Shown: one piece after another, positions 1 through 64,000 of the stretch
Layout of the letters: each line of letters begins with the position of its first letter
How positions within the stretch are numbered: the first letter of the stretch is position 1
Assembly (NCBI GenBank): GCA_029261965.1
Contig: JAJDAH010000209.1
Coordinates: forward strand, 1 to 64,000
Direction of reading: 5' to 3'
Length of the DNA: 64,000 nucleotides
From: Polyangiaceae bacterium
Lineage (GTDB): Bacteria > Myxococcota_A > Polyangia > Polyangiales > Polyangiaceae
Notes under the pieces: model-generated
The model's database searches: none
The model's input: the letters and a program-made list of their open reading frames with translations, nothing else
What the model was told of the DNA's origin: nothing
Translations under genes and position numbers: made by a program

Positions 1-2
1 AT

Positions 3-782
3 TTTCGGGCACTCGGCAAGATGCCTCACGCGCGATGCGAGGCATTGCTACTCGAACATCTGTCAGTCCGAGACGGCGGCCTCCGGACAGAAATCGTCCG
101 GGCCCTCGCGCGTCGCGGGTTCCGCGCGAGCGAACGCGAAGAGAAGCTCGTCTCCCGCGCCATTCTCCACGAAGCGCGCATCATCGAGTGGCTGATGGAG
201 ACCGCACCGGAGCTGAGCCGACAGTGCAACAGCGAGCTGCTCGGCAACGCCGTTGGACAGGATCTCCACCACGCGCGAGAGCGCGTCGCCCGGATGCTTT
301 CATTCAGCTACCCCGCCAAAGACGTGCTCGATGCGTGGAAGCGTTTGACGGGAGGAGACGCGGCGTCTCGCGCCTACGCCTTGGACTTGTTCGACCACGT
401 GCTCTCACCCGAAGACCGCTCACGACTGCTGCCCCTACTCACCAGCGACGGGCGTCCGCGCAAGAAACGCAAGGACAACCCCGACTTCGTCAAGAGGATC
501 TCCGAAATCGTCGCTCGACCTCTCGACCGAGTGTCTCCTTGGACCGCGGCGTGCGCGCTCCACGCACTGGGCAAGTCCGGCGAAGCCGCGGGCCAGCACG
601 TAGCCAAAATCATGCTCTACGCGAAGTCTCGCGTCGTGCGCGAGGCAGCCTTTCAAGCTTGTCGAGACCTCGGCGTGCCAGTGGATGTCGACGTCTCCAC
701 CTTCGCGCTTCACACCGAAGCGGTGGCGCTGAAGGCGCTTCGCCATACCCATCCCGGCAACGTGCGGACCCCCTTTCGCTGA
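3..782 (+). CDS. HEAT-repeat protein, C-terminal fragment (5' end outside window)
   Basis: The reading frame is open to the window edge, and residues before the first ATG (position 21) already fit a helical repeat (ALGKMPHARCEALL), so this is probably the tail of a longer protein. The visible ~260 residues are helix-rich with repeated Ala/Leu/Arg patterns (EIVRALARRG, RAYALDLFDHVL, TAACALHALGKSG, REAAFQACRDLG) typical of HEAT/armadillo repeats. Its neighbour 30 bp downstream is a cyclic-nucleotide-binding protein. By inference this could be the HEAT tail of an Npt-type nucleotide transporter, a family sometimes associated with HEAT and cNMP domains, but no transporter sequence is visible here. 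Confidence 0.6.
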   Translation, partial: FRALGKMPHARCEALLLEHLSVRDGGLRTEIVRALARRGFRASEREEKLVSRAILHEARIIEWLMETAPELSRQCNSELLGNAVGQDLHHARERVARMLSFSYPAKDVLDAWKRLTGGDAASRAYALDLFDHVLSPEDRSRLLPLLTSDGRPRKKRKDNPDFVKRISEIVARPLDRVSPWTAACALHALGKSGEAAGQHVAKIMLYAKSRVVREAAFQACRDLGVPVDVDVSTFALHTEAVALKALRHTHPGNVRTPFR

Positions 783-811
783 GCGAAGCGCCCGCGTAGC
801 CTCCGGGGTCC

Positions 812-1231
812 GTGCTTCTGACGATAGAGCGTGTTCTCGTGCTCAAGGGCCTGAGTTTTTTCGCCGAATGCACCGACGACGTGCTCGCCGATCTGGCCTG
901 CTTGATGGAGGAGGTTCGGGCGGATGCGGGTCGGCAAATCATCGCTCAGGGCGACCGCGGCGAAGCGATGTTCATCATCGTTCAGGGCCGAGTGCGCGTG
1001 CACGTCGACGACAAAACCCTCATCGAGCTCGGCGAACGCCAGGTGTTCGGCGAGCTGGCCGCCCTGGACCCGGAGCCGCGCACCGCGTCGGTGACGGCGA
1101 CGACCGACACGCACCTACTCAAGCTCGAGCACGCCCCTCTCTTCGAGTTCATCGAGCACAGCTCCGACGCGACACGCAGTATCGTTCGGTTCCTCTGTCA
1201 GCGTTTTCGAACCAAGGACGACGAGAGCTGA
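812..1231 (+). CDS. Cyclic nucleotide-binding domain protein
   Basis: A 139-residue protein with a GTG start. Nearly all of it is one CAP/PKA-type cyclic-nucleotide-binding fold: the N-terminal LKGLSFFAECTDDVLADLA helix, the beta-roll with GRQIIAQGDRGEAMFIIVQGRVRVH, the FGELAALDPEPRTASVTA phosphate-binding cassette (FGEL followed by the conserved R before TASV) and the closing helix. There is no helix-turn-helix, so it is not a CRP-type transcription factor as it stands. It is probably co-transcribed with the HEAT-repeat gene 30 bp upstream, and may sense cAMP or another nucleotide for that protein. The ligand cannot be told from sequence. Confidence 0.8.
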   Translation: MLLTIERVLVLKGLSFFAECTDDVLADLACLMEEVRADAGRQIIAQGDRGEAMFIIVQGRVRVHVDDKTLIELGERQVFGELAALDPEPRTASVTATTDTHLLKLEHAPLFEFIEHSSDATRSIVRFLCQRFRTKDDES

Positions 1232-1322
1232 ACATTCACGCCGCTTTCGGGCCTCTTCGGGTCCATTGAACCGGGTCCCCGGGCTACGCTAGCCTGCAGC
1301 GCCCTACCCCCTCCGCTCGACC

Positions 1323-1919
1323 GTGCCCCCAACCCGAAGATTCCGACTGCCCTCGAGGGGAGTGCAGCTCGCGACGATTTTACCAGCCCTGCTCGTACTG
1401 GGCGCGTGCGACCCGAAGACGCGTGAGGCCCTCGGGCAACCCAGCGCCGAGCCGGAGAAAGTCGGCCCGTCGTTACTCACCGAGGAGCCGCTGAAGAAGG
1501 GTCTCGACGCGCTGCGGGCGCGCGTCGGCGAATCTCCTCTGGTGCTCAAGCTCGTCGTCTTCCCCAACAGGATCGTGGTTCAGGCCCGAGATTCCGAGAA
1601 CGACCAGCACATCGACCAGCACATCTACAAGAACGGGAAGCTCGAAGACGCAGTCCCGGTCAAGCTCAAGGGGCCGGGGAAGCTCGACGACAATCTTTTT
1701 CCCCTGGAAGAAGCCAACCTCAGTTCCATCCCCGAGCTCGTGAAAAAAGCCGTGGACGCGTCGGGAATCGAGGAGGGCAGCGTTACCCGTGTCGAGCTCA
1801 AGCGCGACCTGCCCGAGTCCGTCGATGTGGAGTTCCGCATTCACATCAACGGACCGCGAAAAGACGCGGTCCTCATAGCGGACAGCCAGGGCAACTTGAT
1901 CCCCACCGGCGACGAGTGA
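1323..1919 (+). CDS. Putative lipoprotein upstream of FdhF-type oxidoreductase
   Basis: A 198-residue protein read from a GTG start. An Arg-rich n-region is followed by a hydrophobic stretch (LATILPALLVLGAC) ending in a lipobox, so it is probably a lipoprotein with the lipidated Cys near residue 29. The mature part carries two similar alpha/beta halves: LVLKLVVFPNRIVVQARD near residues 75-92, and VTRVELKRDLPESVDVEFRIHINGPRKDAVLIADSQGNLI at the C-terminus. This resembles PepSY-like or beta-lactamase-inhibitor-like folds, but I do not recognise a family. It lies 6 bp before the FdhF/YdeP-type gene and is probably in its operon. Confidence 0.6.
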   Translation: MPPTRRFRLPSRGVQLATILPALLVLGACDPKTREALGQPSAEPEKVGPSLLTEEPLKKGLDALRARVGESPLVLKLVVFPNRIVVQARDSENDQHIDQHIYKNGKLEDAVPVKLKGPGKLDDNLFPLEEANLSSIPELVKKAVDASGIEEGSVTRVELKRDLPESVDVEFRIHINGPRKDAVLIADSQGNLIPTGDE

Positions 1920-1925
1920 GGGTCG

Positions 1926-4166
1926 ATGCGAGCGCGGCCACACCTCTCTCCGCTCGGCCGCGTGCTCGATTTTCTTCGACGACTCGTTCCGTTCGGACTT
2001 CTCTTCCGGACCAAACCACGCCACTTCCGCGAAATGCTCAAAGTGCTGTGGGAGAACCGCGGCCGATGGGGCTATGCCCTCCGGATCCTGCGGCACGGGG
2101 TCTGCGACGGCTGCTCCCTCGGCCCCCGCGGCCTGAGGGACGACGTGATTCCAGGAGTGCATCTCTGCCTCACGCGACTCAAGCTCTTGCGGTTGAACAC
2201 GATGCGACAGGTACCCGACGAGGCGGTCACGGACATCGACGCCCTACGGCGGTTGAGCAACGAGCAGCTGCATGGCCTCGGGCGGCTCCCGTACCCGATG
2301 GTGCGACGCTCCGGAGAGAAGAGCTTCTCCCGCATCAGCTGGGACGACGCCACGAGCTTGGTCGCCAACGAGATATCGAGCGCTGATCCCGAGCGGGTTG
2401 GCATGTTCGTCACGAGCCGAGGGCTCACCAACGAAGTCTACTACTCGCTACAGAAGCTCGCGCGCATCGCCGGCACACCCCACATCGATGCCTGCGCACG
2501 TTTGTGTCACGCCGCCTCCACCGCGGGGCTCAAACACAGCCTCGGCATCGCCGCACCGACGATGTCTCTGTCGGACTGGGTCGGCGCGGATCTGATCATC
2601 ATCATCGGCTCGAACCTGCCGAACAATCAGCCCGTGAGCACCAAGTACCTTCAAGCGGCGAAAAGTGCAGGCTCGAGAATCGTCGTCATCAACCCATTTC
2701 GGGAACCCGCCCTCGAACGGTATTGGATACCGAGCAAGGCGTGGTCCGCGGTGTTCGGTACGACGTTGATGGACGACTACTTCGCTGTTCGTCCTGGGGG
2801 CGACATCGCCTTCATGTGTGGCGTGCTCAAAGCCCTCGATGAAATCGACGGTTGGGACGAAGAGTTCGTCGCCAGCAAAACCACGGGCGCGGTCGAGCTT
2901 CGTGCCCATCTCAAGGAACTGTCGTGGGCGGAGGTCCAACAAGAGTCCGGCGTCGATGAAGGCGAGCTCCGCGGTTTCGCCGAGATGTACAAGTCGGCGA
3001 AAACTGCCGTGATCATCTATTCGATGGGGCTGACGCAGTACGAGTTCGGCGTCGAGAACGTGAAGATGGTCTGCAACCTCGCGCTCTCCCGCGGCATGCT
3101 CGGCCGCGAGAAGTGCGGAATCATGCCCATTCGCGGACACTCTGGGGTGCAGGGCTCCGCCGAGTGCGGCGCGGACGCCGACAAACTGCCCGGCGGAGTG
3201 CCCATCGACGACGAGAACTGCGAGCGCTTCGAAGCGGCTTGGCAACACGCCATCCCGCGTCGTTCGGGGCTACGCGCCGCCCATCTGCTCGATCGGGCCG
3301 GTGAGGACGGTCTCGACGTTCTCTACCTCGTCGGCGGCAACCATCTGGAGACGATGCCCGACCGCAAGCACGCGGAACGCGCGCTCCAGAACGTGAAGCT
3401 CAGAATTCATCAAGACATCGTCTTCAATACGTCGACCCTCCTCGACGCCAGAGAGGCGGTCTTGCTGTTACCTGCGAGAACGCGATACGAGCAGCGAGGC
3501 GGGGGCACGTCGACTTCGACCGAACGACGAATCCGTTTCTCACCGGAAATTCCCGGACCTCGCATCGAGGACGCCAAAGACGAATGGGAGATCCCTGCCC
3601 TCATCGGTCAAAAGCTCGAGCCCGAACGGGATGACTTGTTCGGCTGGAAGGACACTTCTGACATCCGTCAGGAGATGGATCGCCTGATGAGGCTGTACGA
3701 GGGCATCGGCGGTCTGGAAAAGGAGGGCGACTGGATCCAGTGGGGTGGCCCCCGGCTCTGCAGCGACTTTCCGAACATGCCGGACGGGCGCGCGCGGTTC
3801 TCCGTGGTGTCGATCCCGAGGATCGACGTGCCCGCGGGCCAGTTCATGCTCACGATGCGGCGCGGCAAGCAGTTCAACTCCATCATCTACGGCGATACGG
3901 ATCCGTTGACCGGAAGCGCCCGACGCACCTCGGTGCTTCTCGACCCCCGCGACATGGAAGACGTCGGGGTCAACGAGGGCGACCGAGTGCGCATCACGAG
4001 CAACCTGGCGGCCATCGACGCCACGGTCAAAGCCGGTCCTTGCCGGCGCCGACACGTGCAGGGTTTCTGGCCAGAGTGCAATCCCCTGGTCGAACGCAAA
4101 TACGACCCGCAATCCGGCGAGCCGTCCTACGCGGCCGCGGTGAAGATCGAACGCCAATCACCATGA
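1926..4166 (+). CDS. FdhF/YdeP family molybdopterin oxidoreductase
   Basis: A 746-residue formate-dehydrogenase-alpha-like molybdopterin enzyme of the YdeP type. N-terminal cysteines at 60, 63 and 81 (VCDGCS, HLCLTR) sit where family members bind or once bound an Fe-S cluster. Cys194 in ARLCHAASTAGLKHSLG occupies the Mo-ligand position that is Sec or Cys in formate dehydrogenase H. The MGD-binding core follows (LIIIIGSNLPNNQP, YSMGLTQYEFGVENVK, IMPIRGHSGVQGSAECG), and the C-terminal dinucleotide-binding domain includes RRGKQFNSIIYGD and DRVRITSN. FdhD, needed to sulfurate this cofactor, is encoded at 8850-9713. YdeP-type substrates are poorly defined, so formate oxidation is not assured. No quinone or NAD subunit lies adjacent. 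Confidence 0.88.
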   Translation: MRARPHLSPLGRVLDFLRRLVPFGLLFRTKPRHFREMLKVLWENRGRWGYALRILRHGVCDGCSLGPRGLRDDVIPGVHLCLTRLKLLRLNTMRQVPDEAVTDIDALRRLSNEQLHGLGRLPYPMVRRSGEKSFSRISWDDATSLVANEISSADPERVGMFVTSRGLTNEVYYSLQKLARIAGTPHIDACARLCHAASTAGLKHSLGIAAPTMSLSDWVGADLIIIIGSNLPNNQPVSTKYLQAAKSAGSRIVVINPFREPALERYWIPSKAWSAVFGTTLMDDYFAVRPGGDIAFMCGVLKALDEIDGWDEEFVASKTTGAVELRAHLKELSWAEVQQESGVDEGELRGFAEMYKSAKTAVIIYSMGLTQYEFGVENVKMVCNLALSRGMLGREKCGIMPIRGHSGVQGSAECGADADKLPGGVPIDDENCERFEAAWQHAIPRRSGLRAAHLLDRAGEDGLDVLYLVGGNHLETMPDRKHAERALQNVKLRIHQDIVFNTSTLLDAREAVLLLPARTRYEQRGGGTSTSTERRIRFSPEIPGPRIEDAKDEWEIPALIGQKLEPERDDLFGWKDTSDIRQEMDRLMRLYEGIGGLEKEGDWIQWGGPRLCSDFPNMPDGRARFSVVSIPRIDVPAGQFMLTMRRGKQFNSIIYGDTDPLTGSARRTSVLLDPRDMEDVGVNEGDRVRITSNLAAIDATVKAGPCRRRHVQGFWPECNPLVERKYDPQSGEPSYAAAVKIERQSP

Positions 4167-4251
4167 ATGAGCGGGGGGTAACATTTTCGTCTTTCGTTCG
4201 TTTGCGAGTCTGAGCGCGGCCCTCGGCGCCGGCGCGTGGCTCGTCGTCGCG

Positions 4252-5157
4252 TTGTGGCTCGAGCCGACGTGGGAGCACCTGCTCTTGTTGGCGGGACCGC
4301 TCGTCGTCGTTCCACTCGGTCTCGGACTCGTAGGTGGTCGCTCCGACGGCGGCACCCGCGGCGTCTTTTGGCGCGCGGCGGTCGTGACTCAGCTGCCCAG
4401 CGCCTTCTTGCTCGCGGGTTCGCTCGCCCTCGAGCCGGGGCCAACCGCAGGCACACTCGCCGCGCCCTGGCTACTGGTCACGATGCTCATGGCGCTCCTC
4501 GGCATCAGCCGAGGGCTGTCGCGCGGCGGCGCACCGGTTTCGGAGCTCTCGATCGATACGGGGCTCGTCTTGTCGGCGGTCGGCGGCATTTGGACCGTGC
4601 TCACCCGCGCGAGCATCCATCCTCTCGACTTCAGTCCCATCATCGTTCTGTTGACCGCCGCGCACTTCCACTTTGCCGGTTTCGCGCTCCCAATAATCGC
4701 CGGCTTGGTCGGTCGAAGCGGCGCGGACGGGGTCGGCGGCACCGCTTCGACGTACCGCTTCGTCACCGGATCCATCATCGTCAGCGTGCCGCTGGTCGCC
4801 ATCGGAATCACGGTGTCCCCCACTCTCGAGTGGCTCGCGTCGTGGGCACTCGCGCTCGCCGCTACTAGCGTCGCCATCCTGCAGATTGCCCACAGCCAAC
4901 GAGAGCGGGCTCTACCTCGAGTGCTGCTCGCCGCGTCGTCGCTGTGCCTCATCGGAGGCATGGCGCTCGCGGGAGCCTACGCCCTCGGCGAATACCTCGA
5001 ACGCATCTGGTTCGACATTCCGACGATGGTGCGATGGCACGGTAGCCTCAACGCCCTCGGCTTCGGACTGCTCGGCATGCTGGGGCACACCCTCGGGGAA
5101 TCCGACGGCCCCGCGAGCAACGCGGACAGCTACGCGGCGCCGCGACGCCTGGCTTGA
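4252..5157 (+). CDS. YndJ-like multi-pass membrane protein (start uncertain)
   Basis: An integral membrane protein of about 300 residues and 8-9 hydrophobic segments (for example LLLLAGPLVVVPLGLGLVGG, IIVLLTAAHFHFAGFALPIIAGLVG, LNALGFGLLGMLGHTLGE). The AAHFHFAGFALPI segment and the WHGSLNALGF segment near the C-terminus match the YndJ-type membrane family, whose function is unknown. The TTG at 4252 is the first standard start, but the frame is open back to 4171 and that stretch encodes a further hydrophobic segment (ALGAGAWLVVAL). An ATG overlapping the oxidoreductase stop (4163) lies one frame away across a run of six Gs, so the true start may be 4163 with a missing base (see findings). Its 3' end overlaps the convergent HTTM gene by 28 bp. 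Confidence 0.7.
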   Translation: MWLEPTWEHLLLLAGPLVVVPLGLGLVGGRSDGGTRGVFWRAAVVTQLPSAFLLAGSLALEPGPTAGTLAAPWLLVTMLMALLGISRGLSRGGAPVSELSIDTGLVLSAVGGIWTVLTRASIHPLDFSPIIVLLTAAHFHFAGFALPIIAGLVGRSGADGVGGTASTYRFVTGSIIVSVPLVAIGITVSPTLEWLASWALALAATSVAILQIAHSQRERALPRVLLAASSLCLIGGMALAGAYALGEYLERIWFDIPTMVRWHGSLNALGFGLLGMLGHTLGESDGPASNADSYAAPRRLA

Positions 5158-6113
5158 AGCGTGTCCGGCCCGGGCGCCGTCCTTTTTCGAAAGCGCCGAA
5201 TCACCCAGTCAACCTCGTCATCGGTCAGAAACACGGCGTAGGAAACGATCATGACGTAGCTGAACATCGGGATGAGCATCAGCACGTCGATTCCAACGTG
5301 AAACAGCACGCCCGACACCAGCACGTAGGGCCGGTAGTTTTTGAACCATACGAGCGACGGCCATAGGAACTCCAGCAGGATAGTGCCCCAGGTGAGCGCG
5401 TAGACGATCGGCCAAAAATCGATGTAGCCCGCCCATTCGGCGTAAATGGGAGAGGACAATACGTCGCGCAGCGCCCGCCCTTCGAGCCAACGCTCGTTGT
5501 TCAGCTTGGCGAAACAGCTGAACCAATAGACGTAGCAGATCTGCATCTGCATCACCCGCGTGCTCCAGATGCTCGGAGGAGGGCCGAGCGGTGCGCCACG
5601 CCGCACACGCCACCAAGCTTCGACCGACCAACGGCGAGCGAGCGGCAGAAAAATCGCCAGGCCGGCGAGTATCATGAACAGGCGGTCGCCGCTGTTCAGG
5701 ATGTACGGGTTTCGGTGTTGCAGCGAAAGGTTGACGACGAGGATGAAAAAGGCGCTCGTGCGTGAGAACAACCCGACGGTCATGGTCACCGACGCGACGA
5801 GAAAAGCAACCACGAGCGTGAAGGCCCAGGCGTCGTTTTCCGGGTCGAGCGCGATGAGTGACCAATTGGCCCAATCCCAGTGACCGACGAGACGCCACGG
5901 GATCATTCCGTCGTTCGCAAAGTAACGATCGAAGTTGAGCAACGCGCCGAACGCCGTCCAAATCGCGAGCAGCCCAAAGCCGATTCGAAATATCGCCGAC
6001 CCCGAGCCCTCGAAACGCTCGGTGAAAAAGCGCAAAACGACGTCGTGCACGGGTTCGGCATCGGTGCCAGGCGCCTCGCTCTGCTCTTCTCGAACCACGG
6101 GGTCTTCAGCCAT
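5130..6113 (-). CDS. HTTM domain membrane protein (vitamin K carboxylase-like)
   Basis: About 327 residues. The ATG at 6113 is preferred over the upstream GTG at 6128 because a GAGGGGG ribosome-binding site sits just before it. The protein has several transmembrane segments and the hallmarks of the HTTM (horizontally transferred transmembrane) domain shared with vitamin-K-dependent gamma-carboxylase: the opening GSGSAIFRIGFGLLAIWTAFG, the middle HRNPYILNSGDRLFMILA, and QMQICYVYWFSCFAKLNN. Bacterial HTTM proteins are often of unknown role, and a true carboxylase would be expected to have an additional lumenal domain that is absent here. Its start overlaps the preceding gene's end by 8 bp, implying coupled translation of a two-gene unit. 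Confidence 0.85.
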   Translation of the reverse strand: MAEDPVVREEQSEAPGTDAEPVHDVVLRFFTERFEGSGSAIFRIGFGLLAIWTAFGALLNFDRYFANDGMIPWRLVGHWDWANWSLIALDPENDAWAFTLVVAFLVASVTMTVGLFSRTSAFFILVVNLSLQHRNPYILNSGDRLFMILAGLAIFLPLARRWSVEAWWRVRRGAPLGPPPSIWSTRVMQMQICYVYWFSCFAKLNNERWLEGRALRDVLSSPIYAEWAGYIDFWPIVYALTWGTILLEFLWPSLVWFKNYRPYVLVSGVLFHVGIDVLMLIPMFSYVMIVSYAVFLTDDEVDWVIRRFRKRTAPGPDTLQARRRGAA

Positions 6114-6750
6114 TCCGCCCCCTCGCACATCGGTGGCTCAGGAGGATCTCACTCGACGCCTTCTCGCTCGCGGCGTTGTCGTCGTCGAGAGTCTCGGGCA
6201 CTTCGACCGTCACCCGCAGGCGCCAGACGTCTCCGTGAGCCTCCCGTGCGATTCGGCAGTAGTAGTCGAGCATCGGCGCGCCGTAGATGTTCTTGTTCTC
6301 GTCGCGGTTGACGTTGCCGAGGATCTTTCGGATCCGCGCGTCGACGACTCTTCCCCAGAGCCCTCGCGTGCTCTGAATGTTCGTCGTGAGGGTGTAGCTT
6401 TCTGCCTCTCGCCGATCGGCGATGACCGAGATCGTTTCTCGACGCGGCGGCTTCGAAAACATGCCCCAGCGGTTCGTCATTCGAAGCCCATCGACGTACC
6501 AAGCCACCGCCGCCCAGACCGGCTCCCGGAACCACTTGGGCGCACCTGTCATCAACACGCAGGTCGCGTGCACGAGCACGAAGGCCATCGCCCCCGCGCG
6601 AAGCCACTTCTCCCTGCTCGTCAGATCCCGCCAGTATCGAAGCGGCGCCTGCTCGGCGTTCGTGTCGCCGTCCGCGCTCGCGTCGCCGTCTCGGCTCGCA
6701 TCGCCGTCGGGCGGCTCGGACGTCTTGGCAGGCTCTCCGGGTTCTGCCAC
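6106..6750 (-). CDS. Membrane-anchored partner of HTTM protein, unknown function
   Basis: A 214-residue protein from a GTG start. An acidic N-terminal tail contains a short tandem repeat (DGDASRDGDASADGDTN, residues ~15-31). One hydrophobic segment follows (LRAGAMAFVLVHATCVLMTG), then a soluble C-terminal domain with MTNRWGMFSKPPRRETISVIADR and YYCRIAREAHGDVWRLRVTVEV. The 'WGMF' segment after a membrane helix is often seen in small proteins encoded beside HTTM genes. It probably forms a complex with the HTTM protein translated from the overlapping downstream start. No catalytic motif is visible. Confidence 0.65.
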   Translation of the reverse strand: MAEPGEPAKTSEPPDGDASRDGDASADGDTNAEQAPLRYWRDLTSREKWLRAGAMAFVLVHATCVLMTGAPKWFREPVWAAVAWYVDGLRMTNRWGMFSKPPRRETISVIADRREAESYTLTTNIQSTRGLWGRVVDARIRKILGNVNRDENKNIYGAPMLDYYCRIAREAHGDVWRLRVTVEVPETLDDDNAASEKASSEILLSHRCARGRNG

Positions 6751-6800
6751 TCGGCGATCCTACTTTTGCCGGCGGGGGTTTGCCGAAAAAATCTCAAACG

Positions 6801-8327
6801 TCACGTTGCGTGAGTGTTCTCGACGTCGAGCTCTCCGAGCTTCCGGGTGATCAAGTCCGAAAGAGCCATGATCGTCGCTTGAGGATTAACGGCGCTCGGA
6901 CTCGGAAAGATGCTGGCGTCGACGATGTAGAGCCCTTCTACACCGTGCACCCGACCGGTTTCGTCGACAGTCCCCTCGCCGGGCGAGCGACTCATGCGAC
7001 ACGAGCCGAAGATGTGGTTGAGGGTCATCGCCAAGTGTTTCGGGCCGATTCGCGGATCGAGCAAGCTCTCGGTGTCGCGAGTCGTGCGCATCTCGTCGAC
7101 GGCCCCGGGCACGCCGCTCAACACGCGCTCGGCGCCGACACCGAGCAGCGCATCAGCCGCAATCTTCAAGCCGCGCATGACCACGTGCACTTCCTCTTTC
7201 GGAACCCACATCTTGGCGTTTGGCATTCCGTTGCGTTTCGCGGTCACTCGTCCTCGGACGTTGCCTCGATAGACTGCCGCAATGCACGTCGCGTGTTTCA
7301 CTTCGTGCAGTCGCGCCAAGAACGCTTCACCGACGTCTCCCCAGCGAGTCATCAGCGCCGCCGGAGGGGCCCACAGCCCTTCGTACTTCATCCCACGAAT
7401 CTCTCGACTAATCGCGCCCCACCCTTGAGTGGCGCCCACCCAAGGGTCGACGACCTCGTCCATCAGGCCGACGAGGCCGCCGCCGATATGCGCAAAAAAT
7501 GTCGAACCCACGGTGCCGCCGACATCGATGCCGCTCTGCAGGAGAATCACCGGTGTGTGCATCGCGCCCGCCGCCATCACGACGTTTTTCGCTCGAACCC
7601 GAAACCGCGCGAGGCGCTTTCTTCCGCGGGGGTCGACTATCCACCCGCCGACTCCGGTCGCTCGTGCGCCCACCGAGTCGACGCGATCGACGTGTGAGCA
7701 AGTGAATACCTCCGCCCCGTCGGCGACGGCGCGGGGAAGGTACGAGCGATCCATGGACTGCTTGTGCCCGCCAGCGCAACCAGTGAGGCAGTCCGAACAC
7801 CCGGCGCAACCTTCGACGGCACGCGGCAGCGGCGCACCGGAAATGCCGACCGAGTCGAGCGCCTCTTTGACGATGAGGTTGCGTCGCCCCATGACCGCCA
7901 TCGGCGTCGGCGCCGTTTTTGTCCCTTCGAAAATCCGCTGGTAGGCGTCGTCGAGCGCGGGACCCGTAAATTGCTCGGAGCCAGACTGCTCGGCCCAGAT
8001 TCTCCTGACCCAATCGGGGAGAGGGAGCATGATCGCGGAATTGACGACGCTGCTACCTCCAAGGCAGCGCGCCTGCATCGAGGGCGATTGGTTCGAGCCG
8101 CCCACCATGCGCAGAGCGCCCTCCCAGAAGTACCGCGCCAAGAAAAGCGGTGCGTTCCGTGTCATGTCTTCGGGTTTGACTTCGGGACCGGCTTCGACGA
8201 CGACGACGCGCATGCCCGCCTTCGACAGATTCGCCGCAGCCACGGCGCCGCCGGGGCCGGAGCCCACCACCACCGCGTCCGCGTCGAGGTCGTAGCCGGC
8301 ACGAACGTCGTCCAGAGCGTGAATCAT
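6801..8327 (-). CDS. GMC family FAD-dependent oxidoreductase
   Basis: A 508-residue glucose-methanol-choline family enzyme. A Rossmann FAD motif is at residues 22-27 (GSGPGG), followed by VVVVEAGPE. The second FAD signature is GGSSVVNSAIMLPLPDWV. The C-terminal substrate/FAD segment is LNHIFGSCRM ... VDASIFPSPSAVNPQATIMAL, with the active-site His at NHIFG and the second His replaced by Asn in AVNPQ, as in many family members. A Cys-rich insert (CAGCSDCLTGCAGG) could hold a metal or Fe-S centre, as in ferredoxin-like inserts of some bacterial GMC enzymes. Its ATG overlaps the stop of the small upstream gene by 4 bp, so the two are probably made as a pair. The substrate is unknown (alcohol, sterol or sugar). 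Confidence 0.88.
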   Translation of the reverse strand: MIHALDDVRAGYDLDADAVVVGSGPGGAVAAANLSKAGMRVVVVEAGPEVKPEDMTRNAPLFLARYFWEGALRMVGGSNQSPSMQARCLGGSSVVNSAIMLPLPDWVRRIWAEQSGSEQFTGPALDDAYQRIFEGTKTAPTPMAVMGRRNLIVKEALDSVGISGAPLPRAVEGCAGCSDCLTGCAGGHKQSMDRSYLPRAVADGAEVFTCSHVDRVDSVGARATGVGGWIVDPRGRKRLARFRVRAKNVVMAAGAMHTPVILLQSGIDVGGTVGSTFFAHIGGGLVGLMDEVVDPWVGATQGWGAISREIRGMKYEGLWAPPAALMTRWGDVGEAFLARLHEVKHATCIAAVYRGNVRGRVTAKRNGMPNAKMWVPKEEVHVVMRGLKIAADALLGVGAERVLSGVPGAVDEMRTTRDTESLLDPRIGPKHLAMTLNHIFGSCRMSRSPGEGTVDETGRVHGVEGLYIVDASIFPSPSAVNPQATIMALSDLITRKLGELDVENTHAT

Positions 8328-8788
8328 CCCTCCACTCCGCGGTTCAACGCTTCGGGTCGCGTGGGGAGCTGAACCGAATCGAGCGGTCGCTCACAAGCCC
8401 GATATTCTCCGATGTACGTAACGACCGACGGGTGCGACATGTAGATCATCGTCGTCGAGGCCTTGAGCGCGTCGCCCAAGACCCGAAGCGGAAAGAACTT
8501 CGAGCGCCGCCATCGACGGACGACCTGAGTGCGACGATCTCTGGGGATCCGGGAAAAGCGCCGAAAGCCGAGCACCAGGAGCACCGCTCCGAGCTCGACG
8601 AACACGAACAACATGCAGAGAAGCCGCCTCTGGTCCGGCGGCAGCTCGTCCAGATACTCGAGCATGCGTTCGACGAGATCGGTCGTGCGCCAGTCGGGGG
8701 CGCCGAGCTCATTCTCTGGAAAGCATGCCTCCGCCGCGGCGGAGATGCCGCCGACGAGCTGGCGATCGATGAAACCTCGTTGGCTCAA
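8324..8788 (-). CDS. Small membrane protein coupled to GMC oxidoreductase
   Basis: A 154-residue protein read from a TTG start; no ATG gives a credible length. The N-terminal half resembles the small helical subunit that precedes many GMC-type dehydrogenases (SAAAEACFPENELG ... MLEYLDELPPDQRRLL). One transmembrane helix follows (LLCMLFVFVELGAVLLVLGF), then a basic loop and a C-terminal region ending ERPLDSVQLPTRPEAL. The stop overlaps the oxidoreductase start (ATGA). It probably anchors or escorts the GMC enzyme. It is divergent from fdhD, with about 60 bp between starts. Confidence 0.65.
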   Translation of the reverse strand: MSQRGFIDRQLVGGISAAAEACFPENELGAPDWRTTDLVERMLEYLDELPPDQRRLLCMLFVFVELGAVLLVLGFRRFSRIPRDRRTQVVRRWRRSKFFPLRVLGDALKASTTMIYMSHPSVVTYIGEYRACERPLDSVQLPTRPEALNRGVEG

Positions 8789-8849
8789 GTGTTCGGCTAT
8801 AGCGCACCCCCTTCGGACGTAGGAGCGGAAGTGGCGTATTCTTCAGTTC

Positions 8850-9713
8850 GTGATTGCTTCCGCCAAGTCTGAACGACCGGCCGGTGACCCGATACTCGTG
8901 GCCGGGATCCGACGAGTCGAGACCGAGCGCTACGCCGAAGGCGTGTCCAAAAAAGTGGACGACCGAATCGTCGTCGAGGAGCCGCTCGAAATCCGCATCG
9001 CGGGCGACCCCCTCGCCGTCACGATGCGTACACCGGGTCGCGACGAGGAGCTCGCCCTCGGATTCCTACTCGCCGAGGGCATCATCTCGTCGAAGAACGA
9101 TGTGGGCTCGGTGGCACACTGCGGGAAGGAAGAGAGCTTCGGCAACGTGATCGACGTCCTGCCAGCCCCCGGCACGACACTCGATATCGAAAGAACGAGT
9201 GCCACCCGACGCGGCACGCTCACCACCGCGGCCTGCGGCGTGTGCGGCCGCCAAAGCATCGACGACCTCGTCGCGCGCTGCCGAGCCATCGACGACGATA
9301 CACGCTTATCGAGAACCGTCATCAGCCAGCTGACCAGGGACCTCCGGCACCAGCAGCCGAACTTCGATCGAACCGGTGGACTTCACGCCGCGGGCTTGGC
9401 CGACACGCGCGGACGATTCCGATGCGTGCGCGAGGACGTCGGGCGACACAACGCCGTCGACAAGGTCGTCGGGCGACGACTACTCGACGACGAGCTCGCC
9501 ACCGCGGGCGACACCCTCGTCGTCAGTGGCCGAGCGAGCTTCGAAATCGTTCAGAAGGCGGTCGCTGCACGGATCCCCGTGGTCGTGAGCGTCTCCGCAC
9601 CCACGTCTCTCGCGGTCGAAACCGCTCGCAGGGCCCGTGTCACCCTCATCGGCTTCGCCCGAGACGGTGGTTTCAACGTTTACGCCGACGTGGACCGCCT
9701 GACGGCCCCCTGA
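8850..9713 (+). CDS. fdhD: Formate dehydrogenase accessory sulfurtransferase FdhD
   Basis: A 287-residue FdhD/NarQ protein from a GTG start. FdhD carries sulfur from IscS to bis-MGD so that FdhF-type enzymes become active. Visible features: the N-terminal EEPLEIRIAGDPLAVTMRTPG strand pair, GRDEELALGFLLAEGII, the catalytic CxxC at Cys129/Cys132 (AACGVCGRQS), LHAAGLAD, VREDVGRHNAVDKVVG, and SGRASFEIVQKAV. Length is usual for the family. The likely client is the FdhF/YdeP-type enzyme at 1926-4166, which lies in another transcription unit about 5 kb away. Confidence 0.95.
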   Translation: MIASAKSERPAGDPILVAGIRRVETERYAEGVSKKVDDRIVVEEPLEIRIAGDPLAVTMRTPGRDEELALGFLLAEGIISSKNDVGSVAHCGKEESFGNVIDVLPAPGTTLDIERTSATRRGTLTTAACGVCGRQSIDDLVARCRAIDDDTRLSRTVISQLTRDLRHQQPNFDRTGGLHAAGLADTRGRFRCVREDVGRHNAVDKVVGRRLLDDELATAGDTLVVSGRASFEIVQKAVAARIPVVVSVSAPTSLAVETARRARVTLIGFARDGGFNVYADVDRLTAP

Positions 9714-9825
9714 ACCGCGACCGGTTCCCGGCCGCCTCGATGGCCACCGCTCACCCGCGGCTTAGATCCTTTTCGCTCCGCGCCCGTCTCAGGGGGGCGC
9801 CGCGAGCGCTGATGGAGGACGAGCG

Positions 9826-10710
9826 ATGAATAGGCGGTGGTTTCTGGGGCTGGTAGGTGCGGCGGCGATCGGATTGCTCTTGGCACCAGCGCTGAGCGCT
9901 GAACCCGTCAGGAAGAAGAGTCGTCCGTGGAAGCCCCCGTCTCGGAGCCAGTTTTCAATCTCACTGGAAGACATGTCCGGGCGCTCCCTCCCCGTTTTTC
10001 ACCACCGGAGCCAGCGGTTCGTGCTCGGAAGCCATGGCGAGCGGTACGCGGTGCGCGTGCGCAACAACACGTCATCGCGCGTGGAAGCCGTCGTCAGCGT
10101 GGACGGCCGCGACGCGATCAGCGGACGGGTCGCGGATTTCGCCCGCGAACGCGGCTACGTCATTCCTGCGCACGGCTCGGTCCGAATCGACGGTTTCCGC
10201 CGGAACATGGAATCCGTCGCCGCTTTCCGCTTCACCGAGCCCGGCAACAGCTACTCCGCCCGCCGCGGCACGCCGCAAAACGTTGGAATCATCGGCGCAG
10301 CGTTTTTTCCAGAGATGCGTCGCCGCCCGGTGGCCGTGGCGGAGCCTCGTTCCGCTGGGCGGACCGAACGCGAATCGCGAAAGTCCCAACGCCGCCGCCC
10401 AGCGCCGGCAAAGTCGAAGAGCTCGAAAAAGCGCCGAACCGACGACACCGCAGAATCGAGTCCGCGGGGCGATCGCAAAAACAACATCGGCACCGAATAC
10501 GGGGAAACGCGGATGAGCCGCGTGGTGGGGGTCGCGTTTCAGCGAGCCAGCCGCACGCGGCCCGCGCGAGTCGTGACTGTGCGCTACGACGACGCCGAGG
10601 GGTTGCGCGCCCGGGGGATCCGGATCCGCCCGATGCACCGCCAACCGGTGGTTCGTCGCGACGAGCCGATGGCGTTTCCCAAGCGCCGTTTTGCCCCGCC
10701 GCCACGCTGA
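9826..10710 (+). CDS. Exported basic protein, paralogue of the next gene
   Basis: A 294-residue protein with an N-terminal signal sequence (MNRRWFLGLVGAAAIGLLLAPALSAEP). Residues ~43-163 form block A: FVLGSHGERYAVRVRNNTSSR, VVSVDGRDAISG, GYVIPAHGSVRIDGFR, AFRF, NVGIIGAAFF. A strongly basic, low-complexity linker follows (Arg/Lys/Ser-rich, ~165-220), then block B at ~222-266 (GTEYGETRMSRVVGVAFQ, DDAEGLRARGI). Both blocks recur in the neighbouring gene in reverse order. The family is unknown to me; the beta-rich block A suggests a surface or periplasmic binding domain. The two genes are 95 bp apart and same-strand, ending at the terminator at 11786. Confidence 0.65.
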   Translation: MNRRWFLGLVGAAAIGLLLAPALSAEPVRKKSRPWKPPSRSQFSISLEDMSGRSLPVFHHRSQRFVLGSHGERYAVRVRNNTSSRVEAVVSVDGRDAISGRVADFARERGYVIPAHGSVRIDGFRRNMESVAAFRFTEPGNSYSARRGTPQNVGIIGAAFFPEMRRRPVAVAEPRSAGRTERESRKSQRRRPAPAKSKSSKKRRTDDTAESSPRGDRKNNIGTEYGETRMSRVVGVAFQRASRTRPARVVTVRYDDAEGLRARGIRIRPMHRQPVVRRDEPMAFPKRRFAPPPR

Positions 10711-10805
10711 AAACGGGCTATTTTCGACTTTTTTGAGGCGCAGCTGTAAGGCGGCCCGCCGGGGCACGTTTTCTCCAGTGAAGGCACTCACCGGAGGAAA
10801 ACCCC

Positions 10806-11741
10806 ATGAAAACTCTAAACCTGCTCCTTGGCTCCCTGACCGTGTTCACCGTGGCCGTCGCCGGCTGCGCTGGCTCGAGCGGCTCGGCGTTGTCCGCCGA
10901 AGCGAAGAACCCCGGCGGCGCCCCCGTCGACGAGGTGGCCCAGCCGGGCTACGGCGGCGAGTCGTTCGATCAACCGGCGGCGACGGGCGCGCCTGCTCCG
11001 GCCGCCCCCGCGGCTGACGGAGACTTCGGAGAAAGCGAAGGGGGCGGCGCCGAGATGGTGCCTCGCCAAAGGAGAGAGGATCGTCGTGGGCTCGCGACGG
11101 TGTGGGGCGAGGCCCGGACTAGCCGTGTTTCGACGGCTCCATTCTTCCGGGAGGAACCGAGCCGGCCGTTCTCAGTCGCCAAGCTCTTCTACAACGATGC
11201 GACGGGCGCACGCTCGATGGCACGCCGCCGCGGGTTCGTGAGCGTCGACGACTCGACCTTCAGTGTCGCCGGCGGCGCGCTGACGGTGAGCGTGGTCGAC
11301 GGCAGTGGCCGCCCCTACGCCGCGTTTCGAGCGAGCTCGGGCAACTTCGTCGTCGGAGAGCACGGCGAGCGCTACGTCATCCACATCGAGAACCAAAGCA
11401 GCGTGCGCATGGAAGTCGTCGCGACGGTCGACGGACTCGACGTCATCGATGGCAAGGACGGATCCTTCGGCAAGCGCGGCTATGTTCTCGCTCCCTTCTC
11501 GACCCTCGACATCGACGGATTCCGCCAGAGCATGGATCGCGTCGCGTCGTTCCGGTTCGGTGAAGTGGAAAACTCCTACGCCGCCCGCAAGGGCAAGGCG
11601 CGAAACGTGGGCGTCATCGGCATCGCGTTCTTCCAAGAACGAGGCTCGTCGGTCCCGATTGCTCGTCGGGACGTGCGTCGCCGCGAAACCGCCGACCCGT
11701 TCCCGGCGCGATTCGCTCGGCCCCCGATGCACCACCACTGA
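10806..11741 (+). CDS. Lipoprotein, paralogue of the previous gene with swapped blocks
   Basis: A 311-residue protein. A GGAGG site lies at 10793-10797, 8 bp before the ATG. The signal peptide ends in lipobox VAVAGC (Cys21), followed by an Ala/Gly/Pro-rich linker to about residue 90. Block B is at ~96-144 (ATVWGEARTSRV, FYNDATGARSMARRRGF) and block A at ~157-278 (GNFVVGEHGERYVIHIENQSSVR, ATVDGLDVIDGK, GYVLAPFSTLDIDGFR, NVGVIGIAFF). It is clearly homologous to the upstream gene in both blocks. The C-terminus is His-rich (MHHH). Being a lipoprotein, it is probably membrane-anchored while its paralogue is soluble. Function unknown. Confidence 0.7.
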   Translation: MKTLNLLLGSLTVFTVAVAGCAGSSGSALSAEAKNPGGAPVDEVAQPGYGGESFDQPAATGAPAPAAPAADGDFGESEGGGAEMVPRQRREDRRGLATVWGEARTSRVSTAPFFREEPSRPFSVAKLFYNDATGARSMARRRGFVSVDDSTFSVAGGALTVSVVDGSGRPYAAFRASSGNFVVGEHGERYVIHIENQSSVRMEVVATVDGLDVIDGKDGSFGKRGYVLAPFSTLDIDGFRQSMDRVASFRFGEVENSYAARKGKARNVGVIGIAFFQERGSSVPIARRDVRRRETADPFPARFARPPMHHH

Positions 11742-11785
11742 GCAATCGACGCCAAAGACCTCCGCTAGGGTCCTTCACCTAGCCA

Positions 11786-11819
11786 GACGCCCGGCACTTC
11801 TGCCGGGCGTCACCTTTTT
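11786..11819 (+). terminator. Rho-independent terminator
   Basis: A perfect 11-bp stem (GACGCCCGGCA at 11786-11796 against TGCCGGGCGTC at 11801-11811) with a CTTC loop is followed by ACC and five Ts (11815-11819). The T tract is on the + side only, so it ends the two-paralogue unit and not the convergent amidase gene. Confidence 0.88.
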
Positions 11820-11846
11820 GTCTCGAGGCTGACGACTCGCCTGTCG

Positions 11847-13277
11847 TCAGGCGTGAATCTTCGGACGTCGTCCCACCCACGGAGCCGCGGCCTCGAGCTG
11901 CGCCGACAGCCGAAACAGGGTCGCCTCGTCGCCGAAACGAGCCACGAGCTGGGTGCCGACGGGCAGGCCTGAGGGGGTCTCGAACAGTGGAACGCTCGCG
12001 GCCGGCTGACCGGTGACGTTGTAGAGCGCAGTGAACGACGCGAACATTCCGGCGCGAAAGAATCCCATGAGTGGCTGCTCGGGCGGCGAGTCGAACGTGC
12101 CGAGCGGCACCGGGGGCTCGCCGAGGGTGGGAGTGACGAGCACGTCGTACTTTTCGAAAAACTCGGCGACTTGGCGGGTGATCCGCTGAAGGTGCGCGAC
12201 CGCACGAAGGTACTCGTGGGCACCGTATCGCATGCCCATTTCGACCAACGCCCAGGTCAACGGCTCGACGTCCCCTGCCTTTGGTGGTCGTCCGTGCGCT
12301 TTGTCCGCCGCGGCATGCACGCCCATCGCCACACCCGACGACCAGAGCGTCACGAAAGCCTCGGTCAAGACGTAGGGCTCGCCAACGGGTGGCGATGCCT
12401 CTTCGACCTGGTGACCAAGCTCCTCGCAGAGCGCAACCGACTTGTTGCACGCTTCGATGCAGTCCTCGTGAACCGGAGCGCCGCTCGGCGTCTGATTGGT
12501 GAACGCGATTCTGAGCTTGCCCGGAGCTGTGTTGACCTCGTCGGCGAAGGGGCGCGCCTGGTGCGGCGGTGGATAGGGATCGCCGTGAACGTATCCCGCG
12601 GTAGCATCGAGCAGGATCGCGCTGTCTCGCACGGATCGAGTCACCGCGTGCTCGGCAGCGATCCCATTTCTGCTGTCTCCCACCTCCGGTCCCATCGAAT
12701 TGCGCGCGCGCGTGGGCTTGAGGCCAAACAGACCGCAGCAAGCTGCGGGGATGCGAATCGACCCGCCACCATCGTTGGCGTGGGCAAACGGCACGAGCCC
12801 CGCAGCCACCGCCGCCGCGGATCCCCCGCTCGAGCCCCCGGTCGTAAGCTCTGGATTCCAGGGGTTACGGCACTTGCCGAAGAGAGCGGGCTCCGTCGTC
12901 GGCAAGATGCCAATCTCCGGGGTGTTCGTTCTGCCGACGATCACGAGACCGGCACGCTTGTGTCGCTTGACCAACTCGGCATCTTCGGTCGCCACGTAGT
13001 TTTCCAGGAGCTTCATGCCGCCGGTGTGTCGAACCCCCGCGTACGCGGCGAGCAAGTCTTTGAGCAGGAATGGCACTCCCCGAAATGGCCCGTCCGGCAG
13101 CTCCTTTTTGGCCACTTCGCGAGCAAGCTCGTACATCGGGGTCACGACGGCGTTGAGCTCGGGGTCGACGCGCTCGATGCGCTCAATGGCGGCTTCGACG
13201 AGCTCGATCGGCTGCAGCTCGCCCTTCTTTACGAGCTCGGCCTGTGCAGTCGCGTCGAGGGTAGAAAGATCAGTCAT
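11847..13277 (-). CDS. Amidase signature family hydrolase
   Basis: A 476-residue enzyme of the amidase signature (AS) family. The Ser-Ser-Lys triad can be placed: Lys73 ([10 protein letters not shown]), cis-Ser149 ([12 protein letters not shown]) and nucleophile Ser173 ([10 protein letters not shown]). The spacing matches fatty-acid amide hydrolase and GatA-type enzymes. No gatB or gatC is nearby, so a catabolic or detoxifying amidase is likelier than a tRNA amidotransferase subunit. The N-terminus ([31 protein letters not shown]) is the usual family helix. Single gene, convergent with the upstream paralogue unit. Confidence 0.9.
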
Positions 13278-13352
13278 GGGGGCCTTTCAGGAGAGGACGC
13301 ATTCTAACTTCTGAGTGGCGACTCGTGGCCAGTCGCGGCAGGATGGTCGTCC

Positions 13353-13853
13353 GTGCGGCGCTTCTCGACAATCCTGGGTTTCTCGGCGGCCGTCTATGCG
13401 GCGGGATGCGGCGGCGGGAGCGCGTCTCGCGGGGGCGATTGTGCCGAGTGCGACGTGCCGAACGGCCGGAGCAGCCTCGAGGCGTTTCTCGATCGAGCAG
13501 AACACCGAGGCTTCGCCAAGGAGAGCGGCCCACATCCGTCGGCTGGCCCGCACTTTGGCGACGTGGTCGCTTACGTCAGTCCGAAGCTCGAAGAGTCACT
13601 CGCCGGAGGGAATACGACGCACCCCGTCGGCGCCGGTGCGGTCAAGGAGCTGTTCGGCCGCGGCGGTGGCACCGAGCCCATCGGCTACACGGTCTACGTC
13701 AAGGTACGACAAGGGGCGGGTGCCGAGTCCTACTACTGGTACGAGCGCTTCGACGGGAACCAGTTCGCCAACGGTGTGGCCGAGGGGGTCTGCGTCGGGT
13801 GCCATTCCGGCGGCGAAGACGAGGTGGTGCTCTCGCCATATCCGCTCGAGTAG
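13353..13853 (+). CDS. Haem-binding lipoprotein, cytochrome P460-like
   Basis: A 166-residue protein from a GTG start. The signal sequence ends in a lipobox (YAAGC, Cys19), so it is probably a lipoprotein. The mature domain has beta-strands GYTVYVKVRQGAGAESYYWYERF and ends with a c-type haem motif CVGCH in the segment EGVCVGCHSGGEDEVVLSP. Cytochrome P460 and related proteins show the same order: a beta domain rich in aromatic residues, then a C-terminal CxxCH. P460 enzymes act on hydroxylamine or NO, but whether the defining Lys-haem cross-link exists here cannot be judged. It is divergent from the amidase gene. Confidence 0.6.
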   Translation: MRRFSTILGFSAAVYAAGCGGGSASRGGDCAECDVPNGRSSLEAFLDRAEHRGFAKESGPHPSAGPHFGDVVAYVSPKLEESLAGGNTTHPVGAGAVKELFGRGGGTEPIGYTVYVKVRQGAGAESYYWYERFDGNQFANGVAEGVCVGCHSGGEDEVVLSPYPLE

Positions 13854-13877
13854 CCAACGGTCAGTCTGAGAGACTGC

Positions 13878-16073
13878 TTACTTCTGTTCTCGGTACTTGT
13901 CGCGACGCCAGATCTCCGTCTTGTCGTGGCGAAGGTCTCCGCGCTCGTAGCCGACGAAGATGTCGATTTCGCCGTCGCGAGTCAGCTCGATCGGTAGTGC
14001 CACCCTCTGGTAGGGCGCGTCGGGCTCGTGCTTCTCGTTCTGGCACCGGATCGCCCGCTCCTTCGCATTCGACGCTCCGGCACGGACCGTTCCGATGCGA
14101 ATGTTCTGTGCCACGTCGCAGCCCCAGTCGATGAAAAACACCGCGACGTATTCCCCCTTGGGAAACACCGGGCCAGGGCCCACCGTCAGGCGCTTCTTCG
14201 GAACGAGCTCGTTGAGCCATGGCTCGACCGCGCGGATCCGCCCGCCAGACGCCGCCGAGTCGTTCGCGAGCGATCCGCTGATCGAGGTGCCCATGAACTC
14301 GGCTTCGAAGGTGACCGGGCCGCGCTCGAGAATGTCTGCGATCGCATTGCTTGCGAATGGGGGGTGAAGGATGTCGCCGACAAAAACCGCGACGCCTGGT
14401 CCCCGCGTCGCCGAAATTCCCGGCACGGGTCTCAGCTCGTTTGGAATGCTGATCAGCTCGACGCGGGCATCGTACTGTTTTCGGTCTTGAGTCTTGGGGT
14501 CCCAAGGCTGCCCGCTCATCTTCGCGTGCGTGCCGAAGTAGGTCGTTCGTTCGTAGTGTTTCGGGTGCCACGAGCGATCGACCGAGACCCGGGTCGCGCC
14601 GGATTGACCCACCACCCCCATCATGAGCGACATGCGCGTCGGGCCCTCGCGGAATTCGCGGTGGCGAGCCACCCCGAGAGCGAGCGCCCCCGACACGAAC
14701 ACCAGAGTCGAAAGAAGCGAGTAACGGAGACTCTTCGACTCCACGAACGGCTTTCCACGAGCCACGACGAGACCAATCAATGGAACGACCACGGCGACGA
14801 CGACGAGATTGACCTGCGAAAGCGACTCGTGACAGGCATCGACAGCCGCGGACAAGAGCACCGCCGTGCCCAGACCGACATGCACGACCTCCCAAAGTGT
14901 GGGTTCCGCCTTTTCGGCTTTCACCCAGACCCAGACATACCGAAACGCCGAAGACACGAGCCACCCGATGCCGGCCATGAAAATCGGCGCGAACGTGAAG
15001 TGATACCAAGCGATCGTCGTACTGCTCACATTCTCGAGCACGAGCGTCAGCGTCAGAAGTGCACCGGGGAGGAGCCAGACTCCGCTTGGCGTCTCGCGCG
15101 CTTCCCGAGAACGTCGGGAAACCCGCGCCACCAACAGCACTAGGCCGATGGCTCCGAGCTCCCACCGAAACGGAGCACAGATTTCAGTGACCGAATCCGC
15201 GACGCGATTCAAGTGGCGGTAGTGCAGAATGCCGTCGAAACCAGAAATTCGTGTCGCGATGCTGTGGTCGAACATCACGTCGAGCAGCTTCTGACCGAGC
15301 TCTTTGTAGGCGAGGTAAAACCACGCCCCGCCGACACCGATCGGAATGAGCGACGCAATCGACAACCTGAGAAAGACACGCAAAAGCCCGTCGTAGTAGA
15401 TGCGTACGAGCTCGAACACGACGATCGGAATGGCGGCGTAGGCGACGGCAAGCTGCTTCGTCATGAACCCGAAGGCGAGGCAGACGCCGGACCCCACGGT
15501 CCACGCGTAGGTCCAGCGCGATCTCGATTCGATCGCCATGGCGTGCAGTAGGAGGGCGGCGATCACGAACGCGCCGAGCATGGCGTCGATCGTGGCGCGG
15601 CGCCCCCAAATCATCGTGGCGCCACACACGGAAAACGAGATGCCCCACGCGAGCCCGAGCCAAGGACCGAGTTTTTCGCCGCCGATGCGGCAGCCCCAGG
15701 CGAAACACGCGAGCACCAAGAGAAACGTGGACAGAGCAAAAGGAAAACGAAGCGACCACATCGACGCGCCAAAGAGAGTGTGGCTGCCAGCGACTGCCCA
15801 AAGCGACAGCGGGGGCTTCGAGAACTTCGGCAGGCCGCCGAACGCGCCCTTCTCGTTCACCGCGTAGAGGTACTGCTTGTACGTCAGCATGTGCTGCGCC
15901 TTGTGGCCGTACAAACCCTCGTCGTAGATCTCGAGCGCGCCGCCGGAGAGGTTGTAGAAAACCGCAGGAACCGCCACAGCCAGTAGCAGCGCCAGGGCCA
16001 CGAGAAGCGGGCCCCGGCGGCGGGAAGCACCCGTCTTTTCGCCAGCGTCCGCCCGCCCGTGAGGCTCACTCAT
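13878..16073 (-). CDS. GT39/ArnT-like membrane glycosyltransferase
   Basis: About 731 residues when started at 16073, where an AAGGGG ribosome-binding site lies upstream; the longer frame to 16208 adds an atypical N-terminus. It is a polytopic protein of the PMT/ArnT class (GT39/GT83 fold), which moves a sugar from a polyprenyl-phosphate donor onto lipid or protein at the outer face of the inner membrane. The first periplasmic loop holds the acidic motif EIYDEGLYGHKAQHML, followed by KFSKPPLSLWAVAGSHTLFG (the typical 'KPP' substrate segment) and ~10 hydrophobic helices. A soluble C-terminal domain of about 280 residues follows. Acceptor unknown. Confidence 0.82.
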   Translation of the reverse strand: MSEPHGRADAGEKTGASRRRGPLLVALALLLAVAVPAVFYNLSGGALEIYDEGLYGHKAQHMLTYKQYLYAVNEKGAFGGLPKFSKPPLSLWAVAGSHTLFGASMWSLRFPFALSTFLLVLACFAWGCRIGGEKLGPWLGLAWGISFSVCGATMIWGRRATIDAMLGAFVIAALLLHAMAIESRSRWTYAWTVGSGVCLAFGFMTKQLAVAYAAIPIVVFELVRIYYDGLLRVFLRLSIASLIPIGVGGAWFYLAYKELGQKLLDVMFDHSIATRISGFDGILHYRHLNRVADSVTEICAPFRWELGAIGLVLLVARVSRRSREARETPSGVWLLPGALLTLTLVLENVSSTTIAWYHFTFAPIFMAGIGWLVSSAFRYVWVWVKAEKAEPTLWEVVHVGLGTAVLLSAAVDACHESLSQVNLVVVAVVVPLIGLVVARGKPFVESKSLRYSLLSTLVFVSGALALGVARHREFREGPTRMSLMMGVVGQSGATRVSVDRSWHPKHYERTTYFGTHAKMSGQPWDPKTQDRKQYDARVELISIPNELRPVPGISATRGPGVAVFVGDILHPPFASNAIADILERGPVTFEAEFMGTSISGSLANDSAASGGRIRAVEPWLNELVPKKRLTVGPGPVFPKGEYVAVFFIDWGCDVAQNIRIGTVRAGASNAKERAIRCQNEKHEPDAPYQRVALPIELTRDGEIDIFVGYERGDLRHDKTEIWRRDKYREQK

Positions 16074-16099
16074 CGGGCCCCTTCTTGCCCGACGACTGA

Positions 16100-18463
<2,364 letters not shown>

Positions 18464-18484
18464 CGCGAGAACCGCGCCCCGATA

Positions 18485-20269
18485 TCAGCGTCGAGCTTTC
18501 TTCTGAAGCGGCGTGGTTGGCGCTTCGGCAATCACCAGCTCGACGTCTTCGAGGGTGAACGGCTTGTCGAGGCGACGATTCGGCAAGCCGTCGAGGAACT
18601 CACGCGTACGGTCGTCGAAGGTACCGCCGGTCATGAACACGATGCTTCGCTCCACGCCCGGCACCGCGGCTCGAGCTCGCAGGTACACGTCGGGACCAGT
18701 CAAGTCGGGCATCATCACGTCGCAAAATATGACGTCGAATCGCGCTCCTCCTTCGAGCAAGCGCAAGGCTTCCCGGCCGTCACCCACGGCGGTGACGTCG
18801 TGCCCTCCGAGCGTTCGAGCGAGGGCTTTGCGCACCATCGAGTCGTCATCGATGATGAGCACACGGGATCGGCGTTTCTTGATGACTCCGGAAAAGTGTC
18901 CTTCGGGCGGTTCGCTCGCCGCCCGCCGCTCGGACGCCGGAAGGCTCACCGAGACGGAGGTGCCCTTGCCCAAGGCGCTCTCGATTTTCAGCTGCCCTCC
19001 GTAGGACTCGACCAGGTTTCGGCAAACGCTCAACCCCAGCCCCGTACCGATGCCGACGGGCTTGGTCGTGAAGAACGGCTCGGTCACGCGCTCGAGAACC
19101 GCCGGTGCAATGCCGAGCCCCGTGTCCGTCACCGTGGCCATGACCACGCCGTCGTCTTGAGTCAGGGAAACGCGGATCTCATGCTCCTGGTCGTCGTCGG
19201 GCAGCGCTTGAGCGGCGTTGACGACGAGGTTCAGAAACACTTGAACGAGTCGCGGCTCGTCGGCGAGCACCACCGGATCGCCAGAATAGTCTCGCGTGAT
19301 CCGGACGAGCTGCCGGATCTGATTTTTCGCCATTTTCAGCGCAGTCTCCACGACCTTCGTGAGCTCGACGGGTTGCACGACCTCGCGCGCAGGTCTTGCG
19401 AACGTGTTGAGATCCCTGATGATGCCCTTCATGCGCCGAGCGCCCTCGTGGGCGTCCTCGATCGCTTCGCGCAGGACTGCGCTCCTTTCGCGCCCTTCGA
19501 GCGCCGATTCCAAATAGGCGAGGTTGGAAATCACGTAGGCCAGCGGGTTGTTGAGCTCGTGCGCCACACCGGCCGCCAACTGACCAACAGATGCCATGCG
19601 GTCCGCGCGCAGCAAACGGGCTTCCTCTCGGGCCTCCGCGCGGTCGGTTTCGGCGCGGGCACGCTCGCCATCGCTTTCCGCCCGGGCTCTGTTTGCGGCA
19701 TCCTTCACGGATTCGTAGGCGGCACTCATACAAAAAACGGCGAGGATGAACAGAATCGGGCTCGCGTAGTCGATGATTCGCCGCTCTTCCGCAAGCCGTT
19801 GCACGACCCAGCCCTGGCGGTCGACTAGGGCGAACGCAACGGCATTGAGGAGAGTGACACCCGTCCAGAACATGCCTGAGCGCCATCCCGCGATGAGCAG
19901 TGAAACCATGGGGACCGCCGCGCTGGCCACGACGGCAGAAATGCCGAATCCTCGCGCTCCGTAGGCGGCAGTGGCGAGCGCGCTGAACCACAGGGCGCCG
20001 CCATAGTTGCCGACGAGCGTCAGTGAAGCGGTCTTCCGAAGCAACACCGGCGCGAGAAAACCGGCAGCAACCATCATCGAGGCGATCGCTCCTTCGAGCC
20101 ACGCCCCAGAGGCCAGGGTGCCAAAAGCCCAGGTCCCGGCGATCACGATGCCGACACCGGTCAGCGCCAACGTCAGCTCCGCGCGGCGCTTCAGATCGGA
20201 ATCTTTCCGTAGGGACTCGGGAACGTAGCGGCGCTGAATCCACTGCCAGATCGAAACGAGCGTGTTCAT
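18485..20269 (-). CDS. Hybrid sensor histidine kinase with C-terminal receiver
   Basis: About 594 residues from ATG 20269. The N-terminal third has roughly six hydrophobic segments (to ~185) with no recognisable sensor motif. A coiled coil follows (ANRARAESDGERARAETDRAEAREEARLLRADR, ~192-224). Next are the dimerisation/phosphoacceptor domain with His237 (AAGVAHELNNPL) and the HATPase_c domain with N box (NLVVNAAQAL, ~348), G1 DTGLGIA (382-388) and G2 GTGLGLS (408-414). The receiver domain starts at ~469 (VLIIDDDSMVRKAL), with phospho-acceptor Asp517 in FCDVMMPD. There is no output domain, so the signal must pass to another response regulator or phosphotransfer protein; none lies adjacent. Confidence 0.9.
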   Translation of the reverse strand: MNTLVSIWQWIQRRYVPESLRKDSDLKRRAELTLALTGVGIVIAGTWAFGTLASGAWLEGAIASMMVAAGFLAPVLLRKTASLTLVGNYGGALWFSALATAAYGARGFGISAVVASAAVPMVSLLIAGWRSGMFWTGVTLLNAVAFALVDRQGWVVQRLAEERRIIDYASPILFILAVFCMSAAYESVKDAANRARAESDGERARAETDRAEAREEARLLRADRMASVGQLAAGVAHELNNPLAYVISNLAYLESALEGRERSAVLREAIEDAHEGARRMKGIIRDLNTFARPAREVVQPVELTKVVETALKMAKNQIRQLVRITRDYSGDPVVLADEPRLVQVFLNLVVNAAQALPDDDQEHEIRVSLTQDDGVVMATVTDTGLGIAPAVLERVTEPFFTTKPVGIGTGLGLSVCRNLVESYGGQLKIESALGKGTSVSVSLPASERRAASEPPEGHFSGVIKKRRSRVLIIDDDSMVRKALARTLGGHDVTAVGDGREALRLLEGGARFDVIFCDVMMPDLTGPDVYLRARAAVPGVERSIVFMTGGTFDDRTREFLDGLPNRRLDKPFTLEDVELVIAEAPTTPLQKKARR

Positions 20270-20472
20270 CGGTGCACGAGGAGGACGCGCACTTGGGGAG
20301 CACGCCCCCACAAACAGGATTCAGCGAATTTGCGGAATTTGCAATCGAGGTTTCCCCCTCCGCAAAGCTCGGTACGGGGTTCTACGGACCGGCACCGGGC
20401 TGGGATGGAGAACGACGGCGCCGCCAGTGATGACGGACCGTCGCCCGATGGCGGACGGCCACTCGAGGCCGG

Positions 20473-20781
20473 TCATTCGTCGACCCGCACGACGACTCCG
20501 AAAATGCCCAATCGCCCGACCCAACCGTTGGTGCCGCCGCGATTGTTGCCGATGAGGAAGCGATCCCCCTTCATCGCCTTGACGAGATGCGTGTATTCGC
20601 GACCACCCACGCGGCAGAGCACGATGTCACCCACGACGAGTCCACGCTCGGCTGTCATCGGCTCCACCGTCACCAGCTGTCGGTCGTTGATCTTCGGGCT
20701 CATGCTGTGACCGCGCGGCCGGAAGCTCACGGTGTGGCCGGCATTCAGACGCTCGATGTGTCCGCTTGCCCACCCCATCAA
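20473..20781 (-). CDS. S24/S26 peptidase-like protein (LexA/signal peptidase fold)
   Basis: A 102-residue single-domain protein. It begins GHTVSFRPRGHSMSPKINDRQLVTVEP, where Ser26 in RGHSM is the expected nucleophile of the LexA/signal-peptidase clan. GDIVLCRVGGREYTHLVKAMKGDRFLIGNNRG follows, with Lys68 as the candidate general base. It lacks a DNA-binding domain and a membrane anchor, so it is neither LexA nor a standard signal peptidase. The start overlaps the tatD stop by 4 bp (ATGA). It could process or cleave a partner protein, or be a non-catalytic member. Confidence 0.75.
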   Translation of the reverse strand: MMGWASGHIERLNAGHTVSFRPRGHSMSPKINDRQLVTVEPMTAERGLVVGDIVLCRVGGREYTHLVKAMKGDRFLIGNNRGGTNGWVGRLGIFGVVVRVDE

Positions 20782-21575
20782 GCGGCACCCAGTCGAAAAA
20801 AAGCGCGAGCCGTCGCGGTGGTCTCGACGGCGACGCGGTCCGCCGGGCGACCGACCGCCTTCGCCACGACGTCGAGCACGTAGGGTAGGAACGCCGGTTC
20901 GTTTCGTCGGCTCGACGGCTTGGGTCGGATCGTTCGAGGGAGCAGATAGGGGGCGTCGGTCTCTATCATCAAACGGTTCGCAGGGATCCGCCCGACGATG
21001 TCGCGCAGATGCATTCCACGACGTTCATCGCAGATCCACCCGGTGACGCCGATGTGGGCGTCGAGTTCGAGGTAAGAATCCAACTCTCCCGCGGTGCCCG
21101 TGAAGCAGTGCACGACCACGGCCGGCAGGCTCTTTCTGTGCTCGCGAAGAATCGCGGCGAAGTCCGCGTGCGCCGACCGTTCGTGGAGGAAAACGGGCAT
21201 CGAGAGCCGAGCCGCCATGACGAGCTGGGTCTCGAACGCGCGGAGCTGGTCGGGCCGTGGCGAAAAATCGCGATCGTAGTCGAGCCCGCATTCCCCGAGC
21301 GACACCACCTCGGGCTCGGCCGAGAGCGCCGAAAGCGTGTCCCGAGCTCGCTCGTCGAAGTCCTTGGCGTGGTGCGGATGCACTCCCGCCGTGCAATGCA
21401 GGTCCCCCGGCTGCGAACGAGCGAGCTCGAGAGCCTCTTCGCTCCCGGCGACCGTCGTTCCCGTCACGACGATGGTCTCCACCCCCGCCGCACGGGATCG
21501 GTCGATGACCTCGGACAAGTCGCCACGAAACGACTTGTTGGTCAGGTTAGCACCGATGTCGATCAGTCCGTTCAC
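20778..21575 (-). CDS. tatD: TatD family metal-dependent DNase
   Basis: A 265-residue protein that follows Escherichia coli TatD closely along its length. The N-terminus is LIDIGANLTNKSF, as in TatD itself, where related YcfH/YjjV proteins carry a DxHxH motif. Then come TAGVHPHHAKDF, VVSLGECGLDYDRDFS, MPVFLHERSAH, VVHCFTGTAGEL, GITGW-type WICDERRG and MIETDAPYLLPR...KPSSRRNEP. TatD is a Mg-dependent 3'-5' exonuclease with TIM-barrel fold implicated in DNA repair and turnover. It overlaps both neighbours by 4 bp and is therefore translationally coupled. Confidence 0.95.
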   Translation of the reverse strand: MNGLIDIGANLTNKSFRGDLSEVIDRSRAAGVETIVVTGTTVAGSEEALELARSQPGDLHCTAGVHPHHAKDFDERARDTLSALSAEPEVVSLGECGLDYDRDFSPRPDQLRAFETQLVMAARLSMPVFLHERSAHADFAAILREHRKSLPAVVVHCFTGTAGELDSYLELDAHIGVTGWICDERRGMHLRDIVGRIPANRLMIETDAPYLLPRTIRPKPSSRRNEPAFLPYVLDVVAKAVGRPADRVAVETTATARAFFRLGAA

Positions 21576-21913
21576 GGCATCGCCCCCAGCGCGCCCGACG
21601 GCACGGGCGCAGGCGCGACGAGATAAGGGCGTGCGGCACGTTCGGCGACGCGCTCGTGATATTCACGACGCTGCATTCCCATTGCTCCCGAGGGCAGATG
21701 GTACTTGCCTCGGAGCAGAGCGCGCAAAACACAGAGCCTCGTGGAGTGCACGGCCAAGCGATGGAGCTCGACCTGCTCGTCGGACATGGGGCGAGTCCAA
21801 GTCGTCCGGAGTACTCGCTTCAGCGCCCGAGCGCGTTCGGCGTTGCCCTTCAGATCTCGAACGAGCCGATGTCGGTCGAGAGGCATTTCCATCAGTTTTT
21901 CAGCGGTGATCAT
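21572..21913 (-). CDS. Small helical protein of unknown function, first gene of tatD operon
   Basis: A 113-residue protein when started at 21913, where AGGA precedes the ATG; a longer frame to 22009 would read through the terminator hairpin at 21959-21996 and is unlikely. The sequence is mostly alpha-helical and basic (MPLDRHRLVRDLKGNAERARALKRVLRTTW, HRLAVHSTRLCVLRALLRGK), with a C-terminal Pro/Ala tail. I do not recognise a family. The stop overlaps the tatD ATG (ATGA). Context suggests a nucleic-acid-related role, but this is inference. Confidence 0.6.
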   Translation of the reverse strand: MITAEKLMEMPLDRHRLVRDLKGNAERARALKRVLRTTWTRPMSDEQVELHRLAVHSTRLCVLRALLRGKYHLPSGAMGMQRREYHERVAERAARPYLVAPAPVPSGALGAMP

Positions 21914-21958
21914 GGGATCATCCTTTCGAGCGCCCGCGTTCCACGCTGGTGCGCCATG

Positions 21959-21996
21959 AAAAAAGCGCCTCGGCGGCCGGATGGCCGAAGGGCGCT
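21959..21996 (-). terminator. Rho-independent terminator after tRNA-like gene
   Basis: Read on the minus strand, AGCGCC (21996-21991) and GGCGCT (21969-21964) close a hairpin whose interior can pair further (GGCC with GGCC). Six Ts follow directly (21964-21959). It lies about 35 bp after the 3' end of the tRNA-like sequence and just before the tatD operon, so it should separate the two units. Confidence 0.75.
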
Positions 21997-22030
21997 CGTG
22001 TAAGAGCAACGCGAGAACGCGTTGCCGCAG

Positions 22031-22103
22031 TTGCGGGGGCTCGACTCGAACGAGCCTCTCCGGGAGGCTATCCCGGTGTAGGGACCTCTCCTACCACCCC
22101 GCA
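22031..22103 (-). tRNA. Atypical tRNA-like gene (loop triplet AGC, no encoded CCA)
   Basis: On the minus strand, 73 bases fold as a full cloverleaf. The acceptor stem is a perfect 7 bp (TGCGGGG with CCCCGCA). The D arm has a GTAGG/CCTAC stem, the anticodon stem is CCGGG/CCCGG, the variable loop is 4 nt, and the T arm is GCTCG-TTCGAGT-CGAGC with a canonical T loop. The discriminator base is A and CCA is not encoded. It is atypical in several ways: the anticodon loop reads ATAGCCT, giving triplet AGC with C at position 37; the D arm replaces the usual A14 and A21 by a G-C pair. Its own terminator lies just downstream. It could be a degenerate or specialised tRNA, or a tRNA mimic. Confidence 0.5.
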
Positions 22104-22457
22104 GTGGTCCCGCTTCGAACGTCGACGCTGGGGCAACGACGATCCTTGCGAGGAAGGCGAAGGTCGCGATGAGGGCGAAGGTCGCGAGGACGGCAAAATT
22201 CGCGACGGCGAAGGAATCGGCGACCGCGACGGGTTCAACGACCGCGACAACAACGCCGAGCACGCGGCGGATCGCGATGTCACGAAGAAATTCAGAAACT
22301 CGAGAAGCCCAACACCATCCTTGTTGCTCCGAAGTTTTACGATTCAATCGCCTGTTGTCAAGCAACGGCTCGACGAACGGTCGTCGATGTTCGATCCGAC
22401 TCGCCGCGTCGCTCGTAACTCGGCAGCGCTTTCGAGCGTCAACAAGGAGGACATGAC
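22104..22457. other. Intergenic region of 354 bp without a clear gene
   Basis: This gap separates the minus-strand tRNA-like gene from the plus-strand Gly-rich lipoprotein gene. It holds short imperfect repeats around 22145-22200 (GGCGAAGGTCGCGA twice). The open frames on both strands here have repeat-driven composition: acidic on plus, and a hydrophobic stretch on minus. I do not support either as a gene. Promoters for both flanking genes are expected here, but I could not place one with confidence. Confidence 0.5.
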
Positions 22458-23666
22458 ATGCGCAACGCCGTGTTGCTGACGGCCTGGGTTTGTGCGGCAA
22501 CCGCCGTCGCGTGCAGTGGAGGTCAGGGTGGAACCAACGGTGGCACCGGTGGTTCGACCCAGGACGGCGGAACCGGTGGCGCCGGATCTGGTGGCGGGCC
22601 GTCGACCGGCGGTGCCGCCAACACGGGAGGCGGTCCCTCTACGGGCGGCGGCCCCGCGACAGGTGGTGGTCCCTCCACAGGCGGCGCCTCGGGCACCGGT
22701 GGAATGGGGGGAGCCGCGGGCGCGCCCGCAACGGGCGGCGCCGCGGGCGCCGGCACGGGTGGCGCCGGGACCGGCGGATCGGCGGGAGCCGGCACGGGCG
22801 GTTCCGCAGGAATGGGCGGCACGGGCGGCGGAGCCACCGGCCGCTGCGCGACGACCACCTTCGGCCCTGGCTGCACGCCCGGGCCCCGCGACGTTCGCAT
22901 CGTCGCTATCGAGAACCAATTCAACGGCAGCGCGGCGGTCTTCGACGCAACGGACGGAACGTTCGTGAGGAATTTTTTCGACGGGATCCTATTTCAGCCA
23001 GTGCACCTCGAACAAACGACGTTCGACGGGTGCGTCCATGGCTCGGGCGGCAACGATGTCGTGAAGTTCGATACCAACGGCAGCTTCGATTCGCAGGTCG
23101 CCTTCGGTGTCATCGGAGCGCGCGGGATAGCCGAGCGAGGCAACTCGATTTTCGTGAACGAGTTCAATACCGGCAAAACCAGAGAGTTCGACAGCGCCGG
23201 GACTTCGATGGGAGATTTCATCGACCGGAGCGGCTCGAACCCTTCAGGAATTCTCTTCATGCCCGACGGAACACCGCTAGTCGGCGATGCGCAGCCGACC
23301 ACGCCCGGGCTCTTCCGCTTCACCATGGCCGGGGCCACGCCCACCATGTATGCGCACCCGTTCATGCAACCCGAACAGATTAGTCAGCTCGAGAACGGCA
23401 ACCTCATCGTGGCCGACTTCCTCGCGGAGAACCTCGTCGAGATCGACCCGATCGATACGGCTGCTGCAGCGGTCCGCACCTTCCCTCTGCCCACCGGCAT
23501 GAACCCCATCGGCGTCAGTGAGCTGTTGAACGGCGACCTACTGGTCAGCGTGACCACATCCACCGCAGCGGACGCGGGGCTCAAGGTCATGAATCGCACG
23601 AGCGGCACGTTGAGAGAGGTGCTCGACTGTCCGAACTGCCAATTCATCGGAAACGCCTGCCTCTGA
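22458..23666 (+). CDS. Gly-rich lipoprotein with probable beta-propeller domain
   Basis: A 402-residue protein. A strong AAGGAGG site lies at 22444-22450. The signal peptide ends in lipobox TAVACS (Cys19). A long Gly/Thr/Ala linker (~20-130, units like TGGGPSTGG and GTGGSAG) spaces the folded part from the membrane. The C-terminal ~265 residues contain repeated strand patterns: VFDATDGTFVRNFF, VKFDTNGSFDSQV, REFDSAGTSMGDFID, GILFMPDGTPLVGD, LFRFTMAG, LENGNLIVADFLAENLVEID. These look like NHL/SMP-30-type propeller blades. It is probably a surface sensing or binding protein; no catalytic site is recognised. Confidence 0.7.
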   Translation: MRNAVLLTAWVCAATAVACSGGQGGTNGGTGGSTQDGGTGGAGSGGGPSTGGAANTGGGPSTGGGPATGGGPSTGGASGTGGMGGAAGAPATGGAAGAGTGGAGTGGSAGAGTGGSAGMGGTGGGATGRCATTTFGPGCTPGPRDVRIVAIENQFNGSAAVFDATDGTFVRNFFDGILFQPVHLEQTTFDGCVHGSGGNDVVKFDTNGSFDSQVAFGVIGARGIAERGNSIFVNEFNTGKTREFDSAGTSMGDFIDRSGSNPSGILFMPDGTPLVGDAQPTTPGLFRFTMAGATPTMYAHPFMQPEQISQLENGNLIVADFLAENLVEIDPIDTAAAAVRTFPLPTGMNPIGVSELLNGDLLVSVTTSTAADAGLKVMNRTSGTLREVLDCPNCQFIGNACL

Positions 23667-23895
23667 CCGCGGCGCGCGCCGCAGAGAGAACTCGGCGCCA
23701 GTCGCATGGACCGGCGGGTGCTGGACAGATCGCGGCCTAACCCGTACAGAATGCGCTCGAGAGCCGAAATTTGCCGCATTCAGGGGAGCGGTTGGCAAAA
23801 GTTCGTGACGCCATCGCCAAGGCTACGGACGTCGGGAACCCCGGGGTACGATCTCCTTCGAGACCTAAGATTGAATGCACACGAGGACGACGGCC

Positions 23896-24717
23896 ATGAG
23901 CTCGAACTTTCAGATCCATCCGCACCCGAGCGGCACCGGCGCCGACGTCACCGGTATCGACATGCGTCATGTGCCTACCGACGACGTCATCGACGCGTTG
24001 GCACTCGCTACGGCGAAGCACTGCGTGCTTCGGTTTCGTGAGCAATCGCTCGACGAAGCTGCGCAGGTGGCATTCGTGGCCCGCTTTGGCAAACCTCAGG
24101 GACACCCGGCCGCCTACGTCGGCGGCAAACGTCCCGAGGGGGCCGAGCGCGACGACGTGTTCTATCTCACCCACGGCGTCGACGCTGATCTCGATGAAGA
24201 GGGGCGCAACAAGGCCGCCACCGAGCTCCACTGGCACACCGACTTGCAATACATGCCAGAGCCCCAGGTGTACTCGCTGCTCTACGGCGTCGAGGTCCCC
24301 CCCGAAGGCGGAAATACCGAGTTCTGCAACATGACCGCCGCCTACGACGCGCTCGACGACGCCATGAAGTTGCGCGTCGGCGGTCTGCAAGCGACCCACT
24401 GGTATGTGAGAAAGATTCCACCGGTGACTCATCCGGTGGTTCGCACTCACCCACTGACGCGGAAAAAGGCCCTGTACGTGAGCCCCGGACTGACCCGGCG
24501 CATCGAAGGACTGAGCGAGCAAGAAGGCAAAGAGCTGCTCGAATTGCTCTTCATGCATTCGACCCAGCGACGATTCGTCTGGGCCCAACAGTGGCGTGCA
24601 GGAGATTGCGTTTTCTGGGACAACCGCTGCACGATGCACCGTCGTCTCGCGCTCGATCCGAACGCCAAGCGCGTCATGCGGCGCAGTCAAACCGTCGGCG
24701 AGCCGGTTCTGGTCTAG
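23896..24717 (+). CDS. TauD/TfdA family Fe(II)/2-oxoglutarate dioxygenase
   Basis: A 273-residue protein. The ATG at 23896 is preferred over 23875 because GAGGA lies 8 bp before it. The metal triad is visible as His114-x-Asp116 (LHWHTDLQY) and distal His248 (NRCTMHRR), with the 2-oxoglutarate-binding Arg expected in RRLALDPNAKRVMRRSQ. The N-terminal GTGADVTGIDMRHV and the VLRFREQSLDEAAQVAFVARFG segment are typical of TauD/TfdA. Family members cleave taurine, alkyl sulfates or phenoxy acids, and the substrate here is not evident. The sulfite reductase about 4 kb away may be coincidental. Its stop shares a CTAG with the convergent gene's stop. Confidence 0.87.
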   Translation: MSSNFQIHPHPSGTGADVTGIDMRHVPTDDVIDALALATAKHCVLRFREQSLDEAAQVAFVARFGKPQGHPAAYVGGKRPEGAERDDVFYLTHGVDADLDEEGRNKAATELHWHTDLQYMPEPQVYSLLYGVEVPPEGGNTEFCNMTAAYDALDDAMKLRVGGLQATHWYVRKIPPVTHPVVRTHPLTRKKALYVSPGLTRRIEGLSEQEGKELLELLFMHSTQRRFVWAQQWRAGDCVFWDNRCTMHRRLALDPNAKRVMRRSQTVGEPVLV

Positions 24718-25982
24718 TCGCCGCCCCCGATGCTGCGCACGAACTCCACGAGCGCCTGCTTCTGCTCGTCCTGGAGATCGAGACCGAACGGGTGCCCAGG
24801 GGTTTCCGCCAACCGCGAGACATCGAACATTTCCTCCACTCGTTCGACACTTCCATCATGCAAGAGCTGGCTCCGGTCCGCCACCGCCCAGAGCGATGGG
24901 ACACGATAGTTGCCCGTGGTGCGCGCTGGAGACTGACCCACGCGAGGGTCCGTGCCCACGAGTGCGATGGGAACCGGCGCCCCCGACGAACCGTCAGCAT
25001 GGTGGCACCGAGAGCACTCGCGTTCGAAAATGAGTGCGCCGTCGGGATTGGCCACCGCGTCCCCTGGCGCTCCAGCATCACCGAGGGAGGACACGTAGAG
25101 CGCAAGCGCGACTGCGATCTCGCGCGGGGGTCGGAGCCGCCCGGTCTGTGTGATCAAAAGCGTTTCCGTGCGCACCATGAGCGCCGGCAAGCTATTTTTC
25201 AGAGTCGCCGCCCAATGCAGGTGGCTTTGGCGCGAGGTTGCCCTGAGATCGGGAATGGCCGTCGGATTGCTCTGGCCGTCGGCGGTGACGTCGAGCAGTC
25301 CCGGTCCCCAACTCCAGGAGTCCGGCGCGGTGCCGTCCGGTAGCGGCGGGTCGAGCGCGCCACGGTCGAGAGACGCCGAAGCTCGCCCATGTACGAGGTC
25401 GCCGTCGCTGTCCGGTTCGGCATGGCACGATGCACAAGTCCAGGCGACGTGCTCGAGCCCATCGGCTGTCTCGACGTGCACGAGGCCGGAAACCCGCCCC
25501 CGCTCGTCCACCCAGAAGCCAAATTGCTCGCGCGCCGGTGGTTCGAGGGCGGCCGCAAGCGCGTCGTCGATCTGGGTCGGCCACCGCTCGAAGGCTGTTC
25601 GGCCGAGGTCCAGCCAGGCGTCCAGAGTGGCCGGCGTCTCTCCGTTCCAAACGAGGGCGCTCGGCTCGACCACGCCGTCCGCGCGGGCTTCGCGCACGGG
25701 TGGGTTCCATTCGGGCAGCGCATCCCATCCCGAGAGCTGGCCGTCGTCCGCGGTCGCGTAGTGCTCTAGCCTGCGCGCGCTGTAGCCGTTGAGCGGATTG
25801 ACGACGGACTCTACCAAAGCAGCACGACGAAAATCGCGATCAGAGAGGAACTTCGCCGCCGTTTGCTCCTGGGTCAGCTCGACCGCGGCCGGATCCGTCG
25901 AGCCGGCGCTACACGAAATGGCTACGCAAGCCGAAGCGGAGACCGCCCAGATACGCGCATCAGCCCACGCAGAACGCGTCAT
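24714..25982 (-). CDS. Di-haem c-type cytochrome lipoprotein
   Basis: A 422-residue protein when started at 25982; a longer frame to 26120 would run far into the upstream gene. The signal sequence ends in lipobox VAISC (Cys24). Two haem c motifs are visible: Cys183-Ala-Ser-Cys186-His (WTCASCHAEPDSDGDLVHGR) and Cys323-x-x-Cys326-His (RECSRCHHADGSSGAPVP). The second is followed by NYRVPSLWAVADRSQLLHDGSVERVEEMF and GLDLQDEQKQALVEFVRSI, a layout seen in the C-terminal domain of MauG/cytochrome-c-peroxidase relatives. Axial ligands were not verified. Start overlaps the end of the upstream Cys-rich lipoprotein gene by 23 bp, so the two are probably co-expressed. Confidence 0.78.
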   Translation of the reverse strand: MTRSAWADARIWAVSASACVAISCSAGSTDPAAVELTQEQTAAKFLSDRDFRRAALVESVVNPLNGYSARRLEHYATADDGQLSGWDALPEWNPPVREARADGVVEPSALVWNGETPATLDAWLDLGRTAFERWPTQIDDALAAALEPPAREQFGFWVDERGRVSGLVHVETADGLEHVAWTCASCHAEPDSDGDLVHGRASASLDRGALDPPLPDGTAPDSWSWGPGLLDVTADGQSNPTAIPDLRATSRQSHLHWAATLKNSLPALMVRTETLLITQTGRLRPPREIAVALALYVSSLGDAGAPGDAVANPDGALIFERECSRCHHADGSSGAPVPIALVGTDPRVGQSPARTTGNYRVPSLWAVADRSQLLHDGSVERVEEMFDVSRLAETPGHPFGLDLQDEQKQALVEFVRSIGGGD

Positions 25983-26682
25983 CGCAGACCCAGTGACCCG
26001 CCGTCGGATCGAACGCGCAGTACGACTGCGACTGCCGACCGCCACCGCAGTCCGAGTCGTCGAGGCATTCATCCCTCGGCGTGTGACACTGGTACGCGAT
26101 GATGCCACCGTAGGCCCCACAACTACCGAAAGTCGGACTGCACCACGACCCTGGGCAATCCGCGTCGGTCCGACAGCCGGCCGTCATGCATCGGTTGCCC
26201 AAACCGTCCGGCGAACCGCACTGACAGAGCGTGTCGTTCGGACAGTCGTTGTCATCGAAACATTCGTCGTAGCTGCACATGGCGAAACGACCGAAGACGC
26301 AACGGCCGTTGAGCCCTTCGGTGCAGTCCGAATCCAGCATGCAGCCGAACGCGCCCGCGTCCGGCCCTGGTGGGTTCATAGTGCCGGGTCCCCCGGGACA
26401 GGTCATGGCCGTGCTGCGGTGGTTTTCTGGCTCACCGGGAGTCGTTCCACCGCCGCCGCCCGATCCCCCGGTCGCGGAGCCACCCGTGCCCGGCCCGCCA
26501 CCACCGGTTCCTCCGGTGGATCCGCCCGAGCCGCCCGTGCTCGTGCCGGCTCCAGTCCCGCCACTGGCGTTGCCAGCGGATCCGGCAGATCCGTCGGCTG
26601 CGCCGTCACTCGCGCTGCCACCGCACGCGGCGAAACCCGCCGCCCCAAGAACCGTCACAGCAAGCAAGACTCGGTACCGCAT
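25960..26682 (-). CDS. Cys-rich lipoprotein with Gly-rich linker
   Basis: A 240-residue protein from ATG 26682, with GGAGGG upstream. The signal peptide ends in FAACG. A Gly/Ser/Thr linker of about 70 residues leads to a Cys-rich domain with a repeated C..D.DC pattern (MLDSDCTEG, FDDNDCPND, RTDADCPGS, LDDSDCGGG) and about 20 cysteines, presumably disulfide-bonded outside the cytoplasm. Such domains are common in myxobacterial surface lipoproteins, and no specific function is known. The downstream di-haem gene starts inside its last 23 bp. Confidence 0.72.
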   Translation of the reverse strand: MRYRVLLAVTVLGAAGFAACGGSASDGAADGSAGSAGNASGGTGAGTSTGGSGGSTGGTGGGGPGTGGSATGGSGGGGGTTPGEPENHRSTAMTCPGGPGTMNPPGPDAGAFGCMLDSDCTEGLNGRCVFGRFAMCSYDECFDDNDCPNDTLCQCGSPDGLGNRCMTAGCRTDADCPGSWCSPTFGSCGAYGGIIAYQCHTPRDECLDDSDCGGGRQSQSYCAFDPTAGHWVCDDAFCVG

Positions 26683-26757
26683 CGTGGAACCCTCCAATGT
26701 GCCGGAGCCTAGCACGAGAGGGTTTCGACGCAGCCCTGGCGGAGGCCCCGGCAGAGG

Positions 26758-27810
26758 CTACCGGTGAGCGCGCGCCTCGGAAGCGACGCGCACACGGGGA
26801 GCAGCATCTGGCATCGCGACGCCAGCCAGGCCGTGGCGGTGCAGGAACTCGAACTTGTGGCGCCAGCACTCCTGGGCGGGTTTCCGCATCGGCAGTGCGT
26901 GGAACGCGTGTGGCTCGCCGGGGTAGTAGCGCGCTTCATTGCTCACCCCGAGCTCATCGAGAGCACGGGCGAGTCGCCGCGTGTCGTCCAAGATCGGGTC
27001 GGCCGTGCCACAGGGAATAAAAAACGGCGGCAGTGGTCGCGTTGGCTTCTCGCCGCGTTCGAGGACCACGAGCGGATCGGCGAGGTCGAGCATGCCGGGG
27101 GCACGCTGGTCGACGCCGCGCAAGTACGCGCTGCTCACCTCGACGAGCCGATCGTTGATGAATGTCGAAATCTTCTTGTTCCGCCGTCGAAACCGATCAG
27201 CGTCCGAGACCTGCACGATGGCGCAGGCCGGCACGACCGCGCGCGGCACCACCTCGGTGCACCACACCCGACGAGCCGCCGGCTCGGGGCGTTCGTAGGT
27301 CGAGGCGACGGCAAGCGACGTCACGAGGTTCCCACCGGCCGATTCACCAGCGAGAATGAGCCGGTCGACGTCGCCACCGTAACGCGTGGCGTTCTGCACC
27401 ACCCATTCGTAGGCCGCGGCCACGTCCTCTACGGCAGCAGGGTACGGGTGCTTCGGAGCAAGGCGGTAGCTCACGTTGAACACGAGATATCCGAACCGCG
27501 CGAAGACCAACCCCATGATCCAATGGGTGTCTTTGCTCAGAATTCGGAACCCTCCACCGTGCACGTACATGACTACCGGGAGCGATCCCGGAGGCTCGTT
27601 CGCGAGCTCGCGAAGCCGATAAACATCGAGTTGGTGGTCCGGATGCCCCGTGCCCTGGTACGCGATGTCCCGGTCGATCTTCAGCCGGGCGAGCTCTTGT
27701 CTTGCGCGGGGAGACATTTTCCCCGCCGCCGAAATACCCCGGAAGAAGTTGTCGATCAGCGCTGCCCCCGCCCGGCGCCGAAGGTGCGTGACGATTCGAG
27801 CAGGACGCAT
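26758..27810 (-). CDS. Alpha/beta-hydrolase, HSL-type esterase
   Basis: A 350-residue hydrolase of the hormone-sensitive lipase family. The oxyanion-hole motif is HGGG (84-87, YVHGGGFRIL) and the nucleophile elbow GESAGG (Ser157). The remaining triad is likely Asp in GTADPILDDTRRLA and His in PGEPHAFHALP. The N-terminal cap region is helical. Family members hydrolyse short-chain esters. It is the last gene of a likely three-gene minus-strand run with the nitrite/sulfite reductase and its partner (19 bp gap). Confidence 0.88.
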   Translation of the reverse strand: MRPARIVTHLRRRAGAALIDNFFRGISAAGKMSPRARQELARLKIDRDIAYQGTGHPDHQLDVYRLRELANEPPGSLPVVMYVHGGGFRILSKDTHWIMGLVFARFGYLVFNVSYRLAPKHPYPAAVEDVAAAYEWVVQNATRYGGDVDRLILAGESAGGNLVTSLAVASTYERPEPAARRVWCTEVVPRAVVPACAIVQVSDADRFRRRNKKISTFINDRLVEVSSAYLRGVDQRAPGMLDLADPLVVLERGEKPTRPLPPFFIPCGTADPILDDTRRLARALDELGVSNEARYYPGEPHAFHALPMRKPAQECWRHKFEFLHRHGLAGVAMPDAAPRVRVASEARAHR

Positions 27811-27829
27811 GCTGTCTCCCTGCCTCGAC

Positions 27830-28402
27830 TCAGCTGACCCGAGCCAAAAGGGTCTTCACGTCCGGGGCGCCCGAAGACTTGACCCGAAGGGTGAACGGAT
27901 CCCGCTCTCGTCCCTCGTGCTCGAGGCTGAACGAGGTGCCGTCGAGCAGCGTCTTCAGGAACTCTTCGAGCTCCGGCCGCACCGATTCGAGCGTGGCTCC
28001 AGTGTTGGGCGCGTCTAGCTTGTCGGTGATCTGAAATAGCCACTCGTCCGTCTTGAAATGAAGACCCGAGAGGGACTGCTCGGCTTCGAGAAAAGCGCAC
28101 GCCTGGAGCGCGTTCTTGAACGTATCCGCCAACCGGTCCGCCTCCGGCGGGGCATCGCGCTTGCGCGCGAACAGCAAACCCGGCCTACCCTGACCTTCGT
28201 CGATGTAGAAATCCACGCCATGTCCCACCAGCAGGATCCCCGGACCCTGGTGCACGTGGGTGTAGTCGGCAACGTCGATGAGCAACTCTCCCGACACCTT
28301 TTGATTTTTCACCCACTGGTGAAACACCGGCACGAACGAGTCGAGGTCGAGCCCGTCCGCCTTTTCGACGAAGAGCTTCAGGCGAAGCTTGTGCGCTTTC
28401 AT
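27830..28402 (-). CDS. Conserved small partner of nitrite/sulfite reductase, unknown function
   Basis: A 190-residue soluble protein starting at 28402; a longer frame overlaps the reductase in another frame and is not supported. It begins KLRLKLFVEKADGLDLDSFVPVFHQWVKNQKVSGELLIDVADYTHVHQGPGILLVGHGVDFYID. It has no Cys cluster or cofactor motif. The position, 28 bp after the sirohaem reductase, suggests a role in assembly or regulation of that enzyme. I recall similar proteins beside such reductases, but the family has no clear function. Confidence 0.7.
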   Translation of the reverse strand: MKAHKLRLKLFVEKADGLDLDSFVPVFHQWVKNQKVSGELLIDVADYTHVHQGPGILLVGHGVDFYIDEGQGRPGLLFARKRDAPPEADRLADTFKNALQACAFLEAEQSLSGLHFKTDEWLFQITDKLDAPNTGATLESVRPELEEFLKTLLDGTSFSLEHEGRERDPFTLRVKSSGAPDVKTLLARVS

Positions 28403-28430
28403 TGTGTGTTCTCGGGGATCTGCCGGTCGA

Positions 28431-30683
28431 TTACTCGGCGGCCGTGGATTGCTCTTGCATCCGCTGGTAGCACGCGTGAGCCGCCTCGATGAACAGCTGC
28501 GCTTCTTCGATGCGATGACGCGCGGCCTCCGCGTCCACCGCGGCGCCGTTCTCTTTGTGAACGCGGAATAGATAGCCCGCGAACTTGCCGCCAGCGTACT
28601 TGTCCCAGAAAATCTTCGTGTCGTAGAAATGTGTGCGGAACTCGCGGACGATTTCATCGGCGTCTTCGCCGATGTTTTCGTTTTTTTCGCGAGTGAGCGC
28701 TTGGGCCGCCTTGAGCATGGCGGCGAACGCCCGTTCGGCAGCTTTTCCTGCGTCACCCTGATCGAGTAGGACCTGGGCTTCGAAAGCCTCGCGCTCGCTC
28801 TGGGCGAGCCCCATTTCGGCGTAGGTCACGATCTCGCCGGCACACTCGCCGACGCCGAGATCGCCGAGCGTATACTCGCGAGGATCCCCCCAATCCGAGT
28901 AGAAGCTGGGGTCGTCTTCGTAGGCCGGAATTTTGGTCAGATCCTGGACGATCTTGCGAATCTCGGGTTTGCCGACACGCCGGACGAACTCGACGAACGT
29001 CTCCTCACCCTCGCGGTTTTTCACGTAGTTGCTCGTCAGCCGGTCGACGGCGGCGGGAACGTTCTTGCTCGGGATCGGTACGACGGCGAGTCCGTACGAG
29101 CCGGCGTTGTTCTCCCAGTCGCCACCGACGACGAGCTGAAAGTGCGGGACCTTTCGGCCGCCGACGCTCCGGCTCACTCCCAAAAAGCCGATGTCCGAAA
29201 CGTGGTGCTGTCCGCAGGCGTTGAAGCAACCGCTGGCCTTGATGTGGAGCGCGTTCGCTGGCGTCTGCTCCTCCACGACCTTCAGGCGCTTGTGCAGCGT
29301 CGCCGCCAGACCTCGAGACGAGCTGATGCCGAGCTTGCAGGTGTCGGTGCCCGGGCACGCCGTGACGTCGCTGATGGTACCAGCACCGGCCTCGCCCAAC
29401 CCTACGGCCGCGAGGCCGTTGTAGAGCGCAGGCAAGTCCGCTTCACTGACCCAGCGAAACAGGAAGTTCTGATCGACCGTCGCCCGGAGCGAATCGCCGG
29501 TGAACTCTCGCATCAGGTCGGCGATCTCGCGGGCCTGCGCCGACGTGATGTCGCCGAGCGGGCAAGTAATCGCCGCGGTGAAATAGCCTGGTTGGCGCTG
29601 GGGTCGCACGTTCGACGTCCGCCATTTTTCGAAGCCGTCCGGGTACGGACCGGGCCCGAGCGGCTTTGCTTCCCGAATGGGCTTCTCTTCAGTGACGTTC
29701 AAATCGTCGAGGTACGCGTTCCAACGCGGGTCTTCGCGGAGCTTGCCGCGCTCTTCGATGACCAGTTCACGGAACTTTTCCAACCCGAGCTTCTTGATGA
29801 GGAACTTGATTCGCGCCCGGCCGCGATTCTTTTTCTCACCCAACCGCGCGAAGACCCGCGCGATCGCCTGAGCCATCGGGAGGATCTCCTGCTCGGTCAT
29901 GAACTCGTCGAACAGTTTCGCGTCGTGCGGCACAGCGCCCAGCCCGCCGCCCACGTAATACTCGAAGCCGCGAACTTCCTTGCCATCGACCGTGCGCGTC
30001 CGGGCAATCAGACCGAGGTCGTGAAAATTGACGACTCCGCAGGCGCTCTCCTTGCAACCCGAGAAAGCGACCTTGAACTTCCGGCCAAAGTCTTGCGCAT
30101 CGGGGTGACCCAACAGAAAGTACGTCATCGCGTGGGCGTACGGCATCACGTCGAATTCTTCGTTCTCGCAGACACCGGCGTAGGGACACGCCGTCACGTT
30201 GCGAACCGAGTTGCCGCACGCTTCGCGAGTCGTGATGCCGGAGGCGGCCAGACGCCGGTGCATGTCCGGCGTGTCTTCGATGTGCAGGAAGTGCAGCTGA
30301 ATGTCCTGCCGAGTGGTGACGTGCAAAATGGAGTCGGAGTACTCCTCGGCACAGTCAGCCATCACTTCGACCTGCTCGGCGCTGAGCTTGCCCATCGGGA
30401 TCTTGATCCGCTGCATGCCGGGGGCATCGAAAACCGTCTCCGGCCCCTTGACCAAATCGCCACAGGGAAACTCGAGCGGCTTGCTCTGCTCACCGTCGTG
30501 GCGCTGACCATTGTCGTATCGTTGGCCGTAAACGCCGCGGCGTAGCCGCGTCTCGGCGAAGTACTTCTCGTCGTTTTTGCCCTGCTTCCGGAGCTGCACA
30601 TCGGCTTCGAACGCGTCGATCTCGCGCGCGAGTCCTTCGGCAATTTTTCCGTCGAGCTTGTCTTTCCACGTAGAAACGGTCAT
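28431..30683 (-). CDS. Sirohaem nitrite/sulfite reductase with C-terminal extension
   Basis: A 750-residue protein. The two-fold repeated ferredoxin-like/NIR-SIR architecture is visible: RIKIPMGKLSAEQVEVMADCAEE with HVTTRQDIQLHFLHIED in the first half, PLGDITSAQAREIADLM with RATVDQNFLFRWV in the second. The [4Fe-4S]-sirohaem cysteines are Cys443 and Cys449 (CPGTDTC) and Cys486 and Cys490 (GCFNACGQ). It reduces sulfite to sulfide or nitrite to ammonia by six electrons, and the donor is probably ferredoxin. About 150 residues at the C-terminus (after DPREYTLGDLG) are a helical extension not needed for the core enzyme. Nitrite and sulfite activity cannot be separated by eye. Confidence 0.9.
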   Translation of the reverse strand: MTVSTWKDKLDGKIAEGLAREIDAFEADVQLRKQGKNDEKYFAETRLRRGVYGQRYDNGQRHDGEQSKPLEFPCGDLVKGPETVFDAPGMQRIKIPMGKLSAEQVEVMADCAEEYSDSILHVTTRQDIQLHFLHIEDTPDMHRRLAASGITTREACGNSVRNVTACPYAGVCENEEFDVMPYAHAMTYFLLGHPDAQDFGRKFKVAFSGCKESACGVVNFHDLGLIARTRTVDGKEVRGFEYYVGGGLGAVPHDAKLFDEFMTEQEILPMAQAIARVFARLGEKKNRGRARIKFLIKKLGLEKFRELVIEERGKLREDPRWNAYLDDLNVTEEKPIREAKPLGPGPYPDGFEKWRTSNVRPQRQPGYFTAAITCPLGDITSAQAREIADLMREFTGDSLRATVDQNFLFRWVSEADLPALYNGLAAVGLGEAGAGTISDVTACPGTDTCKLGISSSRGLAATLHKRLKVVEEQTPANALHIKASGCFNACGQHHVSDIGFLGVSRSVGGRKVPHFQLVVGGDWENNAGSYGLAVVPIPSKNVPAAVDRLTSNYVKNREGEETFVEFVRRVGKPEIRKIVQDLTKIPAYEDDPSFYSDWGDPREYTLGDLGVGECAGEIVTYAEMGLAQSEREAFEAQVLLDQGDAGKAAERAFAAMLKAAQALTREKNENIGEDADEIVREFRTHFYDTKIFWDKYAGGKFAGYLFRVHKENGAAVDAEAARHRIEEAQLFIEAAHACYQRMQEQSTAAE

Positions 30684-30813
30684 TAGCGGCTCCCGGGCCG
30701 AGGCCAGAGGGACTGTTTATTCGCATTTTCCGATGGGGCAAGTCGGCAATGGCAATACTTCCCGTAAGGTCCTGTAACTACGAGCGATTCTGCGGTTAGA
30801 TGATCGCCCCAGC

Positions 30814-33075
30814 ATGCGCACTGCGATCCTCCTCCAGCCTCCAATCACCTCGATAGACGATCTGCCCAGCTGCTTCGCTGACCGGGTGGACAGCGACGCG
30901 CTGCGAGAATGGCTCGCTCACCCCGCCGCTCGCCAACGGCTGGTGGCTGCGGCGGACCGGGCGCGACTCGACGACACGGTCGCATCGACCTTTCGGCTGG
31001 ACTCGCAGAAGAAAGACGGCGTCGCCGTCATCTACGTCGCCGGTCACGCGTTCGTCGAGGATGCCGACTGGGACTCGCTCGGCCTCGCGGACGCTTTCGA
31101 GCGGTCCGAAGTCGCAGCCGACGTGCGAGTCGAAGACATGATCGCAGCCGCCGCGACCAAATTCGACGAGGACGCTTGGGACGAGGCCCGCGAGATATAT
31201 CGCGAGGCCGAAGCCCGGGTGTCGAACGAAGCGAGCCCGCGGCATGCGGAAATCCTGCTCGCGCTCGGTGAAATCGAGAGGCTCCAAGGTCGGACCGAGG
31301 AAGCAACCGCACTGTTGGATCGAGCACTTTCCATGGCGCCCAAACACGAGGGCGCGCTGAGAGCCCGCGCGGCGATCGCCAGATCGACGGGAGAAAACGC
31401 GATAGCCGCGGCGATGCTCCACCGCCTTCTCGGCTCGGTCGATGATCCGACCGAGCGGAGCGAAGTTCTCGCCACGATCGCCAGCGAATCTCTCGAAGCG
31501 GCTCGAAGCGCCGTGCTCGGCGCCCTCGAGCTCCGACCGAGCGACCTCGATCTGCTTCATCGTCGTCGAACCATCGCAGAGCTTTCGGAAAACTGGGAGG
31601 ACGCGGTCACCGTCGAAGTGCAACTGGCCGAACACCTCGGTGACTCCAAGCAACGGGCAAAAGCATTCGTGCGGGCGGCGAACATGTCGCACAACCGCGC
31701 CGGGAACACCCAACGCGCCGTCGCGCTGTTCGAGGCGGCAATCGAAGACGATCCCCGCGTCGCCGGCGCGTTCGAAGCGATCGAACGAGCGCTCTTGGAC
31801 TCTGGTGACCACGCCGGGCTTGCCGACGCCTACAAGAGACAACTCGAGCGACTCGGCACCGAGGGTGACGCCAAACCGAGAGTCGAGCTCCTGAAGAAGC
31901 TCGCGAAGGTGAGCCGCGAAGACCTCGAAGACACCGCGGCGACCATCGAAGCGCTCGACCAACTCTGCGTCATCCAACCGGACGACATCGACGCTCGGCT
32001 CGAGCTGGCGGAGCTGCTCGAGTGGATCGAAGAGCGAACCCTCGCGGTTCGAACCTTGGAGGCGGCGACTAGCCACGCGCCGTTCCGAGCGGAGATCTAC
32101 CGCGAGCTCAACCGCGTGTTCGCAAAAACCAACGATGACGACCGATCCTACGGAGCTTGCTCCGCCCTCGTGACTCTCGGTGAAGCCGACATCGACGAGC
32201 AACTCGTGTATTCGCAGTTCGCACCCGAGGGACCACTCAAGGTGGAGCGAGCCTTCGACGACGAGGTCTGGGAGCTCTTGGCCCCGGAGGACCACGACCA
32301 GGACATCGACGCGGTGATGGCGGCAGTAGAGCAAGCAGCGATCAGCGCTTGGCTGGACGCGCGAGAGGAAGCCGGAGACATACTGACTCCCGACGAGAAG
32401 TACAGGCAGGACCCGACGACGACGACGGTGGCCGCGGTGCGCAGCTTTGGCTGGGCGAGTCGCCTGCTCGACGTCGAGGTGCCGACCATCTACGCACAAC
32501 CGGGCAATACCAAGGTAGGCGCCGCGACTTTTCCCGTACGCGGCAACGCGGTGCTGCTCGGGCGGCAAGTGCTGACGGGACGATCCCCGGTCGAACTCGC
32601 ATTCATCGCCGCCCACCACATGGCGTACTCCCGCCCGGGCTGGCGGGCGATTGCGTTTTTTCCAAAAACCGAGGAGCTCAGCGCGGTCACACTTTCTTCG
32701 GTGTCGATCGTGCGCCCGGACCTCGTGGAGCCACAATCGCTCGGTCCTGGTGGCGCCCAGCTCGCCACGCAGCTCGGCAAGCACATCGACGGCACCACCA
32801 AAAAACGTCTTGGGGACGCAATCGTCCGTCTTCAATCACGGAACGCGAAGCTGAGCTTGGACCAGTGGGTACGGACCGTCGAACGAACCGCGTGCCGGGC
32901 GGCTCTGCTCGCGACCGGGGATGTCGCCGTCGCCACGCCGCTGCTCTCGGTCATCGCCGGTGCCGTTGGCGGCATGACCGCGCGAGATCGCGCCCGCGAC
33001 CTCATCCCGTTCAGCGTTTCCCAGCGCTACGCCGCGCTCCGCGGCATAGTCGGCGTACGCGTGGGACGCGGCTGA
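30814..33075 (+). CDS. Large TPR-repeat protein
   Basis: A 753-residue soluble protein. From ~115 to ~450 it is built of tetratricopeptide-like helix pairs (KFDEDAWDEAREIYREAEARV, ILLALGEIERLQGRTEEATALLDRALSMAPKHEGALRARA, RAVALFEAAIEDDPRVAGAFEAIERALLDSGDHAGLADAYKRQL). The C-terminal ~280 residues form a distinct domain (QLVYSQFAPEGPLKVERAFDDEVWELL, AFIAAHHMAYSRPGWRAIAFF), with an AAHH motif that might bind metal, but no HExxH is present. There is no signal peptide. Similar long TPR proteins are frequent in myxobacteria and mostly uncharacterised. It is divergent from the reductase gene. Confidence 0.78.
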   Translation: MRTAILLQPPITSIDDLPSCFADRVDSDALREWLAHPAARQRLVAAADRARLDDTVASTFRLDSQKKDGVAVIYVAGHAFVEDADWDSLGLADAFERSEVAADVRVEDMIAAAATKFDEDAWDEAREIYREAEARVSNEASPRHAEILLALGEIERLQGRTEEATALLDRALSMAPKHEGALRARAAIARSTGENAIAAAMLHRLLGSVDDPTERSEVLATIASESLEAARSAVLGALELRPSDLDLLHRRRTIAELSENWEDAVTVEVQLAEHLGDSKQRAKAFVRAANMSHNRAGNTQRAVALFEAAIEDDPRVAGAFEAIERALLDSGDHAGLADAYKRQLERLGTEGDAKPRVELLKKLAKVSREDLEDTAATIEALDQLCVIQPDDIDARLELAELLEWIEERTLAVRTLEAATSHAPFRAEIYRELNRVFAKTNDDDRSYGACSALVTLGEADIDEQLVYSQFAPEGPLKVERAFDDEVWELLAPEDHDQDIDAVMAAVEQAAISAWLDAREEAGDILTPDEKYRQDPTTTTVAAVRSFGWASRLLDVEVPTIYAQPGNTKVGAATFPVRGNAVLLGRQVLTGRSPVELAFIAAHHMAYSRPGWRAIAFFPKTEELSAVTLSSVSIVRPDLVEPQSLGPGGAQLATQLGKHIDGTTKKRLGDAIVRLQSRNAKLSLDQWVRTVERTACRAALLATGDVAVATPLLSVIAGAVGGMTARDRARDLIPFSVSQRYAALRGIVGVRVGRG

Positions 33076-33275
33076 CGCGTCGGCCATCGAGCGCTCGCGA
33101 CTCGGATCGCCAACGGGGTGATCTCGTTCGCCGTTTGGGGAACGCCGAGACGCAGGCGCCGCGCTCAGATCGAGCGCCTCCGGGCGAGGGTTCGCGAGCT
33201 AGAATCCGACGACACGAAACGAAAACCGCGCTTGTTCTCCGACGCCGTGCCGCCCATCGGCAATGTTTCCTCAAG

Positions 33276-33304
33276 TTGACCCTCGTCCACGGCTCATCCA
33301 CAAT
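33276..33304 (+). promoter_or_regulatory. Possible sigma-70-type promoter for the kinase gene
   Basis: TTGACC (33276-33281) and CACAAT (33299-33304) are separated by 17 bp and lie 24 bp before the kinase ATG. The -35 match is good and the -10 match weak. High-GC promoters are hard to call by eye, so this is tentative. Confidence 0.3.
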
Positions 33305-33327
33305 GTGCGGGGGCCCGGACGAGCGTC

Positions 33328-34761
33328 ATGACCGACACCTACGTCGAAACGGGAGTCCGCGAAGGCGACTTGTTGGCGGGCAAGTACCGCATCGACAAGA
33401 TCCTCGGCGCTGGAGGCATGGGGGTAGTGGTTGCCGCTCACCACATTCATCTCGATGACAAGGTCGCCATCAAGTTCTTGTTGCCGCAAACGGTATCGAA
33501 CGGCGAAGCGGTTGCACGGTTCGCGCGCGAGGCCCGCGCCGCAGTCAAGATCAAGAGCGAGCACGTCGCTCGGGTCTCCGACGTCGGGACGCTCGAAAAC
33601 GGCGCACCCTACATGGTCATGGAGTTTCTGGAGGGCGGGGATCTGGCCGCCTGGATCCGGGAGCACGGCGCATTATCGGTCGAGCAGGCCGTCGAGTTTC
33701 TCCTACAAGCGAGCGAGGCCATCGCTGAGGCGCATGCCTTGGGGATTGTGCATCGCGATTTGAAACCGGCGAATCTGTTCGTCGTTCGGCGAGCGGACGG
33801 TGTGCTCTCCGTCAAAGTTCTCGACTTTGGCATCTCGAAGATCACGAACATGTCGGGATCGGGCCCTCAACTCGAGATGACGAAGACGTCGGCGGTCATG
33901 GGCTCCCCCCTCTACATGTCACCCGAGCAAATGCAGTCGGCCAAAGAGGCCGACGCTCGGTCGGACATCTGGGCGCTCGGTGTGATCTTCTACGAGCTCT
34001 TGGCGGGAAGACCACCGTTCGACGGCGAGACCCTGCCCGAGGTCGTCACGAAGATCGTCAGTGCCCCACCGGTCGCTTTGCTGAGCCTTCGACCGGACGT
34101 GCCGCAGGGTGTCGAATCGGTCATTTCCCGTTGCTTGGAGAAGGATCGAAAGAACCGGTACCAGACGCTCGGCGAGCTGGGTGCCGCGCTTTTGCCCTAC
34201 GCCCCGGAGCGCGCCGTCGCCTCGATCAAACGAATCTCAGGCGTGATGCAGGCTTCCGGGCTGACCGAGAGCGCGATGGAGCGGGCGGCCGGAGATGTGG
34301 CGATCGCCACCGCGGCGCGCACCGACGCTGGACTCGGGACCACCGTGCCTGGAGTGCGAAACCGAACACCGATCGCCCTCGTCGCCACCGGCGTGCTTCT
34401 GCTTGGCGTGCTGGCGTGGGTGGCGATCCGGGGTTTCGGAGGCGGGGCTCCCGAAACAGCCTCGTCTTCCAGCGTCGAAGCGGAAGCGATCGTCCCGAGC
34501 GCAGCAGGCGCATCTCCCGTCGAAGCGACGGTCGCGGTGGTTCCGGCGACCACCGCGCCTCCGGCCAGCGCATCGCCGACGAAACCCGTGGCTTCCACCG
34601 CCCCCGCAGGGAAAACTGCGACACCGAGCGTCAAACCGAAACCGCCAGCGGCGCCTCGTCCCGCGGCGGCGCCTCGTCCCGCGGCGCCTCGTCCGACGCC
34701 GCCCCCGAGCAAGCCCACGCCCAAAAAGCCGCCGCCGTCGTTGATCGATGAACGGCACTAA
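33328..34761 (+). CDS. Membrane Ser/Thr protein kinase (PknB type)
   Basis: A 477-residue Hanks-type kinase. The Gly-rich loop GAGGMG is at 27-32, the ATP-binding Lys49 in VAIKFL, the catalytic HRDLKPAN at 142-149, and DFG at 166-168. The activation segment is long, ending GSPLYMSPEQM, with SDIWALGVIFYELLAGRPPF after it. The kinase domain ends near 290. One transmembrane helix (~350-370, TPIALVATGVLLLGVLAWVAI) leads to an Ala/Pro/Lys-rich tail of ~100 residues, encoded in part by a short DNA repeat near 34640-34700. The tail has no PASTA domains. The next gene starts 12 bp after the stop. Confidence 0.93.
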   Translation: MTDTYVETGVREGDLLAGKYRIDKILGAGGMGVVVAAHHIHLDDKVAIKFLLPQTVSNGEAVARFAREARAAVKIKSEHVARVSDVGTLENGAPYMVMEFLEGGDLAAWIREHGALSVEQAVEFLLQASEAIAEAHALGIVHRDLKPANLFVVRRADGVLSVKVLDFGISKITNMSGSGPQLEMTKTSAVMGSPLYMSPEQMQSAKEADARSDIWALGVIFYELLAGRPPFDGETLPEVVTKIVSAPPVALLSLRPDVPQGVESVISRCLEKDRKNRYQTLGELGAALLPYAPERAVASIKRISGVMQASGLTESAMERAAGDVAIATAARTDAGLGTTVPGVRNRTPIALVATGVLLLGVLAWVAIRGFGGGAPETASSSSVEAEAIVPSAAGASPVEATVAVVPATTAPPASASPTKPVASTAPAGKTATPSVKPKPPAAPRPAAAPRPAAPRPTPPPSKPTPKKPPPSLIDERH

Positions 34762-34773
34762 TCAGGAGAACCG

Positions 34774-35790
34774 ATGTTTCGCCCGTGGTTGAAAGGTGCA
34801 CTCGTCGCCGCCGTGCTGTCCTATGGAAGCCCCGCCTACGCCGGTGATCCGGCCGTTGCGGAAGCGCTGTTTCGTGAGGGACGGAGCCTGATGAACGCGG
34901 GCAAGTTCGCGGCAGCCTGCCCGAAGCTCGCGGAAAGCCACAAGCAGGACCCGGCCACCGGCACGTTGCTGGCGTTGGCCATGTGCCAAGAAAAGCTGGG
35001 AAAGACAGCGAGCGCGTGGGCGAATTTCTCGGAAGTCGCGACGCGCGCGCGACGCGATGGGCGCGCGGACCGAGAGCAGGCCGCGCGAGAACGAATGCAA
35101 GCACTCGAGCCGCGGCTATCCCACGTGACGATTAACGTGGACGAGAGCACGGCTCGCTTGCCGGACCTCGTGGTCACGCAAAACGGCGCTGCGGTCGGAC
35201 CGGGAGCATGGGGCGTGGCGGTCCCGCTCGATCCCGGTCAGCACGTCGTGGAAGCGAAAGCGCCAGGCAAGAAGCCGTGGAACATCACGATCACGGTGGC
35301 GAAGGAATCCGAAAAACAAACCGTTCAGGTGCCGGCGCTCGAGGACGCGCCGGTGCCGGACGACCCCATCGCCGTCGCGCCGACGAGCGATCCGTCCCCC
35401 ACTCCCACTGACCACGGACCAGTGCAAGAGCCGAGCGGGAGCTCGCCGCTGCCGACGATTGGTCTCGTCGTCGGTGGTGTCGGCCTCGTTGGGCTGGGTA
35501 TTGGCGCTGGGTTCGGAATACGCGCCAAAGGTCTCAACGACGACTCGAATCGTGACGGACTCTGTAACGATCAGAACCAGTGTGATCCCGAAGGCGGCCG
35601 GAAACGCGACGACGCCATTCGCTCGGCCGGTATCTCCACCGGTGCCTTCGTCGCCGGCGGCGTGTTGACGGCGGTTGGCGTGACCTTGTTCGCGGTCGGC
35701 ACGGCGAAGAAGAAGAAGGCCGCGCGCTTCGAAGCGACGCCGATCGTCGGCCGGAGCGGCGCGGCGATGCTACTGCGAGGCCGATTCTAG
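34774..35790 (+). CDS. Exported TPR/PEGA-like protein co-transcribed with kinase
   Basis: A 338-residue protein. AGGAG lies 5 bp before the ATG, and the stop of the kinase is 12 bp upstream. The signal peptide is MFRPWLKGALVAAVLSYGSPAYA. Residues ~25-110 form a TPR-like helical part (AEALFREGRSLMNAGKFAAACPKLAESHKQDPATGTLLALAMCQEKLGKTASAWANF), followed by a beta-sandwich with PEGA-like features (VTQNGAAVGPGAWGVAVPLDPGQHVVEAKAPGKKPW). A Pro-rich linker then leads to two C-terminal transmembrane stretches (~230-252 and ~285-308). Kinase plus this type of protein recurs in myxobacteria, and it may present or sense an envelope signal. Confidence 0.75.
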   Translation: MFRPWLKGALVAAVLSYGSPAYAGDPAVAEALFREGRSLMNAGKFAAACPKLAESHKQDPATGTLLALAMCQEKLGKTASAWANFSEVATRARRDGRADREQAARERMQALEPRLSHVTINVDESTARLPDLVVTQNGAAVGPGAWGVAVPLDPGQHVVEAKAPGKKPWNITITVAKESEKQTVQVPALEDAPVPDDPIAVAPTSDPSPTPTDHGPVQEPSGSSPLPTIGLVVGGVGLVGLGIGAGFGIRAKGLNDDSNRDGLCNDQNQCDPEGGRKRDDAIRSAGISTGAFVAGGVLTAVGVTLFAVGTAKKKKAARFEATPIVGRSGAAMLLRGRF

Positions 35791-35794
35791 GTTC

Positions 35795-37720
35795 TCAGGG
35801 TGTCCTCGCGCACCGAACACCGATGAAGTGAATTCGATTCGTCGGATCTGAAAAGTTGCGGACCGAGGCCAACAATGCCAACGCACCGGCGTTGTAGGCG
35901 CCGCCGCGTACCATTCGATCCGGCGCAGTTGGTGGAGCGAACGAACAATCGTCACACGGGACCGGGTAGCCAGCGTTGGCGTCGAGGTTCCACTCCGAGA
36001 GATTGCCCCCCAGATCCGCGTGCCCGTACTTTCCGGCGCCGGCGGGCTTCGAGCCCACTACTTGCGTAGCGGTACAGGAGCCTCCGCAATAGGCCGCTCG
36101 CGTGTCGTCGATGCTCGTCGAGCTGGCTGGGCTCGACCAAGGGTAGGCCCGTTGCTCGTCCCCTCCGGCCGCGGCGTAGTTCCATTCGGCCTCGCTCGGG
36201 AGGAATCCGCCATCCCACGTGCAAAACGCGTAAGCCTCGTACCAATTCAGGCAATTGACCGGCAGCTTCTCATTGGCACCAACGGCGTCTGTCCAAGTAC
36301 CGAGGAAGCAACCCAAGCTGCTCGATGTCAGTGCAACGTCGGAGATCCACACCGGGTTCCATCCCGCTTCGTTCGGCGAGGCTCCGCTGCTTTCCTCGAG
36401 ACCACTGCCCTGATTGAGATGGATGTGTTTTCCGGCACCAGGGGCAGGGCGCCAACCGCCCTGCCACGCAGCCTGGAACTTGCGCAGCCGACCCACGGTG
36501 ACCTCGAATCGGTCCAGCCGAAAGTCGCCCACCGTCGCGGGAAACCCCCGGTCCAAGTGTCCAACGGTGGTGCCGTCGAAGCTGCGATTGAACAATCCGC
36601 CGGCTACCAGCTCGCTTTCGCAGCACGACTCGTTCGCGGACGCTCCGCAATCTGCAGCGAGGCCACTACAGCTAGGAGGCGACACGCATGAACCCGCAAC
36701 GCATGCCGGAGTCGGCCACGAGCACGCCACCACGTTCTGGCAGCTCGTGCCACAGGTGGCCGGACTGTCGAGATTCGTCTCGCAGCCGTCGTTGACTCCC
36801 CCGCAGTCGGCGTAACCCGCGTCGCAGCTGCTCGTCGTGCAAACGCCCGCGGCGCACGCCGCGGTGCCATTCGACGACGAGCACAACAGGACGTCCCCGC
36901 ACGTCACGCCGCAGGTCCCAACGTCGTCGAGATCCGTCTCGCAACTCACAGCGTCGCCATCGCAGTCACCCCGGCGCGCCGGGCACTCCATGCAGGCGCC
37001 ATCCAAACAGACTTCGCTTCCTGCCACGCACACGTCCACCAGCTCAGTGCTCAAACGATCCATGCTGCAGGCCGCGCGCTGCAGCCCGCGGCAAACGACT
37101 TCGCCGGACGTGCGGCCAGCGCACTCGGGGACAATCGGTCGACACGTGCCAGCGCCGGACCCCGGCGTCGTGTCACACGCCGTCCCGTCGGCACACCTCG
37201 CTGCGGCCGTCCAACGCGCCCCATCGCAAGACACCGGGAGGTCGCTCATGAAACACGCCCCCGTGCCCGCATCGGAGCAGGGATCGCCGTAGGCGCCGAC
37301 GATGCCTGAACACACGCGAGTCCCTTGGCACACGCTCACGCCAAACTCGATACAGGTGCCATCGCAGTCGCCCTGGCAGAGCCCCAAGCAGTCCCCGGCC
37401 GCATCGGTCACCGAACACTCTCCGGAACACGACCCTTGGCAATCGCCGCCGCATACGGTGGGTGCCGCGAGCTCTGTCACGCAGTACTCGGCCTCGCAGG
37501 GTCCCGCATCGCCGGTGCTTCCACCGGAATCGCCAGCGCCGCCACCACCACCATCCGATGGCGCGCCTCCCGCGCTCGGCCCCGCGTCGTTTCCGTTCGC
37601 TTTGGGTTCCCAGCCTTCGATCCCGAGAATGTTCTGGCAACCGATCAACGAAGCTCCCACGAGCGTAATCTCGACGAGGCTCCGTCGGCGACAAACGACC
37701 GCGGACGACTTCGACGGCAT
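35795..37720 (-). CDS. Cys-rich lipoprotein with C-terminal SUMF1-like domain (copy 2)
   Basis: A 641-residue protein 3 bp downstream of its paralogue. Lipobox SLIGCQ is followed by NILGIEGWEP, then a Gly/Ser linker and a long Cys-rich region with ~50-residue repeats of the type CETDLDDVGTCG...CSSSNGTAAC...CDAGYADCGG.NDGCETNL. The last ~250 residues are a formylglycine-generating-enzyme-like (SUMF1/EgtB/PvdO) fold: FRLDRFEVTVGRLRKFQAAW, PVNCLNWYEAYAFCTWDGGFLPSEAEWNYAAAGG, YPWSSP, HADLGGNLSEW, MVRGGAY, GVRCAR. The catalytic Cys pair of true FGE is absent (GGAYNAGALALLASVRN), so formylglycine synthesis is unlikely. Its role may be protein or ligand binding at the surface. Confidence 0.82.
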   Translation of the reverse strand: MPSKSSAVVCRRRSLVEITLVGASLIGCQNILGIEGWEPKANGNDAGPSAGGAPSDGGGGGAGDSGGSTGDAGPCEAEYCVTELAAPTVCGGDCQGSCSGECSVTDAAGDCLGLCQGDCDGTCIEFGVSVCQGTRVCSGIVGAYGDPCSDAGTGACFMSDLPVSCDGARWTAAARCADGTACDTTPGSGAGTCRPIVPECAGRTSGEVVCRGLQRAACSMDRLSTELVDVCVAGSEVCLDGACMECPARRGDCDGDAVSCETDLDDVGTCGVTCGDVLLCSSSNGTAACAAGVCTTSSCDAGYADCGGVNDGCETNLDSPATCGTSCQNVVACSWPTPACVAGSCVSPPSCSGLAADCGASANESCCESELVAGGLFNRSFDGTTVGHLDRGFPATVGDFRLDRFEVTVGRLRKFQAAWQGGWRPAPGAGKHIHLNQGSGLEESSGASPNEAGWNPVWISDVALTSSSLGCFLGTWTDAVGANEKLPVNCLNWYEAYAFCTWDGGFLPSEAEWNYAAAGGDEQRAYPWSSPASSTSIDDTRAAYCGGSCTATQVVGSKPAGAGKYGHADLGGNLSEWNLDANAGYPVPCDDCSFAPPTAPDRMVRGGAYNAGALALLASVRNFSDPTNRIHFIGVRCARTP

Positions 37721-37723
37721 CGC

Positions 37724-39655
37724 CTAGGGGACCCTCGCGCAGCGAGCTCCGACGTCGCTCTCACGACCCGCGGGATCGATGCTCCCGCGGAGCGACGTGA
37801 TGAGATTGCCCGGGACGTGGCCGGCGCTGCCGCCCCGAATGATGGCGTCCGACGATCCAGTCAGCGAGCTCACGCAGTCGGTGCAAGGAACGACATAGGC
37901 GATGTTCGCGTCCAGGGCCCATTCCCAGACGTTGCCAGCAAGATCCGTGTGGCCGTCCTTGCCGTCACCCATAGGTGAACGGGATCCGACATCGGCGGTG
38001 AGCGTCGACTCGCAAAGCATCGACGTCGTCGTGTCGAAGAACACCGCCAACGAGCAGTCGATGGTGGTCGACGTCGCGGGGTTCGACCACGGGTAGACGC
38101 GCTGCTCGTTCCCGCCGGCCGCGGCGTAGTTCCACTCGGCTTCGCTGGGCAGAAACCCACCATCCCAAATACAGAACGCGGCCATCTCGTACCAGTTGAC
38201 ACAATTCATCGGCCGCCGATCGTTGGTGCCGGCTGTACTCGTCCACGTGCTGGCGGAGCACCCGCCTAGGCTGATGTCGTTGGGGGTCACGTTCGGCGTC
38301 CACGTGGCGTCCCAGCCCGGTTCGTTGCCAGCACCCTCCGACAGGCCGCTGCCACCATTCAGGTGGCTGTGCTTCCCAGCACCGACGTCGGGGCGCCAAC
38401 CGGCATCCCACGCCACCTTGAACTTGCGGAACCGGCCAACGGTCACCTCGTACTTGTCGAACCGAAAATCGCTGACCTGCGCGGGAGAATTCTGATCGGT
38501 GAAACCGAATGAAACGCCATCGTAGCTGCGGAAGAACGAGCCACCCGTCACCGGCAGGCTCGCGCAACACGACTCGTTCGAGTTGGGTCCGCACGTCACC
38601 GGAAGGCCCCGGCAACTCGGCGGCCCCGCGCACACGCCCGCGTCGCAGGCTGGTGTCGGCCAAACGCACGCGACAGCATCCTGACAAGTGGTGCCGCAAG
38701 TTGCCGGAAGCGTCAGGTCCGTCTCGCAGCCATCGTTGTCGCCTCCGCAGTCCGCGAACCCGGAGTCACAACTACTGGTCGAACAGCTGCCCATCGAGCA
38801 AGCGGGAACGCCATTCGCGGCGGAGCACGTTTCCAGGTCCCCGCACGACGTTCCGCAGGTGACCACGTCGTCGAGATCGACCTCGCAATCCGTCGCGTCA
38901 GCGTCGCAGTTGAGCGTGCGGCCGAGGCACGTGCGACATGCGCCATCCACACAGCTTTCCGTGACCGCAGTGCACGCCTGCCCGAGCTCCACCGTGACGA
39001 GGTCCGGTCCGCAAGTGACCACCTGAAGATCCCGGCAGACCGCGTCGTTGCCACTTTGGCCGGCACACTCGGGCACCACCGGCAGACAGGTCCCCGCGTT
39101 GGGACCTGGGGTCGCGTCGCAAAGCGAGCCGGACGCACAACGAGCGACCCCAGTCCAGCCCGTGCCGTCACAGAGCAGAGGCTGATCGCTGGCCTGCCCA
39201 CGACATGCACCCTGGCCGGCGTCCGAACAGGGGTCGCCGAAGTCCGCGACCGCGTCGCACTCGAGCGAGCCCTGGCAAGCCGCGCTCGCTGAATCGATGC
39301 ACGTTCCTTGGCAATCACCATCGCAGCTACCCGCACAGGCGCCCACCGCATCGACGCCCGAGCACGAGCCGGTGCAGGTCCCGCGACACGTGCCGGCACA
39401 CGTGGCTGGCGACATGAGCTCGGTCACACAAAAGTCGGCGGCGCACTCGACGCTGCCGTCGGTTCCGCCGGCAGCGTCCGCGGCGCCAGCGCCCGACGAC
39501 CCACCTTGCCCACCATCGAGAGCGCCCATGCCACCGCCGGCGTCCGCCCCGCCGTCGCTCGTCGGGCGCGGCTCCCAATCTTCGATTCCCAGCACCGCCT
39601 GACAGCCAGCGAGAGCAAGAGCCGCCAATAGCGTTCCGGTCGACCCCCTACTCAT
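37724..39655 (-). CDS. Cys-rich lipoprotein with C-terminal SUMF1-like domain (copy 1)
   Basis: About 643 residues when started at 39655, where GGAG lies just upstream; a longer frame to 39886 adds an unrelated, Arg-rich stretch. The lipobox LALAGCQ is followed by AVLGIEDWEPR. The architecture is the same as the downstream gene: Gly-rich linker, Cys-rich repeats (CETDLTLPATCGTTC, CDSGFADCGGDNDGC), then a SUMF1-like domain (FDKYEVTVGRFRKFKVAW, MNCVNWYEMAAFCIWDGGFLPSEAEWNYAAAGGNEQ, HTDLAGNVWEW, IIRGGSAG, GARCAR). It also lacks the FGE catalytic Cys pair. The two genes are clearly a tandem duplication and probably one operon. Confidence 0.82.
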   Translation of the reverse strand: MSRGSTGTLLAALALAGCQAVLGIEDWEPRPTSDGGADAGGGMGALDGGQGGSSGAGAADAAGGTDGSVECAADFCVTELMSPATCAGTCRGTCTGSCSGVDAVGACAGSCDGDCQGTCIDSASAACQGSLECDAVADFGDPCSDAGQGACRGQASDQPLLCDGTGWTGVARCASGSLCDATPGPNAGTCLPVVPECAGQSGNDAVCRDLQVVTCGPDLVTVELGQACTAVTESCVDGACRTCLGRTLNCDADATDCEVDLDDVVTCGTSCGDLETCSAANGVPACSMGSCSTSSCDSGFADCGGDNDGCETDLTLPATCGTTCQDAVACVWPTPACDAGVCAGPPSCRGLPVTCGPNSNESCCASLPVTGGSFFRSYDGVSFGFTDQNSPAQVSDFRFDKYEVTVGRFRKFKVAWDAGWRPDVGAGKHSHLNGGSGLSEGAGNEPGWDATWTPNVTPNDISLGGCSASTWTSTAGTNDRRPMNCVNWYEMAAFCIWDGGFLPSEAEWNYAAAGGNEQRVYPWSNPATSTTIDCSLAVFFDTTTSMLCESTLTADVGSRSPMGDGKDGHTDLAGNVWEWALDANIAYVVPCTDCVSSLTGSSDAIIRGGSAGHVPGNLITSLRGSIDPAGRESDVGARCARVP

Positions 39656-39824
39656 CGAGACTCCGAGCATAACGGTACCGTGGGTCGCGTAAACACCAGA
39701 GGAAGGCCTTGCGTGCCACACCAAGGACGACGGTACTTTAGCTCGTCCGGGGCCAGGTGCTCGACCACTCTGGCCAGGCAGCATAAAATCCGCCTGGTTC
39801 CGCTCTTGACGTAGGCTCAGCGCG

Positions 39825-40409
39825 ATGCCGGACGCGGGATGGCTCGAATACGAGGTGACTCGTCGGGATCTGCTGCGCGTCGCCAAGTTCTTACGCCGCC
39901 GCCAGGTGGCGCGAACTCACCGCTCTCGCCCCGCTCGTTGGGCTCTCGGGTTGATCGCGGTGCTACTCGTGATCTTGCTGCTCTCGAGCCTGGCCCTCAC
40001 TCTCGCCCACGGCGGGTTGGGGTGGACCGAGCGCGTGTTCGCGAACGCGCTTTTGGGTTGGTTGATTCAGGCGCTACTCGTGGTCGGCGCACTCTACCTC
40101 GTCGTCTACCTCTCGCTCCCGCGATTGACGGCTTGGGCCGGAGCCCGTCGGCGGGACGTTTTGGGTCCGAGGAAGCTCCGCATCGACGAGCAGGGTGTTC
40201 ACGTCGTCACGGCGCACCTGACGTCCACGGTGGTCTGGAGCGGCATCGAGAGCATCGAAACCGACGACGAAGACCTGTACCTGTTCTTGGATCGCGACCA
40301 AGCGCTCGTCATCCCCTCGAGAGCCTTTGCGGCGAAATCGACACGCGAGACCTTCCTCGAGCAGTGTCGGCAGCGACAATCGGGCGGAGCCGGGGCTCCA
40401 CGACCCTAA
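39825..40409 (+). CDS. YcxB-like two-helix membrane protein
   Basis: A 194-residue protein with a basic cytoplasmic N-terminus (VTRRDLLRVAKFLRRRQVARTHRSRPARWALG). Two transmembrane helices follow (LIAVLLVILLLSSLALTL, LIQALLVVGALYLVVYLSL), then a C-terminal PH-like beta domain: GPRKLRIDEQGVHVVTAHLTSTVVWSGIESIETDDEDLYLFLDRDQALVIPSRAF. The layout and the 'W..I..I...D..LYLFLD...ALVIP.RAF' pattern match YcxB-like proteins of unknown role. Single gene, divergent from the SUMF1-like lipoproteins. Confidence 0.78.
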   Translation: MPDAGWLEYEVTRRDLLRVAKFLRRRQVARTHRSRPARWALGLIAVLLVILLLSSLALTLAHGGLGWTERVFANALLGWLIQALLVVGALYLVVYLSLPRLTAWAGARRRDVLGPRKLRIDEQGVHVVTAHLTSTVVWSGIESIETDDEDLYLFLDRDQALVIPSRAFAAKSTRETFLEQCRQRQSGGAGAPRP

Positions 40410-40554
40410 GCCTGGCGCGCCCGAGCTTGTGTCTGCCCGCGCACAGGCGAGTCTCCTCAGAACCACGTCAGAGTCCGAGTGCAGCTAGGAACGGCGAGGT
40501 TTTCGATGCAGTCGGTGCGCGTGGCCGTGGCACGATCCTTGAGTAAGGGGGGCC

Positions 40555-42651
40555 ATGCACTCGTGGGGTCGCCGCCGAAAACTCTTTGCGGCCGGGCTCG
40601 CCTTGCTCGCTGTCGCTGTGGTTTTCGGAGGGTATCCGGAGGACGAGCTCGCCCTCGACGGGCTGACCTCGACGCGCATCTTCGATCGCCATGGTGAGCT
40701 GCTGTACGAGCGGCGTGCGGACGGAACCGGCGGATATGGACGCCCCGTAGCGCTTTCGGAGGTTTCTCCTCACCTCGTCCAAGCGACGCTCTCCGGAGAG
40801 GACGCCAACTTTCGCTATCACCCTGGGATCGACCCGACAGGCATCGCTCGCGCGATCGCCTTGAACGTGCGGTGTCGATGCCTGGGCTACGGCGGATCGA
40901 GCATCACGCAGCAACTGGCCAAGCAAGTAGACCCCGAGCCCCGAACGTTCTGGGGCAAAGCGCGAGAGGCCGTCGACGCTTTCCGGCTCGAAATTGGGCT
41001 CAGCAAGGACGAGATCCTCGAGCAGTATCTGAATCGCGTCTACTACGGTCGCCTCGCCTACGGCGCCGAGGCAGCCGCACGACGATTCTTCGGAAAGTCG
41101 GCGAGCGATTTGACCCTCGACGAGGCCTCGCTGCTTGCGGTCCTTCCGCGGGCGCCGACTCGATACGATCCCGACCGCCACCCCGATGCCGCCCTTCGCC
41201 GCCGCGGCCACGTGCTCGCTGTCATGGCCGAGCGCGGCTGGATCACGGAAGCGGAAGCGCAATCGGCGCAGCAGGCGCCAATCGCGCTAGTGCCAAGTGG
41301 CATCGAGCGGCGAGCTCCGCATGCCATCGACTACCTCGAGCGAACGGTGTTCGCGCACCACCGAGGTCTCGCTTCGGTGCACACGACGATCGATCTCCGA
41401 TTGCAGGAGCTCGTCGAAGAGAGAGCTCTGCAACACCTCGCGGACTTGGCGGGGCGCGACGTGGACCACGCGGGGGTCGTGGTGATCGACAATCATCGCG
41501 GAGAGATCCTCGCGATGGTCGGTTCTCGCTCCTACTCGGACCGCGAAGTCCAAGGCGCGACGAACGTCACTATGGCTCTGCGACCGCCGGGGTCGACGCT
41601 GAAGCCCTTCGTGTACGCGCTCGCATTCGAAGACGGCGCGCGGCCTTCTTCCCCGATAATGGACGAGCGCACCAACTACGCGGGGTACCAACCGCGCTCG
41701 AGCTTCGGAAGGCACTTCGGCCTCGTCTCGATGCGCGACGCGCTGGCAAGCTCGCTCAATGCGCCTGCGGTCAGCTTGACGCACCGGCTGGGGGCAGGCC
41801 GCGTCCACGATTTGCTGACGGATCTCGGAATCGAGCGCGGCAACGAGGTCCGCGGCCTCGGCCTCGCCCTCGGCGGTACGTCGGTGAGACTCGTCGATCT
41901 CGCCAACGGGTACGCGACGCTCGCCCGAGGCGGCGAACACCTGCCGTGGACGATGCTCACTCGGACTCGAACGGCCGTACGGCGACGGGTCATCAGTCGA
42001 GAGGCCGCCCTTCTGGTGACGGACGTTCTGGCAGATCCCGCCGCGCGCCGACGCCAGTTCGGCGTCGAGTCGCCCATCGATTCGGTGGAGCTCACCGGAA
42101 CGCGCGCGGTGGCGGCGAAAACCGGCACCTCGCAGTCATTCGGGGACAACCTCACCGTCGGCTACACCCGGGATGTCACGGTCGCCACCTGGGTCGGCAA
42201 CTTCGACGGACGACCGATGCGGTCGCTCATCGCGATGCAGGGCGCAGCGCCGCTCTGGGCCGACGTCATGAGAGTCGCGATGGAAGGAAAAAGCGTGAGC
42301 GCGTTCGAGCGCCCGGACTCGGTCGAGAGCGAGCCCAAGGCCCCGTGGCGCCATCTGCCCGAGAGGACGCTTGCGGTCGAGTCCCCTCGGGAGGCCGTCG
42401 TCTTGTTGCTCGACCCGCTCATCCCGGTCGAGCAACAAACGCTACCTCTGCGAGCTGCTACGCCCCCGGGCACAGCCACCGTTCGTTGGGAGATCGACGG
42501 CGAGGTCGTCGGCGAATCCGTGAGCGGACGTGCGTTGATGTGGCCGCTAGAGCGTGGCGAGCACCGCGTCCGGGCGCTCGCGATCGACGAGCGAGGCGAC
42601 GTGCGAGCCGTGACCCGCGAAAACCGTTTCGAAGTGCAGGAGGAAATTTGA
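40555..42651 (+). CDS. pbpC: Penicillin-binding protein 1C
   Basis: A 698-residue bifunctional class A PBP. There is one N-terminal membrane anchor (~10-27). The GT51 transglycosylase domain has catalytic Glu82 (SGEDANFRYHPGID), the GSSITQQLAKQ motif and EIGLSKDEILEQYLNRVYYG. The transpeptidase domain has Ser347-x-x-Lys350 (PGSTLKPFVY), SLN in ALASSLNAPAV and KTGTS at 522-526. The C-terminal ~85 residues form the BiPBP_C domain typical of PBP1C (PLIPVEQQTLPLRAATPPG). The stop overlaps the ATG of the alpha-2-macroglobulin gene by 1 bp. The pair is widespread: PBP1C is thought to repair peptidoglycan when the macroglobulin has trapped an attacking protease. Confidence 0.95.
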   Translation: MHSWGRRRKLFAAGLALLAVAVVFGGYPEDELALDGLTSTRIFDRHGELLYERRADGTGGYGRPVALSEVSPHLVQATLSGEDANFRYHPGIDPTGIARAIALNVRCRCLGYGGSSITQQLAKQVDPEPRTFWGKAREAVDAFRLEIGLSKDEILEQYLNRVYYGRLAYGAEAAARRFFGKSASDLTLDEASLLAVLPRAPTRYDPDRHPDAALRRRGHVLAVMAERGWITEAEAQSAQQAPIALVPSGIERRAPHAIDYLERTVFAHHRGLASVHTTIDLRLQELVEERALQHLADLAGRDVDHAGVVVIDNHRGEILAMVGSRSYSDREVQGATNVTMALRPPGSTLKPFVYALAFEDGARPSSPIMDERTNYAGYQPRSSFGRHFGLVSMRDALASSLNAPAVSLTHRLGAGRVHDLLTDLGIERGNEVRGLGLALGGTSVRLVDLANGYATLARGGEHLPWTMLTRTRTAVRRRVISREAALLVTDVLADPAARRRQFGVESPIDSVELTGTRAVAAKTGTSQSFGDNLTVGYTRDVTVATWVGNFDGRPMRSLIAMQGAAPLWADVMRVAMEGKSVSAFERPDSVESEPKAPWRHLPERTLAVESPREAVVLLLDPLIPVEQQTLPLRAATPPGTATVRWEIDGEVVGESVSGRALMWPLERGEHRVRALAIDERGDVRAVTRENRFEVQEEI

Positions 42652-45600
42652 TGTTCCGTCGATATACAACCGTCGTGCTCGCAGCCCTCGCCGCGGTGGG
42701 GGCGTGTGTTCCCGCTGGACCTGCCCCGGAGCCGTCCGAAACCCTGGGACAAGGAGGCTCGCCTGCGCTCCCCGACTACGTCGGCAACGGGCCATACGCG
42801 ACTTCGACCTCGTCCGAAAGCTCGACGCTGGCTTCGACGCGACTGGCATCGTCGACGGTTACACTCCCCGTCAAGCTGCCACCGCCCAGGGTCGACATGC
42901 CCAACGGGCACGTCGTGCTCGGACAGGGCCGCGAGCTGCCAATCGAAATCCGATACGCAGCGTCGGCGCGAGCGCGCGTCGTTGCCCTGAAGGCGACGGA
43001 GTTCGACGAGGCGCTGCAAGCGTCCGGGTACTTCTACGAGGGAGACGATCCCATCAAGAAGGCCGGCTTCTCGGGTCGGGCCCGGACCCAGATTCTGGAA
43101 GGCGACGACACCGGCGTGACGCGCGTTGGATTCGACCCGTTCGTGATCGGCCGGCCTAAGCTCGTGTACGTCGTGGTCGACACCGTCGGCGCGGCTCCGC
43201 GAGCTGCGGTCGTGCAACGCGGCAAGCTCAGCACGGTCCTGAAACTCGGGGCCCAGAGCGGGCTCGCTTGGGCCGTCGACAGTTCGACGGGCAAACCCGC
43301 GAGCGGCGCGTTTCTCGTCGTGCGGCAAGGCACGTCGGTGCGCTATCGAGGCCGCGCCGACAAGAATGGCCTCCTGAAGCTGCCGGCTGAATCCCAATTG
43401 CGGATTCGGACGGGCACCGCGGTGGGCAGACCTCTCGCGGTGTACGCGCACCGAGGGGAGGACATCGGGGTCACGACCGAGGGGAACGCGAGCGGCATCG
43501 AACCCTGGCACTTCGACGCTCTCTCGTATGACGAGCAGAACGGTCTACGAGGGATGGTCACCGCCGAGCGGGGCATCTATCGCCCCGGGGACGATGTTCA
43601 CTTGCTCGGCGTGCTGCGCAAACGCCTGCCGAGCGGCAAGCTGCGACCCCCGAAAGGTCTTGCGAAAGTCACCGTCAGCGACCCCGACGGCACCGAGATC
43701 AGCACGAAGCGGATCCCCATCAACGGTTTCGGCACCTTCCGCTCGACGGTCGCGGTACCGCGAACTGCGCGGCTCGGTAGGTACTCGGTCGAAGCCGAGG
43801 TGGGCGAAGCGACGCTGAGGCACCGCTTCGATGTGGGAGAATATCGGCCCATCCGCTTCGAAGTCGACGTGCCTTCGAGCAAGCTGGTCTTCGGTGAGGA
43901 CGATTCGGTGACCATGCCCGTGTCTGCGAGCTACCTCTACGGCGCACCGGTGGCAGGCGGCGTCGCAAGCTGGACCGTGTCGGTCAGAGCCAGCCACCAC
44001 GAGGGTCGAAAAGGCTTCAGCTACGGCGACCAGCACAGGGACACGTCGTGGAGCCAACAGGCGAGCGGTTCGCTCGAGCTAGACGCCGATGGCAAGAGCA
44101 CGTTTCAGTTTCCCCGCTCGGTGCTCGGCACTGCGGTCGAATCCCAGCGGGTAGACGTCGCCGTCGAAGCCAGCGTTCGGGATCCCGGCGGAGACACCGT
44201 CACGAAACAGCGGGTGCTGAAACACAACCTCGTCCCCACGCTCGTCGGGATCTCGGACGACGTCTGGGTTGTCAATGCGAACAAGGGTTGGAGCATCGAA
44301 GTCGTCGCCGAGTCCCCGGACGGAAAAGCCGTCGCGGGTCGTGAGCTCCGCGTGGAGGTGGAACGGCGCCGGTGGGTGAGCGTCGCCGAGAAAACCGCGT
44401 GGGGGACTCGCTACCGAGGCGAATACGAAACGAACGTCGTGCTCGAAAAGACCGTCAAGAGCGGTTCCGGCCCGACGAAGATCCACGTCGACATCCCCGG
44501 CGGCGGCAACTACACGGCCAGCGTGGGGCTCATCGGCGAGACGCGGCGCGCGAGTGCCAGCGTCTGGGCGTACGGACGAGGCGCTTCCGGACACTGGGAC
44601 AACAACCCGCGCGTCGACGTGCGCAGCGACAAAGAGAGCTACGAGCCCGGCGAGGTCGCTCGGCTCTTCGTGAGCTCGCCCTTCAAGTCGGCTACGGCGC
44701 TGGTCACCGTCGAACGAGAGGGAATCGTGCACGCCTCGGTGCAAGAGCTGAAGTCTGCCGAGACTCCCATCGACATCGAGATCGACGAACGGTACGCCCC
44801 CAACGTCTTTGCCTCGGTTTCCGTCGTCCCGAGAAACCTCGGCTCGAAGAGCCCGGCCGCCGGCGTGCCGTTCCGGATGGGGCTGAAGCAGCTCGACGTG
44901 AGCCCGGAGAAGCGCCGCCTTCGGGTCGCCGTACGGCCCGAACGTCCGGGGTACCGACCGGGCGAGGACGCGCGGGTGCGAGTGCAAATCCGCGACGACT
45001 TGGGGCGCCCGGTCCGAGGCGAGGTCACTCTGTGGGCTGCGGACGAGGGTGTGCTCGCGCTCACGGGGTATGCCACCCCGGACGTGTTCGGCGCCGCCTA
45101 CGAGCCGTTTCCGCTCCAGGTGCGCACGGCGACGGCGCTCCTGAGATGGGCGCAACCCGACAACAACGACTGGGACGGAACCGGTGGCGACTACGCCGCC
45201 GAGGGATCGGCATTCCGATCCCACTTCCTGAGCACGGCCTTCTTCACGAAGAAAGGAGTGGTCACCGACGCGAGGGGCGAGGCGAAAGTGACGATTCCGC
45301 TCCCGGACAACCTCACCAAGTGGCGCGTCGTTGCCGCCGTCGCCGACGCTACGGACCGCTTTGGCTCCGCAGCGGCTTCGCTCACTACCTCGAAGCCCTT
45401 GCAGATCACTCCTGCGCTTCCGCGCTTCATGACGGTCGGCGACGAGCTCGACGCCACCTTCGTCGTACACAACCACACCGGTCACTCCGCCAATACGCGC
45501 GTGGCGGTCTCGGTCGACGGTGCGGAGCTGGCGTCCCCTGCCGAGCAGAGTATTCGGGTCTCGAACGGCACTCAAAAAGCTGTCACGTTCAAGGTGTTGG

Positions 45601-47282
45601 CCAAGACCCTCGGGGATGTTCGGTTCTCGGCGAGGGCGAGCCTCGGGGCGGATTCGGACGCAGTCCGTACGGCTGTGCCGATTCACCCACCCTCGCTTTG
45701 GCAGAGCAAGACGATCGGGAGCGGCAAGATCGGAGGTAGCACGGACGTTGCCATCGCGTTGCCGGCTAGCGCGACGCCCAAGATGGCGAAGCTGACCGTC
45801 TCGGTTTCGCCGGGCGTTTTCGCCTCGATCGGTGGTGGGATCGACTCGCTGCTCGAGTACCCCCACGGCTGCGTCGAGCAAACGACGTCGCGGCTCATCC
45901 CGCTCGTCTTGCTCGAAGACTTGCTGCGTCGGAGCGGCGACACGCGGCTCGCAGGCAAGCCACACAAGTCGAAGATGAACGCTTCGATCGCTCACGTGCT
46001 CAAACATCAGAACCACGACGGCGGGTTCGGACTCTGGCCGACGTCGGATTCCGAAGGGTTCCTGACGGCGTACGCGCTTTGGGGCCTCGTGACGGCGAGT
46101 CAGAACGGATATTCGGTGCCGTCCCGGGCGCTCGAGCGGGGCTATGCGTATCTCACGGCCGACCAGGGCGACGGAGACATGCACGGACAATTCTCCGACC
46201 TCGAAACGCGCCCGTTTGCCGCGTACGTCTTTGCGGCAGCAGCACGGGACGACTCGGGGCTCGGACAAAAACTCGCGGCCGAACGTGGAGGACTGTCGCG
46301 GTTCGCGCTGGGGCTCTTGGGCACGGCGCTGGCCCCCGGAAAGACCGTGGAGAGCAAGACGACGACGACCACGTTGCTCGGCGACCTCTTGAACGCCAAG
46401 ACCCCCCGAGCGAACGGCGCCATCATCGCCGAAGCGAAGTCCAGCGGGACGTTCAGCTACGGGGCGCCGCTTCGCGCTACCGCGGCCACGGTACAGGCGC
46501 TCATTCGCAGCGGACGAACGAACGAGGCGGACAAGCTCGTCGCCGGCATCTTGGCCGAGCGGCGCAAGGACGGGAGCTGGGGCACGACGTACAACAACCT
46601 GTGGGCGCTGACCGCTCTGGCCGAATACGGCAAAGCCTCGATGCCGCCCACGCCGTCGAGGATTCGGGTGGAAATCGACGGTCGCCCGATCAAGACGCTC
46701 ACCATCGGCCGCGCCAACCCCCTGGAAACCATCGAGCTGTCCGCCGCGGATCTCCCGAAACCCGGCGGCCGGAAGACCCTGCGACTCGTCGCGTCCAAGT
46801 CGTCGTCGGCGCGATTCGAGGCTCGCTTGAGATTCGTGGACTCGGCCAGCGGCAAGAAGAAGACGAACCACGGTTTCGACGTCACCCGCGAGCTAGTCGA
46901 CGCCAAGACCGGTGCCGTCGTGGCCCGACCCAAACGCGGTCAGTTGCTCCGGATCCGGCTTCGCCTCTCCGCGAAGAACGCCAACCCGCAGGTGGCGCTC
47001 GTCGATAGGCTGCCCGCTGGCCTCGAGCCCGTGGATGTCAACCTGACCACGAGCACGGCGAGCGGCGCCGGGCACAACTACGGTTGGACCTGGCACGAGC
47101 TTCACGACGAGCGAGTCACGTTTTTTGCCGACCACCTGTCCTCGGGCGCTACCCACGCCGAATACCTGGTCCGCGCGACCCGCGTCGGCACCTTCGAGTG
47201 GCCGGCACCGTCCGCAGAGGCGATGTACTCGCCCGACGTTTACGGGCATGGAGTCAAAGGGTCGCTCACGGTCGCGCCGTAG
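42651..47282 (+). CDS. Bacterial alpha-2-macroglobulin lipoprotein
   Basis: A 1543-residue protein from ATG 42651, with AGGAGGA at 42638-42644. The signal peptide ends in lipobox AAVGAC. N-terminal MG-type beta domains are followed by the bait region near the centre (segment around WAQPDNNDWDGTGGDYAAEGSAF). The thioester motif is Cys1074-Val-Glu-Gln1077 (YPHGCVEQTTSRL) within the alpha-alpha toroid, and the receptor-binding-like C-terminal domain carries VDRLPAGLEPV. It acts in the periplasm as a protease trap. It partners with PBP1C, to which it is translationally coupled. An intact CxEQ means covalent capture should be possible. Confidence 0.95.
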   Translation: MFRRYTTVVLAALAAVGACVPAGPAPEPSETLGQGGSPALPDYVGNGPYATSTSSESSTLASTRLASSTVTLPVKLPPPRVDMPNGHVVLGQGRELPIEIRYAASARARVVALKATEFDEALQASGYFYEGDDPIKKAGFSGRARTQILEGDDTGVTRVGFDPFVIGRPKLVYVVVDTVGAAPRAAVVQRGKLSTVLKLGAQSGLAWAVDSSTGKPASGAFLVVRQGTSVRYRGRADKNGLLKLPAESQLRIRTGTAVGRPLAVYAHRGEDIGVTTEGNASGIEPWHFDALSYDEQNGLRGMVTAERGIYRPGDDVHLLGVLRKRLPSGKLRPPKGLAKVTVSDPDGTEISTKRIPINGFGTFRSTVAVPRTARLGRYSVEAEVGEATLRHRFDVGEYRPIRFEVDVPSSKLVFGEDDSVTMPVSASYLYGAPVAGGVASWTVSVRASHHEGRKGFSYGDQHRDTSWSQQASGSLELDADGKSTFQFPRSVLGTAVESQRVDVAVEASVRDPGGDTVTKQRVLKHNLVPTLVGISDDVWVVNANKGWSIEVVAESPDGKAVAGRELRVEVERRRWVSVAEKTAWGTRYRGEYETNVVLEKTVKSGSGPTKIHVDIPGGGNYTASVGLIGETRRASASVWAYGRGASGHWDNNPRVDVRSDKESYEPGEVARLFVSSPFKSATALVTVEREGIVHASVQELKSAETPIDIEIDERYAPNVFASVSVVPRNLGSKSPAAGVPFRMGLKQLDVSPEKRRLRVAVRPERPGYRPGEDARVRVQIRDDLGRPVRGEVTLWAADEGVLALTGYATPDVFGAAYEPFPLQVRTATALLRWAQPDNNDWDGTGGDYAAEGSAFRSHFLSTAFFTKKGVVTDARGEAKVTIPLPDNLTKWRVVAAVADATDRFGSAAASLTTSKPLQITPALPRFMTVGDELDATFVVHNHTGHSANTRVAVSVDGAELASPAEQSIRVSNGTQKAVTFKVLAKTLGDVRFSARASLGADSDAVRTAVPIHPPSLWQSKTIGSGKIGGSTDVAIALPASATPKMAKLTVSVSPGVFASIGGGIDSLLEYPHGCVEQTTSRLIPLVLLEDLLRRSGDTRLAGKPHKSKMNASIAHVLKHQNHDGGFGLWPTSDSEGFLTAYALWGLVTASQNGYSVPSRALERGYAYLTADQGDGDMHGQFSDLETRPFAAYVFAAAARDDSGLGQKLAAERGGLSRFALGLLGTALAPGKTVESKTTTTTLLGDLLNAKTPRANGAIIAEAKSSGTFSYGAPLRATAATVQALIRSGRTNEADKLVAGILAERRKDGSWGTTYNNLWALTALAEYGKASMPPTPSRIRVEIDGRPIKTLTIGRANPLETIELSAADLPKPGGRKTLRLVASKSSSARFEARLRFVDSASGKKKTNHGFDVTRELVDAKTGAVVARPKRGQLLRIRLRLSAKNANPQVALVDRLPAGLEPVDVNLTTSTASGAGHNYGWTWHELHDERVTFFADHLSSGATHAEYLVRATRVGTFEWPAPSAEAMYSPDVYGHGVKGSLTVAP

Positions 47283-47300
47283 CACACGGATCTGGAGGGG

Positions 47301-49187
47301 ATGTATCATGCCGCGCCCGAAAGCGCGCCGATGCATCAGCGACTCGCCACACTACTAACGCTCGCCGGGCTCACCCTGGCGCCACAGGCGTCGGCGCTTG
47401 GAGCGGTGTTCGTCGGCAAGAGCGAGGCGACGTTGCGAAGCGGCGAGGCGTTCGTCGTGCTGATGCGAGACGGCACTCGCACCGTGGTATCGATGCGGCT
47501 CGACTACCGCGGTCCGGCCGAACCGTTCGCGATGGTCGTGCCAGTGCCGAGGTCGGTACGCCCCGGGAGCATCAAGACCCTGCAGCGGGAGCTGTTCCTA
47601 CGAATCGACGCGCTGAGCGCGCCGCGACTGGTCGAGACTTGGGAACAGGACCCCTGTAGCGACGTGTTCAAGTACGACATGAACCCCACCGGCCAGGACG
47701 CGTCTTCCGCGCCCACCGGCCCACCGGCGCGCCTCGGCGTCGAGGTCGAGGGTGAGTTCGTCGATGGCGAGTACGACGTCAGGTTGCTCACCGTGCCCGA
47801 ATCCAAAACGATCGTTCGGTGGCTCGAGGAGGAGGGGTACGTCGTTCCCAAGAGCGTCGCCACCGCGCTCGAACCGTACGTAGCCAAGCGCATGAAGTTC
47901 CTCGTGGCACGGGTCGGCGCCGGCGCCGTCGAGTTCGATGACCGCAGGGCGTTGCTCTCGCCGCTTCGCTTTCACTTCGATTCGAGGGAGTTTCTTCTCC
48001 CCACTCGAGCGGGGCTCGCCAACTCGGTCGGCACGCAGGACCTCACGGTCGTGATCTTGTCGAAACGCCAACGCTACGAGGTCGCGAATCACGCGAACGC
48101 GTTTCTTCCCACGAACCTCGACGTCACGGCGGCGGCTCGCGATTCGTTTCCGGAGCTCGTCGCAGCCCTCTTCGACGAAACGACGAAAAGCGAGCCTGTC
48201 ACTTTCGTGACGGAGCACGCCTGGGACGCGACGAGCTGCGATCCCTGCCCGGCCCGAGCCCTCGACGACCGCGACTTGGCCACCCTCGGCGCCGACACTC
48301 TTTCCTCGTCGACGGCAACGAACGCGGCCGGATCACCACTGCTGCCGAAAGTGAGGATCGGTCAGCCCGAAGTTGAGGGCGCCCTCACGAAACCCGCCGT
48401 GCGGCGAGGAATTCAGAAGCAATACGTCCCGATTCGGCTCTGCTACGAGGCGGCGCAAAAAGAAGCCGCTGTGGGCGACCGTCTGAGCGTGCAACTCGTG
48501 ATCGGAAAGGACGGCGAGGTCGTCGAAGCGGCGCCCCACAAGTCGAAGCTCGGTCGACCCGAGCTCGAAAAATGCATCGTCGAAGCCCTCGCGAAAGCTA
48601 CCTTCCCCAAACCCGCGAGGGGCACAGTCTCGGTGAGTCAACCGATCTTCTTTCCGAGCTCGCTCGGTGATTCTCGAACGGTACGGAGAGGGCGGTTCGT
48701 TCTCACGCGGTTGCATGCTCGCTACCGCGTCACCGAGAGCGTGCAAGATCTCGTTTTTCGGCAAGCCAAGCCAATGAGCGGTGGTCGTGAGCTGCGCGAC
48801 TCGCAGCTCCGATTCGAGCGCGGCGCGAGCCTGTCGCAAGCGAACCAGTTCCAATCGCGATACACGATCCGGCACGCCTGGAAGGGGCCAGTCGACTGCA
48901 GCAATCCGGTTCGGGGCCGCTGGGGGGCGCCACCCGAAGGAACGACCGCGCCAGCGCCCCGAGCCGCCACGCACCTCGCGCAGGCAACCAGGAAGGGAGC
49001 CGACCCGACGAGCTTCTACGCCGAGACCTCCGTCGAGGCCCCGCCGCTCGAGCCGAAACTCGCCGATCCCGGCCCTCCCCCTGCGTCGGGCTGTGACTCG
49101 TGCGCTCTCGATCGCCGCTCGAAACCGCACGGATGGGCCGCGGGCCTCGCGCTCGTGTTGCTAGTCCTCTTCCGTCGCGGTCGCTGA
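47301..49187 (+). CDS. DUF2330 protein with inserted AgmX/PglI domain and MYXO-CTERM tail
   Basis: A 628-residue protein; an alternative start is 47334. The signal peptide is RLATLLTLAGLTLAPQASA. DUF2330 runs from ~35 (LGAVFVGKSEATLRSGEAFVVLMRDGTRTVVSMRLDY) and resumes after an insertion (RGRFVLTRLHARYRVTESVQDLVFRQAKPMSGGRE). Between them (~350-455) sits an AgmX/PglI C-terminal-type domain: PIRLCYEAAQKE (Cys381), VQLVIGKDGEVVEA, LEKCIVEALAKATFP (Cys425), PIFF. A short tail GCDSCALDRR plus hydrophobic stretch and RRGR matches MYXO-CTERM sorting. It lies 18 bp after the alpha-2-macroglobulin gene, so it is likely part of that envelope operon. Confidence 0.82.
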   Translation: MYHAAPESAPMHQRLATLLTLAGLTLAPQASALGAVFVGKSEATLRSGEAFVVLMRDGTRTVVSMRLDYRGPAEPFAMVVPVPRSVRPGSIKTLQRELFLRIDALSAPRLVETWEQDPCSDVFKYDMNPTGQDASSAPTGPPARLGVEVEGEFVDGEYDVRLLTVPESKTIVRWLEEEGYVVPKSVATALEPYVAKRMKFLVARVGAGAVEFDDRRALLSPLRFHFDSREFLLPTRAGLANSVGTQDLTVVILSKRQRYEVANHANAFLPTNLDVTAAARDSFPELVAALFDETTKSEPVTFVTEHAWDATSCDPCPARALDDRDLATLGADTLSSSTATNAAGSPLLPKVRIGQPEVEGALTKPAVRRGIQKQYVPIRLCYEAAQKEAAVGDRLSVQLVIGKDGEVVEAAPHKSKLGRPELEKCIVEALAKATFPKPARGTVSVSQPIFFPSSLGDSRTVRRGRFVLTRLHARYRVTESVQDLVFRQAKPMSGGRELRDSQLRFERGASLSQANQFQSRYTIRHAWKGPVDCSNPVRGRWGAPPEGTTAPAPRAATHLAQATRKGADPTSFYAETSVEAPPLEPKLADPGPPPASGCDSCALDRRSKPHGWAAGLALVLLVLFRRGR

Positions 49188-49200
49188 AGTTTCTGCTCAG

Positions 49201-50466
49201 TCACATCGCGGGCGGAAAAAGCGCGATGTCTAGCGATGGCTTGGTCCCCACGGCACCGACGAGCGTCCAGGGGCCGCCGCCGAAGCTCACCTCGACGTGC
49301 ACATCCATCAGACTCGTCGAGCAACGCAGCACCAGTGCCTCGAACGGGACATCGCCTCCCGGAAACCCACCGCTCGGCTCGTCCACCGTTCCGTCGGGAA
49401 AAACGCGTCCGTGAACTTCGAGAAAGAGATCGCTCGAATCGTTGCCACCCGCCCCCGGTCCCATCCAGCCCCAAAGCGCGTCTTTGACGTCGTCATCGCG
49501 CTCCCTCATGCCGATGCTCCCACCCGCGTGGTCGAGCGTTCCGGTGTAGAGCACGACGAAGTTGAATTGGTCGCTCGACTCGGTCCCCCCCAGTCGATCG
49601 AACCCCGGCACGTTTCGAAGCGCGTATTGGTTGTTGGCAGACGGGTCGACCCACGCGTCGAGGGGCACACCGGCGACAACATCCATGTCGATCTCGGGTT
49701 CTGTCGTTTGACCACGCGCAAAAGGGAAGAGCGTGGCGTAGTCGATCGAGCCGAGCACCCCTTGGCCGCAGTACGCATCGAAGACGGGTCCACTCGCCGG
49801 AAAGACGCGGGCAATCGCGGTGAGGCCGGTGGTGGGCTCGGGCCACGGACCCTCGTCGAACTCTTCGGTCTGACCGTCACGAGTCGTGCGCAGCTTTCGC
49901 GGACTGCCATCGACAATCTCGATGGTCCACGTGTCCATTCGGCCGTTCTCCCTGCTGATGGGCCAACCCTGGGGAGACAGCACCGTCGAGTAGACGGTCC
50001 TGCCGTCGTCGTCGAAGAGCATGGCCCGCATCTCACGCTCGCGAGCGGGGCCGAACGGATTTCGGATCTCGCTCCACAGCTCGGCAAACGGAGCAAACTC
50101 GATCTCGAAGCCGCGCGTCTTCGAATCACGAACGTGCGTCCCGTGCCAGATGGTGGACTGCAGCGCCAGCTGCAGATCGAGCGCCGCCTGGCTGCCACCC
50201 GTGCCCCCAGTTGCACCCATTCCCGCCGCACCGCCGGTGCCCACCGTACCGCCCATGCCCGCTGCGCCGCCCGTTCCCGGGGCACCGCCGGCGGTCGATC
50301 CGGCCATCCCACCCGCGGCGCTGCTCGCTCCGGCACCCGCCATTGCTCCGCCGCCCGCCATTCCTCCAGCGCTCGATCCCCCACGGCCAGCGCCATCGCT
50401 GCCGCCCCCGCCACAAGCAGCGACGCTCATGGCAACGGCGAAGATCGTGGCGCGGCTATGCGGCAC
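49201..50466 (-). CDS. Gly-rich lipoprotein, unknown function
   Basis: A 421-residue protein from a GTG start that overlaps the preceding gene by 11 bp. The signal sequence ends in AVAMSVAACGGGG (lipobox VAAC). A linker of Gly/Ala/Met units (GGMAGG, GAGASSAAGG, GTGGAAGMGG) runs to about residue 90. The C-terminal ~330 residues are a soluble domain with repeated strands (STIWHGTHVRDSKTRGFEIEFAPFAELWSEIRNPFGPARERE, YSTVLSPQGWPISRENGRMDTW, LATLFPFARGQTT) and QFNFVVLYTGTLDHAGG near the end. No known motif. It is probably in an operon with the phospholipase-like gene. Confidence 0.65.
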   Translation of the reverse strand: MPHSRATIFAVAMSVAACGGGGSDGAGRGGSSAGGMAGGGAMAGAGASSAAGGMAGSTAGGAPGTGGAAGMGGTVGTGGAAGMGATGGTGGSQAALDLQLALQSTIWHGTHVRDSKTRGFEIEFAPFAELWSEIRNPFGPAREREMRAMLFDDDGRTVYSTVLSPQGWPISRENGRMDTWTIEIVDGSPRKLRTTRDGQTEEFDEGPWPEPTTGLTAIARVFPASGPVFDAYCGQGVLGSIDYATLFPFARGQTTEPEIDMDVVAGVPLDAWVDPSANNQYALRNVPGFDRLGGTESSDQFNFVVLYTGTLDHAGGSIGMRERDDDVKDALWGWMGPGAGGNDSSDLFLEVHGRVFPDGTVDEPSGGFPGGDVPFEALVLRCSTSLMDVHVEVSFGGGPWTLVGAVGTKPSLDIALFPPAM

Positions 50467-52693
50467 TGGCGCCCGCCTTTCTCTGGTCGTATCGCCTGCT
50501 TACCGCGAACGCCACGCCCATGATGGCGAGTAGCGCACCACCCGACCCGGGCTCGCCACCGACCGCGCGACATCCGCACCCGCCGCCGGCACCACTGGTC
50601 GGCCCTACACCATTGTTGCCTTCACCACCCGAGCCCACGCCGGCCATGCCCGCACCGTTGGCGCCGCCGCTCGCCAAGGAGCCACCAGAGCCACTGCCCG
50701 CCGCGCCACCGGCGCCACCCGCTCCGACTGGCGGCTCGGGCAGACCCGGCACGAGGGTGCCTTGGCACTCGACCGTCGTGTCGTCGAAATCGGGCGGATG
50801 CGAGCGCGAGAGCGAGCCTCGAACCGCGGGATCGAGCTTGAGGCCTTCGACGTCGATCAGTCGACACGTGTCTACGGTGGGCATCGACGCGAACGCGGTG
50901 AGCGAGCCGTCGTGGCACTCGATGGGACTGTCATCGGTGATCGTCGCCGCAAACTCGGTCCCCGCGCTGTCGCGGACAGTCAACAGGCCGCCGACCTGCA
51001 AACCGAAGGGAAAGATAGCCTCCCTCAGGTAGTCACAGACCCCGGCCTGCATCCACTTCGGGGTGTGCGACGCATCGAAGGACGACGGACCGATGCCGAC
51101 AGGATGATCGCCCATCGGCAGAACCACACGACGGTTCGCGAACGCGGCCGCAGCGATGTTGAACGAGTGTGCATAGAGCCCAGTCTCGAACAATCGCTCC
51201 AGCGGCGAAGCCGCGAGTGAGCTCGACGCCGCCAAGCGGTTGCCGAACTCGGCTTCGATGGCGTCCTTCTGCGCGCTGATAGCGTCCGTCAGTTGGCCAA
51301 TGAACATTTTCGCTTGGTCGACGGCGAACGCCTTGATCGCGTCCTTCACCGGCTGGATGAACGGATCGAACAGCGCCGCGATCAGATCCGCCACGCGGAT
51401 GTTGATTCCGATGAGGTTGAGGGCGTTCTGGACGCTGATGATCCAACCGGGCAACACCGACTGGCTGAGCGTCTCGAAATCGAGGGTGGTGAGGTTGGCC
51501 CCCCACGTGTCGAGGGGCTCGAACAGCGCGGCGAGCTCGCTCGAGTCGAGACTGAACTGGCTGGCCCCCGGCGCCAGCGGCTCGTTGAGTTTTTGCGATA
51601 GATTCTGAACGACCTGCATGTACGCCGGCATGAACCCGAGCAGGTCATTGCTGAGCTTTTCGGTGATCTTGTCGAACGCCGATGGAAGCGGCACGCCGAA
51701 CGCATCGAGGCGGGGCTCGAGCAGCGACACGTAGGTCCGGTACGACGCATAGAGCGAGGGGCAAGTGAGCGTGCACGCAGTCGTGTCATCGCTCGTCGCC
51801 AGGACACCGTCCGGGCCCGGTCCGACACCGAGCGTGGCGCCGTCCGCCGTGCCGGGATTCTGCAGCTCGGCGATCCCGAGCTCGAGCACCGTGCGAATGT
51901 TGCCGAGAGTGTCGTCGGCTTCCTTCAGGTAGAGCGGCGCGAGCACGAGGTGATCGGCCGGCGCCAAGTCCGCGCCGGTCACCCACGTGACGAGATTGCC
52001 GCCCGGGTTGGCGGCTTTGACGCTGCTGAACTCCGCCTCCGCTCGCTCCGCCATCCGCAACCACAGCGGACTCTGCATGTCGAAATAGGCCCGCAATACG
52101 AACCCGATGGGGATGCGGTGCTCGAGGTGCGCGGCGTCGAAAGCGCTGGGTCTCGCGGTGAACGCCGCTTCTTGGACCATGCCTTCGGCGACGATGTGGC
52201 GCACGACGTTGTCGAGCGACGTCTCACGAGCCGCGCTGAGCGGAGTCAGTGTGAACGTCTCCCCGGTCATGTAGTTGACGTAGTGGTGCGCGATCGCGTC
52301 GGTGCTGCCGTGAAGGAAACACCCGAGAGCGTAGGCTCGCTCTTCGCCCACGATCGCCGCCTGATACAGAAGCTCGCACTGCTCGAAGGGCCGCTGCTCG
52401 ATGGCGTGAGAAGGATCCGTCATGCCCGGAAACGCCGTATTGTCGGGCCCCACCGCCCCGGCACGAAACTCAAGCGGGTGATTCACGATGGCGTCGACGT
52501 CCGCGACGTCGAGCTCCACCGAAAAAGACGAAGCTACGAGCGGAACCGTCGCGTCGCCGGAGGCCGCCAGCGCCTCGGCGACGTCGTTCGCCAGCATGAT
52601 GTGCAGCCGCGTCGAAAACGCTTCCGCACCACTCGTCACGGCAGAGACGAGGCACCCGAGACCAAGCGCACACAGCTTGGTCCGTCCGCGCAT
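50456..52693 (-). CDS. Zinc-dependent phospholipase C-like exported protein, MYXO-CTERM
   Basis: A 745-residue protein. The signal peptide is LCALGLGCLVSAVTSGAEA. The first ~150 mature residues resemble the S1/P1 nuclease/phospholipase C helical fold: FSTRLHIMLANDVAEAL, a conserved DVDAIVNHPLEF segment, DPSHAIEQRPFEQCELLYQAA and GCFLHGSTDAIAHHYVNYMTG, supplying several His/Asp that could bind Zn. A long middle region has unknown function. The C-terminus has a Gly/Ser/Ala spacer, GCGCRAVGG, a hydrophobic stretch (ALLAIMGVAFAV) and SRRYDQRK, a MYXO-CTERM-like sorting signal. Activity is inferred from fold only; active-site residues were not all aligned. Confidence 0.7.
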   Translation of the reverse strand: MRGRTKLCALGLGCLVSAVTSGAEAFSTRLHIMLANDVAEALAASGDATVPLVASSFSVELDVADVDAIVNHPLEFRAGAVGPDNTAFPGMTDPSHAIEQRPFEQCELLYQAAIVGEERAYALGCFLHGSTDAIAHHYVNYMTGETFTLTPLSAARETSLDNVVRHIVAEGMVQEAAFTARPSAFDAAHLEHRIPIGFVLRAYFDMQSPLWLRMAERAEAEFSSVKAANPGGNLVTWVTGADLAPADHLVLAPLYLKEADDTLGNIRTVLELGIAELQNPGTADGATLGVGPGPDGVLATSDDTTACTLTCPSLYASYRTYVSLLEPRLDAFGVPLPSAFDKITEKLSNDLLGFMPAYMQVVQNLSQKLNEPLAPGASQFSLDSSELAALFEPLDTWGANLTTLDFETLSQSVLPGWIISVQNALNLIGINIRVADLIAALFDPFIQPVKDAIKAFAVDQAKMFIGQLTDAISAQKDAIEAEFGNRLAASSSLAASPLERLFETGLYAHSFNIAAAAFANRRVVLPMGDHPVGIGPSSFDASHTPKWMQAGVCDYLREAIFPFGLQVGGLLTVRDSAGTEFAATITDDSPIECHDGSLTAFASMPTVDTCRLIDVEGLKLDPAVRGSLSRSHPPDFDDTTVECQGTLVPGLPEPPVGAGGAGGAAGSGSGGSLASGGANGAGMAGVGSGGEGNNGVGPTSGAGGGCGCRAVGGEPGSGGALLAIMGVAFAVSRRYDQRKAGASAA

Positions 52694-52801
52694 CGCGCGA
52701 GTGTATCAGCGCGCGCTCTGTGATGTCTCAGCGGATCGCGCCACCGCACCCAGCACGACCTTGTCGAAGCTCGAGAGGGTAAAGTCGCGGCTAGCGCGCC
52801 C

Positions 52802-53419
52802 CTATTCGTCGACGAGCTCGCCCCGACCTTGCTCGACCGCGAGAAGCGAAATGGCCGCTCCGGCGCCAGGCTTCGCCGTCCAATCGCTCTCGGGGGTGAA
52901 CGCCGAAACTTCGGGCCAGTGGTCCTTCTGTGGCTCAGACCCCTCGTCGACCACGCTGAGCGGTTCTCGATCGGAAACCACCGGGGGCCGCGTGATGTCG
53001 AGCGATTGCCAACTCACCTCGAGGGGGAGGTTGTTCGGATCTTTGAAGTAGATGCTCCAGCAAACTCCGTGGTCGATGACTCCTTCGACTGGGATGTCGG
53101 CGGCGACTAGCTTGTCGCGAAGCTCGAAGAGAGACCGTTTGCTGTCGACGCCTATGGAGACGTGGTCGAAACCGCGTTTGGAATCCGAGGGCACTCCCGG
53201 TCGCGTGTTGCGCATCGGTTCGGCAGAACCTTCGGGGTACTGAAAGAACGCCAGCGAGTCGTTCTCATTGATTCGGAAAAAGTAGTGCCGAAAACCCTCT
53301 TCCCCGATGCAAACGGTCAACGGCATCCCGAGCAGGTCCCGGTAGAACCGCACGGTTCGCTCGAGATCGGTGGTGATGAAGGCGAGGTGATGAATTCCCG
53401 AGAACATGGCTCGTGTCAT
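52802..53419 (-). CDS. VOC (glyoxalase/dioxygenase) family protein
   Basis: A 205-residue protein; M5 (53407) is an alternative start. It has two VOC beta-alpha-beta modules: GIHHLAFITTDLERTVRFYRDLLGMPLT with EGFRHYFFRINENDSLAFFQYP, and FDHVSIGVDSKRSLFELRDKLVAADIPVEGVIDHGVCWSIYFKDPNNLPLEVS. The metal-site pattern of His in IHHLAF, His in FDHVSI and Glu in LPLEVS is the typical one for dioxygenase/glyoxalase members. A C-terminal tail of ~55 residues has no known domain. The gene is divergent from proS, and the intergenic region holds three phased palindromes likely to be its operators. Confidence 0.85.
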   Translation of the reverse strand: MTRAMFSGIHHLAFITTDLERTVRFYRDLLGMPLTVCIGEEGFRHYFFRINENDSLAFFQYPEGSAEPMRNTRPGVPSDSKRGFDHVSIGVDSKRSLFELRDKLVAADIPVEGVIDHGVCWSIYFKDPNNLPLEVSWQSLDITRPPVVSDREPLSVVDEGSEPQKDHWPEVSAFTPESDWTAKPGAGAAISLLAVEQGRGELVDE

Positions 53420-53488
53420 CCAAGCTACGTGCCAACTCGTCGAGGGAATTCTTCGAGGCGCTTTTTCGAAGCAAGAGCGTTCACCGGG

Positions 53489-53545
53489 CTATCAAAATGA
53501 TAGCTTGCGCTATCAAAATGATAGTCTGCTCTATCGTTTTGATAG
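53489..53545. promoter_or_regulatory. Three palindromic operator-like sites at exact 21-bp spacing
   Basis: Palindromes with half-sites CTATC and GATAG around a 5-bp spacer start at 53489, 53510 and 53531. The first two are CTATCAAAATGATAG, and the third has spacer GTTTT. The start-to-start distance is exactly 21 bp each time, two helical turns, so bound dimers would lie on one face. The sites lie in the divergent gap 70 bp from the VOC start and 50 bp from the proS ATG. The segment is AT-rich relative to its surroundings. No regulator gene is adjacent; HxlR-, MarR- or TetR-type binding is possible. Confidence 0.7.
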
Positions 53546-53595
53546 GCGGCCCGGGGCCGATCGCTTTCGCCGTGCTAACACGCGCGGCTCAGAGC

Positions 53596-55317
53596 ATGCG
53601 CTACCGCAACACCCTCATTCCCACTAGTAAAGAGGCTCCCTCGGACGCCACGAGCGTGAGTCACATTCTGTTGATGCGCGCGGGGTGCGTCAGGCGCGTC
53701 GGAACGGGCATTTACGAATTTCTCCCGCTCGGCGTGAGAGTGCTTCGAAAAATCGAAGCGATCATCCGACAGGAGATGGACCGCGCAGGGGCGCTAGAGG
53801 TGCTTTTGCCAGCGCTCTTGCCGAGCGAGTACTTCAAGGAAACCGGTCGTTGGGATCTCTTCGGCGACACGTTGATGCGCCTGAAGGACCGCAAGGGAAC
53901 CGAGTACAACCTCGGTCCGACCCACGAAGAGATCATCACCGACTTGGCGCGCCGCGAGATCAAGAGCTATCGCGACCTGCCGAAGAATCTCTACCAGATC
54001 CAAACCAAGTTCCGCGACGAGCCGCGACCGCGCGGCGGTCTCTTGAGGTGCCGAGAGTTCTCGATGAAGGACGCCTACTCGTTCGACGTGGACGAGTCTC
54101 GGGCTCTCGACAGCTACGAAAAGATGCGCGGCGCCTACACCAACATATTCGACCGAATGGGTTTTCGCTACCGCATGGTCCAGGCTGACTCCGGCGCCAT
54201 GGGGGGCTCGAAGAGCGCCGAGTTCCAAGTTCTCGTACAGAGCGGCGAAGACATGGTCGCCGCGTGCATGCAATGCGACTACGCGGCCAACTTAGAAGTG
54301 GCCACGAGCCCCCCGTTCCCGCCGCAGGGCCCAGACCCGAAAAGCGTGCCTGCTCCCGAGAAGGTACACACCCCCAAAGCCAAGACCATAGAGCAAGTCA
54401 GCAAGTTCCTCGGCGCCGAACCGAAGCAGTTCCTGAAGAGCCTCGTCTACGTCGCCGGGGAAGGACTCGTGCTCGTCGTCGTCCGCGGGGACCACGAGGT
54501 CAACGACATCAAGCTCGCCCGCGCCCTTGGAGTGGACGAAGTCTTTCTCGCTGCGGAAGAGGACGTCAAGAAGGCCACCGCCGCGCCCGTGGGTTTCGCC
54601 GGACCCGTGGGATTTCGGGGACGCATCGTCGTTGATCAGGACGCGGCGAGCATCAGCGACGGAATCACCGGCGCCAACGAACGCGACCACCATTTGAAGC
54701 ACGTGCAACATGGGCGCGACTTCGAGGGCGAGGTGGAGACGATCCGCAACATCATCGACGGCGATCTGTGCCCGAGTTGCGGCGCCTCGCTCGGCGTCTA
54801 TCGCGGCATCGAGGCCGGCCACATCTTCGTGCTCGGCACGCACTACAGCTCGAAAATGAACGCGACCTACCTGGACGAAAAAGGCGAAAGTAACGCCCTC
54901 GTCATGGGCTGCTACGGCATCGGCGTATCACGATTGGTGGCGGCGATCGTCGAACAGCACAACGACGACAACGGCATCGTCTGGCCGATGAGCGTAGCGC
55001 CGTATCAGGTCCTCATCACCCAACTCGGCCAAGAGGTGGAGGTCGTCGCCGCGGTCGCCCAACTGGAAAAGGAGCTCGAGGCCGCGGGGATCGAGCTCCT
55101 AGTGGACGACCGCGAAGGGCGCCCCGGGGGTAAATTCAAGGATGCGGACTTGATCGGAATTCCTTTGCGGCTGACCGTCGGCAAACGCTCTCTCGACAAC
55201 GGCGGCGTGGAGCTCAAGCCCCGCACCGAAAAGAACCCCAAGAACGCCGAGCTCGTGCCGCTCGCTGACGCTGCAAAAAGGGCGATCGACTACGTGCAGA
55301 AGGCGCTCGAGCCATGA
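53596..55317 (+). CDS. proS: Prolyl-tRNA synthetase, bacterial type with editing domain
   Basis: A 573-residue protein, the normal bacterial ProS length. The start at 53596 (MRYRNTLIPTSKEAPSDA) is chosen because it matches the family N-terminus; the frame is open further upstream but crosses the operators. Class II motif 1 lies near FLPLGVRVLRKIEAIIRQEMDRAGALEVLLPALLP, motif 2 at YQIQTKFRDEPRPRGGLLRCREFSMKDAYSF and motif 3 near VMGCYGIGVSRLVAAIVEQ. The INS-type editing domain sits between (IEQVSKFLGAEPKQFLKSLVYV ... VRGDHEVNDIKLARALG). It charges tRNA-Pro and clears Ala-tRNA-Pro. It overlaps the next gene by 4 bp. Confidence 0.97.
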   Translation: MRYRNTLIPTSKEAPSDATSVSHILLMRAGCVRRVGTGIYEFLPLGVRVLRKIEAIIRQEMDRAGALEVLLPALLPSEYFKETGRWDLFGDTLMRLKDRKGTEYNLGPTHEEIITDLARREIKSYRDLPKNLYQIQTKFRDEPRPRGGLLRCREFSMKDAYSFDVDESRALDSYEKMRGAYTNIFDRMGFRYRMVQADSGAMGGSKSAEFQVLVQSGEDMVAACMQCDYAANLEVATSPPFPPQGPDPKSVPAPEKVHTPKAKTIEQVSKFLGAEPKQFLKSLVYVAGEGLVLVVVRGDHEVNDIKLARALGVDEVFLAAEEDVKKATAAPVGFAGPVGFRGRIVVDQDAASISDGITGANERDHHLKHVQHGRDFEGEVETIRNIIDGDLCPSCGASLGVYRGIEAGHIFVLGTHYSSKMNATYLDEKGESNALVMGCYGIGVSRLVAAIVEQHNDDNGIVWPMSVAPYQVLITQLGQEVEVVAAVAQLEKELEAAGIELLVDDREGRPGGKFKDADLIGIPLRLTVGKRSLDNGGVELKPRTEKNPKNAELVPLADAAKRAIDYVQKALEP

Positions 55318-56513
55318 GCGACGAAAAGAAACCGCTCGCCGGTTCCACCGACGCCGTGCACGCGGGCACCAACTACGACCGACCGCACCGCGCGATCGTT
55401 CGAGAGATCGCGCAGACCGCGACATACACCTGGCACGAGACCGCGGACCTCGAGCGCTTCATGAGCGGCGAGGACTCCGACACCGACAGGATCGAATACG
55501 GTCGGTATGGAAATCCAACGGTCCGCGAGCTCGAGGAACGACTCGCCGCTCTCGAACTCGTCGACGACGCTCTGGCATTTTCGAGCGGAATGGCCGCGAT
55601 CACGACGACCATTCTCACCCTGACGAAACAGGGCGACCACATCGTGCTCTTTCGTGATTGCTATCGCCGAACGCGCCAGTTCGTCTCGACGATGCTCGGG
55701 AAGTTCGGCATCGAGCACACCCTGGTGGACAGCGGCGATCTCGACGGACTCGACAAAGCCATCCAGAAGAACACCAAGCTCGTCATCAGCGAGTCACCGA
55801 CGAACCCGTATCTCGACTGCCTGGACCTCGAGCGGTTCGTCGAGGTCGTGAAGTCTCACGGTCGCATCCGCACGATGATCGACGCGACGTTCGCAACCCC
55901 GGTCAACTGCCGACCTGCCTCCTACGGGATAGACCTCGTCGTGCACAGCGCGACCAAGTATCTCGCCGGTCACAACGACGTGCTCGGCGGATTGGTCGCC
56001 GGCCCGAGCCACATCATCTCGCTCGTGCGAGAGCACCGTGACGTGATGGGCGGCGTGCTCGACCCGCACGCAGCATTCCTCATCGCTCGTGGCTTGAAGA
56101 CCCTCGGCGTGCGCGTGGACCGACAGAACACCAACGCCATGCGAATCGCGGAGATGCTGAGCCAGCACAAGAAAGTAGAGAAGGTTTTCTATCCGTCGCT
56201 CGAAAGCCACCGCTCACACGCCGTCGCAAAAAAACAAATGCGCGGCTTCGGCGGGGTGGTCAGCTTCGTCGTCGCCGGAGGCCGCCAGGCAGCGACCCGC
56301 GCGGTAGACGGGTGCCGGATCGCCAAGATCGCATCGAGCCTCGGGGGTGTGGAGACGCTCATCGAACAGCCGGCCATCATGAGTTACTTCGAGCTGTCAC
56401 CGGAGGAACTGGCCGCGGTCGGCATTCTCCCCGGGCTCATCCGTTTGAGCCTCGGGATCGAGGACACGGAAGATCTCGTCCGGGATCTTTCTCGCGCGCT
56501 CGACGAGGCCTGA
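55314..56513 (+). CDS. Cys/Met metabolism PLP enzyme (cystathionine gamma-synthase family)
   Basis: A 399-residue PLP enzyme of the trans-sulfuration family (fold type I). Visible blocks are EYGRYGNPTVRELEERLAALE (phosphate-binding Tyr/Arg region), FSSGMAAITTTILTL, ESPTNPYLDCLDL, MIDATFATPVNCRP, the PLP-binding Lys215 in HSATKYLAGHNDVLGG and GVETLIEQPAIMSY near the end. Members make cystathionine from O-acyl-homoserine plus Cys, or cleave it. The exact reaction cannot be fixed by eye. Its ATG overlaps the proS stop (ATGA), so it is translated with proS, an uncommon pairing. Confidence 0.92.
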   Translation: MSDEKKPLAGSTDAVHAGTNYDRPHRAIVREIAQTATYTWHETADLERFMSGEDSDTDRIEYGRYGNPTVRELEERLAALELVDDALAFSSGMAAITTTILTLTKQGDHIVLFRDCYRRTRQFVSTMLGKFGIEHTLVDSGDLDGLDKAIQKNTKLVISESPTNPYLDCLDLERFVEVVKSHGRIRTMIDATFATPVNCRPASYGIDLVVHSATKYLAGHNDVLGGLVAGPSHIISLVREHRDVMGGVLDPHAAFLIARGLKTLGVRVDRQNTNAMRIAEMLSQHKKVEKVFYPSLESHRSHAVAKKQMRGFGGVVSFVVAGGRQAATRAVDGCRIAKIASSLGGVETLIEQPAIMSYFELSPEELAAVGILPGLIRLSLGIEDTEDLVRDLSRALDEA

Positions 56514-56523
56514 GGTCGAGCTC

Positions 56524-57708
56524 ATGCGGCTCTGCGTGCTCGCGACCTCGAGCGCGCTCGCGTGCACGACACCTCCGCCCCAGCCCGCCACGCCCCCGAT
56601 CGCGGCCAACCGCCCGGAAATAGCGGCCGCTCCGGAGGTCGGTCCGAGTCCCGAGCAGCCGATCGACTCGGGGGAGAAACACGACCCTGCGCGAATGACG
56701 CCCGTCGAAGTCGGTGGGCTCGTGGTGAGCGAGGTGTTCGTGCTCGACGGCGCCCAGCTAGCCACCGATGGACGCCGGCTCGTGCGAATCGATCGCCCCA
56801 CGAAGAGGAACGTCTCCATCGGCCTTCCGGCTCCCGGAGCCACGGGCTCCGGAATCGAAGCGGTCGCCGGCAGGTGGCCACACTCCGCATGGCTCGCCCA
56901 TCTCGAGATGCCCGCGAACAAGGCCGCACCGGCGATGTCGAGACTCTACCGCTGGACGGAAACCTCTTGGCAGCCGACTCGCGTGTTCGATCGAAGGGGC
57001 GCCCGCGTCTCGGTGTTGCTCGCGCGCGAGCGCCATCCGTCAGTCGCGCTTCGCAGCGCTTACCCGCCGGAAAAGCTGGCGTCTACGCCCCCCACGCTCT
57101 TGCCGCTGAGTGCTCGCGTGCGACGGACGGCCACGGTCGAAATTTTCGCGCGCTGGAGCGGAGACGCAGCACCCACGGGTGAAGTCTTCATCGGCGGCGG
57201 TCGACGGACGGCCCCGGAGTCTCCCTACCAACCGCTCGTGCAACGCTTCGACGCGCTGCTCAGATCTTCCACGGTCGATACTCTCCCCCTCGAAGGGCAC
57301 CAGCAAGGACGAATCGCGGCCGTGTGCGCTGCGTCGCCGAGCGACGTGCTCGCCGTGGGCACCGTCGAGTCGGTGGCGGTGGGGCACGACGTGCCCGCTC
57401 GATGGCAATTCGACGGGGCGAAGTGGGACCTCGGTGTCCTGCCGGCTGGAGCACCTCCATGGGGAGTGGCCTGCAGCCGGGATAGCGAAGTTTGGATCGG
57501 CGATGGTGCAACTCTTCGCCGCTTCGGGAAGACCGAGCAGCTGGCCTCGCTCAGCATCCCCCGAGCACTACTCCCGGAGCGATTCTGGGTCGCTGGACCA
57601 CGCACGCTCTGGTTGTGGGGGCGCAGCCGGACGAACCAACACGCAACCCTCTTGAGGATCGAGGAAGCGAAGACCGGGCTCGGTCCGGCGCTCGGACCGA
57701 GTCGCTGA
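56524..57708 (+). CDS. Putative lipoprotein with propeller-like repeats
   Basis: A 394-residue protein that starts 10 bp after the PLP enzyme. A very short signal sequence ends in lipobox SALACT (Cys14), followed by a Pro/Ala-rich spacer to ~60. The rest has repeated short strands with Trp (RLYRWTETSWQPTRVFDRRGARVSVLL, ALRSAYPPEKLA, ARWQFDGAKWDLGVLPAGAPPWGVACSRDSEVWIGDGATLRRFGK, FWVAGPRTLWLWGRS) that resemble propeller blades found in myxobacterial surface proteins. There is no catalytic signature. It may be co-transcribed with proS. Confidence 0.62.
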   Translation: MRLCVLATSSALACTTPPPQPATPPIAANRPEIAAAPEVGPSPEQPIDSGEKHDPARMTPVEVGGLVVSEVFVLDGAQLATDGRRLVRIDRPTKRNVSIGLPAPGATGSGIEAVAGRWPHSAWLAHLEMPANKAAPAMSRLYRWTETSWQPTRVFDRRGARVSVLLARERHPSVALRSAYPPEKLASTPPTLLPLSARVRRTATVEIFARWSGDAAPTGEVFIGGGRRTAPESPYQPLVQRFDALLRSSTVDTLPLEGHQQGRIAAVCAASPSDVLAVGTVESVAVGHDVPARWQFDGAKWDLGVLPAGAPPWGVACSRDSEVWIGDGATLRRFGKTEQLASLSIPRALLPERFWVAGPRTLWLWGRSRTNQHATLLRIEEAKTGLGPALGPSR

Positions 57709-57777
57709 CGCCGCGTCGGTAGGTCCGTGCCGACGCGGAGGCTTGCGCGCAGGCAAACGACCTCGTAGGAACGACAC

Positions 57778-58329
57778 ATGACTCGATGGACGCTGATGAG
57801 TTGCATCCTGATGGTCGGCTGCGGGGGATCGGGCGCTCCGGCAGACACGGCCGACGACGTCACCGCCCCGGTCGAGGACGATTCCTCCGATTCGGCGCCG
57901 GCGGAAAGGACCGAGGGCTCGAACGAGGGCGCCGAGGAAGAGGCTCCAGCCGATGATGCCGTTGGGGCGGCGTCGAACGAAGACATCAAGGCGGTGCTTC
58001 AACTCGTCGTCGACGACCCGGAGCTCGACAAGTATCTGCACCTCGGCGAGCCTGGTCGCTTCCCCCTCGCGGTCTCGACGCGAAACTTCCCCGACGGCAT
58101 CGAGCTGGTGAAAGCGACCAAACCGGTGCGGATGGTCGACACCCCGGGTCCCAAGGACAAGGCCCTGCTGGTCTTCACCCAAGTCGACGTCACCGGGAAA
58201 ACCGCGACGATCAAGTACCGGTACGACATCGAGGGAATCAAGGGCACGGCGATCCTCGAAAAGGGCGAGTTCGGCTGGGAGATCAAGAACAGCCGACAGG
58301 TCGAGCACCGCATCGAACGCTCGAAGTGA
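57778..58329 (+). CDS. Small acidic lipoprotein, unknown function
   Basis: A 183-residue protein. The signal sequence MTRWTLMSCILMVGCGG has a lipobox at Cys15. An acidic low-complexity linker (~20-60, rich in Asp/Glu/Ala) leads to a ~110-residue domain: ALLVFTQVDVTGKTATIKYRYDIEGIKGTAILEKGEFGWEIKNSRQVEHR. That pattern of strands looks like a small NTF2-like or lipocalin-like beta fold, though I cannot assign one. Same strand as the preceding lipoprotein, 69 bp apart. Confidence 0.62.
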   Translation: MTRWTLMSCILMVGCGGSGAPADTADDVTAPVEDDSSDSAPAERTEGSNEGAEEEAPADDAVGAASNEDIKAVLQLVVDDPELDKYLHLGEPGRFPLAVSTRNFPDGIELVKATKPVRMVDTPGPKDKALLVFTQVDVTGKTATIKYRYDIEGIKGTAILEKGEFGWEIKNSRQVEHRIERSK

Positions 58330-58534
58330 CAGCTGTCAGCCGAAGGCTGCACCAAACGCTCCTGCAGCACTTCGTAACTCACTGGAATCACTAGCTCTTG
58401 TGACGGCACGAGGAGTGCAATGCCGCCGCTCAGGAGGCAATCCAGTGAAGCACTCGAATCGGCCCAAAGGTCACAAGCTCGGTCTCAGAAATCCCCCTCT
58501 TCCCCGCGGCGAACGCTCGGCGAGGAGCCGGTAG

Positions 58535-59386
58535 ATGGCCATCGAAGGTCCGCTCTGGGCGACATGGCTCGAGGTTCTGGCGTTCGACCTCGGACGCTAC
58601 GTGGTGTTCGCGGGAGCCGCGTTCCTTTTCTTCTGGGTGTGGAAACGCGAGCAGTTCATACCGCGACGCATCCAGAAAAAGTTCCCCAAGGCGGCGCGCC
58701 TTCACTTCGAACTCCGCTACTCGATGCTCACCGCGCTCATCTTCTCTTTCGTCGGGCTGGGCGTTCGCCTGGGCATCGATGCCGGCGTCTTCAACGTCTA
58801 CGCGAACATCAGCGACTACGGCTGGGGCTACTTCGCCCTGAGCGTCGCGGTCTTGATCCTCTTTCAGGACGCGTACTTCTACTGGACGCATCGCGCGATG
58901 CACCACCCGAAGCTCTTCCGCTGGACTCACGCGGTTCACCATCGCTCGAGCAATCCGTCGCCTTGGGCGTCGTACTCCTTCGCCCCAGCCGAGGCCCTGA
59001 CCCACGCGGCGGTGGTCCCGCTCGCGCTCGTGTTCATGCCGGCGCACCAGATCGCTCTGGCCCTGTTCCTCACCTACATGATCGTTCGAAACGTGCTCGG
59101 CCACCTCGGGATCGAGCTGATGCCCAAGAGCTTCACCCGCAACGCCGTGGGCGAATGGCACACGACGACCACCCACCACGACATGCACCACCGCAACACC
59201 CGCTCGAACTTCGGCCTCTACTTCACGTTTTGGGACCGGCTGATGGGCACGACGAATCCCGGCTATGAAGCCGAGTTCGATCGCGTGACCGTGCCTCGGC
59301 TACTCGGAGACGCGCCCGAGCTCACCCGGCGTGGGCGAAGAAGCTCGTCCACATCTCCTTGTGCGGCAGGTCTTTCACATCGTTGA
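58535..59386 (+). CDS. Sterol desaturase/fatty acid hydroxylase family membrane enzyme
   Basis: A 283-residue integral membrane di-iron enzyme. After four hydrophobic segments it shows the His-box set: HRAMHH (~130), WTHAVHHRSSNP and HTTTTHHDMHHRNT. It also has YWTH and LYFTFWDRLMGTTNPGYEAEFDRV, typical of the C-5 sterol desaturase/ERG3-like and fatty-acid hydroxylase superfamily. The substrate is unknown; sterol-related lipids are known in some myxobacteria. The 3' end overlaps the convergent beta-lactamase-fold gene by 65 bp. Confidence 0.92.
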   Translation: MAIEGPLWATWLEVLAFDLGRYVVFAGAAFLFFWVWKREQFIPRRIQKKFPKAARLHFELRYSMLTALIFSFVGLGVRLGIDAGVFNVYANISDYGWGYFALSVAVLILFQDAYFYWTHRAMHHPKLFRWTHAVHHRSSNPSPWASYSFAPAEALTHAAVVPLALVFMPAHQIALALFLTYMIVRNVLGHLGIELMPKSFTRNAVGEWHTTTTHHDMHHRNTRSNFGLYFTFWDRLMGTTNPGYEAEFDRVTVPRLLGDAPELTRRGRRSSSTSPCAAGLSHR

Positions 59387-60767
59387 GCATCTCGGGGAGC
59401 TTGTTGCCGATGTCCAGAATCAAACCGAGGAAGTCTTCGTGCGGAGCCGGCCGCATGTGCACGTAGATCGTCTGGGTGCTCGGAACGACATCGAGAAAAT
59501 TCTGCCCGAACCCGAGCCCCATGTAGAGATCGGCCGGCGCCCCGGGAAACAGCACGCCGGGCTGCGCCTCCTGACCCGAGTTCTGCGCCGGCGCGTAGCC
59601 GTTGAGCCACCAGTAGTTGTTGTGCGCCTGGTTCGGCGACGCCGGGTCGGGGTGCGTGGACACGTGTACCCACTCGGGGCTGATGATCTGCTGGCCGTTC
59701 CACTGGCCGTTGTGCATGTACAGGTAGCCGAGGCGAGCCATGTCGCGACAGGTGACGTTGACGCCCATGAAGATCGCCGGGTTGCCAGCCGGATCTCGGA
59801 ACCAGAAGGTCCGAGAGTCGAATCCCATGGGGCCCCACAAATATTGCTGGGCGTACTGCTCGGCGTCGAGCCCGGTCGCCGCCTTGATGATCGGCTCGAA
59901 CGTCTGCACCGTCATGTTGCTGTACTCGTAGGTGCTACCCGGCGGCTTGACGATCGGACGATTGAGCGAAGACTCGGTGAAGTTCGCGCTCGTGACCGAG
60001 AACACGTTGTCACCCAAGAACTCGAACTGCGCACCCTGGGTCATGTTGAGCAACTGGCGGAGCGTGATGTTCTCCTTGTCCGTGCCCTTCCACGACGGGA
60101 TGTAGTCTGAGGCTTTCTCTTCCACACTCGTGATCTCGCCGCGCAGAAGCATGATCCCGACCAGCGTGCCGACGAACGATTTCGCGATGGACCACGACTT
60201 GTGAAGGTCCTGGGGTCCAGTCCCGTTGTAGTAAGCCTCGTAAACGAGCTTGCCTTCGCGGATGACCACGGTGCACAGGCCGCCGAAGTTGGCGGAGTAC
60301 TGCGCGGCAGCGTCGAGCATCTGCCGATTCATGCCGAACTCTTCGGGCGTGCCGATGGGCCAATCCGGCGCAGGGTAGAAACCAGCTCCCCCGCCCATAC
60401 CTGGCGGAGGCGCACCTCCGACTCCACCCGTGCCCGGAGGAGGCGGAGGAGCTCCCCCGCCCGAGCCACCGGCGCCACCAGTCCCCCCCGGGGTTCCAGG
60501 ACTGCCGGGAGTTCCAGGATTGCCGGGGGCTCCAGGATTACCGGGGTTTGTAGGGGTCCCGGGGCTGCCGGGCCCCGCCGGGTTTCCGGGGAGCCCGCAT
60601 ACCGAATTGCAAGTGGCTGAGTCGCCGCCGGCACACAGACAACCCTGGGCGCAGCTCGCCGGAGCTTCGCAACTGTCGAACCCGCTCGGCGTGGGTGAGT
60701 CGGTTCCGCCGCAAGCGACGAGAATCAGTGAAGCAGCCGAAGCGACGATCGAGGCTATTTTTCGCAT
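59322..60767 (-). CDS. Beta-lactamase-fold serine hydrolase lipoprotein with collagen-like linker
   Basis: A 481-residue protein. Lipobox ILVACG (Cys19) is followed by a short Cys-rich stretch (~33-57) and a collagen-like Gly-x-Pro region (~60-98, GNPGAPGNPGTPGSP) continuing into a Gly/Pro linker to ~130. The catalytic domain is class C beta-lactamase/D,D-peptidase-like: Ser193-x-x-Lys196 (WSIAKS), Tyr282-x-Asn284 (YEYSNM), and C-terminal STQTIYVHMRPAP. Family members hydrolyse esters, amides or peptidoglycan; resistance is not implied. Probably outer-membrane or surface located. It converges with the desaturase gene. Confidence 0.88.
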   Translation of the reverse strand: MRKIASIVASAASLILVACGGTDSPTPSGFDSCEAPASCAQGCLCAGGDSATCNSVCGLPGNPAGPGSPGTPTNPGNPGAPGNPGTPGSPGTPGGTGGAGGSGGGAPPPPPGTGGVGGAPPPGMGGGAGFYPAPDWPIGTPEEFGMNRQMLDAAAQYSANFGGLCTVVIREGKLVYEAYYNGTGPQDLHKSWSIAKSFVGTLVGIMLLRGEITSVEEKASDYIPSWKGTDKENITLRQLLNMTQGAQFEFLGDNVFSVTSANFTESSLNRPIVKPPGSTYEYSNMTVQTFEPIIKAATGLDAEQYAQQYLWGPMGFDSRTFWFRDPAGNPAIFMGVNVTCRDMARLGYLYMHNGQWNGQQIISPEWVHVSTHPDPASPNQAHNNYWWLNGYAPAQNSGQEAQPGVLFPGAPADLYMGLGFGQNFLDVVPSTQTIYVHMRPAPHEDFLGLILDIGNKLPEMLNDVKDLPHKEMWTSFFAHAG

Positions 60768-60911
60768 GGTGGGGGCTCCGTTTTGGGCCCATCAATTACA
60801 TGCCGGCCAGCATGTTCGAGTCCTCGGGGAGACCTGAGGATTCGGTGAGGGCGCCGCTTGCTCGACGGCCCGATTGAAGCTCTCCGGCTCGAGCGGAAAG
60901 CGACTACTCAG

Positions 60912-63900
60912 TCACCGGACCCGCTCGACGTGATCGAGCAGCTGCGCCGCCGATGCGCGCACGGCGTTCATCCCAATCTCCGTGGCCAACTCCAGAGCGC
61001 GCACCACCGCTTCTCTGGCTCGCGGCAGGTCGTCTCGATCGCCGTGCTCGACGAGGACGCGCGCGCGTTGCAGAAGCCCGCGAGCGAGATGAGGTCGCGC
61101 GCCCATCTTGTCGTTCATCTCCCGAGCTTGCTCGAGCAGATCGAGAGCCTCTTCGAAGCGTCGCGCCTCCTCTCCGCGATGGCGCAAAGTCCAAGCGAGC
61201 AGACCGAGATAGTACGCGACCGGTCCACTGTGCACGCGCAACAGACCGTGCACCGTGGCCAAACCTGCATACGGCGTCAACAAATCGTAGAGTTCGCTGC
61301 ACCGCGGAACGTCTTCGAGCGCCGAGCAGGCCACGGCCAACATGCTGAGACTCGTCAGCCAGTGTTCGTCGCGAGGGATCTCACGAAGCGCGCCGACCGC
61401 GTCGAGCTCGACGCGCGCCTCTGCGAGCCGACCACTTTCGGCGTGACCAAAAGCCCTCGCGATCGGTCGGATCCGTCGTGCCCACGGGTACTTTTCTTCG
61501 AAGACGTCGAGCCCTTCGGCAAAAACCTCCGAGTGGCCGCGATCGTGCGCGAGCCAGAGCATCTGCCCGCCGAGAACGACGACTGCCCCAGGGTGCTGAG
61601 CCTGATTCCCTAGCTCGAACGCTTCCTGCATCATCTTTTCGGCCTGGTCGAGCAACCCGTCCGAGAGCGCGCGGCTCGCGCCGAACCACTTGACGACCCA
61701 AAGCTCCGCCGCGCGGCGAAGCTTCTGGCTGATCGCTTCGAGGGCGATGAGCTCGCGGTCCGCGGCGGAGACGTCGCCGAGAGTCATGTGCTCCCCGAAA
61801 CGGTACTCGTGCCCGAGAGCGGCATAACTCGGGTCTCGCGCGCTCGTCGAAAGCGACAGGAGCTCCGCGCCGGTTTCGAGACGCTCTTTGACGTGGTCCG
61901 GACCGAGTCGCGCCCAATATCGAGCCCCGAGGGCGCGCGAGAGCATCTCCGGATCCGTCGACACGCGAGCCAACTCGACCGCTTGTCGGCTGAGCTTCGT
62001 CCGCGAGTCGAGCGACTCGGAATACGGCGGCATGCTCGCGAGCCGACTGAGCACGCCCGCACGCAAGCCCGGGTCCCCGTCGTCGCCCAGAGCTTTCCGC
62101 GCTTCTTCCAACAGTTCGTAGAGCGAGTCGTCGTTGGGCATTCCGAAGTAGTCGAGCGGCCCGCCGAACAAGAGCGCAGCCTTCGCCAGTCGCTCGGGCA
62201 AAACAAGCTCGCGCGCCAGCTCGGCGACGCGAGCGAACGTCTCGCGGGCAGCTCGCCGTTCGCCCGCGTTGGATTGAGCACGCCCCAAGTTGAGTAGTAC
62301 GTCGCAGCGTGTATCCCCGTCGACAGCCTCGAGCTCCATCGCCTCGACGACCCGACCGTAGTGCTGCGCCGCTTCTTCGTAGCTCAACAGATCGCTGGCA
62401 CGCTGGGCTGCTCGGATCCCGAAAAGAACGGCCTTTTTTACGTCGCCGCCGGGGGCGGCCTGAAAAAAGTGGTGGGCGACCTCGGCGAGATGTGGACCCA
62501 AGTTGGAAGCGTGCGCGTGCTCCAGCACCTCCCCTATTCGCCGGTGCAGCCCCACCCGCCTCACGATGGACAGCTCTTCGTAGAGCGTTTCTCGGATGAG
62601 GGCGTGGCTAAAGGAATAGCCGCCGGTCGCCCCGCGTGGTTCGACCACGACGCGGTGACGCGCGGCTTCGTCGAGCAGCTCGAGCATTCGCTCGCTGGGC
62701 ATTTCGAGAACCCGCTCGAGCACGCCAGGAGAAAAGTAGCGACCAATGACGGAGGCCACCGCGAGCACTTGGTTGCACTCGTCGCTCAGGCCGTTGAGAC
62801 GGCGGCCGAGCGCCTCGCGCACACCTTCGGGCAACGCCAGCTCTGCGGCCGCGACTCTCGACTCGAGTTTGCCTTCGTGGACGAGCAGACGAACGACTTC
62901 CTCCATGAAAAAAGGGTTTCCCTCGGTCATGCGATGCACCGCTGTGGCGAGGTCTGGGCGCGCTCCCTTTTTCGAGATGGCGTCGACGTAGTCGGCGACA
63001 TCTCGCTCCCCCAGGCCCTTGAGGGCGAAGCGTGCGTAGCTGCGCTCTCGAGCGAGTTCGCCGAGGATCTCGCTCAACGGATGCTGCCGCCCGAGCTCGA
63101 CGTCGCGGTAGGTCCCCAGCACCAACAAGTGCATGTCGGCGAGCTCTCGCGCGACGAACCGAAGCAAAATGAGCGACGACTTGTCGGCCCAATGCAGATC
63201 GTCGATCAAGAGCACGACCGTGCGCTCGCGAGTCGCCCTCGCGAAGAACCTCGTGATGGTGTCGAAAAGTCGAAACCGAGCCTCGGCTGGCCCGAGCGGT
63301 CGGAGTTCCGCACGAAGCTCCGGCCGCTCCTTCGACAGCTCGGGCACCAGCTCGGCGATGCCGTCCTCCGACGCGCGGTGTCGAAGCTCGCTAGCCTCCG
63401 AAGCGGAGCGCAGGATCTGAACCCAGGGCCAGAGAGATGGCGCCCCCTCGCCCTCATGGCAGCGTCCGGTCAGGACGATTGCGCCGCGCGCGTGGGCGCG
63501 CAAGGCGAGCTCGCTTGCCGTGCGCGTCTTGCCGATGCCGGGTTCGCCGACGAGCAGTACCAACCGGCCAAGCCCCTCGAACGCGTCATCGAGTGCCGAG
63601 CCGAGGGAACCCATCGCGTCGTCCCGGCCGACGAACGGCGAATCGTCGGCTACTGCGGGCTCGAGCGACGCGGCGATGTGTTCGACGGGACAAACGAATC
63701 GATAGCCCCGTCCGTGAACCGTCTTGATGATGCGCTGCGCGGACGCGTTGTCCCCGAGTGCCTTGCGCGCGTCGGCGACGTAGCGCGGCAAGACCGAGTC
63801 ACCCTGGGCTCCAGGCCAAAGGGCTTCCAAGAGCTCGTGTTTGGGAACCACCCGGTCACGTCGTTCGAGCAGGTACTTGAGCAGGTCGAACGCCTTGGGC

Positions 63901-63989
63901 TCGATACGGACGACCGTCCCCCTTCGACGAAGCTGGTACAGACCTTCATCCAGCTCGAAGTCGTCGAACCGGTGAACATTGGAAGGCAT
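60912..63989 (-). CDS. Transcriptional regulator: wHTH, AAA ATPase and TPR
   Basis: A 1025-residue protein, complete in the window. An N-terminal OmpR/PhoB-type winged helix is at ~8-100 (FELDEGLYQLRRRGTVVRIEPKAFDLLKYLLERRDRVVPKHELLEALWPG ... IIKTVHGRGYRFVCP). An AAA/STAND-type ATPase follows, with Walker A GEPGIGKT at 148-155 and Walker B VVLLIDDLHWADKSS. The C-terminal ~600 residues are helix pairs of TPR/MalT type (LLNLGRAQSNAGERRAARETFARV, RSLMGRA-like repeats). Such proteins act as signal-integrating activators; the ligand is unknown. No obvious target gene adjoins. Confidence 0.9.
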   Translation of the reverse strand: MPSNVHRFDDFELDEGLYQLRRRGTVVRIEPKAFDLLKYLLERRDRVVPKHELLEALWPGAQGDSVLPRYVADARKALGDNASAQRIIKTVHGRGYRFVCPVEHIAASLEPAVADDSPFVGRDDAMGSLGSALDDAFEGLGRLVLLVGEPGIGKTRTASELALRAHARGAIVLTGRCHEGEGAPSLWPWVQILRSASEASELRHRASEDGIAELVPELSKERPELRAELRPLGPAEARFRLFDTITRFFARATRERTVVLLIDDLHWADKSSLILLRFVARELADMHLLVLGTYRDVELGRQHPLSEILGELARERSYARFALKGLGERDVADYVDAISKKGARPDLATAVHRMTEGNPFFMEEVVRLLVHEGKLESRVAAAELALPEGVREALGRRLNGLSDECNQVLAVASVIGRYFSPGVLERVLEMPSERMLELLDEAARHRVVVEPRGATGGYSFSHALIRETLYEELSIVRRVGLHRRIGEVLEHAHASNLGPHLAEVAHHFFQAAPGGDVKKAVLFGIRAAQRASDLLSYEEAAQHYGRVVEAMELEAVDGDTRCDVLLNLGRAQSNAGERRAARETFARVAELARELVLPERLAKAALLFGGPLDYFGMPNDDSLYELLEEARKALGDDGDPGLRAGVLSRLASMPPYSESLDSRTKLSRQAVELARVSTDPEMLSRALGARYWARLGPDHVKERLETGAELLSLSTSARDPSYAALGHEYRFGEHMTLGDVSAADRELIALEAISQKLRRAAELWVVKWFGASRALSDGLLDQAEKMMQEAFELGNQAQHPGAVVVLGGQMLWLAHDRGHSEVFAEGLDVFEEKYPWARRIRPIARAFGHAESGRLAEARVELDAVGALREIPRDEHWLTSLSMLAVACSALEDVPRCSELYDLLTPYAGLATVHGLLRVHSGPVAYYLGLLAWTLRHRGEEARRFEEALDLLEQAREMNDKMGARPHLARGLLQRARVLVEHGDRDDLPRAREAVVRALELATEIGMNAVRASAAQLLDHVERVR

Positions 63990-64000
63990 GGCTGGTAACC

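Follow-up and report, generated by a model that had tools for sequence, protein, structure and literature searches.

The window, the whole stretch of 64,000 nucleotides analyzed here, comes from a Polyangiaceae bacterium (contig JAJDAH010000209.1, positions 1 to 64,000). It contains three phased palindromes between a VOC gene and the divergent proS gene, laid out as follows.

52802-53407, minus strand: VOC gene (glyoxalase/dioxygenase superfamily, PF00903), ATG start at 53407; proposed target
53434-53419, minus strand: candidate sigma-54 promoter TGGCACGTAGCTTGGA, with -24/-12 elements TGGCACG-TAGC-TTGGA
53489-53503: palindrome 1, CTATCAAAATGATAG, VOC-proximal, at about -81 to -95 relative to the predicted VOC transcription start
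53510-53524: palindrome 2, CTATCAAAATGATAG, exact CTATC-N5-GATAG match
53531-53545: palindrome 3, CTATCGTTTTGATAG, exact CTATC-N5-GATAG match
53596-55317, plus strand: proS, the divergent neighbor, start at 53596

The flanking genes are those given in an earlier note on this DNA, and the three palindromes described there are present as exact matches, with a start-to-start spacing of 21 bp in both intervals; none of 100 dinucleotide-shuffled versions of the window contains CTATC-N5-GATAG. The two copies reported as identical are indeed CTATCAAAATGATAG twice, with a dyad that actually extends over 15 bp (CTATCA-NNN-TGATAG). Palindrome 3, read on the opposite strand, is CTATCAAAACGATAG and is one base off the other two, so that the site form common to all three is CTATCAAAAYGATAG. 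In the 9.59 Mb genome, about three single matches are expected from base composition and four are found, the three of the array and one at C162:2116. For three sites with an exact 21-bp spacing, however, the expectation is ~3e-13 per genome, and the phasing is not explicable by chance.

In the VOC protein, the presumed metal site (H7, H82, and E130) is invariant in the five homologues aligned. A protein search of genome contigs with VOC gave no relative. Towards proS, we observed neither a good sigma-54 box nor a sigma-70 consensus match (the sigma-70 scan being insensitive in GC-rich genomes). The control of proS suggested in the earlier note is unsupported; no sigma-54 box comparable to that of VOC points to proS. 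A gene for a Cys/Met-metabolism PLP enzyme (55314-56513 of the window) overlaps the proS stop codon (ATGA), which suggests translational coupling of the two.

On the VOC side, the candidate sigma-54 box differs from TGGCACGNNNNTTGCW at one position of the -12 element, where GC is GG (TTGGA and not TTGCA/T). It scores 12.5, on weights for sites and promoters that were set by hand and in part after some of the sites had been seen. The box is 55 bp from palindrome 1, and the chance of a box this good at 52-55 bp is ~3e-4; the same spacing class is common to nine homologous loci and to a pirin gene of Minicystis (see below). With a predicted transcription start at ~53408, immediately upstream of the ATG (53407), the VOC mRNA would be leaderless.

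A search of this genome with mismatches allowed gives a second array. Three sites came up close together in the search, and the sequence itself shows four copies, with spacings of 20, 21, and 21 bp. The array ends ~28 bp ahead of the probable TTG start codon of a gene that we call P0001.

C234:25489-25565: second array, copies CTATCGTTTCGAGAG, TTCTCAATTTGAGTG, CTCTCATTTTGATAC, and CTCTCATTTTGATAG
C234:25593-27206: P0001, sigma-54 activator of 537 residues, with XylR_N, V4R, Sigma54_activat (AAA+, GAFTGA), and HTH_8 domains

With paired sites, up to three mismatches, and 21-bp spacing, these two are the only phased arrays of the genome, and a search at 22-bp spacing with up to two mismatches adds none. 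The earlier note had advised searching the genome for further arrays and for an HxlR, MarR, or TetR gene bearing the same site: a further array does exist, but the gene linked to it is a sigma-54 activator. The closest solved structure to P0001 is that of DmpR (6iy8, E 2e-98), and the genome contains rpoN (Sigma54_DBD at C38:1578-2057, E 5.7e-64). No divergent sigma-54 box is present at the P0001 gene. P0001 keeps the Zn ligands of DmpR (Cys, Glu, Cys, Cys) and Trp128. At the position of His100, which in DmpR positions the phenol hydroxyl and is Tyr in XylR (PMC7264223), P0001 has Met, and this replacement makes a simple phenol an improbable ligand.

The arms of the window dyad are like those of tetO (CTATCA-N-TGATAG, arms 1 bp apart), and the dyad fits the T-N11-A spacing of LysR sites. 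VOC genes are often governed by regulators of the TetR, MarR, HxlR, or LysR type, and an operator array for such a one-component regulator, with VOC and/or proS under sigma-70, would account for the palindromes; the missing sigma-70 consensus match weighs little here, given how insensitive the scan is at high GC content. We consider this reading unlikely. The spacer is 3 bp in the window dyad versus 1 bp in tetO, and no TetR-, MarR-, HxlR-, or LysR-type gene is seen among the annotated genes beside either array (in the window, part of the genes are annotated). Moreover, next to the second array stands a sigma-54 activator gene, whose homologues show the same pattern together with sigma-54 boxes at a fixed distance. 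Readings as TetR, LysR, or OxyR-like sites, made from sequence alone, were dropped after the activator locus was found.

Homologues of the sensor half of P0001 occur in 34 of 78 genomes (its own included). At many of these loci, a phased pair of TC-N5-GA palindromes, 20-22 bp apart, lies just before the activator start, as in G050 (CTATCAATATGATAG-N6-TTCTCATTTTGAGAG) and G013 (CTATCAAGATGATAG-N7-CTATCAAAATGAAAT). Such a pair precedes the activator gene in 18 of 25 homologue loci, beating at least 96% of shuffles (the pair of L139 is of doubtful kind). At L139, upstream of G060:C1:10257234, tandem repeats of ~21 bp resembling GGGGCGCACGGCATCTTTTCG stand in an open frame that runs into the Minicystis activator gene. 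With boxes counted at a score of at least 12 out of 14.5, a sigma-54 box facing away from the activator gene and 43-66 bp from the array is found at 13 of the 25 loci, versus ~0.3 expected by background. Nine loci have the first base of the box 52-55 bp from that of the nearest palindrome; in three others the interval is 62-66 bp and in one it is 43 bp. The distances are in helical phase (Rayleigh p ~2e-4), the outliers being about one helical turn off. Beyond the array there is often a divergent gene, towards which the sigma-54 box points: YceI (by Pfam in L138; by eye in L141, L142, L150, L158, and L160) or pirin (by Pfam in L143; by eye in L161). In L162, it is cytochrome P450-like by eye, with no Pfam match for the piece tested. 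The architecture is thus conserved in relatives. That the window array is a non-regulatory repeat (a tandem duplication, a hairpin, or a terminator remnant) is highly improbable: two identical copies could stem from local duplication and one hairpin between palindromes scores as terminator-like, but the dyads are conserved while the spacers are not, and the same phased dyads are present at the second locus and in other genera.

A closer contender to P0001 is its paralogue at C258:3547 (47% over the first 250 residues), which might itself use the VOC array. It has its own TC-N5-GA pair, CAATCGAAATGAAGC and ACATCAAAATGACTG, 20 bp apart, and at 91 bp from the pair a good sigma-54 box, TGGCTCGATGCTTGCT, which precedes a divergent pirin gene. 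That pair, however, is devoid of the CTA/TAG outer arms common to the VOC and C234 arrays, and the paralogue groups in the activator tree with homologues whose sites are also without them. Since the paralogue's sites have no such arms, P0001 is the better match for the VOC array, and use of the array by the paralogue is unlikely. In the same tree, P0001 is on a long branch and there is little support for its placement relative to those homologues whose sites are of the CTATC type.

Searches with the pattern alone, without the regulator, return few related sites. Over 84,980 species, the array pattern gives 38 stretches. Most come from unrelated phyla and have other spacings: 19 bp (Streptomyces, archaea), 22 bp (Prevotella), or 32-33 bp (Myroides). 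All but that of Minicystis rosea were judged unrelated; viral contigs give 10 stretches. In Minicystis rosea, a pair at 21 bp is upstream of the pirin gene, with the box TGGCTCGCGGGTTGCT 52 bp away. In 318 genomes of the class, with two mismatches allowed, the search recovers the Minicystis rosea site, the array itself, sites in G013 and G223, and two others. The G013 and G223 sites are flanked by the activator gene on one side and a pirin gene on the other (for G223, the pirin was assigned by eye), and the G223 box is 84 bp away. One of the two others, in G010, lies within what by eye is a pirin-like coding frame; the second, in G156 (L183, G156:C195:7835), consists of three CCATCAAAATGAT-type palindromes in a 22-bp tandem repeat with no clear gene beside. 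Both were treated as chance or unrelated. Reversed-pattern controls also match, in five genomes at 21 bp and in one at 22 bp, so the argument rests on context and not on counts. A looser search for ATC-N5-GAT pairs was swamped by apparent coding-sequence matches. In Streptomyces (L041, L042, L046, L048, and L058), CTATC-N5-GATAG pairs at 19-bp spacing have similar flanks across five genomes and probably belong to a different regulator. In four Myroides genomes (L028, L037, L044, and L047), the pairs are 32-33 bp apart, mostly with CC/GG extensions, and look like hairpins or another operator. No description of the motif or of a regulon was found in the open-licence literature searched, which does not prove its absence.

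Taken with its context, the array is probably a three-site upstream activating sequence for an unlinked sigma-54 activator of the XylR/DmpR type, most likely P0001, that would drive VOC. One Fis-type HTH dimer would bind per palindrome, and the 21-bp period would set the dimers on one helix face, where a higher oligomer could assemble. On sensing of a ligand through V4R, the AAA+ domain would contact, via its GAFTGA loop, the RNA polymerase with sigma-54 at the -24/-12 promoter of VOC, 55 bp from palindrome 1, and would drive open-complex formation. The palindromes at the P0001 gene itself would provide autoregulation. The sequences with their statistics, the array at the P0001 gene, and the layout kept in relatives are observed; the binding, the ligand, the activation, and the autoregulation by P0001 are what we infer. 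The cooperative operator array of the earlier note survives as a phased multi-site array for a dimeric, cooperative regulator, a regulon type found in related genomes; a local operator of the HxlR, MarR, or TetR type is not supported.

Some points count against this activation of VOC: the TTGGA of the -12 element, the leaderless start, the unlinked regulator, and VOC homologues elsewhere that have no array. The array and a sigma-54 box at the expected place are absent at the four closest VOC homologues (G006, G137, G251, and G252; ~50% identity). The earlier note had held that arrays missing upstream of orthologous genes would refute its own reading. The absence at these four stops short of such a refutation: two of the genomes are without a close activator homologue, a third has two, and the fourth has a more distant one. 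In G006 and G251, VOC is present and both a close activator homologue and the array are absent; in G252, activators and VOC are present and the array is absent. Because VOC occurs without the array in these genomes, its control by the activator is not general.

In regulators of the XylR/DmpR/MopR type, the domain order XylR_N-V4R-AAA+(GAFTGA)-HTH_8 is that of P0001, and a palindromic UAS is found upstream of a -24/-12 promoter, as proposed for VOC. The UASs of DmpR-type regulators are ~100-200 bp upstream of their sigma-54 promoters (PMC7264223); among the sigma-54 promoters of Desulfovibrio, those with the nearest activator site no more than 100 nt away make up the largest fraction (PMC4641369). 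Regulator and target are often divergent (PMC3063778), a feature shared with the homologue loci; in this genome, the two are unlinked. The site also differs (CTATCA-N3-TGATAG, in two- to fourfold arrays at 20-22 bp), and the targets are pirin, YceI, or VOC and not aromatic catabolic operons. The NorR regulon (norVW), with three tandem palindromes in a divergent intergenic region before a sigma-54 promoter, as a scaffold for oligomer assembly, is like the VOC array (PMC1274295, PMC2941729). A norR2 site without a sigma-54 promoter is read there as autoregulation, and NorR paralogues are distinguished by few site positions (PMC1274295). On the other hand, NorR sites have a GT-N7-AC core and NorR senses through a GAF domain, as against TC-N5-GA and V4R here, with a target unlinked to the regulator; membership in the NorR regulon was rejected on core and sensor. 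With regard to tetO and TetR, only the arms CTATCA...TGATAG are alike, and no TetR-type regulator is among the annotated neighbors.

The array and VOC most likely form a regulon that is new in itself but of a familiar type, and not a new mechanism. It is unlikely that the enhancer, besides activating VOC through a leaderless sigma-54 transcript, represses or tunes prolyl-tRNA synthetase by occupying the proS upstream region; if true, such dual control would couple the sensing of chemical stress to translation. The group of XylR_N/V4R activators is widespread in this bacterial class and undescribed in the literature searched. The results give it a recognition site and a layout rule: TC-N5-GA dyads phased at 20-22 bp, with a sigma-54 box mostly 52-55 bp away and otherwise about a helical turn off. 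They suggest that activators of the group control single detoxification-type genes (pirin, YceI, VOC), the identity of which varies by genus while the promoter layout is kept. By the layout rule, sensor, site, and target are made directly testable.
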